The position numbers and the translations under genes were made by a program. A stretch of 64,000 bases of DNA from Alphaproteobacteria bacterium (GTDB lineage: Bacteria; Pseudomonadota; Alphaproteobacteria; Rhizobiales; Rhizobiaceae), in contig JANSYK010000001.1 of NCBI GenBank assembly GCA_024742485.1, forward strand, positions 1,364,001 through 1,428,000. Direction: 5' to 3'. Each line of letters opens with the position of its first letter. Within the stretch, counting starts at the first letter, position 1. Below are positions 1-64,000 of this stretch, piece after piece. The notes beneath the pieces were generated by a model that saw only the letters and a program-made list of their open reading frames with translations, was not told the DNA's origin and did no database searches.

Positions 1-258
1 GATGTCTTCGCCCGCAAAGGGCCGTTTGACCTGATCGTCGCCAATATTCTCGCACGACCATTGATGGCCATGGCGCCTGATATCAGACGCCATCTTGCCC
101 ATGGCGGCAATGTGATCCTGTCGGGCATCCTGGCGTCTCAGCGCCGAAAGGTTCTGGCCGCTTTTGCAGCCCAGGGCATCCATCATCGCCGGACACTATG
201 GCGCGATGGTTGGGTCACCCTGCATTGTGTTGGAGCAAACGAAAAGAGGCGGCCATGA
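1..258 (+). CDS. prmA: Ribosomal protein L11 methyltransferase, C-terminal fragment
   Basis: This is the end of the SAM-dependent enzyme that methylates ribosomal protein L11. The window opens inside the gene, and 85 codons remain before the TGA at 256-258. The fragment begins with the class I methyltransferase strand DLIVANIL, the family's catalytic-loop signature, followed by a helix and the strand GNVILSGIL. It ends in RDGWVTLHC, as PrmA proteins do. Its stop codon lies inside a strong hairpin that probably ends the transcript. The identification rests on the ANIL motif and the tail; the N-terminal half cannot be seen. Confidence 0.88.
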   Translation, partial: DVFARKGPFDLIVANILARPLMAMAPDIRRHLAHGGNVILSGILASQRRKVLAAFAAQGIHHRRTLWRDGWVTLHCVGANEKRRP

Positions 259-272
259 ATGGCCACCTCTTT
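243..272. terminator. Bidirectional hairpin terminator shared by prmA and the small minus-strand gene
   Basis: Two nested arms pair: AAAGAGG (243-249) with CCTCTTT (266-272), and GGCCAT (251-256) with ATGGCC (259-264), leaving a two-base loop. On the plus strand it is followed by a short CTTTCTT-type tract and on the minus strand by TTTTCGTTT, so it can serve both converging genes. It overlaps the prmA stop codon. Confidence 0.72.
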
Positions 273-312
273 CTTGCTGTTTGGGCAGCGCCCAATCGTA
301 TTTGCTGCAGAA

Positions 313-486
313 TCAGAACGGCAACGGCGCGCCCGGGCCCTTTCTGAGCTCCGAACGACTGTGGCCGAGAGATTTCAGCGTGTCGTCGTCCAGGGACAGC
401 AGGTAGGTGTTGACGTAACGGCGGGCCTGCTTTTCGCGCGCGGCGGTGACCCGGTCGAATGCGCTGCGGAACAATGAGCTGGACAT
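313..486 (-). CDS. DUF1127-like small protein (57 aa)
   Basis: A short gene with a good ribosome site: AGAAGGA ends about 7 bases before the ATG at 486. The protein reads MSSSLFRSAFDRV at the start and has the core RRYVNTYLLSLDDDTLK followed by LGHSRSEL. This resembles the DUF1127 (YjiS-like) pattern, an arginine-rich helix followed by LDDxxLxxLGxSRxE. DUF1127-type proteins are small, arginine-rich and often act in RNA turnover or stress adaptation, but this copy has no demonstrated role. It converges on prmA and shares its terminator. An AT-rich stretch with TATATA lies upstream at about 533-541 and could hold the promoter. The coding call is firm; the family call is by pattern. Confidence 0.75.
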   Translation of the reverse strand: MSSSLFRSAFDRVTAAREKQARRYVNTYLLSLDDDTLKSLGHSRSELRKGPGAPLPF

Positions 487-631
487 TTCTTTTTTCCTTC
501 TGAAAAATCATTTTTTTCAACGGCTTCCGTGGGTATATATACATTCTGCCGGGGACCTCAGTTAGGGGACCTGGCGCATGGGTGCCCTGCGTTTGCTGCA
601 TATGCGAACAGGCAGGATTCGGCGAAGACAG

Positions 632-737
632 CCACACCGTTGTCCCGTTTTGTCAAAAACGGGACAACGGTGTGGGCCTTTGATTTTGTTGATGCATTCA
701 GGTTTTGCCGATTCCGCCAAAACCTGAATTGCTCTAG
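632..737. repeat. Dispersed two-hairpin repeat, copy 1 (complete)
   Basis: Two neighbouring hairpins. The first (632-675) is a perfect inverted repeat with 20-bp arms beginning CCACACCGTTGTCCC and a 4-base loop. The second (about 696-729) pairs ATTCAGGTTTTG with CAAAACCTGAAT and is followed by GCTCTAG. The same two modules recur at 39.05, 40.75, 52.3 and 61.2 kb. The rest of the 487-752 gap holds only the AT-rich leader of the small minus-strand gene. This copy ends 15 bases before the aminopeptidase P start. Confidence 0.85.
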
Positions 738-752
738 GGGCAGGACGGAGCG

Positions 753-2606
753 ATGTTTCAGAATTTTGACGTCACCGCATCGGCAGACAAGGGCAAGGAA
801 CGGACCGACGCGTTGCGTGCCCGGTTCGATGATCTAGGCATTGACGGTTTCTTCGTTCCGCGCGCGGACCGCTACCAAGGCGAATATGTGCCGGCAAGCG
901 ATGCCCGACTGGCCTGGATGACCGGCTTTACCGGTTCGGCCGGCATTGCATTGATCCTGCGGACAACAGCACATGTTTTTGTCGATGGACGCTACACAAC
1001 ACAGGTCCGCGAGCAGGTCGACACGCAGGTGTTCTCGCCGGAGGATCTGATTGCAACACCACCATCGAAATGGCTGAAGGAGCATGGCGGCAAGGGCTGG
1101 CGTCTCGGTGTCGACCCATGGCTGCACACCATTTCAGCCATCCGGGAGCTCGAAAAGGCCGCGGACGAAATCGGCGCGTCCATTATCAGGCTGGAGGCCA
1201 ATCCGGTCGACGCGATCTGGACCGACCGCCCTGCCGATCCGACAGGTGCCGTTGCCATTCAGCCGAGCCGCTATGCCGGACCGATCCCGGCGGAGAAGGT
1301 CAAGAGGATAAAGGAATCCATCCGCGAGAGCGGCGCGCAGGCAGCCATCCTTGCCGATCCGTCCTCTGTCGCCTGGACCTTCAACATACGCGGCAATGAT
1401 GTTCCACATACGCCGCATCCGCTTTGTACGGCCATTTTATCCTGTGACGGACGCGATACGGTGTTTATCGACTCGCGAAAGCTGGACCGCGAGACAACTG
1501 CCTACCTCACTCAACTGGCCGATCTGCGCGAGCCCGCTCAACTGACCGATGCCCTTGCCGCGCTGGGCGAAGCCAAGACCGCGATCCTGGTCGATCCCGC
1601 TTTGACGGCGGCCCGTATCGGCGATGTCATCACGGCCCATGGTGGTGAGCTGATTGAAAAAGCTGATCCCGCCCGCCTGCCAAGGGCGGAGAAGAACGCC
1701 GTGGAACAGGAAGGGTCCCGTTCTGCCCATCGCCGCGACGGTGCGGCCATGGTCACGTTTCTCGCCTGGCTCGATGCCCAGAAACCGGGCACCGTCGATG
1801 AAATTGAAGCCGTCAAGGAATTGGAAAACGCGCGCCGCCACACCGGCGAACGCCTGCAGATGCCGCTCAAGGACATTTCCTTCGAAACGATTTCCGGTGC
1901 GGGCCCCCATGGCGCGATCATCCATTACCGCGTCAACACGGACACCAACCGCACACTGCAGCCTGGCGAACTCTATCTGGTTGATTCAGGGGGCCAATAT
2001 GTCGATGGGACCACCGATATCACCCGGACCGTCGCCATCGGTGCTGCAGGCGAGTCCGAAAGGCGTTTCTTCACACTGGTGCTCAAGGGCATGATCACCA
2101 TCAGCATGCAGCGTTTCCCCGAAGGCACGCGGGGTGTGGACATCGACCCGCTCGCGCGCTTTGCCCTTTGGAATGCCGGCGCCGATTATGCCCACGGCAC
2201 CGGGCATGGTGTTGGTGCCTACCTGTCCGTGCACGAGGGACCGCAATCCATCTCCCGGCGCGGGATGCAGGAACTCAAACCCGGCATGATTGTTTCGAAC
2301 GAGCCCGGTTATTATCGCGAAAGCGCCTTCGGTATCCGCATTGAAAACCTTGTTCTGGTGCAAGAACCAGAGAACGTGCAGGGCGGTGACAAGCCGATGC
2401 TCGGTTTCGAGACGCTGACCCTTTGTCCGATTGATCGGCGCCTGATCGACGCCACGCTTCTGACCGATCGGGAGCGCGATTGGCTAAACGGGTATCACAC
2501 CCGGGTTCGGTCCGAACTGACGCCGCTTTTGGATGATGAGGCAACACTGACCTGGCTGGTAGCAGCAACGGAACCGATCAGCCCGAAAGTGCACGCAACA
2601 GAATAA
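753..2606 (+). CDS. Aminopeptidase P family protein (Xaa-Pro aminopeptidase, M24B)
   Basis: This is a cytoplasmic dimetal peptidase that removes an N-terminal residue preceding proline. At 617 residues it matches the long, three-domain eukaryote-like (XPNPEP1-type) form: two creatinase-like N-terminal domains and a C-terminal pita-bread domain. By alignment to that family the metal ligands are D411 and D422 (in DSGGQYVDGTTD), H485 (in HGTGHGVG), E517 (in NEPGYY) and E531 (in IENL); all five are present. The ATG at 753 follows the purine-rich site AGGACGGAG. The last 29 bases overlap the convergent azlD gene. It has no obvious partner genes; the repeat just upstream may separate it from prmA transcription. 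Confidence 0.93.
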   Translation: MFQNFDVTASADKGKERTDALRARFDDLGIDGFFVPRADRYQGEYVPASDARLAWMTGFTGSAGIALILRTTAHVFVDGRYTTQVREQVDTQVFSPEDLIATPPSKWLKEHGGKGWRLGVDPWLHTISAIRELEKAADEIGASIIRLEANPVDAIWTDRPADPTGAVAIQPSRYAGPIPAEKVKRIKESIRESGAQAAILADPSSVAWTFNIRGNDVPHTPHPLCTAILSCDGRDTVFIDSRKLDRETTAYLTQLADLREPAQLTDALAALGEAKTAILVDPALTAARIGDVITAHGGELIEKADPARLPRAEKNAVEQEGSRSAHRRDGAAMVTFLAWLDAQKPGTVDEIEAVKELENARRHTGERLQMPLKDISFETISGAGPHGAIIHYRVNTDTNRTLQPGELYLVDSGGQYVDGTTDITRTVAIGAAGESERRFFTLVLKGMITISMQRFPEGTRGVDIDPLARFALWNAGADYAHGTGHGVGAYLSVHEGPQSISRRGMQELKPGMIVSNEPGYYRESAFGIRIENLVLVQEPENVQGGDKPMLGFETLTLCPIDRRLIDATLLTDRERDWLNGYHTRVRSELTPLLDDEATLTWLVAATEPISPKVHATE

Positions 2607-2892
2607 TAGCCGCGCCACCGGCCACCAGTGTCACGGAAAGGCTGAAGCGCAGCGCTACAACCCCTGCCAGACACAGTGTCACGGCTTCAGCCCAGCCCAA
2701 CGAGAGCAATGCCGGCGCAACCAGTGTCGTCAGAACTGCAGCTGGAACCGCATCGAGAGCCGCGTTGATCCGAGGCGGAATATTTTCAAATCGCGAGACC
2801 ACAAGATAGCCGCCAAATCGGGTTGCATAGGTTGCAGCTGCACCGGCAAGAATGATCCAGTAGATTGCCGGAATGTCGCTGATCAAATCCAT
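2578..2892 (-). CDS. azlD: AzlD family branched-chain amino acid exporter small subunit
   Basis: A 104-residue protein with about three to four membrane segments, ending in a hydrophobic helix. AzlD proteins pair with AzlC to form an exporter of branched-chain amino acids or their analogues, as shown for Bacillus AzlCD. The motif ATYATRFGGYL near residues 20-30 is typical of the family. The start ATG shares one base with the azlC stop (TGATG), so the two are translationally coupled. The 3' end runs into the convergent aminopeptidase P gene. Substrate specificity cannot be read from the sequence. Confidence 0.88.
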   Translation of the reverse strand: MDLISDIPAIYWIILAGAAATYATRFGGYLVVSRFENIPPRINAALDAVPAAVLTTLVAPALLSLGWAEAVTLCLAGVVALRFSLSVTLVAGGAAIILLRALSG

Positions 2893-3620
2893 CAGGTGAT
2901 CTCCTCCGTTTCATTCGCCTCAGGTTCTGTGACCGGTTGATCCCCGGCAATCAGAGCGGCAAATGCGACACCTGCGATGGCGCCGATGCTGACATGCCAG
3001 GGCGATCCGATGGTTCCATAGGCAAGGGTGGATGCGAGGCCGCTGGCAATGACCACCGGCAACCAGTTTCGCCGTCGCCGAAATCCCATGACAATGCCGA
3101 GAAAGTAGACCGGCAGCAGCATGTCCATGCCGAAGGCCTCGGGATTGGTGATCAGCCTGCCAAACAGGCCGCCGACAATCGTCTCCCCGACCCACAGAAT
3201 ATAGAGCGGAATGGTCAGCCCCATATACCAGCCGAACCCGAATGACTGGCCAAGTTCATGACGTCGTTCCGCGGCAGAATAATGCACATCGGTCAGGAAG
3301 AAGAACGCGACCGCCTTTTGCAATCCGGTATATCGGACCAACTTCGGACCGAGTGACGCCGAATAGAGCACGTGTCTGAAATTGACGGCAAAAATCGACA
3401 GGACGATCATCCAGGGCGCAATCTGCGTGCCGAACAGGTCGATCCCGACCATTTGACTGGCGCCACCGAAAATCAGTGCGCTCATCAAGGTCGCTTCGAC
3501 AATACCCATGCCGTTTTCCACCGCCAGGGCACCGAAAAGCAGACCAAACGGTGCCACGCCAATCATCACCGGCACGGAGTCGCGCATGCCATGGCGAAAG
3601 TCGGCACTGATCATCGGCAT
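2892..3620 (-). CDS. azlC: AzlC family ABC-independent amino acid exporter large subunit
   Basis: A 242-residue inner-membrane protein. The N-terminal motif GVAPFGLLFGAL and the strand ASQMVGIDLF are characteristic of AzlC. Several membrane helices follow, and the tail is acidic (EPEANETEE). It works with AzlD, encoded directly downstream with overlapping stop and start. The ATG at 3620 is followed two codons later by another ATG, so the start could be 6 bases shorter; no strong ribosome site separates the two. About 110 bases without features lie between this gene and ligA, and nothing ties the pair functionally to the ligA-recN block. Confidence 0.88.
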   Translation of the reverse strand: MPMISADFRHGMRDSVPVMIGVAPFGLLFGALAVENGMGIVEATLMSALIFGGASQMVGIDLFGTQIAPWMIVLSIFAVNFRHVLYSASLGPKLVRYTGLQKAVAFFFLTDVHYSAAERRHELGQSFGFGWYMGLTIPLYILWVGETIVGGLFGRLITNPEAFGMDMLLPVYFLGIVMGFRRRRNWLPVVIASGLASTLAYGTIGSPWHVSIGAIAGVAFAALIAGDQPVTEPEANETEEIT

Positions 3621-3732
3621 GAAAAAGGTCCAGGAGCCCGTCGGTGGAAATATGCGGTAGGAGCTTGGAAGTTAAGTCAGCAATGCCGCCCTGTCACGCA
3701 AAACAAGATGATGGGACAGTCAAAAATATTGA

Positions 3733-5880
<2,148 letters not shown>

Positions 5881-5893
5881 CTACCCCAAAAAC

Positions 5894-7561
5894 TCAAACA
5901 TCTTCCGACAGCAACCGTCCGGCTGCGGCACGGGCTTCGTCCGTAATGGTGGCGCCGGCAAGCATGCGGGCAATTTCCTCCTGGCGGGAGGCATCATCCA
6001 TCGTACGTACCCTTGTCGTCAGCGAATCCTTGCTCTTTACACCCTTGGCGATCAGCAGATGGGTCGAGGCCCGGGCTGCAACTTGAGGTGCATGGGTGAC
6101 CGACAGGACCTGGACGGTATCAGACAGACGTTTCAGTCTTTGGCCGATGGCATCGGCCACGGCTCCTCCTACCCCGGTGTCGATCTCGTCAAACACCAGG
6201 GTCGGCGCCGATCCGCGATCCGCCAGCGCAACCTTCAGCGCAAGCAGGAACCGAGACAGCTCGCCACCTGAGGCCACCTTGAGAATGGGCCCGGCCCGGG
6301 TACCCGGATTGGTCTGCACATGAAAGGCCACCTGATCGAAACCATCGGCGCTAAGCTGTTCCGCATCGCTTGCGATTTCAACGGTAAACCGGGCCCGGTC
6401 GAGCTTCAGCGCCGGCAATTCTGCCATGACGGCCGCTGACAGGGTTTCGGCCGCAGCCTGTCGTCCTTCCGATAGTGCGGCGGCGGCTGTCCGGTAGACA
6501 GAAAGCGCTTCGTCGACCTTGGTGGCCAACAGCGCCAATTGTTCTTCACCGGCATCGAGATCGGCCAACGCCGCCACCATCCGCTCTGCAAGTGCCGGCA
6601 ATTCGGAAACCGGAACGGAGTATTTGCGTGACGCTGCCCGCAGGGCAAACAGGCGTTCCTCGCAATCCTCCAATTCGCGCGGATCGAATTCGGCTTCCGC
6701 AATGGCGGTATCGACGGCCATCTGGGCATCCGCCAGTTGATTGATTGCGCCATCCATCGCGGCGATGACATTGTCCAGAAGACCGGGCACCTCCGCCGAT
6801 TTCCGTTCCAGCTTGCGCAATAGCGAATTGAGCAACGGTACAGGCGAGGTCTGGCCGGAGAGAATATCCTGCGCCTCATTGATGTCAGCGGCGATCTTTT
6901 CCGCCTTCATCATGGTCGCCCGGCGTTCGGCAAGATCGTCCTCCTCCCCGTCAATCGGCCCAAGCCGTTCCAGCTCATCAACAGAGTCGCGCAGATAATC
7001 GGCTTCCCGGGCTGCCTCTTCCACTTTCTCCCTGTGTTCGCGGTGGGCGCGTTCGGCAAGTCGCCACGCCTGATAACATCGCGACACATCCCGCGCTTGT
7101 CCGGTCAGACCGCCAAAAGCGTCCAGCAACAGCCGATGGGCATCAGGTTCAACAAGCGCGCGGTCATCGTGCTGTCCGTGAATCTCCACCAGAAGTTTGC
7201 CAAGCTGGCGCATCAGGGACACGCTGGCCGGCTGGTCATTGATATAGACCTTGGTGCGTCCGTCGGCGCCCTGGGTTCGTCGGAAGATGAGATCGCCGTC
7301 ATCCTCCAGCCCGTTTTCGCGGATCAGGCCACGCGCTGGATGATCGGCCGGAACATCGAACACTGCGGTTACCTGACCGCGTTCGCTGCCCTCGCGCACC
7401 AGATCACCATCGCCGCGGGCACCAAGCGCAAGGGAAAGGCTGTCGAGCAGGATCGACTTGCCCGCACCGGTTTCACCGGTCAGCACGGACAGTCCGCTTT
7501 CGAACGTCAGATCGAGCCGATCAATCAGTACGATATCCCGGATCGACAAGTGTGTGAGCAT
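5894..7561 (-). CDS. recN: DNA repair protein RecN
   Basis: An SMC-like ATPase of 555 residues that acts early in recombinational repair of double-strand breaks. The Walker A motif GETGAGKS is at residues 29-36. A long central coiled coil follows (about 160-370), then the ABC signature SGGELSRFLLALK and the Walker B region LVFDEIDTGVGG. The frame stays open 30 codons further upstream, but MLTHLSIRDI is the conventional N-terminus, so the ATG at 7561 is chosen. It follows bamD after about 200 bases without another gene. RecN next to bamD and ligA after the ftsZ-lpxC genes is a common rhizobial order. Confidence 0.95.
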   Translation of the reverse strand: MLTHLSIRDIVLIDRLDLTFESGLSVLTGETGAGKSILLDSLSLALGARGDGDLVREGSERGQVTAVFDVPADHPARGLIRENGLEDDGDLIFRRTQGADGRTKVYINDQPASVSLMRQLGKLLVEIHGQHDDRALVEPDAHRLLLDAFGGLTGQARDVSRCYQAWRLAERAHREHREKVEEAAREADYLRDSVDELERLGPIDGEEDDLAERRATMMKAEKIAADINEAQDILSGQTSPVPLLNSLLRKLERKSAEVPGLLDNVIAAMDGAINQLADAQMAVDTAIAEAEFDPRELEDCEERLFALRAASRKYSVPVSELPALAERMVAALADLDAGEEQLALLATKVDEALSVYRTAAAALSEGRQAAAETLSAAVMAELPALKLDRARFTVEIASDAEQLSADGFDQVAFHVQTNPGTRAGPILKVASGGELSRFLLALKVALADRGSAPTLVFDEIDTGVGGAVADAIGQRLKRLSDTVQVLSVTHAPQVAARASTHLLIAKGVKSKDSLTTRVRTMDDASRQEEIARMLAGATITDEARAAAGRLLSEDV

Positions 7562-7761
7562 TCGGTTCTCATATCCAGCCAAGGCACATGCCCGCAGGCA
7601 ATCAAGACCGGGGCTTCGCGGGGAAAATAACGCAAGACACCACAACGCCAAAGCGCAAACGCACGGCGCCGGGAATATCCATTCAAATTCCCGTTGGATC
7701 AGGCAGAAAAATGCCAGGGTCAGGTCTTATGGGGCGTGGTGCAGCCGCCGCACCGTGCGAA

Positions 7762-8637
7762 TCAGCTCTGATTGTTGACACCAAGCAGACGCGATCCGGC
7801 CCTGGTGATCCAGGAACCACGGTTCTCACGCGGCTCAAGTCCGTTTGACGCCAGCAATTTGTAGGAATCGGCATACCACTCGCTGTCAGGATAGTTGTGT
7901 CCGAGAACCGCAGCCGCAGCCTGCGCATCCTGAGTCAGGCCCATGGCGTAGTAAACCTCGACCAGACGCGCCAGGGCCTCTTCAACCTGCCGGGTGTTTG
8001 GATAGGATTCCACCACCGAACGGAAACGGTTGACGGCGGCCGCATATTCCTTGCGCTCCTGATAGTAGCGCCCGATCTGCATCTCTTTGCCGGCAAGCTG
8101 GTCCCGTGCAAATCTGAGTTTTTCCTCCGAGTCCGGAACATATTCCGAATCCGGATAGCGCTGAATAACCTCGTTGAAAGCCTGGATGGCGCGCCGCGTG
8201 GTGCGCTGATCGCGGGTGACTCGTGGAATCTGCTTATAGTTGGCCAGTCCGATCAGGTAATAGGCATAGGCCGTATCCTCGGAATTGGGGTAGAGGCTGA
8301 TATAGCGCTGCGACGAATTGATCGATTCCGAATACCGTCCCATGCGGTAAGTCACGAAAGCGTTGAGCACCATCGAGCGGCGCGCATATTCGGAATAGGG
8401 ATGCTGCTTGTCGATGGCTTCGAATTTTCGGTTCGCTTCACGCAGTTTGCCCGCCTTCATATTGGCAAGGGCTTCATTGTAAAGCTGGTCGGCGGGATCG
8501 GTCTCGATATCGAGCGCCGTAATGTCGATATCAGCGTCGCTGCGGCAGCCACCCAGCGCCGCGGCCCCTGCAAGGCCGACCGCAATGAGCAGAACGCGCA
8601 GCGAACGTGCTGCTGAAATTGATCCACCTTCGTTCAT
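7762..8637 (-). CDS. bamD: Outer membrane assembly lipoprotein BamD
   Basis: Essential lipoprotein of the BAM complex, which inserts beta-barrel proteins into the outer membrane. Starting at ATG 8637, the 291-residue protein has a lipoprotein signal ending in a lipobox with C31 (ALGGC), followed by TPR repeats such as [31 protein letters not shown] and [14 protein letters not shown]. Longer in-frame starts (up to 8772) would place 45 extra residues ahead of the signal peptide and are less likely. The purine-rich AGGGTGA about 9 bases upstream supports the chosen start. It lies between lpxC and recN on the same strand. Confidence 0.94.
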
Positions 8638-9032
8638 TTTGGCAATCACCCTGATCGTTACCCGCTTGTTCTTACTACGCACGAATTCTTCGTACGGTTT
8701 GAACATGTCGACGGCTGCCGAAGCCGGGTTCGCATGCTTTCGCACCCAACCACCAGGCAATCCCCGTCTCATTCAGGCTTTCATAGCCCCATATGTCCGT
8801 GCTCCGCAACGTCATGCGCAGCCAATGGTACATTTTTATGGCAGCAATTCCTCAACAAACAACGAAGTTGACGGCCACGATTTAGTGATGGGAAGTTGCA
8901 TCGAATGCATCGATTGATCGCAGCGACCCTGGTCCCGACCGATCAAAACAAGTGTCATCAGGCCTTCATCGCCGAATTGATCCGGCGACAACCCGTTCCT
9001 GGAGATGTCTTGAGTTCACACCACCAGGATGA
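8638..9032. other. Intergenic region between lpxC and bamD (about 395 bp)
   Basis: No credible coding region or RNA gene was seen. The stretch includes the near-palindrome GCATCGAATGCATCGAT around 8900 and probably carries a bamD promoter, because the gap is large for a continuing operon. No clear intrinsic terminator for lpxC was found. Confidence 0.5.
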
Positions 9033-9986
9033 CTATTGCATCCAGGGCGCGAAAGTCGGTCCGCTGACGGCAACCAATTCACCGCCACGGGTGGCTTCGC
9101 GCCGCTGCGATGTCTCGACGACTTCATAGGCACTGGCATCCGCCAAAAGTGCCTTGAGAGCCAGCGAATTCAGCTTGTGGCCGCCACGATAGGAACGGTA
9201 ACACCCGATGAACTTGGCGCCGGCCAGTGCCAGGTCGCCGACAGCATCAAGCGTCTTGTGGCGCACGAATTCGTTCTCGAAGCGCAAACCTTCAATATTG
9301 ATGACGCAATCATCATCGCTGATCACGACGGAGTTCTCCAGCGAGGACCCCAACGCATGTCCGGAAGCCCAGAGGAATTCGACATCGCGCATGAAGCCGA
9401 AGGTCCGGGCACGTGCCAGTTCGCGACGGAACGTATCGGGCGTGATGTCACCCTTCCAGGCCTGCCGACCAATCAGCTTGCAGTCGAAATCAATGTCGAT
9501 CTCAAACCGTGTTCCCTCATAAGGGACGAATTCGGCCCAGGAACCACCTGCTTCGATCCGAACCGGTTTGACGACACGCAGATAGCGTCTTTTGGAACTG
9601 AGAATATCGACACCGGCCCGATCCAGCGCTTCAATGAAGACAATGGAACTGCCGTCCATGATCGGGACTTCCGCCCCGTCAATGTCGACAATGATGTTGT
9701 CGATCTCCAGCGCGTAAAACGCGGCCATCAGATGCTCGACCGTCGCGACGCTTGCGCCACCGGCGTCTCCAAGCACCGTACAAAGATCGGTTGCGGAAAC
9801 CTGTGACGCCACGGCGCGAACGCTGTGCGTTTCCCCATTTTCCATATGTCTGCGAAAGACAATGCCGCAATCGGCATCTGCAGGAGAGAACGTAACCGAC
9901 ACTTTTGAACCACTATGGACGCCCACCCCGGAAAGCGTCGCTTCGTTCAAAATCGTCGTCTGATAACCAAAATAGTCAATACTCAT
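9033..9986 (-). CDS. lpxC: UDP-3-O-acyl-N-acetylglucosamine deacetylase LpxC
   Basis: Zinc enzyme of the first committed step of lipid A synthesis. The protein has 317 residues, the usual size. The zinc ligands are visible as H85 (in TVEHLMAAF), H243 (in VRHKTLD) and D247; the catalytic-site H270 lies in RGGHKLNSLAL. The start at MSIDYFGYQT is conventional; the frame extends 17 codons further upstream without family support. It follows ftsZ on the same strand but is separated by a terminator and a 340-bp AT-rich region with CtrA-like boxes, so it probably has its own promoter. Confidence 0.97.
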   Translation of the reverse strand: MSIDYFGYQTTILNEATLSGVGVHSGSKVSVTFSPADADCGIVFRRHMENGETHSVRAVASQVSATDLCTVLGDAGGASVATVEHLMAAFYALEIDNIIVDIDGAEVPIMDGSSIVFIEALDRAGVDILSSKRRYLRVVKPVRIEAGGSWAEFVPYEGTRFEIDIDFDCKLIGRQAWKGDITPDTFRRELARARTFGFMRDVEFLWASGHALGSSLENSVVISDDDCVINIEGLRFENEFVRHKTLDAVGDLALAGAKFIGCYRSYRGGHKLNSLALKALLADASAYEVVETSQRREATRGGELVAVSGPTFAPWMQ

Positions 9987-10216
9987 CAAACAAGCCTGAT
10001 AACCTTTAGTCCAAGGCTGACCCAAATTTTGACACAATTAGACGCGAGATTAAAATCACGTACAATATCAATAATTTCGGTTGACCTTTTGTCCCGACCA
10101 AATCCCCACCTGCGAAAGATACGTGCCTCGTAATAACAAACCAAATCACGGTTTTTTACGATTTGTTACGTTTGATTAATCTTTCGTTTTCAACGACTTA
10201 CCAATATTAACGAATA

Positions 10217-10231
10217 TTAATGACGGGTTAA
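10217..10231 (-). promoter_or_regulatory. CtrA-like box upstream of lpxC
   Basis: TTAA (10217-10220), seven bases, then TTAA (10228-10231): the exact spacing of the alphaproteobacterial CtrA full site. A third TTAA at 10207-10210 adds a 6-base-spaced half pair. The site is about 230 bp upstream of the lpxC start. The match is seen in the sequence; CtrA binding is inferred. Confidence 0.45.
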
Positions 10232-10262
10232 TGTTATCGACCCGCGGCGCTTCACAATGAAA

Positions 10263-10293
10263 ACCGGGCCAATTCGGTGTGAATCGGCCCGGT
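10263..10293 (-). terminator. Intrinsic terminator after ftsZ
   Basis: ACCGGGCC (10263-10270) pairs with GGCCCGGT (10286-10293), and inside it ATTC pairs with GAAT across one mismatch. Read on the minus strand, the stem is followed by TTTTC. It lies 36 bases after the ftsZ stop. Confidence 0.7.
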
Positions 10294-10328
10294 GTTTCGT
10301 TTCGCTATGATTCGCCGATTTATTCCGC

Positions 10329-12086
10329 TTACATGGCCTGCCGCCGTAGGAAGGCCGGAATCTCAAGCTGTTCGTCCTCATTGCTCGGCGCAGCAGGAGC
10401 TGCCGGCGCGCGGCCCTGATTGTCGAGATTGCCCCGCTTCGGCGCATACATGCTGGCCTCTGCCGACAATTGGCGGCGCTCGGGTGCCGGCTGCTGGCCA
10501 GCGGGAAGGTCGCCGCCCTCCTCATCCTCACGCCGACCGAGGCTGCTCGATATGCGCTTCAAAAGACCCATCGGACCACGCTCATCCTGTACGCCGCCCG
10601 AATCTGCGGTCTTGTGGCGCTGTTCCGCTTCGGCCTGCACCACCGGAGGGAAATCCTCGATGCGTGGCATTTTCGGCGCACCGCCCTGATTGACCGTTTG
10701 AGGCGCCGTTGCGGCCGGTTGTTGCGGGACCGCTTGCTGCGGGGCCATTGGTTGCTGCGTAATCGGCTGAGGGGCCGCCTGCAACTGAGGCTGAGGCGCG
10801 GCAGGCTGTGGTGCCGCCGCCTGTGCGGCAGCCGGCTGAGCAACTGCAGGCTGTGGATTGGCGCGGCTTTGCAGCGGTACCTTCGGTGTCTCAGGCTGCG
10901 CGAAGAGACGGCTTGCAGGCCGGAATTCTTCGGCTTGTGGTGCCGCAGCAGCCGGCGCTGCCGCTGGTGCAATCGCCAGTTCCTGTTCCAACTCGGCTTC
11001 AGCCAGTTTGATGGTGCTCTCGACAGGGTCCGGTTCGGCAGCGGCAGCCGGGGCGGCAGCGCGGACAACCGGACGCGGAGCGGCGGCCGGTTGCGAACTG
11101 TCACCGGCCAGGCTCTGGCTGTCCCGATCGATGCCGGTGGCCACGACGGAAACGCGAATCAGTCCCTCGAGGTCCTCGTCGAATGTCGCACCGAGAATGA
11201 TATTGGCGTCCGTGTCGACCTCTTCACGGATTCGGGTTGCCGCCTCGTCCACTTCGAACAAGGTCATGTCCCGTCCACCGGTGATGGAGATCAACAGGCC
11301 TTCGGCACCACGCATCGATGTTTCGTCGAGAAGCGGGTTGGAAATGGCGGCTTCGGCTGCCGCCATGGCCCGGCCGTCACCGGCGCCCTCACCCGTGCCC
11401 ATCATGGCTCGGCCCATCTCGCGCATGACCGACCGGACATCGGCAAAGTCGAGATTGATCAGACCTTCCTTGACCATCAGGTCGGTGATGCAGGCAACGC
11501 CTGAATAGAGCACCTGGTCCGCCATGCCAAAGGCATCTGCGAAAGTGGTCTTGTCATTGGCGATCCGGAACAGGTTCTGGTTCGGAATGACGATCAGCGT
11601 GTCGACAGAGTTCTGCAATTCCAGAATACCGTCATCGGCAAGCCGCATCCGACGCTGCCCCTCGAAATGGAAAGGCTTGGTCACCACACCGACCGTCAGG
11701 ATGCCCATATCCCGCGCAGCCTGTGCCACAACCGGCGCCGCGCCGGTTCCGGTTCCGCCGCCCATGCCGGCCGTCACGAAACACATATGAGTTCCGTTCA
11801 GGTGGTCGTTGATTTCGTCGATACATTCGCGTGCGGCCGCACATCCGACTTCCGGTTGGGATCCCGCTCCCAAACCTTCCGTCACGGCAACTCCCATCTG
11901 GATGACGCGATCGGCCTTGGTCATGGTGAGCGCCTGCGCGTCGGTGTTCGCCACGACGAAATCGACCCCCTGCAGCCCTGCATTGATCATGTTGTTGACG
12001 GCGTTGCCACCGCCACCGCCCACACCGAATACGGTGATCCGCGGCTTGAGCTCGGTAATATCCGGCTTCTGCAGATTGATAGTCAT
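10329..12086 (-). CDS. ftsZ: Cell division protein FtsZ
   Basis: Tubulin-like GTPase that forms the division ring. The protein has 585 residues, long for FtsZ. The GTP-binding signature GGGTGTG is at residues 109-115, and the tubulin fold ends near residue 320. A very long linker rich in Pro, Gln and Ala (about 320-570) follows, and the protein closes with the conserved tail EIPAFLRRQ that binds FtsA and other partners. The chosen ATG at 12086 follows GAGGTG and starts [10 protein letters not shown]; 26 more upstream codons are open but are not family-like. It lies 56 bases after ftsA and ends in a terminator. Confidence 0.97.
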
Positions 12087-12142
12087 GGCACCTCGTTCCC
12101 TTTCAACACTTGACCGCATCGCCACGCCGGCCACTTCAGACT

Positions 12143-13468
12143 CTAAAAACTCTCTTTTAGCCACTGTCCGACGCGCGCGAACCGCCCGCCATTGACAGCC
12201 ATTCGATATCGACCCGCCCGCTCCGCGCCGCGGCTTTCGAGCGAGGCGATCTGCGGATAAATCATCAGCCCGATCGCCGTGGAAAATGCCGGCCCCTTGG
12301 CGGCAGCCGGTAGTCCGGCCACTCCGAGCGGCCGGCCAATCCGCACATTGCGCGCAAGGATACGGCGCGCCGCATCCGAGATTCCGGTCAATTGGCTGGC
12401 ACCGCCCGTCAACACGATCCGACGGCCGACGACCGGCGCGAAACCCGACCGCTGAATGCGATCACGGATCATCTCAAGCGTCTCTTCGACACGCGCCCGG
12501 ACAATTCGTGACAGGAGCGCCTTGGGCATCTGAATTGGCAGATCGCTTTCCGTGTCGCCGATCGGCGGCACTGATACGGTGTCATCGCCGGTAGTCGGCA
12601 ACGCCGAACCATGCACCACCTTCAGGCGCTCGGCATCTTCCAGCCTGGTCGAAAGACCACGCGCCAGATCCATCGTCACGTGATGTCCGCCAAGGGCGAT
12701 CGCATCCGCGTGAACCATGCGGCCTTCGGAAAATACGGAAATTGTCGTTGTGCCGCCGCCCATGTCGATACAGGCGCAGCCGATCTCCGCCTCGTCGTCC
12801 ACCAGCGCGGCAAGACCACTTGCATAGGGCGTCGCAACCATGGCCTCGACCGTCAAATGCGCCCTGTTGACGCACAGTTCGAGATTGCGCATCGGCGCCT
12901 GTTCAGCCGTTAGAACATGCATGTCGACACCCAGATGATGTCCATACATGCCCAGCGGGTCTCGCACTGCCCGTTCACCATCCAGGCTGAATCCCGTCGG
13001 GAGCGAATGCAGGACAGCTCGTTCCGCTGTCTTGATTTGCCCGGACGCCGATGCAAGGACCTTTTTCAGGTCCGACCGTTCCACCTCGTGGCCACCCAGA
13101 TCGATGGCGCCGGAATAGGTCTCGCTTTTCAGCCGCCCCGCGGACACATTGACGATCAGGGATTCAACCGTAACACCGGCGCGTTTTTCCGCTGTATGAA
13201 CAGCCAGGCGCACAGAGCTTTCAACCGCGTCCAGATCTGCAATGACACCGGCTTTGATGCCACGCGACTTGTGATGCCCGACACCGATGATTTCAATGTC
13301 ATGAGTGCGTCCCGGCAGCAGCCGGCTTTCTTCCCGGGGCGCCAGCCGGCCGATCAGGCAGACAACCTTTGTCGAACCGATATCCAGGACCGTGACGACA
13401 CTCGACCGTTTGGCAGGTAGCCCCCGCATATGCGGTACGGAGAATGACGCCGGGCGAAACACGCTCAT
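12143..13468 (-). CDS. ftsA: Cell division protein FtsA
   Basis: Actin-like ATPase that tethers FtsZ to the membrane. The 441 residues show the actin-fold motifs [16 protein letters not shown] near the N-terminus and [12 protein letters not shown] in the middle. The C-terminus [10 protein letters not shown] is the amphipathic membrane-targeting helix. The start overlaps the ftsQ stop by 4 bases (ATGA), which fixes it at 13468. The gene lies between ftsQ and ftsZ, as in most dcw clusters. Confidence 0.97.
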
Positions 13469-14400
13469 GAATTGCGTCCCCGCTTCTTGAGCATGCGGGT
13501 CCGTTCCTCGATGGCGGTGTTGCGGCGTTCCAGGGCGCGTTCCGTCAGTCCGACGGTAATGCGATCGTCAAGGCGCAGATCGACCGTCTGTATGTCCCGA
13601 TCAAGCAAAGCCTGTTCGGACTGGATCTTGCTCAGCTTGGCGAGAGCTGCTCCGGCATTCTTTTCCGGCAGGTTGACCGTGATGCCGTTTTCCAGTCGCA
13701 CATCCCAGCGCCGGTCGGCGACGCGGATGCTCGCCTTGATCCGATGCTTCAGGTCCGGCCAACCGGCCAGCAGCCTGTCAAACTCTGCCGCATGGGTGTC
13801 GGCGCCGAGACCGACAAACAGCGGAAGTGTGGAAAATCTGTGATTCTCGAAGGGTGCGATAACGCTGCCATTTTGCTCTATGAGAGACAACTCACGGCCA
13901 TGCTGCCAGATCGCGAAGGCGCGCCGCTCCGACAGTTTGACGTCGACCACATCCGGATAGACTTTCCGAACCTTGGCATCGGCCACCCAGGGCAATGAGA
14001 GGATCGCATCACGGGCACTGTCGACATCCATCGTGATAACCGATGTCCCGCCATCAAGCCCGAGTTGTTCCACCACATCGATTGGGGATGTTTCTTGATT
14101 GCCCGCCACATCGACACGCTCAACCGCAAATCCGGCCGAGGATGTGGTCACTTCCATCAATGCCTTGAAGTGGCCGCCGGCAAAAACCCCGTAAAGTCCG
14201 GTCGCAGCAAACAGCGACAGCGCCGCAACGGCGCCCATGTGACGCGGCACGACGATCCTGCCATCAACAAGTGCCGTCAGGAAACGCATCGGACGACGCA
14301 AAACACGTGGCAGCACAACACCCAGATCCTCGGCGCCGCCCATCTGACGGGCGCCGATGCCGGGCCAATTGCCGATCCACTTGTTTATCAACGCTCGCAC
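13465..14400 (-). CDS. ftsQ: Cell division protein FtsQ
   Basis: Bitopic division protein linking the divisome to wall synthesis. The 311-residue protein has a cytoplasmic N-terminus, one membrane helix (about residues 55-72, [16 protein letters not shown]), a POTRA domain beginning [11 protein letters not shown] and then the FtsQ domain. The start is a GTG at 14400 inside the end of ddlB, giving a 13-base overlap; a later ATG (MGGAEDLG) would remove 19 residues and is a possible alternative. The stop overlaps ftsA by 4 bases. Confidence 0.92.
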
Positions 14401-15317
14401 GAAGCGTCCTCCACCATCCAGGTCATTAGCGCACCGAAATCATATCCGGCGAGTTGCGCGAGTTCGGGCACCAGGGACGTGGGTGTCATGCCTGGCTGCG
14501 TATTGATTTCCAGCCAGATGACTTCGCCATCATCCGAAAAACGGTCGTCAAATCGAAAATCGGAACGGCTTACGCCGCGACACCCGAGAGCTTGATGCGC
14601 CTTGAGCGACAGTTTCTGAATTTTTTGGTAAATATTTGGTAAAATTTTTGCCGGGAATTCGTGTTTTGAGCCACCTTTAATATATTTTGATTCATAATCG
14701 TAGAAACTCGACCCGACCGGGATGATTTCGGTCACGCCGAGCACCTCGTCGCCCATCACGGCGCAGGTCAGCTCGCGGCCGTGAATGAATCGTTCAACCA
14801 TTACCCGATCACTGTATGGCCAGTCGTGGGCACCAAGGATCTGCGGCGGATGAGACTGGTCTTCCATCACGATCACCACACCGAAGCTCGAGCCCTCTGT
14901 CACCGGCTTGACGACATAGGGTGGCTCCATGGGATGGGAACCCAGAATGTCATGGCGGATGACGACCAGTTCCTCGGCCACCGGAATGCCGGCTGCCGCG
15001 GCGATCGTCTTGGCGTATTGCTTGTCCATGGCCAGCGCAGAGGCCGTCACACCGGAATGGGTATAGGGAATGGCCAGATACTCGAGAATGCCTTGAATTG
15101 CGCCGTCTTCGCCGAGCGGCCCGTGCAGGGCATTGAACGCCACATCCGGGTTCAGATCCGCAAGCACTGCCGCAACATCACGCCCCACATCAACCCGCGT
15201 AACGCGATACCCCTCGCTTTCAAGCGCTGCCGCACAGGCCTCGCCAGACGAAAGACTGACCGGTCGCTCTGATGACAGACCGCCCATCAGCACCGCAACA
15301 TGCTGCTTATTACCCAT
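14388..15317 (-). CDS. ddlB: D-alanine--D-alanine ligase
   Basis: ATP-grasp enzyme that makes the D-Ala-D-Ala dipeptide used by MurF. The 309 residues are normal for DdlB. Motifs include [16 protein letters not shown] at the N-terminus, the phosphate-binding EGSSFGV and the metal-binding [14 protein letters not shown] near the end. A stretch at about 14615-14705 is strikingly AT-rich compared with the rest of the gene and encodes a segment rich in Lys, Ile and Tyr (near [11 protein letters not shown]). It is separated from murB by three unrelated genes and a 215-bp gap, so it probably starts its own transcript that continues into ftsQAZ. Confidence 0.96.
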
Positions 15318-15533
15318 CCTAATCCTTCCGCTGCTGACCGCCTGCCCTGTTTCTCAGCCACATGCCCTGCTACGCCCCTGCAGGACCACAACGAATCACA
15401 TTACGGACAACTAAGGCCAGTAGAATCAGAGAGTTGCGGCGACCGCAACCATTTTGACATCAATTATCATATATCTGGCTGGTGCCGGGCTGGTGCCGGA
15501 TCAACGCAAGTGGCGGCGCCACACATCATGCCA

Positions 15534-16112
15534 TCATGACACACAGGCACCGGTTCGCGGCCACGGCACAGGATGGGTCTTGGTACGCAGGCCACGTCCA
15601 GCAAGGTTCATGTCGATTTCACATATCTGTCTGAGCAGACGGTCGACACGCTTTCTGGGCAGTCTACCCCTGTTGGTGCATCGCAATGTTCCGGCTGAAT
15701 TGCTGGCAACCTTTTGTGGCTGACCGACGATCCGACACCCGAGAAGAAAATACCCGGCCTTGTCGTAAAAATCCGCCGATCTGGCCGTAATGTCGTGTTT
15801 CGTGTTGTTTCTCAGTTCGACGATTAGCGTGAAGTGGGAGACATTGCGAAATCCGGCTTTCTTGGACGGTGCCGGGCGTTGCTCGTGACTGAAATTGGCA
15901 TCGACAAAGTGGATCTCAACCGGATCCGGCGGAATATCAATGATGGCGGGCAATTCGCGGCCAACAATCCACAATGCAGCCGCCGCGACAACGGCGGCGA
16001 ACAAGCCAAAAAGCCTCAAGCGCCGGATGTTTTTCAATCCTGTGCCGTATCGGACCACCCAACGCATCAATCGTCTTGGCGCAGATCCGGATGTATTGAT
16101 CCGCTTGCGCAT
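15534..16112 (-). CDS. Hypothetical membrane-anchored protein (192 aa)
   Basis: I do not recognise this protein. From the ATG at 16112, preceded by GAGGTG, it has a basic N-terminus, one membrane helix near LFGLFAAVVAAAALWIV and a periplasmic-type domain of about 135 residues. The domain includes a beta-rich stretch (FTLIVELRNNTKHDI) and two cysteines (LLGCRIVG and GTLRCTN) that could form a disulfide. The arrangement looks like an N-terminally anchored beta-sandwich that binds or modifies something outside the membrane, but no function can be assigned. It lies between DUF3096 and ddlB inside the dcw cluster. The frame is open 38 codons further upstream. Confidence 0.65.
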   Translation of the reverse strand: MRKRINTSGSAPRRLMRWVVRYGTGLKNIRRLRLFGLFAAVVAAAALWIVGRELPAIIDIPPDPVEIHFVDANFSHEQRPAPSKKAGFRNVSHFTLIVELRNNTKHDITARSADFYDKAGYFLLGCRIVGQPQKVASNSAGTLRCTNRGRLPRKRVDRLLRQICEIDMNLAGRGLRTKTHPVPWPRTGACVS

Positions 16113-16295
16113 GCCCACCTCAACTCCTTGCCCCCGGGGTTCACCATTTTTGGAACCAGCGTCGGTGTGAGTCAAGATTGAGCCGCGTCGCACGGATTCG
16201 CGCATAGCGTTCAGGCGATTCGACACCTCCGGTCAGGCGAAATCCGACCATTTGCGGCGCGGCGCACCGGAAAACCTTATTGTTGTTGGGAAGTC

Positions 16296-16451
16296 CTACC
16301 CGCCGCTGATGACATTCGGCCAAAGGCCGAGAATGCCGAACAGGATGAGGTAGAATGCAACAACATAGTTTAACAGGCGCGGCATGATAAGGATCAGAAT
16401 TCCGGCGATCAGCGCAATCAGCGGCTGAATGGTCAATACGTTGATTTCCAT
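16296..16451 (-). CDS. DUF3096 family small membrane protein (51 aa)
   Basis: A short hydrophobic protein beginning MEINVLTIQPLIALIAG and continuing ILIMPRLLNYVVAFYLI, which is the pattern of DUF3096: two membrane helices split by the MPRLLNY motif. Family function is unknown. The ATG at 16451 has a strong ribosome site (GAGGAG), which decides against the 36-codon longer open frame. The gene lies between the GGDEF gene and the anchored hypothetical protein. Identification is from pattern memory. Confidence 0.8.
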   Translation of the reverse strand: MEINVLTIQPLIALIAGILILIMPRLLNYVVAFYLILFGILGLWPNVISGG

Positions 16452-16684
16452 TGGGCTAGCTCCTCGATTAGATAAACCAGTGCAATCGAAGAGAACACTT
16501 TCACCAACACCCGCAGATTGCAATGTCCCGTCCCCTGTGCATCCACCGTAAAAAAACACCTGGCCGGTGAGCAGATAAGTCGGTCATTTGGCGCTGAAGT
16601 CAGCCGCAAATCCGGCGTTTTGCCGATTGTTGCGAAACCAGGTCAGATCGCCACAAACGCGCCGCAAATCGAATTCCCGCAATC

Positions 16685-17491
16685 TTAAGAAACCCTTGAA
16701 AGGGAATGCTGAATCTTCATCTCAGCTTTCTCCCGGTTCTCCGGATTGCGATAGGCAACTCGATTGCGGCCTGAACGCTTTGCGGCATAAAGCGACTGAT
16801 CCGCATGATTCATGATCGCATGCATGCGTTCACGGACCGGTGCCGGCGCGATTCCAATGCTTACTGTTATGGGATGAATCACCCCTTCGTGTGGTTGAAA
16901 AGGCAACCTCTCGACGCTCTGCCGAATATCTTCAGCCATTTCCCAGGCTTTTTCCGGCGCCAGGTCCGACACGAAAAGCGCAAACTCTTCTCCCCCAAGC
17001 CGGCCGAGTATGTCCGATCGCCTGATATGACGGTTCAGTATCGATACAATCGCCAGCAATGCGCCATCGCCCGCCTGGTGACCGTATCGGTCATTGATCT
17101 GTTTGAAACAATCCACGTCGATCATCATGAGGAAGCCGGCATCGGCCTTGCGCCGTCGGTATTTCGTTTTCGTCAGGAAGCTCTCGCGGTTGAGCAGACC
17201 GGTCATCTGGTCGATCGACGCCCGGTGTACTGCCTGCTCGTGCAAACTGCGCAGTTCCTCATGCGCAGCCAGCAGGTCGCGATGCAGCTGGTCGGCCTTC
17301 TCCCGCTGACGAAAGAGAAAAAGTGCCGATGGTATGGAGACGACAAGCGGCACGATGGTTGCAATCGACAGGGCCATGGTCATTGCTTCGTCGTTCGCAC
17401 CGTTCAATCTCATCAGAAGGAAGGTACACGTTACAGAGGCAGCAAGCGCCGCCAGGGCAATTGTCAAAACCTGTCGATACATCGTTGTCAT
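16685..17491 (-). CDS. Membrane GGDEF diguanylate cyclase
   Basis: Predicted to make the second messenger c-di-GMP from two GTP. The protein has 268 residues: two membrane helices (about 8-27 and 41-60), a short coiled linker (66-92) and a GGDEF domain beginning DQMTGLLNRESF. The active-site loop is GGEEF (166-170), a functional variant, and the product-inhibition I-site RxxD is intact as RRSD (157-160), five residues before it. No other sensor domain is present. It is unusual to find such a gene between murB and ddlB inside the division cluster on the same strand. The last 20 codons are polar and family-poor. Confidence 0.92.
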   Translation of the reverse strand: MTTMYRQVLTIALAALAASVTCTFLLMRLNGANDEAMTMALSIATIVPLVVSIPSALFLFRQREKADQLHRDLLAAHEELRSLHEQAVHRASIDQMTGLLNRESFLTKTKYRRRKADAGFLMMIDVDCFKQINDRYGHQAGDGALLAIVSILNRHIRRSDILGRLGGEEFALFVSDLAPEKAWEMAEDIRQSVERLPFQPHEGVIHPITVSIGIAPAPVRERMHAIMNHADQSLYAAKRSGRNRVAYRNPENREKAEMKIQHSLSRVS

Positions 17492-17596
17492 ATTCCACCG
17501 GTCCGACGGTGATTCAAGAAATCTGCCATGACAGGCTTTATTTTTCGTTGCTGCCCGAACGGCCGACGGTCAGTTCATGACAACGCGTTCCGGCAT

Positions 17597-18568
17597 CTAC
17601 AACAACCGTCCGAGGAAGTCCTGGACCAATTGTCCGTCACGGAACCGACCTAACCGTTTGATTTCCCATTCAAGCCGGATTCCCGAGCGCTCCAGCACTC
17701 GGGCACGCACGGTTTCACCGAGTTGTTCCAGATCATAGGCCGTCGCCGATCCAGTATTGATCATGAAATTGCAGTGCATCGGAGACATCTGGGCACCGCC
17801 CACCATCATTCCGCGGCACCCGGCCGCGTCGATTTCCTTCCATGCCGAAGTACCGGGCGGGTTCTTGAAGGTGGACCCGCCAGTCTTTTCACGAATGGGC
17901 TGGACGGACTCGCGATGTTGCTGAACGGCGTCCATATCCTGACGAATCACATCCTGATCTTCACGATATCCTTCGAAAATGGCGTGGGTGAAGATCAGGT
18001 CGTCCGGTGCCTCGCTGTGCCGGTAGGAGTATCCCATTTCGTCATTGCTGAGCACCTGCTTGCGACCAGATCGGTCAAGCGCGTGCACCTCCACCAGGCG
18101 TTCACGGGTTTCCACTCCATTGGCGCCGGCATTCATGCGCAAAGCGCCGCCAATGGCACCCGGTATGCCATGGTAGAAGTGAAATCCTCCGATCCCCGCA
18201 TAATGCGCGGCGGCCGCCAGCTTCTTGTCTGGACAGGCCGCGCCAGCCTGCATGCGGGTTTCCGAAATCTGGTCACATTGGCCAAACCCCTTGGCCGAGA
18301 GACGGATGACCAGTCCGGGAACACCACCGTCACGAATGAGCAGATTGGACCCGATCCCCATGACAAGCACCGGAACCTCTGTCGGCAATTCACTCAGGAC
18401 CGCCGCCAGATCATCACGATCGGCCGGTTGGAACAGGATTTGCGCCGGGCCACCGACGCGAAGCCACGTAACCCCATCCAAAGGTGCGTCGGCTGTCACA
18501 CGGCCGCGGGCGCCGGCAAACGCCGGTGCCAATTCATCCAGCAAAGCTTGTCCATTCGCCGCAGTCAT
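17597..18568 (-). CDS. murB: UDP-N-acetylmuramate dehydrogenase MurB
   Basis: Flavoenzyme that reduces UDP-GlcNAc-enolpyruvate to UDP-MurNAc. From the ATG at 18568 it has 323 residues, the usual rhizobial length. The FAD-binding segment [16 protein letters not shown] and the later YSYRHSE and GSTFKNP motifs are present. The start overlaps the murC stop by 4 bases, which settles it against the 17-codon longer frame. It is the last wall-synthesis gene before the three inserted genes. Confidence 0.96.
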
Positions 18569-19980
18569 TGCGCCCCCTGATCGATCTTTGCCAGATCGTT
18601 CGGCAGAGCCGCCGCCCAACTCGTGATGCTCCCGGCGCCCAGACAGATCACGAAGTCACCGTCTCTTGCTTCCGATGCAATCAGCGGCGCCAGGTGTTCC
18701 TGACCGTCAAGCACCCGTGCGTCTCGATGCCCCGCCGCCTTCATGCGCAACACAAGCTCGTCTGACGTCACACCCTCGATGGGGTCCTCACCGGCAGTAA
18801 AAACCGGCGCAATTGCCACGACGTCGGCATCATTGAAGCAGGCCGCAAAATCATCGAACAGGCTATGCAGGCGCGTGAAACGGTGTGGCTGGGCAATGGC
18901 GATCACCCGTCCTGAACAGGCATCCCGCGCAGCGCCGAGCACCGCTTTGATTTCAACCGGATGGTGGGCATAATCGTCAAAAATGTCGACACCTCGCCAA
19001 GTACCCACATGGGTAAACCGACGCTTGACGCCGCCAAAGGCGGCAAGACCCTTGGCAATCGCTTCGGCGCCAATGCCAAGCTCATGGGCGACCGCAATGG
19101 CCGCGGTCGCATTGGAAACATTGTGACGGCCCGGCATCGGCAAACGCAAATCGCCAATGTCGATCATCTCGCCGGTTTTTCGCTGGCGAATGCTGATGTC
19201 GAACACGGATGTCGCTCCATCCATCCGATGGTTTGAATAGCGCACATCGGACTGCGGGTTTTCGCCATAGGTGACAATGCGGCGGTCATCGATCCGGCTG
19301 ACAAGGGACTGGACCTCCGGATGATCGAGGCACATGACCCCGAATCCGTAGAAGGGAACATTCTCGACGAATTGGGCAAAGGCATCGCGCACATTGTCAA
19401 AGGTACCATAAAAATCCAGGTGTTCCGGATCGATATTGGTGACGACCGCAACGTCGGCCGGCAGTTTCAGAAAGGTTCCATCCGATTCATCGGCTTCGAC
19501 AACCATCCATTCGCCCTCGCCCATCCGCGCATTGGTGCCATAGGCATTGATGATTCCGCCATTGATGACGGTCGGATCCAGCCCTCCGGCATCCAGCAGC
19601 GTGGCTACCATCGATGTTGTCGTTGTCTTGCCGTGTGTTCCGCCGATTGCCACGGAATTGCGAAACCGCATCAGTTCTGCCAGCATTTCCGCGCGCCGCA
19701 CAACAGGCAGGCTGCGTTCGCGTGCGGCCAGCAATTCCGGATTGTCGGGTCGAATGGCGGTCGACACGACAACAACTTCCGCGTCGCCGAGGTTTTCGCC
19801 CCGGTGTCCGATCGAGACCGGAATGTCGTGCGCCCGCAGCCGCTGGACATTGGCATTGTCCGAAATATCGGACCCCTGAACACGATGACCGAGATTGTGC
19901 AACATTTCGGCAATGCCGCTCATGCCGATGCCGCCGATTCCGACGAAATGCACAAGACCGATATTTTGCGGCATTTTCAT
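18565..19980 (-). CDS. murC: UDP-N-acetylmuramate--L-alanine ligase MurC
   Basis: Adds L-alanine to UDP-MurNAc, the first step of stem-peptide assembly. The 471 residues show the N-terminal nucleotide-binding loop [14 protein letters not shown], the ATP P-loop [10 protein letters not shown], the EADESDGTF motif and the [10 protein letters not shown] region. The gene overlaps murG upstream and murB downstream by 4 bases each, indicating tight translational coupling. Confidence 0.97.
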
Positions 19981-21098
19981 TGTTGATCTTTCTGTTTCTC
20001 AAATGGTGATTGACCGCTTGCCATATCCTCAACCAGATCGGCAAGCAAGCGCGCGGCGTCGGGACGGCCGGTCTCCCTGGCTTGGCGTGCCATGGTCGCA
20101 AGCTGCTCAGGATTGCCGGCCAGATCGCTCAACACATTCGCCAGGCTTTGCGGCGTTAACTCGGACTGCCGCACCACACGCGCACCACCCTTTTTTTCCA
20201 ACGCGGCTGCATTGGCCGCCTGATCGTGATCCAGCGCATGCGGAAACGGCACCAGGATCGCCGGGCGCCCGATCGTCGACAGTTCCGATACGGTCGAAGC
20301 TCCCGAACGACTGATAACAAGATGGGCATTGGCCATCCGTTTCGCCATCCCGGCAAAAAAGGGAGAGACCTCAGCCTTGATCCCATTGTCACGATAATAG
20401 GCTTCGACATCATCCTTGTCTTCGGGGCGTGCCTGCTGGGTTATCCGCAGTCGCCGGCGGAAATCCTCCGGCAACTGGTCAATGGTCGCCGGCAGAATCT
20501 CCGAGAAGAACCGGGCGCCCTGGCTACCGCCGAAGACCAGCAAATGGAAGTCGTCATCCTTGGCAGGCGCTTTGTAGGGCGTCTTTGCCGCCTCCAGCAC
20601 ATCGGGGCGCACCGGATTGCCCGTGGTGATAATCTTGTCACCGTGGACGCCCGTTCCCGGCTCAAGAAATCCGCCGGCGATAACGTCTACGCGGCCGGCA
20701 AGAAAACGATTGGCCCGACCCATGACAGCATTCTGTTCCTGGATCATGGCGGGCATTGCGGCCCGTGTGGCCGCCATCAGGGGCGGCAATGTCGGATATC
20801 CTCCAAAGCCGACGACCGCGTCCGGTTTGATCCTGGCCAATAGCCGGCCGGAATCGCGCAATCCCCTGAACAGGGCGATTCCGGTTCGAATCAGAGCGAC
20901 CGGGTTTTTCGACGTGATGGTCGCCGACGGGACCACATGAACCTCGTCGGCGGGAAAGTTGTCCGAAAACCGCTGTGCCCTGCGGTCAGTCACCAGATGG
21001 ATGCGGTAACCGCGGTCACGCAGCTCATGCGCAAGCGCCTCTGCGGGAAACAGATGTCCACCAGTCCCGCCGGCCGAAAGAAGAATCAGCTTGCTCAC
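19977..21098 (-). CDS. murG: UDP-GlcNAc--undecaprenyl-pyrophosphoryl-MurNAc-pentapeptide transferase MurG
   Basis: Membrane-associated glycosyltransferase that converts lipid I to lipid II. The 373 residues include the N-terminal [10 protein letters not shown] loop, the second glycine loop [11 protein letters not shown] and the donor-binding [12 protein letters not shown]. The start is a GTG at 21098, one base after the ftsW stop; the ATG that overlaps it reads straight into a stop, so GTG is the only workable start at this position. It ends in an ATGA overlap with murC. Confidence 0.96.
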
Positions 21099-21099
21099 A

Positions 21100-22260
21100 T
21101 CACACCTGTTCCGGCGCTGCGGTCATCCCGGAAAAATGTTTCATGCGCCCTGTCGCCCGTTTTTCCGGATTTCGTCGCGTCAGCGCGAGCAGAAAACCGG
21201 CGGTAATGGAAATCGCCAGCATCGACGAGCCACCATAGGAAATCAGCGGCAAGGTCATGCCTTTGGCCGGCAGCAATTCCAGATTAACGCCGATATGGAT
21301 CATGGACTGCAATCCGAACAGCAATGTCAGGCCGGCAATGGCCAGGCGGGTGAATTCATCGCCCTCCCGATTGGCGTGTCGAAGTCCGCGTAAAACGATA
21401 AAGGCAAAAATGACCACCAGCAGCAGGCAGAACAGGATACCGAACTCCTCCGCCGCCACGGAAAATATGAAATCCGTATGGCTGTCCGGCAGGATGCGTT
21501 TGATTGTACCTTCTCCCGGACCCTGACCAAACCAGTCGCCACGCACGATAGCCTCGCGCGCCGTATCCACCTGGTGCGTGTCGCCCTCACCGGTCCAGAA
21601 CCGGTCTATTCGCCCGGCCACATGGGGAAAGATGAAATAGGCCGTCACGAACATCCCCACCGCCAGACCGGCGAGGAGAATGATCCAGAACCACGGCATG
21701 CCGGCCATGAAAAACAGGGTACCCCACGCAATGGTGACCAGGATCGTCTGACCGAAGTCAGGTTGCGCGACCAGCAGGGCAATGACAATGCCGTACAAGA
21801 TGATGGCGAAAAGATTGCCGGGAATATCCGGCTGCCGCGAATGTTCCGAAAACAGCCATGCGCAAATGACGATAAAGCCGGGTTTGAGGAATTCCGACGG
21901 CTGCATCGAAAAACCCATGACCGAAAACCACCGCCGCGATCCCTTCGCCTCGAAGCCGTAGAACTGGGTAAACACCATCAGCGCTATCGACAGCCCCAGC
22001 AAAAGCAGCGCGCCGCGCCGCACCTGGCGCGGCGACAGAAAAGACAGGCCGATCATCAATCCAAGCGCCGGGACAAGAAACAGGGCGTGACGTTTGACGA
22101 AGTGAAAACTATCGATATCCAGTCGCTCAGCGACACCGGGACTGGCGGCAAAGGAGAGCATGAAACCCAAACCGAACAGCACGACGAAGACGGCCATCAA
22201 TGTGCGGTCAATTGTCCAGAACCAATCGGCAACCGGCCCACGTTCTGCTCTGCTTACCAT
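21100..22260 (-). CDS. ftsW: Peptidoglycan glycosyltransferase FtsW (SEDS family)
   Basis: Polymerises lipid II into septal glycan together with FtsI. The 386-residue polytopic protein has about ten membrane helices and the SEDS signatures [17 protein letters not shown] and, later, [11 protein letters not shown]. It lies 2 bases after murD and 1 base before murG. The ATG at 22260 is the natural start. Confidence 0.96.
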
Positions 22261-22262
22261 GA

Positions 22263-23669
22263 TCAGGCCTCCTGATGATCGACGAGCATTGTGACATCCG
22301 GCAGGGACGCCACATGCGCGACAAACGCGTTTCCGCGTATCTCAAAGTTCTTGTACTGGTCGAAGCTTGCGCAAGCCGGTGACAGCAGCACGACGGGCTC
22401 CTCATGCACATCATTCGCCGCATCTTCCGCCGCATGGGCAACGGCCCGGTCCAGTGTCCCGGTAATCTCATAGCGAACATTCTCGCCGAGCGTCGCGGCA
22501 AAACCCGGCGCCGCCTCACCGATCAGATACGCCTTGGCGACATGACCGAACCAGTCTGACAACGGCTCGAGCCCACCATCCTTGGGCAAGCCGCCGGCAA
22601 TCCAGTAAATCCTGTCAAAGCTCGCCAGCGCGGGTGCGGCAGCGTCGGCATTGGTTGCCTTGGAATCATTGACGAACAGGACCCGACCGCGCCGCGCCAC
22701 CGGTTGCATCCGGTGCTGCAGCCCGTTGAAACTGGCAAGGCCAGCGGTGATTTCATCCTCACTGAGCCCAACAGCGAGACACGCGGCAATCGCCGCGGCG
22801 GCGTTTTGTCCATTATGCGCACCACGAAGCGTTGCGATGCCGGCCAGCTCTGCAACCAGATGGGTCTTGCCGGCGGTCGCCGCAATTATGGACGTGCCAT
22901 CGGCGTAATAGCCGTCAGCCAGGACATTGCGTTTGGAGATACGAACCACGTGGGATCCGGCACGCTCCAAACAGTCTGCAATCATGGTGCACCACTGATC
23001 GTCGGTTCCCACAATGGCCACGTCACTCCCGGCCACCAGGCGCTCCTTGACGTGCGCGTAGTGTTCCATGGTGCCGTGCCGGTCGAGGTGATCAGGGCTC
23101 AGATTGAGCAGGATCCCCGCCGAGGGATTGATCGAGGGCGCGAGGTCGATCTGGTAGGACGAACATTCGACAACAAAGAACCGGCCCGCCTTTGGCGGCT
23201 CAAGTGTCATGACGGCCGTCCCGATATTGCCGCCGAGCTGTGTATCGCGACCGGCCTGTGACAGGATATGAGCAATCAATGCGGTGGTTGTCGACTTGCC
23301 GTTGGTGCCGGTGATGGCGATGAAGGGACAGTCGGGCGCATCGATTCGCCGTTGACGGACGAACAATTCGACATCACCAATTATCTCGACACCCTGGGCG
23401 ACGGCCAGGTCGACGGTCCAGTGCGGTTTTGGATGGGTCAGCGGCACCCCGGGCGCCAACACCAGTGCAGTCACGTCGTGCCAGTCGATGGTCCTGAGAT
23501 CAGCAACGGGTATTCCGTCAGCCTTCGCCTCGAACACCCGATCGCGGTTGTCATCCCATGCGACCAGTTCAGCGCCGCCGGCCAACAGCGCATGGGCAGT
23601 GGCAAGGCCGGAGCCGCCCAATCCGAACAGCGCCAGTTTCCTGCCTTTGAATGCCGTGGCCGCAATCAT
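22263..23669 (-). CDS. murD: UDP-N-acetylmuramoylalanine--D-glutamate ligase MurD
   Basis: Adds D-glutamate to the stem peptide. The 468 residues include the N-terminal loop [11 protein letters not shown], the P-loop [11 protein letters not shown] and, in the middle domain, the [13 protein letters not shown] motif. The C-terminal domain contains [16 protein letters not shown], diagnostic of MurD. It starts 4 bases after mraY and ends 2 bases before ftsW. Confidence 0.97.
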
Positions 23670-23673
23670 GGAT

Positions 23674-24777
23674 TCACCGCAGTTTCAATGTTGCCAGCCC
23701 CAACATCGCCAGCCCCACGGAGATGATCCAGAATCGAATCACGATCTGGCTTTCTGTCCAGCCCAGTCGCTCGAAATGGTGATGGATGGGCGCCATCAGG
23801 AATATGCGCTTGCCGGTCAGTTTGAACGAAATGACCTGGATGATGACCGACAGGGCCTCCATGACAAACAGGCCCCCGATGATGACCATGACGATTTCAT
23901 GCTTGGTGGCAACGGCCACGGTACCGATCAGGCCGCCCAGGGCCAGGGAACCGGTGTCGCCCATGAAGATTGCGGCCGGCGGCGCATTGAACCAGAGGAA
24001 GCCAAGCCCGGCGCCGATCACCGCCCCAAGCACAACAGACAGTTCACCGGTTCCGGGGACAAAATTGATCTGCAGATAATTGGCAAAGACCGCGTTTCCG
24101 GCGAGATAGGCGATCACCCCGAACGATGCTGCGGCGATCATCACCGGAACAATCGCCAGACCGTCCAGACCGTCGGTCAGATTGACCGCATTGCCGGCGC
24201 CAACCACAACAAATGCAGCAAACACAATATAGAACCAGCCAAGATCGATCACCAGGTCCTTGAAGAACGGAAAAGCCATAGACGTGCCATACCGCATTTC
24301 GTTCGTACCCGAGGCCGCGATGGACGCCTGCATGATGAAATAGACCGCCAGCCCGGCGATGACGAACTCCGCCAGAAGGCGCAATTTGCCGGAAAAACCG
24401 CGATGCGATTGCTGGGTGACTTTCAGATAGTCATCGTAAAAACCGATGACTCCAAAGGCCAGCGTCACCAGCAATGTGACCACAACAAACACGTTCGACA
24501 GATCGGCCCATAAAAGCGCGCTGACAACAATGCCGCTCAGCATCATCAGCCCACCCATGGTCGGCGTTCCAGCTTTCTTGAAATGGGTTTGCGGTCCATC
24601 CGCCCGGATTGGCTGACCCCGGCCCTGCCGAATGCTGAGTGAAGCAATGATTCGCGGTCCAAAGAGAAAGACGATCAGCGCGGAAGTCACCGTCGCGGCG
24701 CCCGTGCGGAACGTTATATACCTGAATAGGTTGAAGATCTGGAGTTGATCAGCAAATTCGACAAGCCAGATGAGCAT
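23674..24777 (-). CDS. mraY: Phospho-N-acetylmuramoyl-pentapeptide-transferase MraY
   Basis: Integral membrane enzyme that transfers phospho-MurNAc-pentapeptide to undecaprenyl phosphate, forming lipid I. The 367 residues show about ten helices with GTPTMGGLM, the aspartate-rich [20 protein letters not shown] and [12 protein letters not shown]. All are hallmark motifs, and the C-terminal HHHFE loop is also present. It starts 23 bases after the murE-murF fusion. Confidence 0.97.
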
Positions 24778-24800
24778 TCAGCGATATCCCCCGGAAATGG

Positions 24801-27686
24801 TCATGCGTCCAACCCGCTGTCCGCTACCGCCCGATACTTGTCAAGCAACGCGGTGATCAGGCGTGAAAAGCCGAGGCCGTTGGACGATTTGATCATCACG
24901 ACATCTCCAGCCTTGAGCGTCTCCAGCAGCAGGGTCTGCAAACTCTCCACGTCTTCTCGATAATGATGCTCCAGAGAATCGGGCAGAGCATCGTCCAGAA
25001 CCCTGATTTCGGGACCGGCCAACAGCACCAGATCGGTCCCGGACTCGACCAGGTCATCGGCAAGGTCGCGGTGCATCTGCTCGGAAAACCGGCCGAGTTC
25101 CAGCATGTCACCAAGCACGGCAACCCGGCGCCCGCCATCAGGCATGGGTGTATCACGCAGCAAGTCGATGGCCGCACGCATCGATGCTGGGTTGGCATTG
25201 TAGCTTTCGTCGATAACGACAATTTTTCCGGGTGCAGCATCCAGCGTATGGCGCGCGCCGCGTCCCCTGGTCTCCGGCAATTGCGCAAGGGCTTGCGCCG
25301 CCTGGTTGAGATCCGCCTTGGCGAATTTTGCAGCGCCCAACACGGCCAAGGCATTTTGCACGATGTGGCGCCCCGGCAGGCCGACAATCATCTCGACCCT
25401 GTCACCGGCAATATCCGCCTCAACCATTGAACCATCTTCAAAGGGTTCGCAGGACATAAGCCTGATATCCGCCTGCTTGTCTTCGCCAAAGGCGTGAATG
25501 TTCGACACGCCGCAATCAGCCGCCGTCTTCTTCAGCTGTGGATACTTTTCACTATCGGCATTCAACAGAACATGCCCGCCGGCTTCCACACCTTCGAATA
25601 TCTCGGCTTTGGCCGCGGCGATTTCGTCAAGCCCGTTGAAGTGGCCGAGATGGGCCGCGGCGATCGCGGTTATGATCGCCACATGGGGACGCACCATCTT
25701 GACCAACGGCCTGATCTCGCCGGCGTGATTCATGCCGATCTCAAAAACCCCGAAGGTTGTATCGCGTGGCATCCGGGCCAATGTCAGCGGCACACCCCAG
25801 TGATTGTTGAATGATGCCGCCGATGCGTGTACCAGCCCCTGCGCATCCAGAACATGCCGAAGCATTTCCTTTGTCGTCGTCTTGCCGACCGAACCGGTCA
25901 CGGCAATGATCTGTGCAGAGGTACGCGCCCGGGCAGCTTCGCCAAGGCGGCCCATGGCGTTGAGCACATCGTCAACCACGATCATCGGTGCATGCAGACG
26001 GCCAAGAGCCGGCAGTTTGGCCTCGGAGACGACCAGCAGCGAAGCGCCGTTGGCAAGCGCCGCACTGGCAAAATCATGCCCGTCAAACCGGTCCCCCTTG
26101 ATGGCGAAAAAAGCATCGCCCGCGGTGGTCGTCCGGCTGTCGATGGAAATGCCCGTGATCCCGTCGGGCATGGCCCCAACGGGTCGGCCGCGCATGGCGT
26201 CCACAAGATCGGTGATATTCCACAACCAGTGCCTGTCCGCGAGCGCTGCAAGCGCCTGCTGAACAGCGTCATGATCGGAAAAAGGCAGCACGGTATCACC
26301 GATGGTCTGCCCCTGCTCATGACCTTTGCCGGCGACAACCAGCGTATCGCCCTGTTCGAGTATCGAGACGGCGTGATTGATGGCGCTCCCACGGTCGCCG
26401 ATCTCCATCGCGCCCGTCGACGCCTCGAGGATCTGTGCGCGAATGTCCGATGGATCTTCGCTGCGCGGATTGTCGTCGGTCACGATCACCACATCGGCCA
26501 GCCGTGATGCGATCTCGCCCATAATGGGCCGTTTTCCGCGGTCCCGGTCGCCACCACAGCCGAAAACCAGCACGATGCGGCCAGTTGTAAAGGGTCGGAC
26601 GGATCGCAGAACCTGCTCCAATGCATCCGGCTTGTGGGCGTAATCCACATAGGCAGGAACCCCGTTGGTGGTCGTTCCCACGAGTTCGAGCCGGCCGGGT
26701 GCACCCTGCAGGTGTTCCAGCGCGGCGATTGCTTCTCCTGCCGGAACACCCGTGGCGATTGCCAAACCGGCGGCGACCAGGGCGTTCGACAACTGAAAGT
26801 CCCCCGCCAGCGGAACCGTTACCTGGTAAATCGCACCATCATGGTGGATTTCGGCAACCTGTTGGTGGCGCTGGTGCTCAACCCTTTTAAGGGTCAGGAA
26901 TGTGCCGTTTCTGCCGACACTGAGAACGTTCACGCCAGCCTTTTGCGCGACGTCCAAAGCTCTGTCTGACCACGCGTCATCGGCAAACACGATGGCGGGC
27001 GCCCCTTTCGGCAGCAACGTGTCGAAGAGGCGCATTTTTGCTTCGAAATAGGCGTCAACACTGGGATGATAATCCAGGTGATCGCGGCCAAGATTGGTGA
27101 ACGCGCCAGCGGCCAGCCTTACGCCGTCCAACCGCCGTTGATCGAGCCCGTGGCTCGACGCTTCCATGGCGGCGTGGGTGACGCCCTCATCGGCCAGTTC
27201 AGCGAGCAATTGGTGAAGATGAACCGGATCCGGTGTTGTGAGCTGGGCGTATTCATTGCGGTTTGGCGAGACAACACCAGTTGTGCCGATCATGGCCGCC
27301 GGCAAACCGGCACGTTGCCAGATCTGGCGGGTGAAGGAAGCCACGGATGTCTTTCCCGCCGTGCCGGTCACGGCCACCATGGTTTCGGGTTGGGCGCCGG
27401 ATATGCGCGCCGCGGTCCTGGCAAGCAGGATACGAGGATCATCGACCCTTATGACCGGCAAGCCGGGCGCGGCTATTTCGCTGTCGCTCGACGCAAACAC
27501 CACCGATGCGCCGCGGGTCCGGGCATCTTCGATAAATGCGGCGCCGTCATGGACCTGGCCATGCAGCGCTGCAAACGCATATCCGGGCTGAACATCACGG
27601 CTATCGGCGGTGATGCCGTGGATTTCGAGTTCCGCATATTCCGGAGGAATTGCAGCAAAGTCTCCAGCAAGATCATTCAACTTCAT
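24801..27686 (-). CDS. murE-murF: Fused MurE-MurF: meso-DAP-adding ligase plus D-Ala-D-Ala-adding ligase
   Basis: One uninterrupted 961-codon frame encodes two successive ligases of stem-peptide synthesis. Residues 1 to about 485 are MurE: nucleotide P-loop GTAGKTS (108-114), [11 protein letters not shown], and the DNPR motif (405-408) that selects meso-diaminopimelate. Residues about 486-961 are MurF: it opens at [12 protein letters not shown], which is how free-standing MurF proteins begin, then has the P-loop GSVGKTTTK (598-606) and [11 protein letters not shown]. No start codon with a ribosome site was seen at the junction (about 26229), so the fusion is real unless the sequence hides an error. 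The MurE P-loop has Ala where Asn or Ser is more usual. It lies between ftsI (143-bp gap) and mraY. Confidence 0.95.
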
Positions 27687-27829
27687 TACGGTGTTTATCT
27701 GTCCCTTTGATGTCCGGCGGCACGTGGATCGGTGGACGAACCGATGCCGGTTTTCGAACGCGAAATCAAGGCGACCCCTGCATTGGATCGCTGGTTTCTA
27801 AGACTTTACTCTACTGGCCTATGTCGGAC

Positions 27830-29569
27830 TCAATATGACACAAGCAAACCGTCGTCGTTCTCGCCGAACGATGGGCGAACACCCAACAGGGCAGCGGACC
27901 GGCGAATGATCGCCCGAACCGTTGGCGCTGCATTGAGACCGGCCGTTGCCGAATGCTGGCCTTCAGCCGGTTTTGGTTCATCGATGACCACCAGAACCAC
28001 ATAGTCGGGATCCTCGATGGGAAAGGCCGACAGAAATGCATTGAACCGAACGCTCGATGAATATCGACCGTTCACAACCTTCTCGGCCGTGCCGGTCTTG
28101 CCACCGATCCGAAACCCTTCGACCTCGGCCCGTCGCCCGGACCCTTTTTCCACATTCATGCGCATCAATTGGCGCATTGCCTCACTGGTTTCCGGCTTGA
28201 TCACCTGTGTCGAAACGGCCAGCGCCTCGTCTCGGCTTCGCGGTAGAAATGTCGGCGGCATAAGACGACCGCCATTGAGCATGGCGGCGGCGGCCACGGC
28301 CGTCTGCAACGGTGTCGTCGCCACACCATGTCCGAAGGAAATCGTGATCGAATTGATTTTCTTCCAGACCTTCGGCTGCGTCGGACGCTTGACCTCCGGC
28401 AGTTCTGTCTGCATCCGCGTCAGCAGCCCAATGCGTGTCAGGAACTCTCTCTGCCCCTCGATCCCCACGACGTCGGCCATTTTCGCAGTGCCGATATTGG
28501 ATGAATAGATGAAGATTTCCGGCACGCTGAGAACCCGGTGCTTGCCGTGAAAATCCCTTATCGTGTGACCGGCGATCCGAATGGGCCGCGTGGCATCGAA
28601 CCTGTCCGTCAGGGAAACAAGTCCCGAATCCAGTGCCATCGCGGTGGTGAAGGATTTGAAAGTGGAGCCCATTTCATAGGTACCCGCCGACATGCGGTTC
28701 ATGCGATCCTTTTCCAGCGCCTGCGCCGGGACGTTCGGATCGTAATCGGGCAGAGACGACATCGCCAGAACTTCACCGGTCTTGGCATTGAGAACCACCG
28801 CGCCGGCGGCGATCGCCTTGTAGCGCTGCATGGCAGCGGCCAATTCATCCCGCACAATGTGCTGTACCCGCAGGTCCAGCGACAGCCTGATTGGTTCAAG
28901 CTGGCGTTCGATGGTCATGCCGGCTGCCGCGAGATCGGCCAATCCCTGTCCGTCGACATATTTTTCCATGCCGGCAATGCCGGTATTGTCGATATTGACA
29001 TGGCCGACAATGTGCGAAGCAGTTGGACCACCAGGATAAAACCGGCGTTTTTCCGGCCGAAACCCAACACCCGGCAATCCGAGTGCCAGAATATCACTTT
29101 GCTGCTTGGGCGTGAGCTGCCGCCGCAGCCACTGAAAGTAGGATTTCGATGTGAGCTTGCGATAGACGCTACGGACATCCAGTTCCGGCAGAACCGTGGC
29201 GAGCTGCTCGGTCACCTCGTCGGGATCGGTAATTTTGTGCGGGCTGGCATAGAGCGACACAGTGCGGATATCGGTTGCCAGAACCTTGCCGTTCCGGTCA
29301 AGCAGGTCGGGTCTCGATGCCAGCAGGTCATTGCCGCGGGCGATGCTGGCGACCGTTGTCAGATCGCGCATACCGTATTGTATGAGGCGACCGGCAATCA
29401 CGGCGTAGATCACGCAGGTTCCGATCATCACCAGTGCTATTCGGTTCCGCGTCTGATTGCCGGACGATTTACGCGCGCCGTCGATGCGGATTGGCCGACC
29501 CGTTTGCACCTCGCTCCTGGACCGATCGCGCCGACGTTTCAAAGCAAGTTTGCGCCAACCCGAACTCAT
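27830..29569 (-). CDS. ftsI: Penicillin-binding protein 3, septal transpeptidase FtsI
   Basis: Cross-links septal peptidoglycan. The 579-residue class B PBP has a basic cytoplasmic tail, one membrane helix (about 44-62), a pedestal domain and the transpeptidase domain. The catalytic serine is S302 in STFK, the SxN motif is SSN (356-358), and KTG appears in GGKTGTAEKV near residue 495. The start overlaps the ftsL stop by 4 bases. After its stop comes a 143-bp gap before murE-murF, the largest break in the front half of the operon, which could hold an internal promoter. Confidence 0.97.
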   Translation of the reverse strand: MSSGWRKLALKRRRDRSRSEVQTGRPIRIDGARKSSGNQTRNRIALVMIGTCVIYAVIAGRLIQYGMRDLTTVASIARGNDLLASRPDLLDRNGKVLATDIRTVSLYASPHKITDPDEVTEQLATVLPELDVRSVYRKLTSKSYFQWLRRQLTPKQQSDILALGLPGVGFRPEKRRFYPGGPTASHIVGHVNIDNTGIAGMEKYVDGQGLADLAAAGMTIERQLEPIRLSLDLRVQHIVRDELAAAMQRYKAIAAGAVVLNAKTGEVLAMSSLPDYDPNVPAQALEKDRMNRMSAGTYEMGSTFKSFTTAMALDSGLVSLTDRFDATRPIRIAGHTIRDFHGKHRVLSVPEIFIYSSNIGTAKMADVVGIEGQREFLTRIGLLTRMQTELPEVKRPTQPKVWKKINSITISFGHGVATTPLQTAVAAAAMLNGGRLMPPTFLPRSRDEALAVSTQVIKPETSEAMRQLMRMNVEKGSGRRAEVEGFRIGGKTGTAEKVVNGRYSSSVRFNAFLSAFPIEDPDYVVLVVIDEPKPAEGQHSATAGLNAAPTVRAIIRRSAALLGVRPSFGENDDGLLVSY

Positions 29570-29934
29570 TGCTCGTTCACCGATCCGGTCACTGTTTCCT
29601 GATCTGGCGACTCGGCCAGCCGTTCGCGATCGGGATCAGGTAAATCGATCACCAGGGCAGGCAGCTCTTGCGGCCGCACCATTTGATGCGGTTTTGTGGT
29701 TTCCAGGCCCAGTTCTTCATTGTGCAGACCCACAAGGTCCTGCAACCGGCCCGGCTGAACCAGCAAGCTCCAATCGGCTTTCAGCAGATCGATCGTGTCC
29801 TCTTCCAGTTGAATCTGGGCTTCGAGACGTCGCACTTCCGCCAATTGTTCGTCAGCCTGATACTTGATGCGAAATGTCATCACGGCGGCGGCAGCCATGA
29901 GAGCAATAATGGCAATGTCAATGGTTTTGAGCAT
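29566..29934 (-). CDS. ftsL: Cell division protein FtsL
   Basis: Small bitopic divisome protein that works with FtsB and FtsQ. The 122 residues comprise an N-terminal membrane helix (IDIAIIALMAAAAVMTF), a leucine-zipper-like coiled coil (about 25-60, EQLAEVRRLEAQIQLEE) and a conserved LLKADWSLLVQPGRLQDLV stretch typical of alphaproteobacterial FtsL. It lies between rsmH (5 bases) and ftsI (4-base overlap). Identification is helped by position because the family diverges quickly. Confidence 0.92.
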   Translation of the reverse strand: MLKTIDIAIIALMAAAAVMTFRIKYQADEQLAEVRRLEAQIQLEEDTIDLLKADWSLLVQPGRLQDLVGLHNEELGLETTKPHQMVRPQELPALVIDLPDPDRERLAESPDQETVTGSVNEQ

Positions 29935-29939
29935 CGCCG

Positions 29940-30968
29940 TCAGCCTCCCATATTTGCGATTGCAGGCAGCTGCGGCAATCCGAAAATAGCGATGTCGGCA
30001 GCCAACGGCTCGGCATCAAGTCGACGCCCCGAACGCAATTTTGCAGAACGGGCACGGGGATTGATCCGCATCTCTTCCTGACTTGCCGCCACCATGGTTT
30101 TACCGATCGGCTCGAATGTTGCCGGGTCACTTTGCGAAATCGGAAGATGGCGTGAACCGCCACCATTACGGCCGAAGCGAGACCGAAAGAAGCGTTTGAC
30201 GATCCGATCCTCCAGGGAATGGAAGCTGACCACGACCAGCCGTCCGCCCGGCTTCAGGACACGCTCGGCGGCAAACAGTGCAGCTGCGAGTTCATGGAGC
30301 TCCTCATTGACGAAAATGCGCAAGGCTTGAAACACCCGTGTCGCCGGATGAATCTTGTCACGCATCCTGCGTGGATTGACGGTTTCGATAAAATTGGCAA
30401 GGTCGCGTGTTCGGCTGAACGGCTCCACCAGACGGCGTTTCTCGATCGCGCGGGCAATGCGGCCCGCCTTCTTCTCCTCACCCAGAAATCCGAATATCCG
30501 TGTCAGATCCGCAGCTTTCATGATGTTGATGACGTCAGCAGCATTGGGGCCCGAACCCGACATGCGCATGTCCAGTGGCCCATCCTTTTGAAACGAAAAT
30601 CCGCGTTCTGCTTCATCGATCTGCATTGAGGACACGCCGATGTCCAACATGATGGCATCCAGCCCGCCTTCGGGCGCATGATCAGCAAGTTCGCTGAATC
30701 GCGCCTGAACCAGCCGAAGACGACCCCCATGGGCGTTGACAAGTACCTGACCGGCATTGATCGCTGCCGGGTCGCGATCTAGCGCGACAACGTCGGCGCC
30801 GCATTCCAGAACCGCTAGACTGTAACCGCCGGCGCCGAATGTGCCGTCGAGAACAATCTCGCCGGGTTGTGGTTGAAGGTGCTCTAGGACCTCTGAAAGA
30901 AGAACCGGGATGTGGCGGACTGGTCCGCCACCGGCGCCGCCTGACGCAGCACCAGAGTCCGCCGTCAT
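29940..30968 (-). CDS. rsmH: 16S rRNA (cytosine1402-N4)-methyltransferase RsmH
   Basis: SAM-dependent methyltransferase for C1402 of 16S rRNA. The 342-residue protein starts at the ATG at 30968, which overlaps the mraZ stop by 4 bases. The frame is open far upstream, but that part is the mraZ gene in another frame. [14 protein letters not shown] is the usual N-terminus, [10 protein letters not shown] (41-50) is the SAM loop, and the C-terminus has [16 protein letters not shown]. Second gene of the dcw operon. Confidence 0.96.
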
Positions 30969-31423
30969 CCCGTCTCTCCTTGGCCAGCGCCAGACCGTCC
31001 ATTCGCCAAGCGCCTGCTCAGGGCTTCCCGCCGTTTTTCCTCGTAAGTGGCAGGATCCCAAAGTTGAAAATGATCGGAACGTCCGACAAAGGTCACGTGG
31101 TCGGTTATTCCTGTGTAGTTGCGGACGAAATCGCCGACCATCAGCCGGCCTTCTCCGTCGAGCTTCATAAACACCCCGCCGCCATGGATCAGCAGAGACA
31201 TGTCGTTCGCATCCGGGGAAAACGGGTCGGCCTCGGCCACCGTTTTTTCGTATCGGTCCAGCAAATCCGGTCCACCGATCGTGATGGCCGGGAACACGAA
31301 ATCCTGAATGGCGTACAGGTCCTGTATGTCCAGACGCGTCAGCACGGTGCGGAAGGATGCGGGCACGGACACCCTCCCCTTTGCATCTATCCTGTTCGTT
31401 GCATTCGACAGGAACCGGTTCAT
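30965..31423 (-). CDS. mraZ: Transcriptional regulator MraZ
   Basis: AbrB/SpoVT-like DNA-binding protein with two tandem swapped-hairpin domains; in E. coli MraZ represses its own dcw operon by binding TGGG repeats. The 152 residues begin [21 protein letters not shown], with the first DNA-binding half in [11 protein letters not shown] and the second in [11 protein letters not shown]. It is the first gene of the operon. Its likely operator, four TGGG boxes at 10-bp spacing, lies about 150 bp upstream. Confidence 0.96.
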
Positions 31424-31574
31424 TACGCAAAACCGCCGCTTCCAGGTCTGAAGACCATAACATGCTGCCTCCGGAGGCTACCGACCGCCAGCTTGCAGGG
31501 GCCCGCACGATCAAATCGCGCGGCATTCCTCCCGCCTTGGGGCAACGCCTGAACACCCCATAAACTGCAATTTT

Positions 31575-31609
31575 TGGGATATCATGGGAGAATTTGGGCG
31601 TCAATGGGA
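31575..31609 (-). promoter_or_regulatory. Probable MraZ operator: four TGGG boxes at 10-bp spacing
   Basis: TGGGA at 31575, TGGGA at 31585, TGGGC at 31595 and TGGGA at 31605, each separated by five bases, all on the plus strand (CCCA on the mraZ strand). E. coli MraZ recognises TGGGN repeats with 5-base spacers. The exact periodicity and the position upstream of mraZ make autoregulation likely; binding is inferred. Confidence 0.78.
31576..31604 (-). promoter_or_regulatory. Candidate dcw operon promoter inside the MraZ boxes
   Basis: On the minus strand TTGACG (31604-31599) and TATCCC (31581-31576) are separated by exactly 17 bases. The -35 is good, the -10 is poor. If used, MraZ bound to its boxes would sit directly on RNA polymerase contacts. 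The leader to the mraZ start would be about 145 bases and contains the 12-bp palindrome at 31467-31478. Confidence 0.4.
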
Positions 31610-31658
31610 TAAGGCGCAATGACATGCCTTAACAGCCGCCATTGAAGCGTGTTTATGG

Positions 31659-31673
31659 TTAACGGACGGTTAA
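31659..31673 (-). promoter_or_regulatory. CtrA-like box upstream of the dcw operon
   Basis: TTAA (31659-31662), seven bases (CGGACGG), TTAA (31670-31673) form an exact CtrA-type full site. It lies 55 bp upstream of the candidate -35 element of mraZ and touches the tail of the rnpB terminator. The match is seen; regulation by CtrA is inferred from known control of division genes in alphaproteobacteria. Confidence 0.5.
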
Positions 31674-31706
31674 GAAAATCGCGCCGCGGAGCAATCGGCT
31701 CTGCGG
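31672..31706 (-). terminator. Intrinsic terminator of rnpB
   Basis: The arms CCGCGGAGC (31684-31692) and GCTCTGCGG (31698-31706) pair with one mismatch around a 5-base loop. On the minus strand the stem is followed by CGCGATTTTCTTAA. It lies about 30 bases past the RNA's 3' end. Confidence 0.68.
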
Positions 31707-31734
31707 AATGCGAGAGAGGTTGATTCAGCGCTCA

Positions 31735-32163
31735 AATGCCAGTCGGCCTGTAAGCCGGGTTCTGTATGGCCCGCCGCCGAAGCGACAGGCGTGGTAGCCA
31801 TTCCTCTGGGACCGAACTTGCGTCCGGCCTCAAGCAACCTACCCGGATGACAAACCCGGAAACAGGCCGGGGCTCGCGCCCCGTGTCATCCCTATTCGGT
31901 CTTGCTCCCGGTGGGGTTTGCCTTGCCATTGCTGTTGCCAGCAACGCGGTGGGCTCTTACCCCACCCTTTCACCCTTGCCTCGCCGGCATTTCCGTCCCG
32001 CACGGGGCGGGTCGGGACGACGAGGCGGTTTGCTTTCTGTGGCACTTTCCCTGGGGTTGCCCCCGCCGGAAGTTATCCGGCACCGTGTTTCCGTGGAGCC
32101 CGGACTTTCCTCACCCCGCTGTCTTTCGACTCTGCAGGGCGCGGCTACCCGGCCGACTGGCAA
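31735..32163 (-). ncRNA. rnpB: RNase P RNA (type A)
   Basis: Catalytic RNA that matures the 5' ends of tRNAs. On the minus strand the 5' arm GCCAGTCGGCC pairs perfectly over 11 bp with the 3' arm GGCCGACTGGC, forming helix P1. Conserved core blocks are present in order: GAGGAAAGTCCGGGCTCC near the 5' end, AGGGTGAAAGGGTGGGGTAAGA in the middle (conserved core, here given in part) and ACAGAACCCGGCTTACAG just before the 3' P1 arm. The length of about 430 nt fits alphaproteobacteria. The exact ends are inferred from P1. Open frames on either strand across this region are not genes. Confidence 0.95.
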
Positions 32164-32233
32164 AGGTCTGATAACCGAGCCTGCCGACAATTGCCAGAAA
32201 ATCATGCTCGACTGGGGTGATCGACAAGCGCTG

Positions 32234-33409
32234 TCAGGTCGCAGGCAGATTGGCGGCGAAAAAATCAATCTGGTTTTGTCCCATCACCTTGCGGATCGTC
32301 TCCTGCTCCATTCCGGCGTCAAGCAGCGCCTCGGTGATCCGGTTGAGCTCGGAAACGTCGACCGGTGTGCCGACGGCACCGTCAAAATCAGAACCGAGCG
32401 CCACATGGTCTTCGCCAACCAGATCGATCGCTGCCTTGATCGCCGCAGCAATGCCCTTTGGAGACGCGTCGCATATGGCCTGGCTCCAGAAGCCGATGCC
32501 GATCAGACCGCCCCGTTCGGCGACCTCGACCATCAGCTTGTCAGACGCGTTGCGAGACGACCGACAATGGCCATAGGTACCGGTGTGGCTGATGACGACA
32601 GGCCGCTGCACAATCTCCAGCGTGTCGCGCACCACAGCTTCCGACGAATGGGAGACATCAATCATGATCCCCAACTCCTCCATCCGGCCGACAGCCTGCC
32701 TGCCAAAATCCGTCAGCCCGCTGCCGCTGTCGCCATGGAGGGAGCCCCCCAGTCTGTTGTCGAAAAAATGCTGCAGGCTCATCATCCGGAAACCGGCGTC
32801 GTAAAGTTGGTTGATCGTATCGAGGTTTCCGGAAAGGGCGTGCGAGCCTTCGGTCCCCAGGAGCCCCCCGACGACCGCCTCCCCACCATTGCGCCTCGCC
32901 ATGAGCACTTCGAGGTCGGCGGTGTTTTTGACGATGAGCAACCTGTCGGAAGCGTCGGAAAAATCATGCAGCTTCTGCGCCTGAAAGAGCGCCCGTTCCG
33001 TCAGATCACCCCAGGTTCGCCTCGGCCAAAGTTGTGCAACGGCCAACAGCGTGATGGCGTCAAATCCGCCCTCGCCGGTTTGGGCATGTTCGGATGATCC
33101 GGGGAATTTCGTCACGGTGGTGAACACCTGGAGGGCCATATTGCCTTCGATCATCCGAGGGACATCGACATGGCCACGATCCCAACGCTGCGTGAGATCG
33201 CGTCTCCAAAGCAGGGAATCTGCATGCAGGTCGGCAATGTTCAGCGTTTCGTGAAAGGCTCTCGCAGCATCGGAAACTGGCCCGCGCTCTGCCCGGTCGA
33301 CCCTGTTGATGAGACTGTCGACCAGGGCGGGGACCACGGTGGGCAACGCCACCAAGGCGCCTGCCACGAGAACCAGGGGAACGATCCAGATCAAATGCCG
33401 TTTGCGCAA
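32234..33409 (-). CDS. Membrane dipeptidase, peptidase family M19
   Basis: Zinc dipeptidase related to renal dipeptidase, cleaving dipeptides, possibly including those with D-residues. The protein is about 391 residues: an N-terminal membrane anchor (LIWIVPLVLVAGALVAL) and then the TIM-barrel domain with the metal motif NIADLHADSLLW, the bridging glutamate in LLGTEGSHAL, and DVSHSS and VISHTG carrying the histidines. No ATG is available: TTG at 33409 is chosen because GGGAGG lies about 8 bases upstream; another TTG at 33445 is possible. It is near several peptidoglycan-degrading genes, which suggests a wall-peptide substrate, but that is inference. Confidence 0.88.
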   Translation of the reverse strand: MRKRHLIWIVPLVLVAGALVALPTVVPALVDSLINRVDRAERGPVSDAARAFHETLNIADLHADSLLWRRDLTQRWDRGHVDVPRMIEGNMALQVFTTVTKFPGSSEHAQTGEGGFDAITLLAVAQLWPRRTWGDLTERALFQAQKLHDFSDASDRLLIVKNTADLEVLMARRNGGEAVVGGLLGTEGSHALSGNLDTINQLYDAGFRMMSLQHFFDNRLGGSLHGDSGSGLTDFGRQAVGRMEELGIMIDVSHSSEAVVRDTLEIVQRPVVISHTGTYGHCRSSRNASDKLMVEVAERGGLIGIGFWSQAICDASPKGIAAAIKAAIDLVGEDHVALGSDFDGAVGTPVDVSELNRITEALLDAGMEQETIRKVMGQNQIDFFAANLPAT

Positions 33410-33498
33410 AACAAAACCTCCCGATGGCCTGATGCGATGTAGCAACTCATCGGGAGGCTTCCAAGCCTTGTTATTGGATGCAGTCGGTATCCGCCGCT

Positions 33499-34035
33499 TT
33501 ATCCGGTGATCTTGCGAACCTTTTTGCAGTAGCGGGAAGACACCGGATTCATCCGTTTGGCGCCATGGCCGGCATTGTAGCGCAGCACGGTGCCACAGGT
33601 ATCACCACCGCTCAATTTGTGTGCGCCGGCCAAATATTTCATTCCATATTTGATGTTGGTCTCGGGATCATACAGGCCCTTGCGCGAACCACGATATCCC
33701 ATCAGCCTGGCTGTCCCCAGCTTGATTTGCATCAAGCCGACTTCACCGGCCCGGCCGCGCGCCTTGGGATTGAAATTGCTTTCCACCCGGACAATGGCAT
33801 GAGCCAGATTGGTGGGAACACCATGCTTTCTGGCATAGCGATTGATCAGATGCGAGTATTTCGACTTCTGCACGGTCTTGCCCGACTGGGCGGATGATTT
33901 GAAAATCGACGCCGTGATGGCTCCGAAGTCGATACCTTTCTTTTCACCTTCAGCAGCGTCGTCCGCAAAAGCGGATCCAAGTGAGATCATGCCGACACAG
34001 GCTGTCGCGCAAAGGAGGGTAGCAAGTCTATTCAT
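33499..34035 (-). CDS. Secreted lytic transglycosylase, SLT domain
   Basis: Cleaves the glycan strand of peptidoglycan without water. The 178-residue protein has a signal peptide (cut near SAFADDAA) and a compact SLT domain. The catalytic glutamate is E85 in VRVESNFNP, followed by GEVGLMQIKLGTARLMGY and the late RYNAGHG motif. Two cysteines (DTCGTVL and SRYCKK) may form a disulfide. The ATG at 34035 has GGAG about 8 bases upstream. It lies head to tail with the M19 dipeptidase (about 90 bp apart). Confidence 0.92.
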   Translation of the reverse strand: MNRLATLLCATACVGMISLGSAFADDAAEGEKKGIDFGAITASIFKSSAQSGKTVQKSKYSHLINRYARKHGVPTNLAHAIVRVESNFNPKARGRAGEVGLMQIKLGTARLMGYRGSRKGLYDPETNIKYGMKYLAGAHKLSGGDTCGTVLRYNAGHGAKRMNPVSSRYCKKVRKITG

Positions 34036-34255
34036 TCCAGTACTCCGAACGGTACGCCGCGATCGTCATGGCGATGGCGGTCATACTTCCGCGGCTTGAG
34101 CGCCGCTTTTCTTGATGCACGATGGGGAAGACTGGATGTCCGCCCCAACGCAGGTTGAATGCGGAGCCATTCCTAATTCGGATTTACGTTGAATGGTGGC
34201 AACGCGGTCACGTTGCATTACCGTATGTAAGAAACAGGATTGTGCAGTGCAAAAA

Positions 34256-35026
34256 TCAGGTGATTTCAGACCGTTTCGGCAGAGTCTTGAGCAATCTGTG
34301 CAACGTCTCGATGGTCGCTGCATCAGCGATTCCATCAACTCTGGAGGGGCGGAAATGACGCTGAAACGCGGTCACGACTGCGGCTGTCATTTCGTCATAT
34401 TTTCCATTAATTTCAAGGCCATACCCATAAAGTAACAGCATGGCCTGCAGTGCTTCGATCGGCTGTCCCGCATCGCCTGGTTGAAAGAACCGTCCACCGC
34501 CGGCGCAGGAGGGTTCAACGAAATGACCGACCCCGTTTTCAAAAAGTGATCGCCACGGGAATTTCTCTCCGGGATCAGCCTTTCGCTGCGGTGCAATATC
34601 GCTGTGAGCGACGATACGCTCGGGGACGATTGCCCATCTCTCGGCGCAATTTTGACACAAATGCACGACCGCATCGATTTGCGCCATCGGAAAATCGGGA
34701 GAGCCGGCCTCGTGGCCACGATTGGCGATTTCAATGCCGATGGAAAGCGAATTCAGATCCGTTTGGCCTCTCCAATGGCTTTGACCGGCGTGCCAGGCGC
34801 GTTTGTCTTCTTCGACCATCTGGACGATCCGACCGTCCTCGTAGACCAGATAGTGCGCCGAAACCTGAGACTCCTCCGTGCACAGCCATTGCAGCGCACT
34901 GTCAGCCGAATCCATGCCCGTATAGTGTAGTACCAGCATATCCGGGACCAATCCGCCGCGCCGAACACCAAAATTCGGTGATGGATGCGGTTCGGCGCTC
35001 GGAAAATCGACCGTGAGGCCGTTCAT
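34256..35026 (-). CDS. N-acetylmuramoyl-L-alanine amidase with peptidoglycan-binding domain (AmiD/AmpD-like)
   Basis: Zinc amidase that cuts the bond between MurNAc and the stem peptide. The 256 residues contain an amidase_2 domain (about 25-170) with zinc ligand H34 in LVLHYTGM, SAHYLVYEDG, and HSDIAPQRKADPG, followed by a C-terminal three-helix peptidoglycan-binding domain (about 185-245). No signal peptide is visible, so it may act in the cytoplasm in wall recycling, as AmpD does, unless exported by another route. Its start overlaps the TerB/J-domain gene by 4 bases, so the two are coupled. The 220 bp between it and the SLT gene hold no gene. Confidence 0.9.
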   Translation of the reverse strand: MNGLTVDFPSAEPHPSPNFGVRRGGLVPDMLVLHYTGMDSADSALQWLCTEESQVSAHYLVYEDGRIVQMVEEDKRAWHAGQSHWRGQTDLNSLSIGIEIANRGHEAGSPDFPMAQIDAVVHLCQNCAERWAIVPERIVAHSDIAPQRKADPGEKFPWRSLFENGVGHFVEPSCAGGGRFFQPGDAGQPIEALQAMLLLYGYGLEINGKYDEMTAAVVTAFQRHFRPSRVDGIADAATIETLHRLLKTLPKRSEIT

Positions 35027-35733
35027 GCCGCCTTGCGGTCTTTCTCGATCGCCGAGAAAGCCTCATTGAGAGCAGCCATCCGGTCGTTGGCGATCGCCAG
35101 AAACTCTTCCGGTACGCCACGCGCGATCAGGCGGTCGGGATGGCTCTCGGATACCAGGTGCCGGTATCGGCTCTTGATCTCGTCCAGCGTTGAATCCTTT
35201 GCAATCCCGAGCACCGCATAGGGGTCACGGGCCGAACTGTAGGTGTGCCGTGCCACGATCCGTTCAAAATGGACTTCGTCGACACGAAAAATCTCCGCGA
35301 CCCGGGCCAGAAAAGCCTGTTCCTTTTCATGCAGAACACCATCGGCCTTGGCAATATGAAAAAGGCCGTCAAGGATATCCTCCAGGATCAGACAATTCGC
35401 TTTGCCTGTGCCACAGAGCTCGGCCATTTTCGCAGCATAGGATTCATAACCCGCAACATCCTGTTTCGCCAGGTTGTACAGGCGCGAGACATTGCGTCCT
35501 TCCTTGTACGGAATCTCGAAAATGTCCTGGAATGCAACGACTTCGTCCGGTGTAACGATTCCATCGGCCTTCGCCATTTTGGCCGACAGCGCAATCATCG
35601 CCACTGAAAAAGCGACGCGACGGCGGGTTTCGGGATCTCCGGCAAACACCGTACGCACAGCCTCAATGACCCCGGAAATCGCACCCGTGGTTGCGCCACC
35701 AACAAATTCTCCGAGTCTGGCAAAGATCGACAT
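35023..35733 (-). CDS. TerB-J-domain protein (DjlA-like)
   Basis: A 236-residue protein with an N-terminal TerB-type helical domain (about 35-155, with paired acidic segments KADGIVTPDEV and KADGVLHEKEQ) and a C-terminal J domain (about 168-232) carrying the HPD motif in SESHPDRL. DjlA-type proteins are membrane-linked co-chaperones of DnaK; here the N-terminus is only weakly hydrophobic, so membrane insertion is uncertain. The stop codon overlaps the amidase start, which ties the two in one transcript. This DjlA-amidase pairing recurs in rhizobial genomes as far as I recall. Confidence 0.88.
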   Translation of the reverse strand: MSIFARLGEFVGGATTGAISGVIEAVRTVFAGDPETRRRVAFSVAMIALSAKMAKADGIVTPDEVVAFQDIFEIPYKEGRNVSRLYNLAKQDVAGYESYAAKMAELCGTGKANCLILEDILDGLFHIAKADGVLHEKEQAFLARVAEIFRVDEVHFERIVARHTYSSARDPYAVLGIAKDSTLDEIKSRYRHLVSESHPDRLIARGVPEEFLAIANDRMAALNEAFSAIEKDRKAA

Positions 35734-35828
35734 TCTGTGTCTTTACGTGATTTGCGTCCTTAAGGCGAGTGGTCAAAATCGCACTATGGGATCGGTCTTA
35801 CGAGATTGCGGATTTCGCTTCGTATCCA

Positions 35829-36644
35829 TCACCGTGCGCTGTTCATGGTCTGATTTAGAGCCTTCTTTAGGGCTGTTTTGTGACAGTCGAACGCGGCCTT
35901 TTCGGCTCGCCAGTGGTCCAGGTGCCCCTCTCGCGCGAGTTTGCGCATGGCCGCCTCCCCGACTGCGGCTGCGACAGTCGGTGCGTCCGCCATCTGCTTT
36001 AGAACCTGCCCAACCATTTCGAGTAGCGCGTCATCTGCCGGAATTCCATAACTTTGGCAGAACAAGGTCAGCCGGCGGCACCCGGCGTTGAGATCCCCCA
36101 GGGCCAGGGACTTCGTATCAGCCGCGTGAAACGACAGGGGTGTCATCCAAAAGGCAGCATAGGCAACATCTCGCAGGCGCGGCCCCGGACCCGCCAGATC
36201 GAAATCCACAACGGCCTTCGGAATCCCTTCGAAAAACACCAGATTATAGGGTGCAAAGTCATTGTGACAGATGACTTCGTGCCGGTCGGCATCCGCAAAG
36301 ACAACAGCCCAGCTCTCATCACCTTGAGGAGCAAAGGACTGCGTCGCGTCATGATAGGCCCGCAACATCCGCGCCGTTTCGATCAACGGCCCGTCCTGCT
36401 GCCAGATCTGTTGTCCGTGACCGGTGTCCCCTTCGATGTAATTGAGGATCTCGCGGTTTTTGTCGTCTATCCCGAGAAATCGCGGGCACGCGCCAAACCC
36501 CACCCGTTCGAGATGCAGCAGCAACCGGTGGATCGTCGGACTGGCGGCCGTTTGTGCACGCCGTACCGTGTTTCCCACACGCACAACGCCATTGTTGATA
36601 TTGCCGCCGGACAGGGGCGTTTCGATTTCGGACAAATCCACCAT
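35829..36644 (-). CDS. APH-family phosphotransferase (small-molecule kinase)
   Basis: A 271-residue protein of the aminoglycoside phosphotransferase/choline kinase fold. The catalytic loop is CHNDFAPYN (HxDxxxxN), followed by the metal-binding AVVDFDLAGPG; both are intact. Such proteins phosphorylate sugars, choline, aminoglycosides or other alcohols, and the substrate cannot be read here. The APH fold is also used by AmgK, a MurNAc kinase of wall recycling, and the neighbours are wall enzymes, but no MurU-like partner is present, so that idea is weak. It is about 95 bp from the DjlA-like gene on the same strand. Confidence 0.82.
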   Translation of the reverse strand: MVDLSEIETPLSGGNINNGVVRVGNTVRRAQTAASPTIHRLLLHLERVGFGACPRFLGIDDKNREILNYIEGDTGHGQQIWQQDGPLIETARMLRAYHDATQSFAPQGDESWAVVFADADRHEVICHNDFAPYNLVFFEGIPKAVVDFDLAGPGPRLRDVAYAAFWMTPLSFHAADTKSLALGDLNAGCRRLTLFCQSYGIPADDALLEMVGQVLKQMADAPTVAAAVGEAAMRKLAREGHLDHWRAEKAAFDCHKTALKKALNQTMNSAR

Positions 36645-37003
36645 TCCATGGAATCAATACACAGCCGTCATTCTAGCATGAGGTTGGCGGGTTGGGTCGC
36701 CATGGGCCGAGGCTGCCCAGTGGCCGGCAAAACAGAAGCCCCCCATCAGGATAGATTCATCGATAGGTTGAAAAATGCCGGCCAATGGGATCGTCGCAGA
36801 GGTAGAACCGTTGTTCTGGCGATCACCGCAACCGAAGCCTTCGGAAAAAATTAACACAGTCCCGGTATCAGTTCGTTAAGCATCGCGACCGACTGTGACT
36901 TGGGCCTTCGGTGAACAATCCACACAACCACGTGGTTCCATTTCTTCGTGAAACGCTCTAAAAGCTGAATAGTTGGATGATATCTGATTTGGATCGCCCC
37001 GAT
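36645..37003. other. Divergent intergenic region (about 360 bp)
   Basis: Lies between the minus-strand phosphotransferase and the plus-strand lysozyme and must hold both promoters. Nothing codes convincingly. A GGAAAAAATTAACAC stretch near 36845 is the most AT-rich part. No repeat or RNA was recognised. Confidence 0.5.
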
Positions 37004-37780
37004 ATGCATCACATCTTCCTAGCACTGACGCCACTCCTGATGCTCCTGATGTCCTGCACGACATCGGATCTCGGGATCGAATCGCAGGTTTCGCCGTCCA
37101 GATATGGCGATGCGGATCCCCAATATTTCGGCAGCAGCCATCCTGCAAAACACGCAATTCACGGAATTGATGTGTCGAAGTGGCAAGGTGACATTAACTG
37201 GAACAAGCTGCGGCGGGCAGATATCGCATTTGCCTTTATCAAATCGACCGAAGGCGGTGACCATCGCGATGACCGGTTTACGCAATATTGGCATGGCGCG
37301 AAGAGAGCCGGCATTCCGCGGGGCGCCTATCATTTCTTCTATTTCTGCCGCCCGGCCAAGGAGCAGGCCGCCTGGTTCATCCGCAACACGCCGAAGGACC
37401 GGTCAGCGCTCCCGCCGGTTCTTGATATCGAGTGGAACCACCAATCCAAAACCTGCAAGAAACGCCCTGATCCGGCAAAGATCCGCAGGGAGATGCAAAT
37501 CTTCCTCGACATTGTACAGGCGCACTACGGAAAACGGCCTCTGATCTACACCACGGTCGATTTCCACGAACAGAATCTCGAGGGGCATTTCGGCAATTAC
37601 CAGTTCTGGGTCAGGTCTGTTGCCGACCATCCGGACAATGTTTACCGTCGCCGCGATTGGCACTTCTGGCAGTACACGGGAACGGGCCGCGTTCCCGGAA
37701 TAGACGGGAACACGGATATCAATGTGTTTGCAGGCAGCCAAAAACAATGGAAGGAGTGGCTCGCAAACGCCACCCGCTAG
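37004..37780 (+). CDS. GH25 family lysozyme, probable lipoprotein
   Basis: Muramidase that cleaves MurNAc-GlcNAc bonds. From the ATG at 37004 it has 258 residues: a hydrophobic signal ending in a lipobox (LLMSC) and the GH25 barrel. Family motifs are GIDVSKWQGDINW, FAFIKSTEGGDHRDDRF, RGAYHFF and the catalytic DIEW pair in PPVLDIEWNH. The C-terminal HFWQYTGTGRVPGIDGNTDINVF is typical. An ATG 27 bases earlier (36977) is in frame but would put acidic residues ahead of the signal. Likely a periplasmic or membrane-attached enzyme; 64 bp upstream of the transglycosylase gene. Confidence 0.92.
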   Translation: MHHIFLALTPLLMLLMSCTTSDLGIESQVSPSRYGDADPQYFGSSHPAKHAIHGIDVSKWQGDINWNKLRRADIAFAFIKSTEGGDHRDDRFTQYWHGAKRAGIPRGAYHFFYFCRPAKEQAAWFIRNTPKDRSALPPVLDIEWNHQSKTCKKRPDPAKIRREMQIFLDIVQAHYGKRPLIYTTVDFHEQNLEGHFGNYQFWVRSVADHPDNVYRRRDWHFWQYTGTGRVPGIDGNTDINVFAGSQKQWKEWLANATR

Positions 37781-37844
37781 ACCACGAACAACGCCATCCC
37801 GGCGAAAGACCAATCTCCGCTATTGCGGATTCAAGGGGAATTCC

Positions 37845-39041
37845 ATGAAGCAATCCTGTTTTCTTGCCGCGGTTCTTTTGGCCGGCGGCACGTTTTTGGC
37901 AACCACGACATCAGGACACGCTGCTGCATGCGGGGGCGATTTCGGTCAATTCCTCAATGCCATCAAACAGGAGGCGATCGCGGCCGGAACATCGGCTCAA
38001 ACCGCCAATCGGGCGCTTGCCAACGCACGGATAGACAGAAAGGTGTTGAGCCGTGACCGGGCGCAGGGTGTTTTCAAGCGGACATTCCTGGATTTTTCAC
38101 GGCGGGTTATCAGTGGTAGTCGCTTCAAGAACGGGCAGACCAACCTGAAAAAATACGCAAGTGTATTTGAGCGCGCCGAGCGTGAATATGGTGTCCCAGG
38201 CCCGGTCATCACAGCCTTCTGGGGCCTTGAGACTGACTATGGTGCGGTTCAGGGGGACTTCAACACCATCAACGCCCTGGCCACCCTGTCTCATGATTGC
38301 CGCCGTCCGGAGCTTTTCACACCTCAACTGCTTGCTGCGATCGAACTGGTCGGAATGGGCGATATCGACCCTGCGCGTACAACGGGCGCCTGGGCCGGTG
38401 AAATCGGACAGGTCCAGATGCTTCCGGTGGACATCATCCGGTTTGGTGTCGACGCGGATGGTGACGGACATGTCAGACTGAAAAAGAGTGCCCCCGATGC
38501 CATCCTCACAGCGGCGAATTTCATTCGCCATCTGGGCTGGCAGGCTGATCAGCCCTGGCTTCAGGAAGTCAACGTCCCCGCCGAAATGGCCTGGCAGCAG
38601 TCCGGACTGGGCAAAGCGATATCGGTGACGGAATGGCAGGCCCAGGGCGTGACAGCCCGCGCCGGTTCTCTGCCGAACGGACAACTTCCGGCGGTTCTGC
38701 TGCTGCCGCAGGGGCGCAAGGGACCCGCGTTTCTGGCTTACCCCAATTTCTCCATCTATCTGGAGTGGAACAAGTCGTTCATCTATACAACGACGGCCGC
38801 CTATTTTGCGACCCGCCTGGCCGGTGCAAGTCCCTACAATGCCGGTAATCCGGACCCCGGCCTGAACGATGCGCAGATGAAAGCCCTGCAGACCATCCTG
38901 GCCGGCCGCGGCTATGATGTCGGTGATATTGACGGCATTCTCGGTGCCGGTACCCGCAATGCGGTGCAACAGGAGCAACTGCGCCTCGGCCTGCCGGCTG
39001 ATGCATGGCCAACGCCGAAGCTGCTTTCAATGCTGCAATAG
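37845..39041 (+). CDS. Lytic murein transglycosylase, MltB family, with peptidoglycan-binding domain
   Basis: Cleaves peptidoglycan glycan strands. The protein has 398 residues with a signal peptide (cut near SGHAAA), a GH103 catalytic domain (about 30-320) with the catalytic glutamate in FWGLETDYGAVQG and the motif GAWAGEIGQVQMLP, and a C-terminal peptidoglycan-binding domain (about 330-398, with ILAGRGYDVGDIDGILG). The ATG at 37845 follows AAGGGGA. It probably shares a transcript with the GH25 lysozyme. The repeat that follows its stop has a perfect 11-bp hairpin and may end transcription. Confidence 0.94.
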   Translation: MKQSCFLAAVLLAGGTFLATTTSGHAAACGGDFGQFLNAIKQEAIAAGTSAQTANRALANARIDRKVLSRDRAQGVFKRTFLDFSRRVISGSRFKNGQTNLKKYASVFERAEREYGVPGPVITAFWGLETDYGAVQGDFNTINALATLSHDCRRPELFTPQLLAAIELVGMGDIDPARTTGAWAGEIGQVQMLPVDIIRFGVDADGDGHVRLKKSAPDAILTAANFIRHLGWQADQPWLQEVNVPAEMAWQQSGLGKAISVTEWQAQGVTARAGSLPNGQLPAVLLLPQGRKGPAFLAYPNFSIYLEWNKSFIYTTTAAYFATRLAGASPYNAGNPDPGLNDAQMKALQTILAGRGYDVGDIDGILGAGTRNAVQQEQLRLGLPADAWPTPKLLSMLQ

Positions 39042-39050
39042 CTGCCATGA

Positions 39051-39130
39051 ACAATGCAGGTTTTGACGGAACCGGCAAAACCTGCATGCATTCTTCAAAT
39101 CACAGACCGACACTGTTGTCATGCTTTTGG
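39051..39130. repeat. Dispersed repeat, copy 2 (diverged)
   Basis: TGCAGGTTTTG and CAAAACCTGCA form a perfect 11-bp hairpin around ACGGAACCGG. A decayed second module (CACTGTTGTC) follows. Both strands of the first arm carry a compensating change (TTCAG to TGCAG with CTGAA to CTGCA), so pairing is kept. It lies between the converging MltB and antiporter genes. Confidence 0.75.
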
Positions 39131-39146
39131 CAATAGGTGACACAGG

Positions 39147-40556
39147 CTAGGTCTTGTGCCCATTAGAGTTTGTGTCCGATGGGCCGGACGAACCACCTGT
39201 CCTGTCCGTTTCGGCTGAAGACGGCTCTTTATCCGTTTGTTCGCCTGCGCGCGCGGCCCTGACGGCGCGCCGATGATAAAGGGCAAGACGCGCGGCCCGG
39301 TACCGCACGCGACCATAAAATATGGAGCGGTCGATCGCCTGCCGACCGCGCTGCACTTCGCCGATTTCAGCCGCATAGGCTTCCAGCAAGGCGGCCCGAT
39401 ACGTGGTGAGTCCCTCGGACGCTACCCTTTCGACACGGCGCATCAGATTGGTCCAGACCGGCGAGACCAGCAGGGAGATTGCCGTCACGGCGATGGCCAT
39501 GCGGTAGGCATCACCGCTGAGCGCCGCAGCACTCAAACCGGCAGCCGCCAACACAAAGGAAAACTCACCGATCTGGGCCATCGATAGCCCGGCAACCAGC
39601 GCTGTCTGCTGATCCGATCCCGTTAACCGCAGCAACGCTATGTTGAGCGCCGACTTGGCCGTAACCACGATGATGCAGGCGGCGATGACGAGCCAGAGAT
39701 TGGTCCAGATGAACTGCAGGTCGATCAGCAGGCCGATCGACAGGAAAAACACGACCAGAAGCACGCTCTGGATCGGTTCGATCACCGGAATGATCCTGCT
39801 GCGCAGGGTCGAATTGCCGATCAGGATGCCCGCTACGAAGGCCCCATAGACCGGTGATAGACCGGCGACACCTGACAATGCGGCTGCCGAAAAGCAAAAG
39901 GCCAGGGACCCCAGAGCCAGGATTTCAACATTGTTTTCGATTTGCTCGGTGAAAGGAACGCGTAACTTCCCGCGTTTTCCGAGCCACCACAGCAGGCCGG
40001 CGAGAATGAGCACCGCTGCGGTCACCCGCACGCTCGTTGCCACAATGTCCAGTTCACCTCCACCGAAACTCGTCACGAGGATGAGCATCGGCACGACCGC
40101 CAGGTCCTGCGCAATCAACACGCCGACCGCAATACGTCCCTCGGCGCCGCGCAGAACACCCATATCATCGAGCATCTTCATGGCCACCACGGTGCTCGAC
40201 AGCGCGATGATGAAGCCGAGGATGATGGATTCTGTGAAAACAAACCCGAGCCACTGACCGATCAGGATCGCCACCAGAAGCGCCGCAATGATCTGACCGC
40301 TGGCCACCAGCACAGCCTGTCGAAGGGTCAGCACGAAGGCCCTCAGGGAAAGCTCCATGCCGATGAAAAACAGCAGGATCAGAACACCCATCTCGGCCAG
40401 CAGATTGACATTCTCGGAGCTGGTAATCACACCAAAGCCGGTCGGACCAAGTGCGATGCCGGCGAGGATGAAACCAACCAGCGGCGGCTGCCTCAAACGG
40501 ATGAGACCCAGCCCCATCAAAACTGCAATCGCGGCGACAAACGCAATATTGCTCAT
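39147..40556 (-). CDS. Monovalent cation:proton antiporter-2 (CPA2) family protein
   Basis: Kef/RosB-type antiporter or efflux protein. From the ATG at 40556 it has 469 residues with about 12 membrane helices, including GLIRLRQPPLVGFILAGI, FFIGMELSLRAF and LIAQDLAVVPMLIL. There is no TrkA-N/RCK domain; the protein ends in a short basic and polar tail. The frame stays open upstream, and QTTVTDAAAHGAD directly before the ATG looks protein-like. GGAGGG sits 5 bases before a CTG at 40610, so a longer start is possible. The substrate, potassium or sodium, is not decidable. Confidence 0.9.
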   Translation of the reverse strand: MSNIAFVAAIAVLMGLGLIRLRQPPLVGFILAGIALGPTGFGVITSSENVNLLAEMGVLILLFFIGMELSLRAFVLTLRQAVLVASGQIIAALLVAILIGQWLGFVFTESIILGFIIALSSTVVAMKMLDDMGVLRGAEGRIAVGVLIAQDLAVVPMLILVTSFGGGELDIVATSVRVTAAVLILAGLLWWLGKRGKLRVPFTEQIENNVEILALGSLAFCFSAAALSGVAGLSPVYGAFVAGILIGNSTLRSRIIPVIEPIQSVLLVVFFLSIGLLIDLQFIWTNLWLVIAACIIVVTAKSALNIALLRLTGSDQQTALVAGLSMAQIGEFSFVLAAAGLSAAALSGDAYRMAIAVTAISLLVSPVWTNLMRRVERVASEGLTTYRAALLEAYAAEIGEVQRGRQAIDRSIFYGRVRYRAARLALYHRRAVRAARAGEQTDKEPSSAETDRTGGSSGPSDTNSNGHKT

Positions 40557-40745
40557 ATCAGCCCCGTGAGCGGCTGCGTCCGTTACAGTGGTTTGCAGGC
40601 TGTTGTCCAGAGATGCCCTCCAAGGGAATCGAGATAGGTCGCGCAACCGAGTCTGACACGGCTGCCGCGGTGCAGCAAGGCTGACACCCACATTGGGAAA
40701 CCGGCGGCATAGCAAGAATCGGATGGTCGTCAGTCATGAGTCGCG

Positions 40746-40836
40746 CTAGAGCAATTCAGGTTTTGACGGAATCGGCAAAACCCGAATGCATCAACACAAT
40801 CAAAGGCCCACACCGTTGTACCGTTTCTGACAAACG
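40746..40836. repeat. Dispersed repeat, copy 3
   Basis: CTAGAGCAATTCAGG, the loop ACGGAATCGG and CAAAACCCGAATGC, then the second module CCACACCGTTGTACC. Only the left half of the second hairpin remains. It occupies most of the useful part of the 329-bp divergent gap 40557-40885; the rest shows no gene. It ends about 50 bases before the EamA start and may contribute to its leader. Confidence 0.82.
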
Positions 40837-40885
40837 AGAAATGATCCGGCATGCAAACGATTGATGTCGATATGGAGATTCGCAC

Positions 40886-41800
40886 ATGAAAGGCGCCCCA
40901 CAAACCATAGCACCGCTAACCTGGGTGTTTTTGGTCCTGCTCGGGTTGATCTGGGGCGCTTCCTTCTTCTTCGCCCGGATCGCCGTTGAACAGGTGCCGC
41001 CATTGACGCTCGTCCTTCTGCGGGTGTTTCTGGCGGCGGTGGCACTTCATCTGTATCTTTGGGGTCGTCACAATCTCTATCGGGAGCTCCTTGCCCGCTG
41101 GCGTGCCTTCATCCTGCTCGGCACGGTCAACAATGTAATCCCCTTCACACTGATATTTGTCGGCCAGACAGAAATCGGAGCCGGGCTGGCCGCGACGCTC
41201 AACGCCACGACTCCGCTGTTTACGGTCATTATTGCAAACCGGCTGACCACCGATGAAAAGATGACAATTGCCAAACTTGCAGGCTGTCTGTTGGGCCTTG
41301 CCGGAACGGCGGTGTTAATCGGACCGTCCGCGGCAACGGGATTGGGCGCTCCGATCTGGGCGCAGCTCGCGATCATCGGAGCAGCGATCTCCTATGGTTT
41401 TGCCGCAATTTACATAAAGACACTCAGGCAACTGCCGCCAACTGTTACGGCAACCGGTCAACTCACGGCCTCATCACTGGTGATGTTGCCCCTGGTTCTT
41501 TTTGTCGATCACCCATGGACGCTGGAGATGCCGTCACCCGACATCATCGCCGCCATCCTCATGCTCGCAGTCGTCTCGACGTCTTTGGGCTATATTCTGT
41601 ATTTCCGCATTATCCGGGACGCAGGCGCAACAAGTGGATCCATTGTCACCCTACTGGTGCCGCCCAGCGCCATTTTGCTGGGTGTGGTGTTTCTGGGCGA
41701 ACAGCTCAGCCTGGAGGCTGTCGTTGGTTTTATGTTGATTGCTTGCGGCCTTCTCGTCATCGACGGACGGGTTACGGCACACTTCCAGAAAAACAATTAA
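40886..41800 (+). CDS. EamA/DMT family transporter
   Basis: A 304-residue inner-membrane protein with ten predicted helices in two EamA repeats (about 14-145 and 155-290). The hallmark loops are LIWGASFFFARIAVE at the start of repeat 1 and VVSTSLGYILYF with LGEQLS in repeat 2. The family exports metabolites such as amino acids; the substrate is unknown here. The ATG at 40886 follows GGAG at about 8 bases. No operon partners. Confidence 0.9.
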   Translation: MKGAPQTIAPLTWVFLVLLGLIWGASFFFARIAVEQVPPLTLVLLRVFLAAVALHLYLWGRHNLYRELLARWRAFILLGTVNNVIPFTLIFVGQTEIGAGLAATLNATTPLFTVIIANRLTTDEKMTIAKLAGCLLGLAGTAVLIGPSAATGLGAPIWAQLAIIGAAISYGFAAIYIKTLRQLPPTVTATGQLTASSLVMLPLVLFVDHPWTLEMPSPDIIAAILMLAVVSTSLGYILYFRIIRDAGATSGSIVTLLVPPSAILLGVVFLGEQLSLEAVVGFMLIACGLLVIDGRVTAHFQKNN

Positions 41801-42105
41801 TTTTAATGGGTTACACGAAAGTTGATGGTCCAGCCTGAGCAGCAAAACGGCGTCGGGCAATGCCTCATTTGAACCGATTTTGCCACAAATTGGCCATGAA
41901 CGGGCCCATTGCGCCGCAAAATATCACCCGGCTTGACACAGGATTTGAACTTTTCTGACACAACCGGAAATCGATAGAATTCATGTGGTTAAGATGTGGA
42001 TGGGGGCAGAAATTTCCGCATTCTTTCGCAGTGCAGCAACTATTTTTCTTTCTTGCAGCGCATGCCCATCATACCATTTGATGGTTAACCGCAGGGAGGT
42101 CAACT
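41801..42105. other. Intergenic leader region before the 25-residue peptide
   Basis: About 305 bp without a convincing larger gene. A perfect -35 hexamer TTGACA is at 41933-41938 but lacks a clear -10. A small palindrome ACCAT-TTG-ATGGT lies at about 42073-42085, 20 bases before the peptide's ribosome site. Confidence 0.4.
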
Positions 42106-42183
42106 ATGGGACTAGTGCGTTCGCTCAATGTCCTGGTGATCGGTGCAGCGTTTCTATTCATCGTGCTCATGCTTTTTCTCTAA
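42106..42183 (+). CDS. Small membrane peptide (25 aa)
   Basis: An ATG at 42106 follows an unusually strong ribosome site, AGGGAGGT, six bases upstream. The 25 codons encode a charged start (MGLVRSLN) and a single hydrophobic helix (VLVIGAAFLFIVLMLFL) up to TAA. A strong intrinsic terminator follows about 50 bases later. Ribosome site, single-helix composition and terminator together argue for a real small membrane protein, but I recognise no family and no function can be given. Confidence 0.6.
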   Translation: MGLVRSLNVLVIGAAFLFIVLMLFL

Positions 42184-42232
42184 CCATGATCACAGGACAG
42201 CGGTAATTTCAGCCGCCACGGAATTCAGAAAG

Positions 42233-42262
42233 AACGGGGGTGGATTTTCCACCCCCGTTTTT
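42233..42262. terminator. Strong bidirectional intrinsic terminator
   Basis: AACGGGGGTGG (42233-42243) pairs perfectly with CCACCCCCGTT (42249-42259) around ATTTT, followed on the plus strand by TTT. On the minus strand the tail is CTTTCT. It ends the small peptide transcript and, from the other side, metF, whose stop is 30 bases away. Confidence 0.9.
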
Positions 42263-42292
42263 CATTCTCAATATTCTCTCAACCGACCCGGC

Positions 42293-43216
42293 TCAGGCAG
42301 CGGCAATGCTGGTGACGGAGCCGTTGCCCATGGGCGCACGGAGCCCGAGCAAATGACAGATCGCATAGACCAGATGTGCCCGGTTCATGGTATAGAAATG
42401 GAAATCCTGAACACCGCGCTCGACGAGATCCATGACCTGATCGGCCGCCACTGCCGCGGCAACGAGTGAGCGGGTTTGCGGATCTTTTTCGAGCCCCTCG
42501 AAACGGGTGGCAAGCCAATCGGGGATGGACGCACCACAAAGACCGGCGAATTTGGCAACCTGCGCAAAGTTGTGGACCGGCAAGATGCCGGGCACGATCG
42601 GAATATAGATGCCTGCGCGGCGAACCCGCTCGACGTAACGCTCATAGCTGTCATTGTCGAAAAAGAACTGCGTAATGGCGCGGGTTGCACCGTTGTCGAC
42701 CTTGCGTTTGAGCATGTCGATATCGGTCATGAAATCCGGGCTCTCCGGGTGCTTTTCCGGATAGGCGGAGACCGTGATCTCAAAATCCGCGAATGCCTTC
42801 AGGCCGGCAACAAGTTCCGATGCATTGACGTAGCCATCCGCGTGCGACCGATAGGTGGAGCCGACACCGTCCGGCGAGTCACCCCTCAGGGCAATGAAAT
42901 GGCGCACACCAGCCTGCCAGAATTCCCTGGCAACAGCGTCGACCTCTTCGCGGCTCGCATTGACACAGGTCAGATGTGCCGCCGGTGTCAGATCCGTTTC
43001 ACTGAGGATCCGTTCGATTGTCGCAAGGGTTGGTTTGCGTGTACTGCCGCCGGCCCCGTACGTCACCGAAACAAAATCCGGCGAAAACGGTGCGAGCCGC
43101 ATGATGCTTTCCCACAGCTGGCTTTCCATGTCGCCGCTCCTGGGTGGAAAGAACTCGAAAGAGACATTCATGGAGTTGCCCAGGAGGGCTGGACCCGAAC
43201 GACGGAGCACAGACAT
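42293..43216 (-). CDS. metF: Methylenetetrahydrofolate reductase
   Basis: FAD enzyme that makes 5-methyltetrahydrofolate for methionine synthesis. From the ATG at 43216 it has 307 residues, the usual length. Family motifs: SFEFFPPRSG at the N-terminus, DFVSVTYGAGGS, LRGDSPDG, the flavin-binding YPEKHPES, and DNGATRAITQFFFDND. The start lies 2 bases after the stop of the ArsR/methyltransferase gene, which decides against the 26-codon longer frame and shows an operon. It ends at a shared terminator. Confidence 0.96.
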   Translation of the reverse strand: MSVLRRSGPALLGNSMNVSFEFFPPRSGDMESQLWESIMRLAPFSPDFVSVTYGAGGSTRKPTLATIERILSETDLTPAAHLTCVNASREEVDAVAREFWQAGVRHFIALRGDSPDGVGSTYRSHADGYVNASELVAGLKAFADFEITVSAYPEKHPESPDFMTDIDMLKRKVDNGATRAITQFFFDNDSYERYVERVRRAGIYIPIVPGILPVHNFAQVAKFAGLCGASIPDWLATRFEGLEKDPQTRSLVAAAVAADQVMDLVERGVQDFHFYTMNRAHLVYAICHLLGLRAPMGNGSVTSIAAA

Positions 43217-43218
43217 GA

Positions 43219-44238
43219 TCAGCTTATCCCTATTGTGGATTGATGCGATTGCTCGCCTTGCGCGACCAGCAATCGCGGATCGCGTGCCAGCCAAATGGTG
43301 ACGGTCAGGTTTTTCCCGCCGCCGGTATCCGGCTGAAGATCGATGGTTTTTTCGATGTTGAGGCCGGCATCCGACAGCCAGCCGCTAAGCATGTCGGCTT
43401 TGAAGCCCAGACGAAGATGGGCGTGTTCCTCATGCAGATATTCAAAATCATGTGGCGCAAAATCGACGATGACGATCCGACCGCCGGGACTGAGCATCTT
43501 GGCGGCCTGCGCAATCGCGTCTTCCGGATTTTGCAAGAAATGCAGCACCTGGTGGACCGTGACGAGATCGAAGGTGCCGCGCTCAAGCGGCAGGTTCAGA
43601 ATATCGGCATGGCGGACAGACGCATGGGACACTTCCGCGCGCTCGAGATTGGAGCGGGCAACCGCCAGCATGTCGCGGCTTGCGTCAACCCCGGTTCCGC
43701 GCCTGTAAAGATGAGAAAACAGCTGCAGCATCCGACCCGTCCCGGTGCCCAGATCAAGCATCGAATCGAACGGGGTCTTGCCGACCAATTCCAGAAGCGC
43801 AGCTTCCACCTGTTCATCGGAGACATGAAGGGAACGCAATTCATCCCAACTGTCCGCATTGCGGCTGAAATAGGCCTGTGCCCGTTCCGCGCGAGCTTTC
43901 TTGACTGCAAGGAGCCGCTCATTGTCCCGTGACAGCAACGGGTCATCCGGTGATACCGTGCTGATGATTTGACGCGCAAGCGCGTGAGATCGCCCATCGC
44001 CGATCAGCCGGAAATAAGCCCAGGCCCCTTCCTGGAAGCGTTCGATCAGTCCGGCTTCGGTCAAGAGCTTCAGGTGACGGGAGATGCGCGGCTGTGATTG
44101 TCCCAGAATGTCCGTCATGTCGGTGACGGTCAGATCACCTTCGAACAGCAGCGCCAAAAGCCGCATTCGCGTCGGCTCGCCGGCTGCCTTGAGCACGTCG
44201 ACTGTTCTCTCCAGTCCCAGTTTTCGCGTGTCCAGCAT
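43219..44238 (-). CDS. ArsR-family regulator fused to a SAM-methyltransferase domain (SahR-like)
   Basis: A 339-residue protein with an N-terminal winged helix (about 1-95; TRMRLLALLFEGDLTVTD and LGQSQPRISRHLKLL) and a C-terminal class I methyltransferase fold (about 140-300; MLDLGTGTGRMLQLF, VHQVLHFLQNPEDAI). Regulators of this shape, named SahR, are known to sense S-adenosylhomocysteine and repress methionine-cycle genes in proteobacteria. The context agrees: metF follows by 2 bases and a perfect 16-bp palindrome lies 42 bp upstream of the start. The ATG at 44238 (MLDTRKLG) has GAGG at a good distance. Whether the methyltransferase domain is catalytic or only a sensor is unknown. Confidence 0.88.
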   Translation of the reverse strand: MLDTRKLGLERTVDVLKAAGEPTRMRLLALLFEGDLTVTDMTDILGQSQPRISRHLKLLTEAGLIERFQEGAWAYFRLIGDGRSHALARQIISTVSPDDPLLSRDNERLLAVKKARAERAQAYFSRNADSWDELRSLHVSDEQVEAALLELVGKTPFDSMLDLGTGTGRMLQLFSHLYRRGTGVDASRDMLAVARSNLERAEVSHASVRHADILNLPLERGTFDLVTVHQVLHFLQNPEDAIAQAAKMLSPGGRIVIVDFAPHDFEYLHEEHAHLRLGFKADMLSGWLSDAGLNIEKTIDLQPDTGGGKNLTVTIWLARDPRLLVAQGEQSHQSTIGIS

Positions 44239-44279
44239 TAACGCCTCAAACCACCCAACGCGGCAAAACATAAAATCAC

Positions 44280-44295
44280 ATAAAGATATCTTTAT
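44280..44295. promoter_or_regulatory. Perfect 16-bp palindrome, probable SahR operator
   Basis: ATAAAGATATCTTTAT is fully self-complementary and lies 42 bases upstream of the regulator start, where an autoregulatory operator of the regulator-metF operon would be expected. ArsR-family dimers bind such inverted repeats. Binding is inferred. Confidence 0.7.
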
Positions 44296-44462
44296 ATCAT
44301 TTTTGGAGTCGCCGCAACTGAAATCGAAAATGTCGTTTCCAGATTATCTGACGTGATTGCGCCGGAATCGAGTCCGGGAACGATTGTCAGTGACAGAGGT
44401 GGCAGGCGATCCGCCCGCGCCGCGGACAGATGAGAAGACACAGATCCGGAGGTCCCATCGGA

Positions 44463-45056
44463 CTATGCGGAATAGATCCACTGCTCGGGAATCTGCGCGC
44501 GCACGGCCTCTCCGACACCGATGCGACCAGGTTTTTCCACCCACGCAAGCAAACCGCGACGGCGCTTGGCCGCCGGAACAAAACTCAGCGCAAGGGAAGT
44601 GTGTTCGCGTTGCGGATAATGATCTGCGATCGCGGCACCGGAGTATTTGCAGGGGCCATTTTGAAAATCCACCTTGAGTGTGACACCACCCTCAAAGAAA
44701 AGCAGCGTACTGGCTGGCAGCATCGACAATTGGGGAATGCCCTCAATCAGAAGATTGCCGCCGATCCACTCCGGCATGATGTTGTCGATATCCATTTCGG
44801 CGGCAGTCGCAGCCAGTTCGTCGGGGGCAAGAAGAGTGAGCTGTCGTTCATTGCGTAACTCGGTTCCACGCGGGTACCAGGGTTCCCTGGGCCCCGATGC
44901 ACGGGTCAGGCCGGCGTGACGGTCACCCTTGATTCCCTCAAAGGACAGATCAAGCTCGCTGACAGGTTCCGTTGCGAATGTGTCGCCCTTGGCCGCATAC
45001 AGACCGGTAAGCTTTCCGATCGCCCTGCCCGCTGGTTTGATATCCATGTCACTCAT
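44463..45056 (-). CDS. MOSC domain-containing protein
   Basis: A 197-residue protein with a single MOSC domain (about 15-190), the C-terminal domain of molybdenum cofactor sulfurases. Visible are GDRHAG early, LRNERQLTLL, and the expected cysteine in NGPCKYSG. Free-standing MOSC proteins bind molybdenum cofactor or related thiols and often reduce N-hydroxylated compounds, but the substrate here is open. The ATG at 45056 is used; a second ATG lies 3 codons later. It is about 170 bp from the ArsR promoter region and 20 bp downstream of the SDR gene on the same strand. Confidence 0.88.
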   Translation of the reverse strand: MSDMDIKPAGRAIGKLTGLYAAKGDTFATEPVSELDLSFEGIKGDRHAGLTRASGPREPWYPRGTELRNERQLTLLAPDELAATAAEMDIDNIMPEWIGGNLLIEGIPQLSMLPASTLLFFEGGVTLKVDFQNGPCKYSGAAIADHYPQREHTSLALSFVPAAKRRRGLLAWVEKPGRIGVGEAVRAQIPEQWIYSA

Positions 45057-45077
45057 CCCGTATTCTCAGTCCCGGCC

Positions 45078-45758
45078 TCACCAGGAAAGAGCTGATCCAT
45101 CATAATTCCAGAAGCGGCCCGTGGTCTCGATCGTGAGCCGGTGGGCCAGATCCAGCACACCGGCGGCGCTGTCCCGCGTCGCCACATCTGCGGTGGGTCC
45201 CCCCATATCCGTTCGCACCCAGCCCGGATGGACCGACGCCACCGCGATGCCTTCCGGCTCGAGGTCTGTCGCCAGCCCCTGAATCACCTTGTTGACGGCA
45301 GCTTTGGATGCCCGATAGGCAATGCGATCCGAATGGGTATGGGAAAGCGAGCCCATCCAGCTTGAAAGAGTGATGATGCGTGCCCTTTCACTCCGCCGCA
45401 GATGTTCCAAAAAGGCATGGGTAACCCGCAGCGGTCCGACCGTGTTGATATCCAGCGTGTCGGAAAAGCCATCGAAATCCATATCCAGCACCGATTGCTG
45501 AGCGGGTCCGATGACACCTGAACAATTGACCAGTATATCGATGCCGCCTTCGACCGTTGCTGCGGCTCTTTCGATTGCTTCGCCATCCCGCACATCAAAC
45601 ACGAGGGCCTGAAAACCGGTGCCGGCAAGGTCCTGCAGTTCGTCTGCATCTTCGGCTCGACGCACCGATCCGACCACGTGCCAGCCACGCGCCAGCGCCT
45701 GCCGCGCCAATTCGTGACCAATGCCCCGGCCGACACCGGTGATCAATATGGTGGTCAA
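45078..45758 (-). CDS. SDR family oxidoreductase
   Basis: A 226-residue short-chain dehydrogenase with the NAD(P) loop TGVGRGIG near the N-terminus, the NCSG strand, the catalytic serine in ITLSSWMG and the YxxxK pair in YRASK. The overall shape, with a DMGG segment near the end, resembles the C-factor-like subgroup. The start is a TTG at 45758 preceded by GGAGAG; no ATG is near. It lies between EttA (about 20 bp) and MOSC (about 20 bp) on one strand, so the three may be co-transcribed. Substrate unknown. Confidence 0.88.
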   Translation of the reverse strand: MTTILITGVGRGIGHELARQALARGWHVVGSVRRAEDADELQDLAGTGFQALVFDVRDGEAIERAAATVEGGIDILVNCSGVIGPAQQSVLDMDFDGFSDTLDINTVGPLRVTHAFLEHLRRSERARIITLSSWMGSLSHTHSDRIAYRASKAAVNKVIQGLATDLEPEGIAVASVHPGWVRTDMGGPTADVATRDSAAGVLDLAHRLTIETTGRFWNYDGSALSW

Positions 45759-45779
45759 TAATCTCTCCGCTTTTCGGCT

Positions 45780-47429
45780 TTATCGGGTGAGTCGCTTATA
45801 GGTCACACGCTTCGGATTGACGCTTTCCGGTCCAAGGCGCCGGATCTTGTCCTGCTCATAGTCTTCGAAATTGCCTTCGAACCATTCCACATGGCTGTCT
45901 CCTTCAAAAGCCAGGATATGCGTCGCCAGACGGTCAAGGAACATCCGGTCGTGGCTGATGATGACGGCACAGCCGGCAAAGTTTTCCAAAGCGTCTTCCA
46001 GCGCCGCAAGGGTTTCGGTGTCCAGATCGTTTGTTGGTTCGTCGAGCAGAATGACATTGCCGCCGGATTTCAGCATCTTTGCCAGATGGACGCGATTGCG
46101 TTGGCCGCCTGAAAGCGTGCCCACTTTCTGTTGCTGATCGCCGCCCTTGAAGTTGAAGTTTGAGCAATAGGCCCGGGAGTTGATCTCATGCTTGCCGAGC
46201 TTGATGATGTCATTGCCGCCGGAAACCTCTTCCCAAACGGTCTTGTCGCCGGCCAGCGCATCGCGGCTCTGGTCCACATAACCAAGATCGACTGTCTCAC
46301 CGACGGTGATGGATCCGCCGTCGGGTTCCTCCTGTCCGGTGATCATGCGAAACAGCGTCGTCTTGCCCGCGCCGTTGGCACCGATCACACCAACGATGCC
46401 CCCCGGCGGAAGACGAAAGCTCAAATCGTCGATCAGCAATTTGTCGCCATATCCCTTGGACAGGTGATCAGCCTCGATGACCACCTGGCCCAGCCTCTCA
46501 CCGACCGGAATGACAATCTGGGCGTCGCCGGGCCTCCGCTCAGCGGCCGATTGCACCAGCTCGTCATAGGCCCTGATACGGGCCTTTGACTTGGCCTGAC
46601 GGGCCTTCGGGCTTGAGGCGATCCATGACTGTTCGCGCGAAAGCGCCTTCTGGCGGTTGGCTTCCTCGCGCCCTTCCTGAACCATGCGTTTGGCCTTGGC
46701 ATCCAGATAGGCCGAATAATTGCCCTCATAGGGAATCCCGCGGCCACGATCCAGTTCAAGAATCCAGCCCGTGACGTTGTCGAGAAAATAGCGGTCATGG
46801 GTGATCATCAGCACGGCGCCCGGATATTCTCGCAGGTGCTTTTCCAGCCAGGCGATGGTTTCCGCATCCAGATGGTTTGTCGGTTCATCAAGCAACAGCA
46901 GGTCGGGTTGCGACAGCAGCAACTGGCACAACGCTACCCGGCGCTTTTCACCGCCGGACAGCGGTGCGACTGCACTGTCTCCCGGTGGGCAGCGCAACGC
47001 GTCCATGGCCATTTCGACCTGACTGTCGAGGTCCCACAGGTTCTGGGCATCAATGACATCCTGAAGGGCTGCACCCTCATCGGCGGTCTCGTCGGAATAA
47101 TTCATCATCAACTCGTTGTACCGGTCGACGATCGCCTTCTTCTCCGCCACGCCTTCCATGACGTTTTCCACAACGGTCTTGCTTTCATCCAGCTGCGGTT
47201 CCTGAGGCAGATAGCCGAGCGTCGCACCCTCGGCGAGCCAGGCCTCTCCGGTAAATTCCTTGTCGAGCCCGGCCATGATCCGCAGTACGGTGGATTTACC
47301 TGCCCCATTCGGTCCTAGGATGCCAATCTTTGCATCCGGATAAAAGGACAGGTGAATGTTTTCGAGAACCTTCTTTGAGCCGTAGGCCTTGTTCAGCCCG
47401 GCCATGTGATAAATGAACTGGCGCGCCAT
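45780..47429 (-). CDS. ettA: Energy-dependent translational throttle protein EttA (ABC-F)
   Basis: Soluble ABC-F ATPase that binds the ribosomal E site and gates entry into elongation according to ATP/ADP. The 549 residues carry two ABC domains: Walker A GPNGAGKS and GANGAGKT, signatures LSGGEKRR and LSGGQRNR, and Walker B sites [11 protein letters not shown] and [11 protein letters not shown]. The linker contains the EttA-type ARIRAYDEL segment. The ATG at 47429 ([12 protein letters not shown]) is conventional. The 265 bp upstream hold the divergent Cys-rich peptide leader. Confidence 0.95.
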
Positions 47430-47670
47430 GGCGTGCAATCTTCCTCGTAATGGGGGACATAAATGATTGCGCTGCTTTTAGGCAAACTGGGAAAAGAGGG
47501 CAATGCCCTTATTGGATTGCAGACAGTCCCTGTCGATTGGACAATCACAGTCGAGTGCATTTCGGAAAACAAATGTGACATCACACTTGGCTCTCTAAAG
47601 CGTGATATTTTTCAAAGTCTTCGTGACACCACTTTACAATTCCATCGTCTAGGTTGCGCCTGTCCCAAAC

Positions 47671-47689
47671 GGCTTCGGCCTATTTTTTT
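47671..47689 (+). promoter_or_regulatory. Hairpin plus T-run directly before the ribosome site of the Cys-rich peptide
   Basis: GGC-TTCG-GCC (47671-47680) is followed by TATTTTTTT and then immediately by the ribosome site AGAGGAG. A UUCG loop plus U-run looks like a small terminator or attenuator, but the stem is only 3 bp, so the call is weak. Further upstream, TGTGACATCACA (47574-47585) is an inverted pentamer that could bind a regulator. Confidence 0.25.
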
Positions 47690-47704
47690 CCAGAGGAGAA
47701 TTCC

Positions 47705-47938
47705 ATGAACAGCAAATCGAAAAAAGCACTCGCAATGATGGTCGTCAGCGGTGGTCTGGCAGCAGCTGTCGCATCGACGGTCCCTGCAACTGCATCCTGC
47801 GGTGCCTGCGGCGCGACCGTCAGCGCCTGTAGCGCCTGTGGTGCTTGCGGCGCCTGTGGTGCCAAGAAGAAGAAAGCCTGCGGCGCATGTGGTGCTTGCG
47901 GCGCATGCGGAGCCTGTGGCGCCAAGAAATCCAACTGA
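47705..47938 (+). CDS. Secreted cysteine-rich CGA-repeat peptide (77 aa)
   Basis: The ATG at 47705 follows the good ribosome site AGAGGAG. Residues 1-30 are a typical Sec signal (MNSKSKKALAMMVV, cut after PATA). The mature part of about 47 residues is nearly all Cys, Gly and Ala: 11 cysteines at 32, 35, 42, 45, 48, 51, 59, 62, 65, 68 and 71, mostly three residues apart, in two blocks divided by KKKK and ended by KKSN. Codons in the repeats vary freely (GGT/GGC/GGA, GCC/GCT/GCA, TGC/TGT), so the protein pattern seems selected, not produced by recent slippage. It resembles metallothionein-like or Cys-based RiPP precursors (compare the EGKCG repeats of HvfA-type metallophores), but none of the known maturation genes is next to it. 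Function unknown. Confidence 0.85.
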   Translation: MNSKSKKALAMMVVSGGLAAAVASTVPATASCGACGATVSACSACGACGACGAKKKKACGACGACGACGACGAKKSN

Positions 47939-47946
47939 TCTGATTT

Positions 47947-47979
47947 GACATGCCGGGACCGTCTGGCTCCCGGCATGTC
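47947..47979 (+). terminator. 12-bp perfect stem-loop after the Cys-rich peptide gene
   Basis: GACATGCCGGGA (47947-47958) pairs without mismatch with TCCCGGCATGTC (47968-47979) around a 9-base loop. No T-run follows, so it may be a weak or factor-assisted terminator or an mRNA-stabilising end that raises peptide expression over the downstream gene. Confidence 0.5.
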
Positions 47980-48067
47980 GGTTGGCGTCGGCGCAACATG
48001 GCCATCGACACCATGTTCCTGTAGCCTTTGGCCAAGCCAATCTTAAATTTTCCGGATTATCACGAGA

Positions 48068-48805
48068 ATGAACGTCACCGTCCGAGACAATCCCGAGATC
48101 GACTTTTCCGCCCTGCCGCGAGACAGATTGTTGGCGATGCAATCCGCCGCCGACCAGATGATCGCCGTACTCGAGGAGGCGGCCGAAGAACAGAAGCATG
48201 TCCTTATCGATGTCCTGAACGCCACGGCGCCTGACGCCTTTACACAATGGCAACATTACCCGCCCGGCGATATTCATGACCGGGAAAATGGTGCCCTGTG
48301 GTTCTACCATGCGCATGCCGAAGATGAGGCTGCAAGACCCTGGGCCGAGCACGGGCATTTTCACCTCTTCGTCTACACAGAACACGTCAAAGAGGATGTC
48401 GAACCGATCGCCCTTCCGCCCGAGCCGGATATGGAACTTGGTGGCCTGTGCCATTTGGTGGCCATCTCCTTTGACCAGGCCGGCACACCGATGCGCATTT
48501 TCACCACCAACCGGTGGGTCGCCATGGAATGGCAGTATCCCGCCGAAGAAGTCATACGGCTGCTGGATCACTTCGTCATTGAAAACGAGGAATTTGCTCT
48601 GACAAGCCGTTGGCTGATGGCAGCCCTGAAGCTGTTCCGGCCGCAGATCGAGTGGAGCTTGCAGGAACGGGACAAGGTGATCGCAAAATTGCGCGAGAAT
48701 GATCCCGAAGGCTTTTCCGAGGATGAATCAATCGAGGTTCTTTCATCTTTCCCGTTTGATCTCGGCAGTCAGATCGACTCCATCGAAGCCGCTCTTTCAA
48801 ACTGA
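48068..48805 (+). CDS. Uncharacterised HGHFH-motif protein (245 aa)
   Basis: A soluble acidic protein without signal peptide or membrane helix. The N-terminal third is helical (AMQSAADQMIAVLEEAAEEQ); the middle contains histidine-rich motifs WFYHAHAED and AEHGHFHLF, then a beta-rich part LCHLVAISFDQAGTPMRIF and TNRWVAMEWQYP; the C-terminus is helical. The HGHFH core suggests metal binding. From memory it matches a domain-of-unknown-function family (I believe DUF6969), which I cannot verify here. It follows the Cys-rich peptide on the same strand after 130 bp with a stem-loop between, so a functional link is possible but unproven. The start at 48068 has only a weak GAGA ahead. Confidence 0.75.
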   Translation: MNVTVRDNPEIDFSALPRDRLLAMQSAADQMIAVLEEAAEEQKHVLIDVLNATAPDAFTQWQHYPPGDIHDRENGALWFYHAHAEDEAARPWAEHGHFHLFVYTEHVKEDVEPIALPPEPDMELGGLCHLVAISFDQAGTPMRIFTTNRWVAMEWQYPAEEVIRLLDHFVIENEEFALTSRWLMAALKLFRPQIEWSLQERDKVIAKLRENDPEGFSEDESIEVLSSFPFDLGSQIDSIEAALSN

Positions 48806-48839
48806 GCGTATCCGAACGAGAATGTCCTGACGAACGGTT

Positions 48840-48875
48840 CGACATTGCCCCGGCTCTTCAGAGCGGGCATTGTCG
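48840..48875 (+). terminator. Long hairpin between the HGHFH gene and the hydrolase
   Basis: CGACATTGCCC (48840-48850) pairs with GGGCATTGTCG (48865-48875) with one mismatch, and inside it GCTCT pairs with AGAGC around TC. The hairpin ends 4 bases before the hydrolase ATG. It could end the upstream transcript or block ribosome loading on the downstream gene. Confidence 0.5.
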
Positions 48876-48879
48876 GATC

Positions 48880-49839
48880 ATGACCGATTTTTCTGATCCG
48901 ACGATCCTCGAGTCGCCCACCGGCGCAGCGATCAGCCTGCATCACGCAGCCCCGTCCGACACCCCGCAGGCGATTGTCCAGATCAATCATGGCCTGGCTG
49001 AACATGCTGCCAGATATGCGCCCTTTGCCGAGTTTCTCAACCAACACGGTTTCGCGGTGTTCGCCCATGACCACCGTGGCCACGGCCGCACCAAAGCGAC
49101 GGATGCGCCGACCGGCAGCTTCGCGCGTGCATCGGCTGGTTCGGGTTGGCAATCGGTGATTGACGATACGCTGGCCGTCAACACATACGCGACAACACTT
49201 TACCCGGATACGCCGATCATTACGTTCGGGCATTCGATGGGTGGAATGATCGCGATGAATTTTGCTCTCACCTACCCCGACAGGCAGGCAGGGCTGGCGG
49301 TCTGGAACGCCAATCTCAATCCCGGTGCCGCTGGCCGAATCGCGCAATTGCTCCTGGCAGCGGAGCGTATGATTCTGGGTTCGGACGTCCCAAGCCGCCT
49401 GTTACCCAAAATGACTTTCGAGCAATGGGGCAAATCCATCAAGGACGCCCGCACACCCTTTGATTGGCTGTCCCACGACGAAGAACAGGTTCAAACCTAT
49501 ATCGACGATCCGGATTGCGGCTGGGACGCATCCGTTTCCCTGTGGCAGGATGTTTTTGCCATGGGCTACCGCGCCGGAAACCGCACTGAACTGGCCCGCC
49601 TGCCGGTTTCACTGCCGATCCACCTTGTCGGAGGCGGACAGGATCCAGCGACGGATGGCGGCAAGGCCGTAAGGTGGTTTGCCGAACGCCTGAAGCAGGC
49701 AGGCCAATCGGACGTCTCCATTCAGGTTTACGAGACAATGCGCCACGAGACCCTCAATGAGTCGGCACCGCCAGGATCAAAAGGCGCAATGGAGGACTTT
49801 TTGCGCTGGGCGGACCGCGTACTTCACCGAACCGACTGA
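48880..49839 (+). CDS. Alpha/beta hydrolase (monoacylglycerol lipase-like)
   Basis: A 319-residue serine hydrolase. The oxyanion region INHGLAEHAARYAPFA and HDHRGHGRT are typical of the Hydrolase_4/lysophospholipase group, the nucleophile elbow is GHSMGG, the acid is probably in GGGQDPAT and the histidine in MRHETLNE. No signal peptide, so cytoplasmic. The only ATG near the start (48880) lies 4 bases after a strong hairpin and lacks a ribosome site, so translation may be controlled or leaderless. Lipid or ester substrate unknown. Confidence 0.88.
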   Translation: MTDFSDPTILESPTGAAISLHHAAPSDTPQAIVQINHGLAEHAARYAPFAEFLNQHGFAVFAHDHRGHGRTKATDAPTGSFARASAGSGWQSVIDDTLAVNTYATTLYPDTPIITFGHSMGGMIAMNFALTYPDRQAGLAVWNANLNPGAAGRIAQLLLAAERMILGSDVPSRLLPKMTFEQWGKSIKDARTPFDWLSHDEEQVQTYIDDPDCGWDASVSLWQDVFAMGYRAGNRTELARLPVSLPIHLVGGGQDPATDGGKAVRWFAERLKQAGQSDVSIQVYETMRHETLNESAPPGSKGAMEDFLRWADRVLHRTD

Positions 49840-49871
49840 CAAGTTCGAACCCGGGTGCCTTGTCCCGACGG

Positions 49872-49928
49872 AATTTCCGCTTGGCGTAGCCCCGATGGGT
49901 TTGCTACCAACACGAGGCAATTTCCGCT
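49872..49928 (+). promoter_or_regulatory. Structured leader of terC: direct repeats around a hairpin
   Basis: AATTTCCGCT occurs at 49872-49881 and again at 49919-49928. Between them GTAGC pairs with GCTAC and CCC with GGG inside, extended by TTG/CAA with a bulge. TerC genes are often preceded by the manganese-sensing yybP-ykoY RNA, but I could not match that element's conserved core, so this is only a candidate regulatory leader. Confidence 0.3.
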
Positions 49929-49942
49929 ATCCGGAGCCCTTC

Positions 49943-50752
49943 ATGCTGGCCGATCTCTTCACCATCGACAACCTGACCACTTTCCTTGTGCTGACCGCGC
50001 TGGAAACGGTGCTCGGGTTTGACAATCTTCTCTATATTTCCATCGAAGCCAAACAGGTTGATCCGGCTAAACAGGCCTGGGTCCGACGCATGGGGATTAT
50101 CCTGGCAATCGTCTTGCGGATCGTGTTGCTGTTTGTCGTCCTGCAGTTGATCAGCCTCCTGCAGGAACCGCTTTTTGTGCTTGACCACCCCTGGATTTCC
50201 GGCGCCGTGAGTGGGCATTCGCTGATCGTTCTGGTTGGCGGCGTCTTCCTGATCTACACCGCCATGAAGGAGATTTACCACATGATCGGTGTCGAGGACC
50301 TGGAGCATGAAAACGAGGGCCCGGCCCGTCGCACGGTCACAATGGCTCTTCTGTGGATCGTCACGATGAACTTTGTCTTTTCCTTCGACACTGTTCTGTC
50401 AGCCGTTGCATTGACCGACAATTTCATTGTCATGACCGCAGCCATCGTCATCTCAGGTGCGCTGATGGTGCTGATGGCCGACACCGTCGCTGCATTTTTG
50501 CAGAAGAACCGGATGTATGAGGTGCTTGGCCTGTTTGTGCTGTTGCTGGTCGGCGTCATGCTGATGTCGGATGGCGGGCATATCGGGCACCTGGCATTCT
50601 TCGGTTTCCCCATCGAGCCAATGGCCAAGTCGACCTTCTATTTCGTCCTGTTCACCCTCGTGGCGGTCGAAGTGGTTCAGGGACGCTATCAGAAGCGCAT
50701 CCTGGCTGAAAATGCCAGCCGGCGCCGCGTCAAGGGGTCCGGCAATGTCTGA
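49943..50752 (+). CDS. TerC family integral membrane protein
   Basis: A 269-residue membrane protein with about seven to eight helices. The family signatures are ALETVLGFDNLLYIS near the N-terminus and FVFSFDTVLSAVAL in the middle; their acidic residues in membrane segments are thought to bind cations. TerC relatives export manganese or other metals or act in tellurite resistance. The ATG at 49943 follows CCGGAG; the frame is open upstream but overlaps the hydrolase end. The stop overlaps the CoA-transferase start by 8 bases, so the two are coupled, which has no obvious metabolic logic. Confidence 0.92.
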   Translation: MLADLFTIDNLTTFLVLTALETVLGFDNLLYISIEAKQVDPAKQAWVRRMGIILAIVLRIVLLFVVLQLISLLQEPLFVLDHPWISGAVSGHSLIVLVGGVFLIYTAMKEIYHMIGVEDLEHENEGPARRTVTMALLWIVTMNFVFSFDTVLSAVALTDNFIVMTAAIVISGALMVLMADTVAAFLQKNRMYEVLGLFVLLLVGVMLMSDGGHIGHLAFFGFPIEPMAKSTFYFVLFTLVAVEVVQGRYQKRILAENASRRRVKGSGNV

Positions 50753-51917
50753 CGCGCCACTTGCCGGCATTCGTGTCATAGAGCTTGCGCGGGTGCTGGC
50801 CGGGCCATGGGCTGGCCAGACGCTTGCCGATCTCGGCGCGGACGTCATAAAGGTCGAAAATCCCGATGGCGGTGACGACACACGGCATTGGGGGCCGCCC
50901 TTCATCGAGGGAAAGGATGGCGAGAACCTTGGCGCCGCCTATTTCCACGGCACAAACCGCGGCAAACGCTCCGTCGTCGCCGACCTCCGGACCGCCGATG
51001 GCCGCGAGTTCGTCAGGCAATTGGCGGACAGTGCCGACATTCTGATTGAAAACTTCAAAACCGGTGGCCTCGAAAAATACGGTCTTGACTATGTGTCCCT
51101 GCGGGCCAGCAATCCAAAGCTCGTTTATTGCTCGATCACCGGTTTCGGTCAGACAGGCCCGCTCGCCACGGTGGCCGGTTATGATTTTATCATTCAGGGC
51201 ATATCAGGTTTCATGTCCATCACTGGCGAGGCCGATGGACAACCAATGAAAGCCGGAACCGCCATCGCTGATCTGTTCACCGGCGTTTACGCCGTCACGG
51301 CCATTCAAGCGGCACTCATACACGCCCTGAAGACCGGCAAAGGACAGCACATAGACATGTCCCTCCTTGACTGTCAGGCCGCCGTGCTTGCCAATCAGAA
51401 CATGAACTTTCTTGCCACCGGCAATAGCCCCAGACGAATGGGCAATGCCCACCCCAATATCTCGCCTTATGAAGTGGTTCCGACCTCGGACGGATACCTG
51501 ATCCTCGCGGTCGGAAACGATGGTCAATTTCGAAAACTGTGCGCAATTCTGGGACTCGACGACATGGCCGATGACCCCGACTTTGCCACCAACCGTGCGC
51601 GGGTAGCCAATCGTGTGGCCGTCAATGAGCGCCTGGTGGCCCGAACGGCGACGATTGAACGGGACGACCTGCTTGAACGATGCAAGGCCCACGGCGTTCC
51701 GGCCGGGCCGATCAACTCGATCGGTGAAATGTTCGCGAACCCGCAAATACAGGCACGGGCACTCCGACTTGCTCTGGATGACGGCGACGGCAATGAAATT
51801 CCTGGGGTCGCCACGCCGATCAAATTATCCGGCACACCTCTGCACTACGACCGTCCCTCGCCACGCCTTGGCGAGCACACGGATGAAGTCCGGCGCGAAC
51901 TGGACGGCCTCAATTAG
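50745..51917 (+). CDS. CaiB/BaiF type III CoA-transferase
   Basis: Transfers CoA between carboxylic acids. The 390 residues are typical, with the N-terminal VIELARVLAGPWAGQTLADLGADVIKVE, NRGKRSV, ILIENFKTG and the catalytic aspartate in GTAIADLFTGVYA. Substrate specificity within the family (for example succinate, glutarate, carnitine or oxalate) cannot be read. The ATG at 50745 (MSDAPLAG) lies within the last codons of terC. No acyl-CoA dehydrogenase or other beta-oxidation gene is next to it. Confidence 0.92.
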   Translation: MSDAPLAGIRVIELARVLAGPWAGQTLADLGADVIKVENPDGGDDTRHWGPPFIEGKDGENLGAAYFHGTNRGKRSVVADLRTADGREFVRQLADSADILIENFKTGGLEKYGLDYVSLRASNPKLVYCSITGFGQTGPLATVAGYDFIIQGISGFMSITGEADGQPMKAGTAIADLFTGVYAVTAIQAALIHALKTGKGQHIDMSLLDCQAAVLANQNMNFLATGNSPRRMGNAHPNISPYEVVPTSDGYLILAVGNDGQFRKLCAILGLDDMADDPDFATNRARVANRVAVNERLVARTATIERDDLLERCKAHGVPAGPINSIGEMFANPQIQARALRLALDDGDGNEIPGVATPIKLSGTPLHYDRPSPRLGEHTDEVRRELDGLN

Positions 51918-51953
51918 GGGCTCGTTGCGATACCGGACGACGCTTCCAGCTGG

Positions 51954-52292
51954 TCAGGATCGAATATGCTGGCTTTGCTGGTAGACGGCGGTTGATCGTG
52001 CCCCTGACCGGCAATAGCCGAGCATCGGTCGGTCCAGCTCATCGAGCGCATCGACCATCGCCTGCACCTGTTCATGCCCGACACCGGTTTTGCCGATCGG
52101 GATGTGCCGCATTTCGATCCCGAGAGACCGGGCTTCGGCTTCAATCGACTGATAGCTCGGCTGTCCGGCTTCTTCATCATCCGGGCGGTGACACACGATC
52201 GACTTGAATCCCATTGACTGGATCGTTCCAAGATCATCCGTGGTGATCTGACCGGTGACCGAATAGGAGTCGTCTACTTTTCGAAGGTCCAT
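51954..52292 (-). CDS. TIGR01244/DUF442 family phosphatase-like protein
   Basis: A 112-residue protein with the dual-specificity phosphatase-like fold of the beta-lactamase hydrolase-like (Blh) N-terminal domain. The signature CX5R is present in YCRSGARS, and FKSIVCHRPDDE is the typical strand. In other bacteria this domain is often fused to a persulfide dioxygenase-type metallo-beta-lactamase and linked to sulfide handling; here it stands alone. The ATG at 52292 is preceded by GGAAAG; dispersed repeat copy 4 begins 14 bases upstream and would be part of its leader. Confidence 0.85.
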   Translation of the reverse strand: MDLRKVDDSYSVTGQITTDDLGTIQSMGFKSIVCHRPDDEEAGQPSYQSIEAEARSLGIEMRHIPIGKTGVGHEQVQAMVDALDELDRPMLGYCRSGARSTAVYQQSQHIRS

Positions 52293-52305
52293 TGCAAACT
52301 TTCCG

Positions 52306-52438
52306 CTAGTGCAATTCAGGTTTTGACGGAATCGGCAAAAGCTGAATGCTTCAACAAAATCAAGGCTCGGCACCGTTGTCCCGTTTCTGACAAAACGTGA
52401 AACGGCCTAAACGGTTGTGCCGTTTTTCATAAACCGTG
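52306..52438. repeat. Dispersed repeat, copy 4 (extended)
   Basis: CTAGTGCAATTCAGG, the ACGGAATCGG loop and CAAAAGCTGAATGC form module one. Module two (CACCGTTGTCCCGTTT) is followed by a partial second round (ACGGTTGTGCCGTTT). It lies between glpK and the DUF442 gene; the 52439-52501 remainder shows nothing. Confidence 0.8.
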
Positions 52439-52501
52439 TCGCGGCCAAATGAAAGCAATTCGCAAAATACGGTTGGTCCAACAGATCCATCAATGGACGG
52501 A

Positions 52502-53995
52502 CTATCGGTTGCTCAAGGTGCGCTGCACCGCATCCTTCCAACCGGCAAGGTCCCTGCTTCGGGAGTCTGCGTCGATGACGGGTTCGAACCGGCGATCTCG
52601 CGCCCAAAGACGGGCAAAGTCCTCCTGCCCGGGCCAAACACCCGCTCGCTGACCGGCAAGCCATGCCGCGCCCAGGGCCGTCGTTTCCAGGACCTTCGGC
52701 CGGTCCACGGGCGCTCCCAGAATATCGGCGAGCCTTTGCATGGTCCAATCCGACGCCACCATGCCACCATCGACACGCAGAACCGTCTCATGGGCACCGC
52801 CCTGCCAGTCCTTGCGCTTTGCCGTCAGCAAGTCATGTGTCTGGTAGCAGACAGAGTCCAGCGTCGCCTTGGCGATTTCAGCCGGCCCGGTATTGCGCGT
52901 CAGACCGAACATTGCGCCGCGCGCTTCTGCATCCCAATAGGGCGCACCTAGTCCGACAAAGGCCGGAACAAGATAGACATTCTGTTCCGGATCGGCTGCC
53001 TTTGCCAGTTCGCCGCTTTGTTCGGCGCTGTCGATAATCTTCAGACCGTCCCGCAGCCACTGAACACCGGCACCGGCGATGAAAATCGACCCCTCCAGCG
53101 CATAGGTGGTCTCGCCATTGAGACGATAGGCAATGGTTGTCAAAAGCCGATTGTTGGAAGGGACCAATTCGCTGCCGGTGTTCAACAACGAAAAGCAACC
53201 GGTTCCATAGGTCACCTTCATCATTCCGGCATCAAAACATGCATTTCCGAGTGTAGCCGCCTGCTGATCGCCGGCAACGCCAAGGATTGGTTTCCCCGAC
53301 AGTGGAAGATCTGATGCGATAACACCAAAATCGTCAGCGCTGTCACACACCTGCGGAAGAAGCGAGACCGGAACCTTCAGATGAGACAGCAATTCCTCGT
53401 CCCATTGATTGTCCCTGATATTGTACATCAGCGTCCGCGCAGCATTGGTCGCATCGGTGACATGGCGATCTCCCCCGGTCAGCCGCCAGATCAGGAAGCT
53501 GTCGATCGTACCAAAGCATAGCGCGCCGCTCTCGGCCCGTCCGCGTACACCCTCGACATTGTCCAGCAACCAGCTCAGTTTCGTTCCGGAAAAATAGGGA
53601 TCGAGCAATAGGCCGGTTTTACGGCTGAAGAGCGGTTCCAGCCCGTCATCCTTCAACTGGGAACAAAACTGCGCGGTACGGCGATCCTGCCAGACAATGG
53701 CATTGAACACCGGTTCACCGGTTTGGCGATCCCACACAACGACTGTTTCGCGCTGGTTGGTGATCCCGACGGCAGCGATATCGGCGGCAGTCAACCCGGC
53801 ATCGATGAGGGCCTGCTCGATCGACCACAGGACCGTTTGCCAGATTTCCTCCGGATCGTGTTCAACCCATCCGGAACGAGGGAAATGCTGGGTGAACTCC
53901 TTCTGGCCCACACCGACGATGGTCTGCTGGCCATCGAAAACGATTGCCCTGCTGGATGTGGTTCCCTGATCAATCGCCAGAATATGGTCAGCCAT
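52502..53995 (-). CDS. glpK: Glycerol kinase GlpK
   Basis: Phosphorylates glycerol to glycerol 3-phosphate in the cytoplasm. The 497-residue FGGY kinase starts [17 protein letters not shown] and has [10 protein letters not shown], the catalytic region [22 protein letters not shown], and the C-terminal [14 protein letters not shown]. The ATG at 53995 follows GGGAGGAG; nine upstream codons are open but unnecessary. It follows glpD by 42 bp in the same direction, forming a glycerol catabolism operon. No facilitator gene lies in the window. Confidence 0.97.
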
Positions 53996-54037
53996 CAGGC
54001 TCCTCCCCATTTTTGCGTTCATTGGATTTCGGTGGTG

Positions 54038-55561
54038 TTAGCCGCCGACCGTTTCGTAGCTGCCACTTTGTACCAGATAACCGGAAAGGTCATCCACCTG
54101 GGCATCGGTCAGAACCAGGCCACGCTTGGTTCGCCGCCAGAGGATATCATCGGTCGTCCGCGCCCACTCATGGGCCACCAGGTAATCAACCTCGGCTGCA
54201 TAAAGGTCGCCGCCAAAATGCTTTCCCAGATCCTCGTAGCGTTTCGATTCGCCAAGTATTGTCTTTGCTTCAAGACCGTAGAGCCGCATAAGCCGCCGCG
54301 CATGTTCCGGTTCCAGATAATCATAATCTCTCTGCAGTTCGGCCAGTGCGTGTTCGAAACCGGTGGCCGGAAATTCTCCGCCTGGCAATGCGGCATCGGC
54401 CGTCCAACTGCCTTTCTTCGCCCCAAGCCTTTTTTCGATTTTTTCCATCATCGCTTCAGCGAGTTTGCGATAGGTGGTGATTTTTCCGCCAAAGACATTG
54501 ATCAGCAACGCATCGTCAGCACCGCCCTCAGCCACCAGAACATAGTCGCGGGTCGCCTCCTTGGCTTCGGAAGCCCCGTCATCGTAGAGCGGCCGCACGC
54601 CGCTATAGGTCCAGACCACGTCTTCCGCGCTCACATTCTCAGAAAAATACTCCGACGACGCGTCGCAAAGATACGCGATTTCTTCGTCGGTAATGGCCGT
54701 TTCACCAGGATCACCCTGGTAATCGTGATCGGTGGTTCCAATGAGCGTGTAGCCGTCCTCATAGGGAATTGCGAAAATGATACGGTCATCCTTGTTCTGA
54801 AAGATATAGGCCCGCGGATCGTCGAACTTGCTGCGCACGACAATGTGGCTGCCTTGCACCAGGCGGACATTCTGGGCATTGCTGGAATGAGTAACCCCGT
54901 TCAGAACATCATCGACCCAGGGACCGGCGGCATTCACCAGAATACGTGCCGTAACCGTTTCACTCTGGCCGGTCAGCTGATCGGCAATCGTCACTTTCCA
55001 GAGACCATCGGCGCGTTTCGCGTCAACCACTTTTGTTCGCGTCCGAATAACCGCGCCACGACTGGCGGCATCGCGGGCGTTCAAAACCACAAGGCGGGCG
55101 TCGTTCACCCAGCAATCGGAATATTCAAAGGCTTTGCCGGACAGTTGTTTCAGCGGTCCGGCCGCCGGGTCGGACGTCATGTCCAGGACTCGGGTCGGCG
55201 GAAGCAATTTCCGGCCTCCGAGATGATCATAGAGAAACAGTCCCAGGCGGAGAAGCCAGGCGGGGCGCAGCCCGGTATGATGCGGCAGGACGAACCGCAG
55301 CGGCCAGATGATATGCGGCGCGTTTTTCCACAGGACTTCCCGCTCGATCAGTGCTTCCCGCACCAGCCGGAATTCATAGTGCTCAAGATACCGCAACCCG
55401 CCATGAACAAGTTTGGTCGAGCTCGACGATGTTCCGCTTGCCAGATCATCCATCTCGGCCAGAAACACCGAGTACCCGCGGCCGACGGCGTCCCGCGCGA
55501 TACCGCAACCGTTGATGCCGCCGCCAATGACGAACAGGTCATAAACGTCTTTTTCGCTCAT
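54038..55561 (-). CDS. glpD: Aerobic glycerol-3-phosphate dehydrogenase GlpD
   Basis: FAD-dependent, membrane-associated enzyme that oxidises glycerol 3-phosphate to dihydroxyacetone phosphate and feeds electrons to quinone. The 507 residues show the FAD loop LFVIGGGINGCGIARDA, the GTSSSSTKLVHGGLRYLE block, VNAAGPWVDDV and GGKITTYRKLAE. The ATG at 55561 follows GAGGA; an open frame 20 codons longer is not family-like. Three TTCGT repeats upstream suggest control by a DeoR-type GlpR repressor. First gene of the glpD-glpK pair. Confidence 0.97.
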   Translation of the reverse strand: MSEKDVYDLFVIGGGINGCGIARDAVGRGYSVFLAEMDDLASGTSSSSTKLVHGGLRYLEHYEFRLVREALIEREVLWKNAPHIIWPLRFVLPHHTGLRPAWLLRLGLFLYDHLGGRKLLPPTRVLDMTSDPAAGPLKQLSGKAFEYSDCWVNDARLVVLNARDAASRGAVIRTRTKVVDAKRADGLWKVTIADQLTGQSETVTARILVNAAGPWVDDVLNGVTHSSNAQNVRLVQGSHIVVRSKFDDPRAYIFQNKDDRIIFAIPYEDGYTLIGTTDHDYQGDPGETAITDEEIAYLCDASSEYFSENVSAEDVVWTYSGVRPLYDDGASEAKEATRDYVLVAEGGADDALLINVFGGKITTYRKLAEAMMEKIEKRLGAKKGSWTADAALPGGEFPATGFEHALAELQRDYDYLEPEHARRLMRLYGLEAKTILGESKRYEDLGKHFGGDLYAAEVDYLVAHEWARTTDDILWRRTKRGLVLTDAQVDDLSGYLVQSGSYETVGG

Positions 55562-55610
55562 TATGTCCTCGAAATCCGCGTGATCATTACCCGCGCTATC
55601 AAAGCGAATT

Positions 55611-55640
55611 AATACGAACAAAAACGAAAGTCAAACGAAA
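55611..55640 (-). promoter_or_regulatory. TTCGT direct repeats upstream of glpD (possible GlpR operator)
   Basis: On the minus strand TTTCGTTT occurs twice (55640-55633 and 55629-55622) and a third TTCGT lies at 55618-55614, at 10-11 bp spacing, about 50-80 bases before the glpD start. Such repeats suit a DeoR-family repressor such as GlpR, whose gene is not in the window. Confidence 0.5.
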
Positions 55641-55828
55641 GAAATGGAATTCCGATCTATTGCGTGGAAGCAGACAATGGTGTGTTTTGACGGACCATTT
55701 CCCACTGAGAGAAAATCCGTGATTCCCGCAATGCCGACAATGTGTCCGGGTTTGTGTTGAGAGCGGATATCGGTCGGTGGTACGCCCGATAGGAAGAGTA
55801 CTTTAACTGCGCCCTACTGCCGAACAAG

Positions 55829-56995
55829 ATGAGCATCACCGCACCAGAACCGCGAAACCAGATACAAATCGGTGCTGTCATGGCCTCCGTTGTTGGCGCG
55901 CTGTTACTCATTGCCCTTGTTGCCGTTATCGGTTCGACGCGACTGGCCATTGCCGCGGCCATCGGTCTCTTTGCAGGACTGGCTTTGTACCATGCCTCTT
56001 TCGGATTTACCGCCGCCTGGAGGGCTTTCATCACCGAGGGTCGCGGAGCCGGCCTGCGTGCTCAGTTCCTGCTGATCCTGCTGACCTCGGCCGTCGCTTT
56101 TCCGCTTTTGGAATATGGCAGCGTGTTTGGGCGCCCCGTGTATGGTGCAGTCGCACCCTTTGGATACTCGGCGGCTTTGGGAGCATTTGTCTTTGGAATC
56201 GGCATGCAGTTTGGCGGCAGTTGTGCATCGGGGACCCTCTTTACAACGGGCGGCGGCAACACTCGTATGCTGGCTACATTGGCTGGATTTGTCGCCGGTT
56301 CGGTCATTGCGACGGCGCACATGCCGTTCTGGTGGTCACTGCCGACCCTTCCCCGCGCCTCATTGGTGGAGTCGTTCGGCGCTGCCACGGCGTTTGCGGT
56401 GACCGCGCTGGTTCTGGGCACGATCGGTATTTACAGCATTCGCCGTGAACGCGTGAAGCACGGCACACTGGATGCCGCACCGGCCCGCGAACATGTCCTG
56501 ACCGGTCCGTGGTCAAAGCACTGGGGCGCCATCGCCATTGCGGTGGTCAGCATCGCCACCCTGCTCACCCTGTCGCGCCCTTGGGGCATCACATCAGCCT
56601 TCGCGCTCTGGGGAGCCAAAATCGCGCAAGGTCTGGGCTGGAACGTCAAGGCATGGGACTACTGGTCGCAGAGCGGCAACCTGCTGGAGCGTTCGGTCTT
56701 CACCGATGCCACCTCGGTCATGAATATGGGGATCATGATCGGCGCGTTCGCCGCTGCCGCACTGGCCGGTCGATTTGCACCGAAATTACGTGTACCGCCA
56801 AGGGATCTTGTGTTGGCGATCATGGGAGGGCTGATGATGGGCTATGGTGCGCGTCTGGCCTACGGCTGCAATATCGGGGCCTATCTCGGGGGCATCATCT
56901 CCGGCAGCCTGCATGGCTGGGGCTGGCTGGTCTTCGGGTTCCTCGGCAGCCTTGCCGGATTGCGCGCGCGCATGGCCATCCCGTTTCTGCGATGA
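55829..56995 (+). CDS. YeeE/YedE family (TsuA-like) sulfur-compound transporter
   Basis: A 388-residue inner-membrane protein with about nine to ten helices. The two conserved cysteine motifs of the family are present: FGGSCASGTLF in the first half and YGCNIGAYLGGI near the end. The characterised relative TsuA imports thiosulfate by passing it between such cysteines. No tusA or rhodanese gene is adjacent, but cysDN lies 4.5 kb downstream. The start at 55829 has no good ribosome site. A divergent gap of about 270 bp separates it from glpD. Confidence 0.9.
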   Translation: MSITAPEPRNQIQIGAVMASVVGALLLIALVAVIGSTRLAIAAAIGLFAGLALYHASFGFTAAWRAFITEGRGAGLRAQFLLILLTSAVAFPLLEYGSVFGRPVYGAVAPFGYSAALGAFVFGIGMQFGGSCASGTLFTTGGGNTRMLATLAGFVAGSVIATAHMPFWWSLPTLPRASLVESFGAATAFAVTALVLGTIGIYSIRRERVKHGTLDAAPAREHVLTGPWSKHWGAIAIAVVSIATLLTLSRPWGITSAFALWGAKIAQGLGWNVKAWDYWSQSGNLLERSVFTDATSVMNMGIMIGAFAAAALAGRFAPKLRVPPRDLVLAIMGGLMMGYGARLAYGCNIGAYLGGIISGSLHGWGWLVFGFLGSLAGLRARMAIPFLR

Positions 56996-57208
56996 GAGGG
57001 ACGTTCAATCACAGCGACGTCCGGCAACCGCGCCTTGTGGTAACAGGATATTTCAATTCGGATTTACCGTGATCGCAATTACAGTATTCCCTCGGCGGGC
57101 CCGGTGCTATATCGGTGCACTGGGTCGCTGCGGCTCCCATAGCACACCCTGTCCATTGTGTGTGGATTGAACCGCCTTGACCGCAGAACGTTCGATTCGA
57201 GAAATGTG

Positions 57209-59164
57209 ATGCTGCAACCGATCCACCGTCTGATCCTTGAATTGGAACGCTATCAGAAGCGGGTGATCCTCATGTCGGCGGACGGCGCTGTCATGATTCT
57301 TTGCCTTTTTACCGCGATTGCGCTGCGTTATGGAGAGATTGATTTTCCCGACCGGGAAAAACTCACATGGCTTTGGATCGTCCTGCCGGTTTTCGGGGTT
57401 ACCACGTACTGGTTTCTCGGCCTCTACAATATTCTGATACGCGCGATGGAAAGCCGCACCATGCTGATCGTGGCCGCAGGTGCCGCCGTGGTCGCCCTGT
57501 TCATCGCAACAGCCTCCCACATGGATACCGGTTTTCACATACCCCGGTCCGTTCCGCCGATTTTCGGTGTCCTCCTCTTCGTGGCCATCGGCTCATTGCG
57601 CGTCCTTGCCCGTGCCTACTACCAGCACGTTGCCGGCAGTCCGACCAAACGTGAAAACATCATTATCTATGGCGCCGGTGAAGCCGGCACACAACTGGCC
57701 GCGACCATTCAAAGTGGCTCCCATTATCGCCTCGTTGGCTTTCTTGATGACAATCCGAGGCTCAAGGGCAACATGATCCGCGGGTGTCGGGTCTACAGCC
57801 CGGAACGGATTGGCCGGCTGAAACAAAAGCACGATGTCAAACGTATCCTGTTTGCATTGGCAAGCGCCACGCCTGCACAGCGACGCAACATCGTTTCCCG
57901 GCTTGCACCGCATCAGCTGGAATTGCAGACCATACCGCCATTGAATGACCTGTTGGACGGCAAGGCAGCGTTGCAGCAACTGACGGAAATCCGCATTGAC
58001 GATCTGCTCGGCCGCAACCCCGTTGACCCGATCCCGCAGCTATTTGATGACGCCATAAATGGCAAGAATGTGCTCGTTACCGGAGCCGGCGGCTCAATCG
58101 GGTCGGAATTATGCCGGCAGATCCTGTCGGCCCGGCCTGCAAAACTGGTGTTGCTGGAGGTCAGCGAACTGGCCCTCTACAATATCGAAAGCGGATTGAC
58201 CAAACTGCTGGGACCCAATCCGGATGTCGAGACCATCTACGCACTCGGAAGTGTGCTGGACCGTAAAAGGCTGCGGGCGCTGCTTGCCCGACACGCCATC
58301 GACAGTGTGTATCATGCGGCCGCCTACAAGCACGTTCCCATTGTCGAGCACAATCCGTCGCAGGGCGTGAAAAACAATGTTTTCGGCACACAGACGGTCG
58401 CGGAGGAAGCGGCGGCGGCGGGAGTGGCGCGGTTCACCCTGATCTCCACCGACAAGGCGGTGCGGCCTTCCAATGTCATGGGCGCATCGAAGCGACTGGC
58501 CGAACAGGTCATCCAGGATATCCAGGCCACGACCAGGGACACGATTTTCTCCATCGTCCGCTTCGGCAATGTATTGGGTTCGTCCGGCTCGGTCATTCAT
58601 TTGTTCAAGGAGCAAATCCGCAATGGCGGACCGGTTACGGTAACCCACAAGAACGTGACCCGCTATTTCATGACCATCGAGGAAGCCGCGCAGCTGGTCA
58701 TTCAAGCCGGCGCCATGGCCAATGGCGGTGAGGTTTTTGTGCTCGACATGGGTGAGCCGGTCCGGATCCACGACCTGGCCGAATTGATGATACAACTGAG
58801 CGGAAAGACCGTTCGGGACGAAGACAATCCGGACGGCGATATTCCCATTGTCTTCAGCGGATTGCGACCCGGTGAAAAGCTTTATGAGGAGTTGCTGATC
58901 ACCGACGCGGTGGTCGGGACGGAACATACCAAAATCATGCGGGCTGACGAGCGCAACGCCGCCAATTCGGGCAAGATCAGGGAATTGCTCCAACGGCTCG
59001 AAGTCGAGCTGGACCAGGAAGATTCCAGGGCGCTGCGCATGATCCTGCAGGACACGGTCGAAGGCTATGATGCAGATCGCTTCATGCAGCCCATGACCGA
59101 AGACTATCAGGCAACGGTGATCGGCTTTGACCGGTTGCAGGCACAGCGAAAAAAGACAAACTGA
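57209..59164 (+). CDS. Membrane-bound nucleotide-sugar 4,6-dehydratase (CapD/WbpM/PglF-like)
   Basis: Makes a 4-keto-6-deoxy sugar nucleotide, usually from UDP-GlcNAc, for surface glycans. The 651-residue protein has four N-terminal membrane helices, a first Rossmann domain (IIIYGAGEAGTQLAA) and a catalytic SDR domain (VLVTGAGGSIGSELCRQI). The catalytic segment is STDKAVRPSNVMGASKR, with Met in place of the usual Tyr of YxxxK, the hallmark of this dehydratase group. The start is the ATG at 57209 (MLQPIHRLIL), with GAGAA ahead; a GTG one codon earlier is possible. It heads a three-gene glycan cassette. Confidence 0.92.
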   Translation: MLQPIHRLILELERYQKRVILMSADGAVMILCLFTAIALRYGEIDFPDREKLTWLWIVLPVFGVTTYWFLGLYNILIRAMESRTMLIVAAGAAVVALFIATASHMDTGFHIPRSVPPIFGVLLFVAIGSLRVLARAYYQHVAGSPTKRENIIIYGAGEAGTQLAATIQSGSHYRLVGFLDDNPRLKGNMIRGCRVYSPERIGRLKQKHDVKRILFALASATPAQRRNIVSRLAPHQLELQTIPPLNDLLDGKAALQQLTEIRIDDLLGRNPVDPIPQLFDDAINGKNVLVTGAGGSIGSELCRQILSARPAKLVLLEVSELALYNIESGLTKLLGPNPDVETIYALGSVLDRKRLRALLARHAIDSVYHAAAYKHVPIVEHNPSQGVKNNVFGTQTVAEEAAAAGVARFTLISTDKAVRPSNVMGASKRLAEQVIQDIQATTRDTIFSIVRFGNVLGSSGSVIHLFKEQIRNGGPVTVTHKNVTRYFMTIEEAAQLVIQAGAMANGGEVFVLDMGEPVRIHDLAELMIQLSGKTVRDEDNPDGDIPIVFSGLRPGEKLYEELLITDAVVGTEHTKIMRADERNAANSGKIRELLQRLEVELDQEDSRALRMILQDTVEGYDADRFMQPMTEDYQATVIGFDRLQAQRKKTN

Positions 59165-59251
59165 CATTGATCAGTCCGTGGTTCATACAATCTTAGCCCA
59201 TGGACGGCAGTATCTGATGTCTGACAATATTCGACAAAAAGGCCGGATCTC

Positions 59252-60667
59252 ATGATTGTACCCGTGATTGTAAGCGGCGGTGTCGGCTCCCGCCTCTGGC
59301 CAGCCTCCCGCGTCTCCCATCCCAAGCCATTCCTGCAGCTTGAAGACGGCAAGAGCCTGCTGCAAAGCACATTTGTACGGGCGGCAAGCCTCGGCGACGT
59401 AACTGATATCGTCACCATTACCGCGCGCGATTCCTCTTTCAAAACCACCGCGGAATATGAAAAGTGCGAACGGGCAGGCATCACAAACCACCTGTTGCTC
59501 GAACCCATGGGGCGTGACACCGCGGCAGCAACGGCCGCGGCAACGCTTTACGTCGCCGAGACGTTCGGCGCCGATGCCATCATCCTGTTCCTGGCAGCCG
59601 ACCACGTGATCCGCGATGTGGACGCCTTTCGCGCGGCTGTCGAACAGGCTACAGAGCGGGCAGCCAATGGTCAGATCGCAACCTTCGGCATCCGTCCCGA
59701 TCAGCCCGAAACCGGTTATGGCTATATCGAAACCGATGGTGAAAAGGCTGTCCGTTTCGTTGAAAAACCGGACCGCGAAACCGCCGAACACTATCTGCAG
59801 TCCGGCCGGTTTCTGTGGAATTCAGGCATGTTCTGCTTTGCTGCCGGAACCATGATCGATGCCATGGAGCAGTACTGCCCGGACATTCTGTCGGCCACCC
59901 GCGAGAGCCTGAAAAATGCAAGCCGTCAGGAGATTGAAGCAGGCCATCTCGAAACCACCCTCGATGCAGACAGTTTTGCCAAAGTGCCGAAGATTTCGAT
60001 CGACTATGCGGTGATGGAAAAGGTCCCCAACCTTTCGGTCATTCCCGCGGACATCGGCTGGAGCGATGTCGGCACCTGGTCGTCCCTGTCGGAAAGCTAT
60101 GCAACGGATGAAAACGGCAACGCGGTGGTGGGCGACGGTGCGCTTGTCGATGCGAAGAATTGCTTTGTCAGTGCGCAGGACCGTCTGATCGGCGTTGTCG
60201 GCGTTGACGACATCGCCGTGATCGACACGCGTGACGCAACGCTTGTTGTGGCCAAGAACAAGGCGCAGGGTGTCAAGGCGCTCTATGAAAAACTGAGGGA
60301 TGATGATCACGGGGCCCATGCCAGTTTTCCCACCGGCTACCGGCCCTGGGGCTCCTACACCATTTTGGACGAGGGCGCCGGATACAAGGTCAAACGCATC
60401 GAGGTGCGGCCGGGCGGCTGCCTCAGTCTGCAATCGCACAAGCACCGGTCGGAACACTGGACAGTCGTTCAAGGCGTCGCCCATATCGTCAATGGCGACG
60501 ATCACCTTGTGCTCAAGCCCAATGAATCGACCTATATCGAGCGCGGTCATGTGCACCGGATGGAAAACCGCGGCAGCGAGCCCATGACACTGATCGAGGT
60601 CCAGACGGGCAGTTATCTGGGCGAGGATGACATCGTTCGCTACGAAGACATCTACGGACGGTCCTGA
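59252..60667 (+). CDS. manC: Mannose-1-phosphate guanylyltransferase / mannose-6-phosphate isomerase
   Basis: Bifunctional type II enzyme producing GDP-mannose for polysaccharides. The 471 residues hold the N-terminal pyrophosphorylase domain with GGVGSRLWPASR (a GGxGxRLWP variant), FLAADHVI and FVEKPDRE, and the C-terminal cupin isomerase domain with RPWGSYTILDEG, QSHKHRSEHWTVV and YIERGHVHRMEN. Size and order match ManC/AlgA-type proteins. It lies between the dehydratase and the initiating transferase, with only 3 bases before the latter. Confidence 0.95.
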   Translation: MIVPVIVSGGVGSRLWPASRVSHPKPFLQLEDGKSLLQSTFVRAASLGDVTDIVTITARDSSFKTTAEYEKCERAGITNHLLLEPMGRDTAAATAAATLYVAETFGADAIILFLAADHVIRDVDAFRAAVEQATERAANGQIATFGIRPDQPETGYGYIETDGEKAVRFVEKPDRETAEHYLQSGRFLWNSGMFCFAAGTMIDAMEQYCPDILSATRESLKNASRQEIEAGHLETTLDADSFAKVPKISIDYAVMEKVPNLSVIPADIGWSDVGTWSSLSESYATDENGNAVVGDGALVDAKNCFVSAQDRLIGVVGVDDIAVIDTRDATLVVAKNKAQGVKALYEKLRDDDHGAHASFPTGYRPWGSYTILDEGAGYKVKRIEVRPGGCLSLQSHKHRSEHWTVVQGVAHIVNGDDHLVLKPNESTYIERGHVHRMENRGSEPMTLIEVQTGSYLGEDDIVRYEDIYGRS

Positions 60668-60670
60668 GGG

Positions 60671-61219
60671 TTGAAGAGACTGGTTGATATTGCCATTTCG
60701 GCAGCAGGGCTGATCGTCGCCCTGCCGGTCATTGCTGTCATCGCCATCATCATTCGACTGGAAACGCCGGGTAATCCATTTTTCGGGCAGACGCGCCTCG
60801 GCCGCAACGAACACCCCTTTACCATCTGGAAATTGCGGTCCATGCACCAGGGAACGCCGGCGCTCGGCACCCATGAAGTTGCCGTTTCGGCACTGACCCG
60901 CACCGGCCACTTTATCCGCCGGACGAAACTGGATGAATTGCCCCAGCTCATCAATATTCTTCGCGGTCACATGAGCCTGGTCGGTCCGCGGCCATGCCTG
61001 CCCAACCAGGACGAGGTAATTGCCGAGCGGCGCAAGAAAAATGTCTTCGAAGCAAGGCCCGGCGTCACCGGGCTGGCGCAAATTCGCGGCATCGACATGT
61101 CAATGCCGGTGGAACTGGCCGCATGCGACCGGGCTTATCTCGACACCCAGTCGTTTGGTCTCGATCTGTCTATCTGCATTCAGACCGTTACCGGTGCAAC
61201 GAACCGGCCAGGCCGCTGA
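60671..61219 (+). CDS. Initiating sugar transferase (bacterial sugar transferase family, small PGT)
   Basis: Transfers a sugar 1-phosphate to undecaprenyl phosphate, the first membrane step of capsule or exopolysaccharide units. The 182-residue protein is the minimal, single re-entrant helix type (PglC-like): membrane helix DIAISAAGLIVALPVIAV, FGQTRLGRNEHPFTIWKLRSM, the catalytic Asp-Glu pair in KLDELPQLINIL, MSLVGPRP and RPGVTGLAQIRG. The start is a TTG at 60671, 3 bases after manC, with GGACGG ahead. No glycosyltransferase follows in the window. Confidence 0.92.
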   Translation: MKRLVDIAISAAGLIVALPVIAVIAIIIRLETPGNPFFGQTRLGRNEHPFTIWKLRSMHQGTPALGTHEVAVSALTRTGHFIRRTKLDELPQLINILRGHMSLVGPRPCLPNQDEVIAERRKKNVFEARPGVTGLAQIRGIDMSMPVELAACDRAYLDTQSFGLDLSICIQTVTGATNRPGR

Positions 61220-61223
61220 TATC

Positions 61224-61266
61224 ATTCAGGCTTTGACGGAATCGGCAAAACCTGAATTGCTTTAGT
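61224..61266. repeat. Dispersed repeat, copy 5 (first module only)
   Basis: ATTCAGGCTTTG, ACGGAATCGG and CAAAACCTGAATTGC form the first hairpin; the second module is missing. It lies 5 bases after the sugar transferase stop and may terminate that transcript. The remaining 190 bp up to cysD are AT-rich and probably hold its promoter; nothing else was recognised there. Confidence 0.75.
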
Positions 61267-61455
61267 GAATGGCATTCCCTGTTATTTTACAGTTGGTTAA
61301 GGCGACAAAACTGGCAAAAGACCCAACACGGCACTGCTGACGCACGGAATTGTCGTAAAAAACATTCCTGCTCAAAAAACTACACGCTTTACATTCAACT
61401 CACATCATGATTTATCAAAGCAAGTTCCTTTTTGTTTATTGCGACAAGGCTTGAT

Positions 61456-62943
61456 GTGACCATACTTCCTGCTGCTGCCCTGAAAAACCGGGTGGGACCG
61501 GATAACCATTCCCATCCCTGGACAATCGAGTCGCTCCACGCTCTGGTGGATGGTGACGGAACGGAGACGGCCCGACGCACGATCGAACGGGCAGTCTCGA
61601 AACAAGGGCTCCTGCCTCCCACGCTCGCCATTGCGGATATCCGCGACGAATGGGACCGGGCTCCAAGGCGCTGGGCAACCGAACATCTCCTGGCGCAAGC
61701 CAGGAAGGAACGGCTTGTCTCCCTGTTTGTTCAACAGCACGATACCGCCGATGGCATCCACCTGATCGCCGCCAATGATGGCAGACAGGCCCGCCGGTGG
61801 GTGTTCCTGACGTCCGCCGAGCCCGACGACACGGAACTCGCCAATGCGTTGCAGACGGTGTGCAGCGAAACCGGCGGCACCCCTCTCCTGTGGCCGCACG
61901 GCAAACTGTGCCGACGGGTAAGAGCGCTGGTCGACAGCGATCAACGCATCGCCCCCGATCTGGCAACCGCGCTGGCTGTCTACCATCCGGTCTACAGGCC
62001 GACCGGTTCGGCCGCAGCAAACGCAACAAGCAGGGCCGCCACACCGGGCCTCTCCCATCTCGACCGGCTGGAGGCGGAAAGCATCCATATCCTGCGAGAG
62101 GTTGCCGCAACCGCCGATAATCCGGTGATGCTCTATTCGGTGGGCAAGGACAGCGCCGTCATGTTGCATCTGGCCAGAAAGGCCTTCCATCCGGCCCCGC
62201 CGCCCTTCCCTCTCCTGCATATCGACACCGGGTGGAAATTCCAGGAGATGATCCAGTTCCGGGACACCATGGCGGCCGAGGCCGGCATGACGCTTCTGAC
62301 CCACACCAATCCGGAGGGCCTGGCAAAGGGCATCAACCCGATCGACCATGGCAGCGCCGTTCACACCGACATCATGAAAACCCAGGCACTTAAACAGGCC
62401 CTTGATGAGGGACAATATGATGTTGCCTTTGGCGGCGCCCGCCGCGACGAGGAAAAAAGCCGGGCAAAGGAGCGCATCTTCTCGTTCCGTACCGGCACCC
62501 ATCGCTGGGACCCGAAGAACCAGCGCCCCGAATTGTGGAATCTCTACAACACCGAAATCAGCAAGGGCGAGAGTATCCGCGTCTTCCCGATTTCCAACTG
62601 GACCGAGCTGGATGTCTGGCAATATATCCACCGCGAAGCGATCCCCATCGTGCCGCTCTATTTTGCCGCAAGGCGGCCCTTTGTGCGCCGCGACGGCATG
62701 ATCATCATGCTTGATGACGACCGGCTGGAGCCGCTGGATGGCGAATCCGTGGAATTCAAGAGGATCCGTTTTCGCACCCTCGGTTGTTATCCCCTGACCG
62801 GCGGCTTTGAATCCGAAGCCGATGATCTCGACACGGTCATTCTTGAACTGCTGAAGGCCCGCAACAGCGAAAGGCTGGGTCGCGCAATCGATACGGATAG
62901 CGCCGCATCGATGGAGAAGAAAAAGCAGGAAGGGTATTTTTGA
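61456..62943 (+). CDS. cysD: Sulfate adenylyltransferase subunit 2 (CysD) with a novel N-terminal domain
   Basis: CysD and CysN activate sulfate to APS. The C-terminal 297 residues are a normal CysD, beginning [15 protein letters not shown], with the PP-loop [27 protein letters not shown] and [11 protein letters not shown]. In front of it lies an extra domain of about 198 residues that I do not recognise (for example [43 protein letters not shown]). No ATG, GTG or TTG lies close before the CysD core in frame, so the extension is translated with it. The GTG at 61456 is chosen because AAGG lies 6 bases upstream; a TTG at 61432 is the alternative. The stop overlaps cysN by one base. Confidence 0.88.
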
Positions 62944-64000
62944 TGACCGCGCAACAGGAAATCGAAACCTATCTGGAAACCCAGGCCGGCCTGGAAACCC
63001 TTCGCTTCATTACCTGCGGCAGTGTCGATGACGGCAAGTCGACCCTGATCGGGCGCATGCTCTTTGAATCGCAGATGATTCTTGACGATCAGCTTTCCGA
63101 GCTGGAACGCACCTCGTCAAAAATCGGCACACAAGGCGAGGACATCGATTTCGCGCTGTTGGTCGATGGCCTCAGCGCCGAACGCGAACAGGGCATCACC
63201 ATCGATGTCGCCTATCGTTATTTTGCCACCGACCAGCGCAAGTTCATCGTCGCCGACACGCCCGGCCACGCACAATACACCCGCAACATGGTGACCGGTG
63301 CTTCGACCGCCGATGTGGCCGTAATCCTGATCGACGCCCGCAAGGGACTGCTGGAGCAGACCCGTCGCCACTCCTTCATTGTGTCCCTTCTGGGCATTCG
63401 CCATGTGGTTCTGGCCGTCAACAAGATGGACCTGATCGGCTTCGACCAGGCCGTGTTCGACCAGATCGTTTCCGATTATGAAGAATTGAGCCGACGGTTC
63501 GCCTTCGAAACGGTCACCGCGATCCCGCTCTCGGCCCTCAAGGGCGACAATGTGGTCAGCCGCTCGGCCGAGACCGCCTGGTATCACGGCCCGACCCTGC
63601 TGGGCTTTCTCGGCGCGGTGGAAACCCGCAAGGCGCTGGTCGGTCATGCCTTCCGCATGCCGGTTCAATGGGTCAACCGGCCCGATCTCGATTTCCGCGG
63701 CTATGCCGGCACCATTGTCGCCGGCACCATCGCGCCCGGCGACGAAATACGCATCCTGCCCTCGGGAGAGATTGCGTCGGTGGAGAAAATCATCCTTGGA
63801 GAGGCGGAACTTGCGACCGCCGAAGCCGACCAGTCCGTCACGCTGACGCTCGACCGTGAGGTGGACATTTCGCGCGGCGATGTGCTGGTGGCCGCCAAGG
63901 ACCCCTGCGAGACCTCCGACCAGTTCGAGGCCAAGCTCGTCTGGATGGCGAAGGATACCGGCTATATCGGCCGCACCTATGCGCTCAAAACCGCCGCCGG
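62943..64000 (+). CDS. cysN: Sulfate adenylyltransferase subunit 1 (CysN or CysNC), N-terminal part
   Basis: GTPase subunit that drives APS synthesis. The ATG at 62943 shares one base with the cysD stop (TGATG). The 352 visible codons show the P-loop GSVDDGKST, the switch motif EREQGITIDVAYRYF, DTPGHAQYTRNM, NKMD and the following beta-barrel domain. The gene runs off the window edge, so it cannot be said whether an APS kinase domain (CysC) is fused at the C-terminus, as in NodQ/CysNC. Together with cysD it may feed sulfate activation for assimilation or for polysaccharide sulfation. Confidence 0.95.
   Translation, partial: MTAQQEIETYLETQAGLETLRFITCGSVDDGKSTLIGRMLFESQMILDDQLSELERTSSKIGTQGEDIDFALLVDGLSAEREQGITIDVAYRYFATDQRKFIVADTPGHAQYTRNMVTGASTADVAVILIDARKGLLEQTRRHSFIVSLLGIRHVVLAVNKMDLIGFDQAVFDQIVSDYEELSRRFAFETVTAIPLSALKGDNVVSRSAETAWYHGPTLLGFLGAVETRKALVGHAFRMPVQWVNRPDLDFRGYAGTIVAGTIAPGDEIRILPSGEIASVEKIILGEAELATAEADQSVTLTLDREVDISRGDVLVAAKDPCETSDQFEAKLVWMAKDTGYIGRTYALKTAA

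What the first reader, a model, noticed from the sequence alone, without database searches (positions are those of the whole stretch)
47705..48805. Secreted 11-cysteine CGA-repeat peptide beside an uncharacterised HGHFH protein
The sequence shows a 77-residue precursor with a clear signal peptide and a mature part of about 47 residues holding 11 cysteines mostly at three-residue spacing, in two blocks split by KKKK. Codon choice in the repeats varies, so the pattern is kept by selection on the protein. The next gene encodes a soluble protein with HAHAED and HGHFH motifs. A strong stem-loop sits between them, as expected when a peptide must be made in excess of its partner. Established comparison: Cys-repeat peptides such as HvfA-type metallophores and bufferins bind copper and are modified by DUF692/DUF2063 proteins, which are absent here. 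Inference: this could be a new metal-binding or post-translationally modified peptide system with a different partner enzyme.
Basis: partly seen in the sequence, partly recalled or inferred. Interest (0 to 1): 0.78.

Follow-up and report, generated by a model that had tools for sequence, protein, structure and literature searches.

The report
Cysteine-repeat peptide with DUF6969 partner
A small exported protein made largely of regularly spaced cysteines sits beside a gene of an unstudied family, and the same pairing, with many different cysteine-repeat proteins, recurs in other Pseudomonadota, which points to an apparently undescribed system for handling sulfur or metals outside the cell membrane.

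The parts
47705..47938 (+). secreted Cys-repeat peptide precursor, 77 aa, 11 Cys; signal about residues 1-31, mature part about 46 aa (cleavage site by eye)
   Evidence: translation; in the own genome only it and the Cys-P460 protein match below E 0.1; homologues upstream of DUF6969 in the 9 nearest loci
48068..48805 (+). DUF6969 protein, 245 aa, no signal peptide by eye; five invariant His (81, 83, 97, 99, 129)
   Evidence: Pfam PF22308 E 2.2e-60, 204 bits against cut-off 27; 74-row alignment; AlphaFold2 pLDDT 90.5, pTM 0.90
47946..47980 (+). stem-loop between the two genes
   Evidence: z -4.2; also folds in the 6 relatives given
47622..47651 (+). conserved ECF-promoter-like element CGTGA-N19-CGTCTA upstream of the peptide; sigma factor not identified
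   Evidence: aligned in 7 loci; the search form hits the same place in the window, L062, L066 and L067, with variants in L063-L065 by eye; the same form also hits elsewhere in 6 other loci and twice in 796 kb of controls

Best explanation
The two genes are the minimal form of a widespread two-part system: an exported, thiol-rich repeat peptide and its dedicated cytosolic partner, DUF6969. SHOWN: the two kinds of gene recur together in Pseudomonadota, the Cys residues are kept while the residues between them change, and DUF6969 keeps a set of invariant His on neighbouring strands. INFERRED: DUF6969 binds a metal ion through these His and acts on the precursor before export, recognising its conserved signal region and oxidising or otherwise altering some Cys; the matured peptide then works in the periplasm as a multi-site carrier or buffer for sulfane sulfur or a soft metal such as Cu(I). 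In other genomes the same kind of repeat is fused to c-type cytochromes or placed beside a sulfur importer and a rhodanese, which suggests that carried sulfur is oxidised or taken in there.
For: Neighbourhood: strict detector 23/30 (order), 12/17 (phylum), 37/80 (nearest in genome contigs) against 1/120 control windows (Fisher P 6e-20, 1e-12 and 9e-17, which treats loci as independent); the one control hit is a BufA2 bufferin, so the detector picks real precursors. Read by eye, without reading the controls the same way, 7 more loci have one: L054, L055, L056, L069, L135, L283, L286 (L286 is the weakest). Genome level: in 150 genomes of the order 15 of the 18 with a Cys-repeat profile hit also have DUF6969, against 27 of 150 overall; without the 8 genomes that gave rows to the profile it is 7 of 10 (P 2e-5); 2 of the 3 exceptions are wrong-frame matches. 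Of 39 genomes searched whose DUF6969 locus had no hit with the narrower detector, 14 have a profile match outside it, 12 of them confirmed as in-frame Cys-P460 proteins. His 81, 83, 97, 99, 129 are invariant in 74 of 74 sequences, on or just past strands 76-82, 94-103 and 127-136 of a confident model. Signal codons 2-25, six relatives against the window: 55 synonymous, 16 non-synonymous changes in 144 comparisons. Sulfur and redox neighbours elsewhere: Sulf_transp, Rhodanese, SoxA-TsdA, Cytochrome_P460, FGE-sulfatase. One locus, L285, has an MNIO, DUF2063-like and DoxX-like genes (labels by eye), the Cys peptide and DUF6969 in a row on one strand.
Confidence: 0.5

Rival explanations
1. The peptide is an unmodified periplasmic metallothionein-like metal buffer, and DUF6969 is a cytosolic metal-binding chaperone or metal sensor of the same stress response, not an enzyme.
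For: Eleven Cys, mostly at C-x-x-C spacing, suit thiolate clusters (sequence); five invariant His; an ECF-promoter-like element upstream; no enzyme homology found.
Against: No metallothionein family match at E up to 1; beside YeeE some peptides hold only two to four Cys, some in long Pro/Ala tails, few for clusters; the neighbours that I named by family are sulfur and redox genes, not metal pumps, though not all neighbours were named.
Confidence: 0.22
2. The Cys-repeat protein is a periplasmic sulfane-sulfur (persulfide) carrier that feeds YeeE-type importers or c-type cytochromes; DUF6969 handles the imported sulfur in the cytosol, for example as a persulfide or thiosulfate enzyme, and never touches the peptide.
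For: In the order sample 9 loci, in two divergent groups of the DUF6969 tree, have rhodanese and YeeE beside DUF6969 and a small secreted peptide with two or more PC motifs next to DUF6969; the same set in S. meliloti LMB1; three genomes of about 2 Mb have the peptide and a rhodanese, and the one read in full, L287, also YeeE-like halves and an ArsR-like gene (labels by eye); SoxA/TsdA-like fusions.
Against: The window pair and its 9 nearest relatives have no YeeE or rhodanese within 4 kb; pairing with very diverse Cys-repeat proteins rather than with one sulfur enzyme favours action on the repeat itself.
Confidence: 0.2
3. Co-location is incidental: low-complexity Cys ORFs drift next to an unrelated gene.
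For: 33 of 127 loci lack any such neighbour.
Against: 1 of 120 control windows; synonymous changes prevail in the peptide against its close homologues; 9 of 9 nearest loci keep the order peptide then DUF6969; genome-level co-occurrence.
Confidence: 0.03

Closest known systems
Bufferins (BufA1/BufA2) with MNIO (PF05114, formerly DUF692) and DUF2063 partners
   Same: Small Sec-exported Cys-rich precursor encoded beside a dedicated partner; the signal region may be part of the recognition (passages of PMC12452194).
   Different: No MNIO found in the window, no BufA match for the peptide, repeats of x-(P/A)-C type, partner is DUF6969 and matches no other Pfam family at E up to 1; modification unproven.
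Pfam DUF6969 (PF22308)
   Same: The partner protein is a member by the curated cut-off.
   Different: The family has no function by name and is in 0 papers of the library searched; the link with Cys-repeat proteins is the new part.
Metallothioneins
   Same: Dense Cys-x-x-Cys, small size.
   Different: Exported, no family match, paired with DUF6969; in other genomes fused to cytochrome domains.
Formylglycine-generating enzyme / EgtB / OvoA superfamily (SUMF1, PF03781)
   Same: A SUMF1-like protein with signal-like start, C264 and C267 kept in 33 of 34 members, lies within 4 kb of DUF6969 in 8 of 30, 27 of 80 and 3 of 17 loci.
   Different: Not beside the window pair; one copy 61% identical lies elsewhere in the genome; not needed, since the genomes of relatives L066 and L068 have none at E 1e-20.

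Membership tests
DUF6969 (PF22308) | score over Pfam gathering cut-off | tested here: met
   204.1 bits against 27
DUF6969 (PF22308) | conserved His set HxH ... HGHFH ... H | tested here: met
   H81, H83, H97, H99, H129 in 74 of 74 rows
Bufferins (MNIO-modified copper RiPPs) | precursor matches a BufA family model | tested here: not met
   0 NCBIfam families at E up to 1; the same library finds BufA2 in a control region
Bufferins (MNIO-modified copper RiPPs) | MNIO gene beside the precursor | tested here: not met
   none in the 64-kb window by phmmer with the genome's own MNIO; that copy is about 850 kb away
Bufferins (MNIO-modified copper RiPPs) | DUF2063-type partner beside the precursor | not tested
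   no DUF2063 model was run over the window; the two downstream proteins run are DUF6969 and an alpha/beta hydrolase
Bufferins (MNIO-modified copper RiPPs) | Sec-type signal peptide on a Cys-rich precursor | tested here: met
   basic start then hydrophobic stretch, by the simple in-script rule; no signal-peptide program was on hand
Bufferins (MNIO-modified copper RiPPs) | Cys converted to thiooxazole | not testable with these tools
   needs mass spectrometry
Metallothionein | match to a metallothionein family model | tested here: not met
   only a weak double-zinc-ribbon match, E 0.58, under cut-off
Metallothionein | metal-thiolate cluster | not testable with these tools
   needs metal analysis
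Known fold of a solved protein | structural match of the DUF6969 model | tested here: inconclusive

The most novel reading that the evidence does not exclude
DUF6969 is a new class of peptide-modifying metalloenzyme with a fold not yet seen in solved structures. It installs a Cys-derived group on x-(P/A)-C repeats, from small peptides like this one to cytochrome-fused proteins with dozens of CxxC motifs, creating periplasmic polymers that store or conduct sulfane sulfur or Cu(I) to c-type cytochromes.
Probability: 0.25. Interest if true: 0.95.

Novelty: new variant of a known kind. Interest (0 to 1): 0.8.

Why it matters
It ties a protein family without a known function, present in 27 of 150 genomes sampled from the order and 20 of 398 from the phylum, to a clear candidate substrate, and it unites many Cys-repeat ORFs, two of them with over 60 CxxC motifs, into one system. 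If DUF6969 modifies them, it is a route to modified thiol-rich peptides independent of MNIO enzymes; if it does not, it is still a new kind of periplasmic sulfur or metal handling. The window holds about the smallest version, two genes, so it can be tested by co-expression and mass spectrometry.

Tried and rejected
Rejected: (1) bufferin membership. (2) SUMF1/FGE as a necessary third part: absent at E 1e-20 from the genomes of two window-clade loci, L066 and L068, present in those of L063 and L067 (3 of the 23 genomes given have it). (3) The C-x-x-P-R-[LI] motif inside Cys-P460 proteins (28 of 41 entries; about 25 of 35 after dropping six loci held twice, recounted by eye) as a SUMF1 substrate motif: L096, L101 and L138 carry it and so does L083, but their genomes have no SUMF1 match at E 1e-20. 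(4) RpoE1/RpoE4 (ECF26, sulfite) as the sigma factor: the published consensus GGAATA/GT (passages of PMC6180224) does not fit CGTGA-N19-CGTCTA; the sigma factor stays open. (5) MNIO enrichment near DUF6969: none (4 of 127 against 2 of 40).

Weak points: other detectors gave other counts: 16/30, 35/80 and 0/40 control regions; with a Cys-density rule 16/30, 42/80 and 2/40 at threshold 5, 15/30, 38/80 and 2/40 at 6, 13/30, 30/80 and 0/40 at 7, with some hits in those sets plainly chance. The tree puts the window with L058 (100/100) but the split between Cys and YeeE rows has support 45/28 only, and long branches meet. Four genome-contig loci (L080, L093, L114, L122) appear to be the same contigs as order loci L039, L035, L042, L033 (equal contig lengths); counts are given per sample, and the total of 127 holds these four twice. 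The 80 loci are the best of at least 575 relatives, so they lean towards the window's sequence. Loci are related, so Fisher values overstate. Loci L035, L043 and L093 end at a contig edge soon after DUF6969, and L279 begins just before it. In one search, 40 of the 45 loci without a hit were given, 39 searched; several of the 40 (L069, L090, L108, L135) do have a near peptide by later readings.

Full report
WHAT IS THERE. The peptide ORF is 47705-47938 (+): MNSKSKKALAMMVVSGGLAAAVASTVPATAS followed by a mature part with 11 Cys. The next gene, 48068-48805 (+), is Pfam DUF6969 (E 2.2e-60, 204 bits, cut-off 27) and has no NCBIfam match at E up to 1. The peptide has no match over a cut-off in Pfam or NCBIfam. 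Between them a stem-loop at 47946-47980 folds far better than shuffles, and one folds in the 6 of 9 relatives given. Upstream, at 47622-47651, an ECF-promoter-like element is conserved in the window clade.

THE PAIR IN CLOSE RELATIVES. A scan of genome contigs with a 14-row DUF6969 alignment found at least 575 relatives; the best 80 were kept. The nine nearest (56-85% identity, from records titled Rhizobiaceae, Nitratireductor, Pararhizobium, Flavimaribacter, Rhodobiaceae, Salaquimonas and Phyllobacteriaceae) have an exported Cys-rich peptide just upstream on the same strand: eight by script and L069 by reading. In the eight measured, and the window, the peptide ends 62 to 196 bases before the start of the DUF6969 match. 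The repeats already differ here: CGACGA in six, CNPCAAK in L068 and L070. Codons of the window against L062: 34 identical, 29 synonymous, 10 non-synonymous; against the more distant L070: 24, 18 and 32. The signal region is also held: 73 identical, 55 synonymous, 16 non-synonymous codons in 144 comparisons with six relatives; no control set of signal peptides was made. None of these ten loci has SUMF1, YeeE or rhodanese within 4 kb.

THE PAIR ACROSS THE ORDER AND PHYLUM. DUF6969 is in 27 of 150 genomes of the order and 20 of 398 of the phylum, and in none of the 14 control genomes of those calls. I fetched 29 order loci beside the window, one of them the second copy of the window's own genome, 17 further phylum loci and 40 control regions of about 20 kb from the same genomes. 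A strict detector (signal-like start, then at least 3 x-(P/A)-C motifs within 45 residues) within 3 kb of DUF6969 fires in 23 of 30 order loci, 37 of 80 genome-contig loci and 12 of 17 phylum loci, and in 1 of 120 control windows, three from each control region (Fisher values). The single control hit is a BufA2 bufferin with an MNIO beside it, so the detector recognises genuine precursors. Reading by eye adds L054 and L055, L056, L069 and L135, L283 and L286; the controls were not read that way. Earlier detectors and their control counts are told under Tried and rejected.

GENOME LEVEL. A profile of 18 Cys-repeat peptides hits 18 of 150 order genomes; 15 of them have DUF6969. Two of the other three are wrong-frame matches: G086 over a Met/Gly-repeat protein read on the other strand, G128 over a collagen-like repeat. 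G037 is a real exception with a Cys-P460 protein and no DUF6969 match. Eight of the 15 gave rows to the profile; without them 7 of 10 have DUF6969 (P 2e-5). Twelve DUF6969 genomes of the 27 have no profile hit; the YeeE-type peptides are not caught by it. Of 45 loci without a hit I gave 40 to the search; 39 genomes could be searched and 14 have a profile match, of which 12 hold an in-frame Cys-P460 protein; the match in G168 is weak (7e-5). 9 of 9 Azospirillum genomes have none.

SUBSTRATE VARIETY AND NEIGHBOURS. The Cys-repeat proteins fall into stand-alone peptides, fusions to Cytochrome_P460 (PF16694), fusions to SoxA-TsdA cytochrome (PF21342) and fusions to a BLH/DSP-phosphatase-like domain. 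One P460 fusion has 68 CxxC motifs (L040). A SUMF1/FGE-like protein (PF03781) lies within 4 kb in 8 of 30, 27 of 80 and 3 of 17 loci. Nine order loci, in two divergent DUF6969 groups, have Sulf_transp (PF04143) and Rhodanese (PF00581) neighbours, and each of the nine has a small secreted peptide with two or more PC motifs next to DUF6969. S. meliloti LMB1 carries the same set. The window genome has a second DUF6969 next to a Cys-P460 protein and a SUMF1-like protein elsewhere.

HOW IT PROBABLY WORKS. The constant parts are the Cys in an x-(P/A)-C setting, an export signal and a protein without a signal that has a His-rich site; the rest of the repeat protein is free to change. That pattern fits a maturation partner acting before export better than a partner that binds one folded product (inference). 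Neighbours in other genomes (sulfur importer, rhodanese, SoxA/TsdA-like and P460 cytochromes, SUMF1) suggest that the carried ligand is sulfane sulfur, with Cu(I) the main alternative. Nothing here measures modification, metal or sulfur.

KNOWN SYSTEMS. The nearest working analogue is the MNIO-bufferin pair (passages of PMC12452194). The window pair is not a member: no BufA match, no MNIO nearby. In L285 an MNIO, DUF2063-like and DoxX-like genes (by eye), a Cys peptide and DUF6969 follow one another, and in L046, L108 and L131 an MNIO lies within 10 kb, but MNIO is not enriched overall (4 of 127 against 2 of 40). DUF6969 is named in 0 papers of the library. I therefore call it a new variant of a known kind, with a categorically new enzyme as the bolder reading.

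Noticed in passing
own genome G000:C154:823357-826962 (L003, L047): Second DUF6969 of the same genome beside a 500-aa exported protein with 35 CxxC motifs and a P460-like C-terminus.
   Followed up: partly
L285 5109-8633: MNIO, DUF2063-like and DoxX-like genes (last two by eye), a CGAK-repeat peptide and DUF6969 in one apparent operon, joining the bufferin set and DUF6969.
   Followed up: partly
Cys-P460 proteins listed: A conserved C-x-x-P-R-[LI] motif in the middle of the low-complexity Cys repeats in 28 of 41 entries (six held twice), like an enzyme recognition site; not tied to SUMF1.
   Followed up: partly
L290 (S. meliloti Rm41 pSYMA) about 6001-6491: The DUF6969 match lies in two pieces, so the gene looks broken in this strain, while LMB1 (L291) has an open frame in a YeeE-peptide-DUF6969 set.
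   Followed up: no
L071-L079, L084, L087, L100 (Azospirillum): DUF6969 downstream of MlaD and ABC_trans_aux genes in several of them, no Cys-repeat protein found near or in the 9 genomes searched; a different role or substrate is possible.
   Followed up: partly
L279 1031-1842: An ECF-sigma-like gene and a small Cys-containing, anti-sigma-like ORF directly after DUF6969 (labels by eye), a lead for regulation.
   Followed up: no
L034 9301-9888, L037 10720-11289, L040 1919-2371: Secreted cupredoxin-like small protein family (label by eye, no Pfam match for the two copies run) beside DUF6969.
   Followed up: no
L037 14497-15039 and relatives: Secreted thermonuclease-like protein (label by eye, no Pfam match) at the end of several Cys-P460 clusters.
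   Followed up: no
L251 1-380 (G086), - strand: A secreted Met/Gly-repeat protein (GMSGMGGM repeats) of another kind, met as a wrong-frame profile hit.
   Followed up: no
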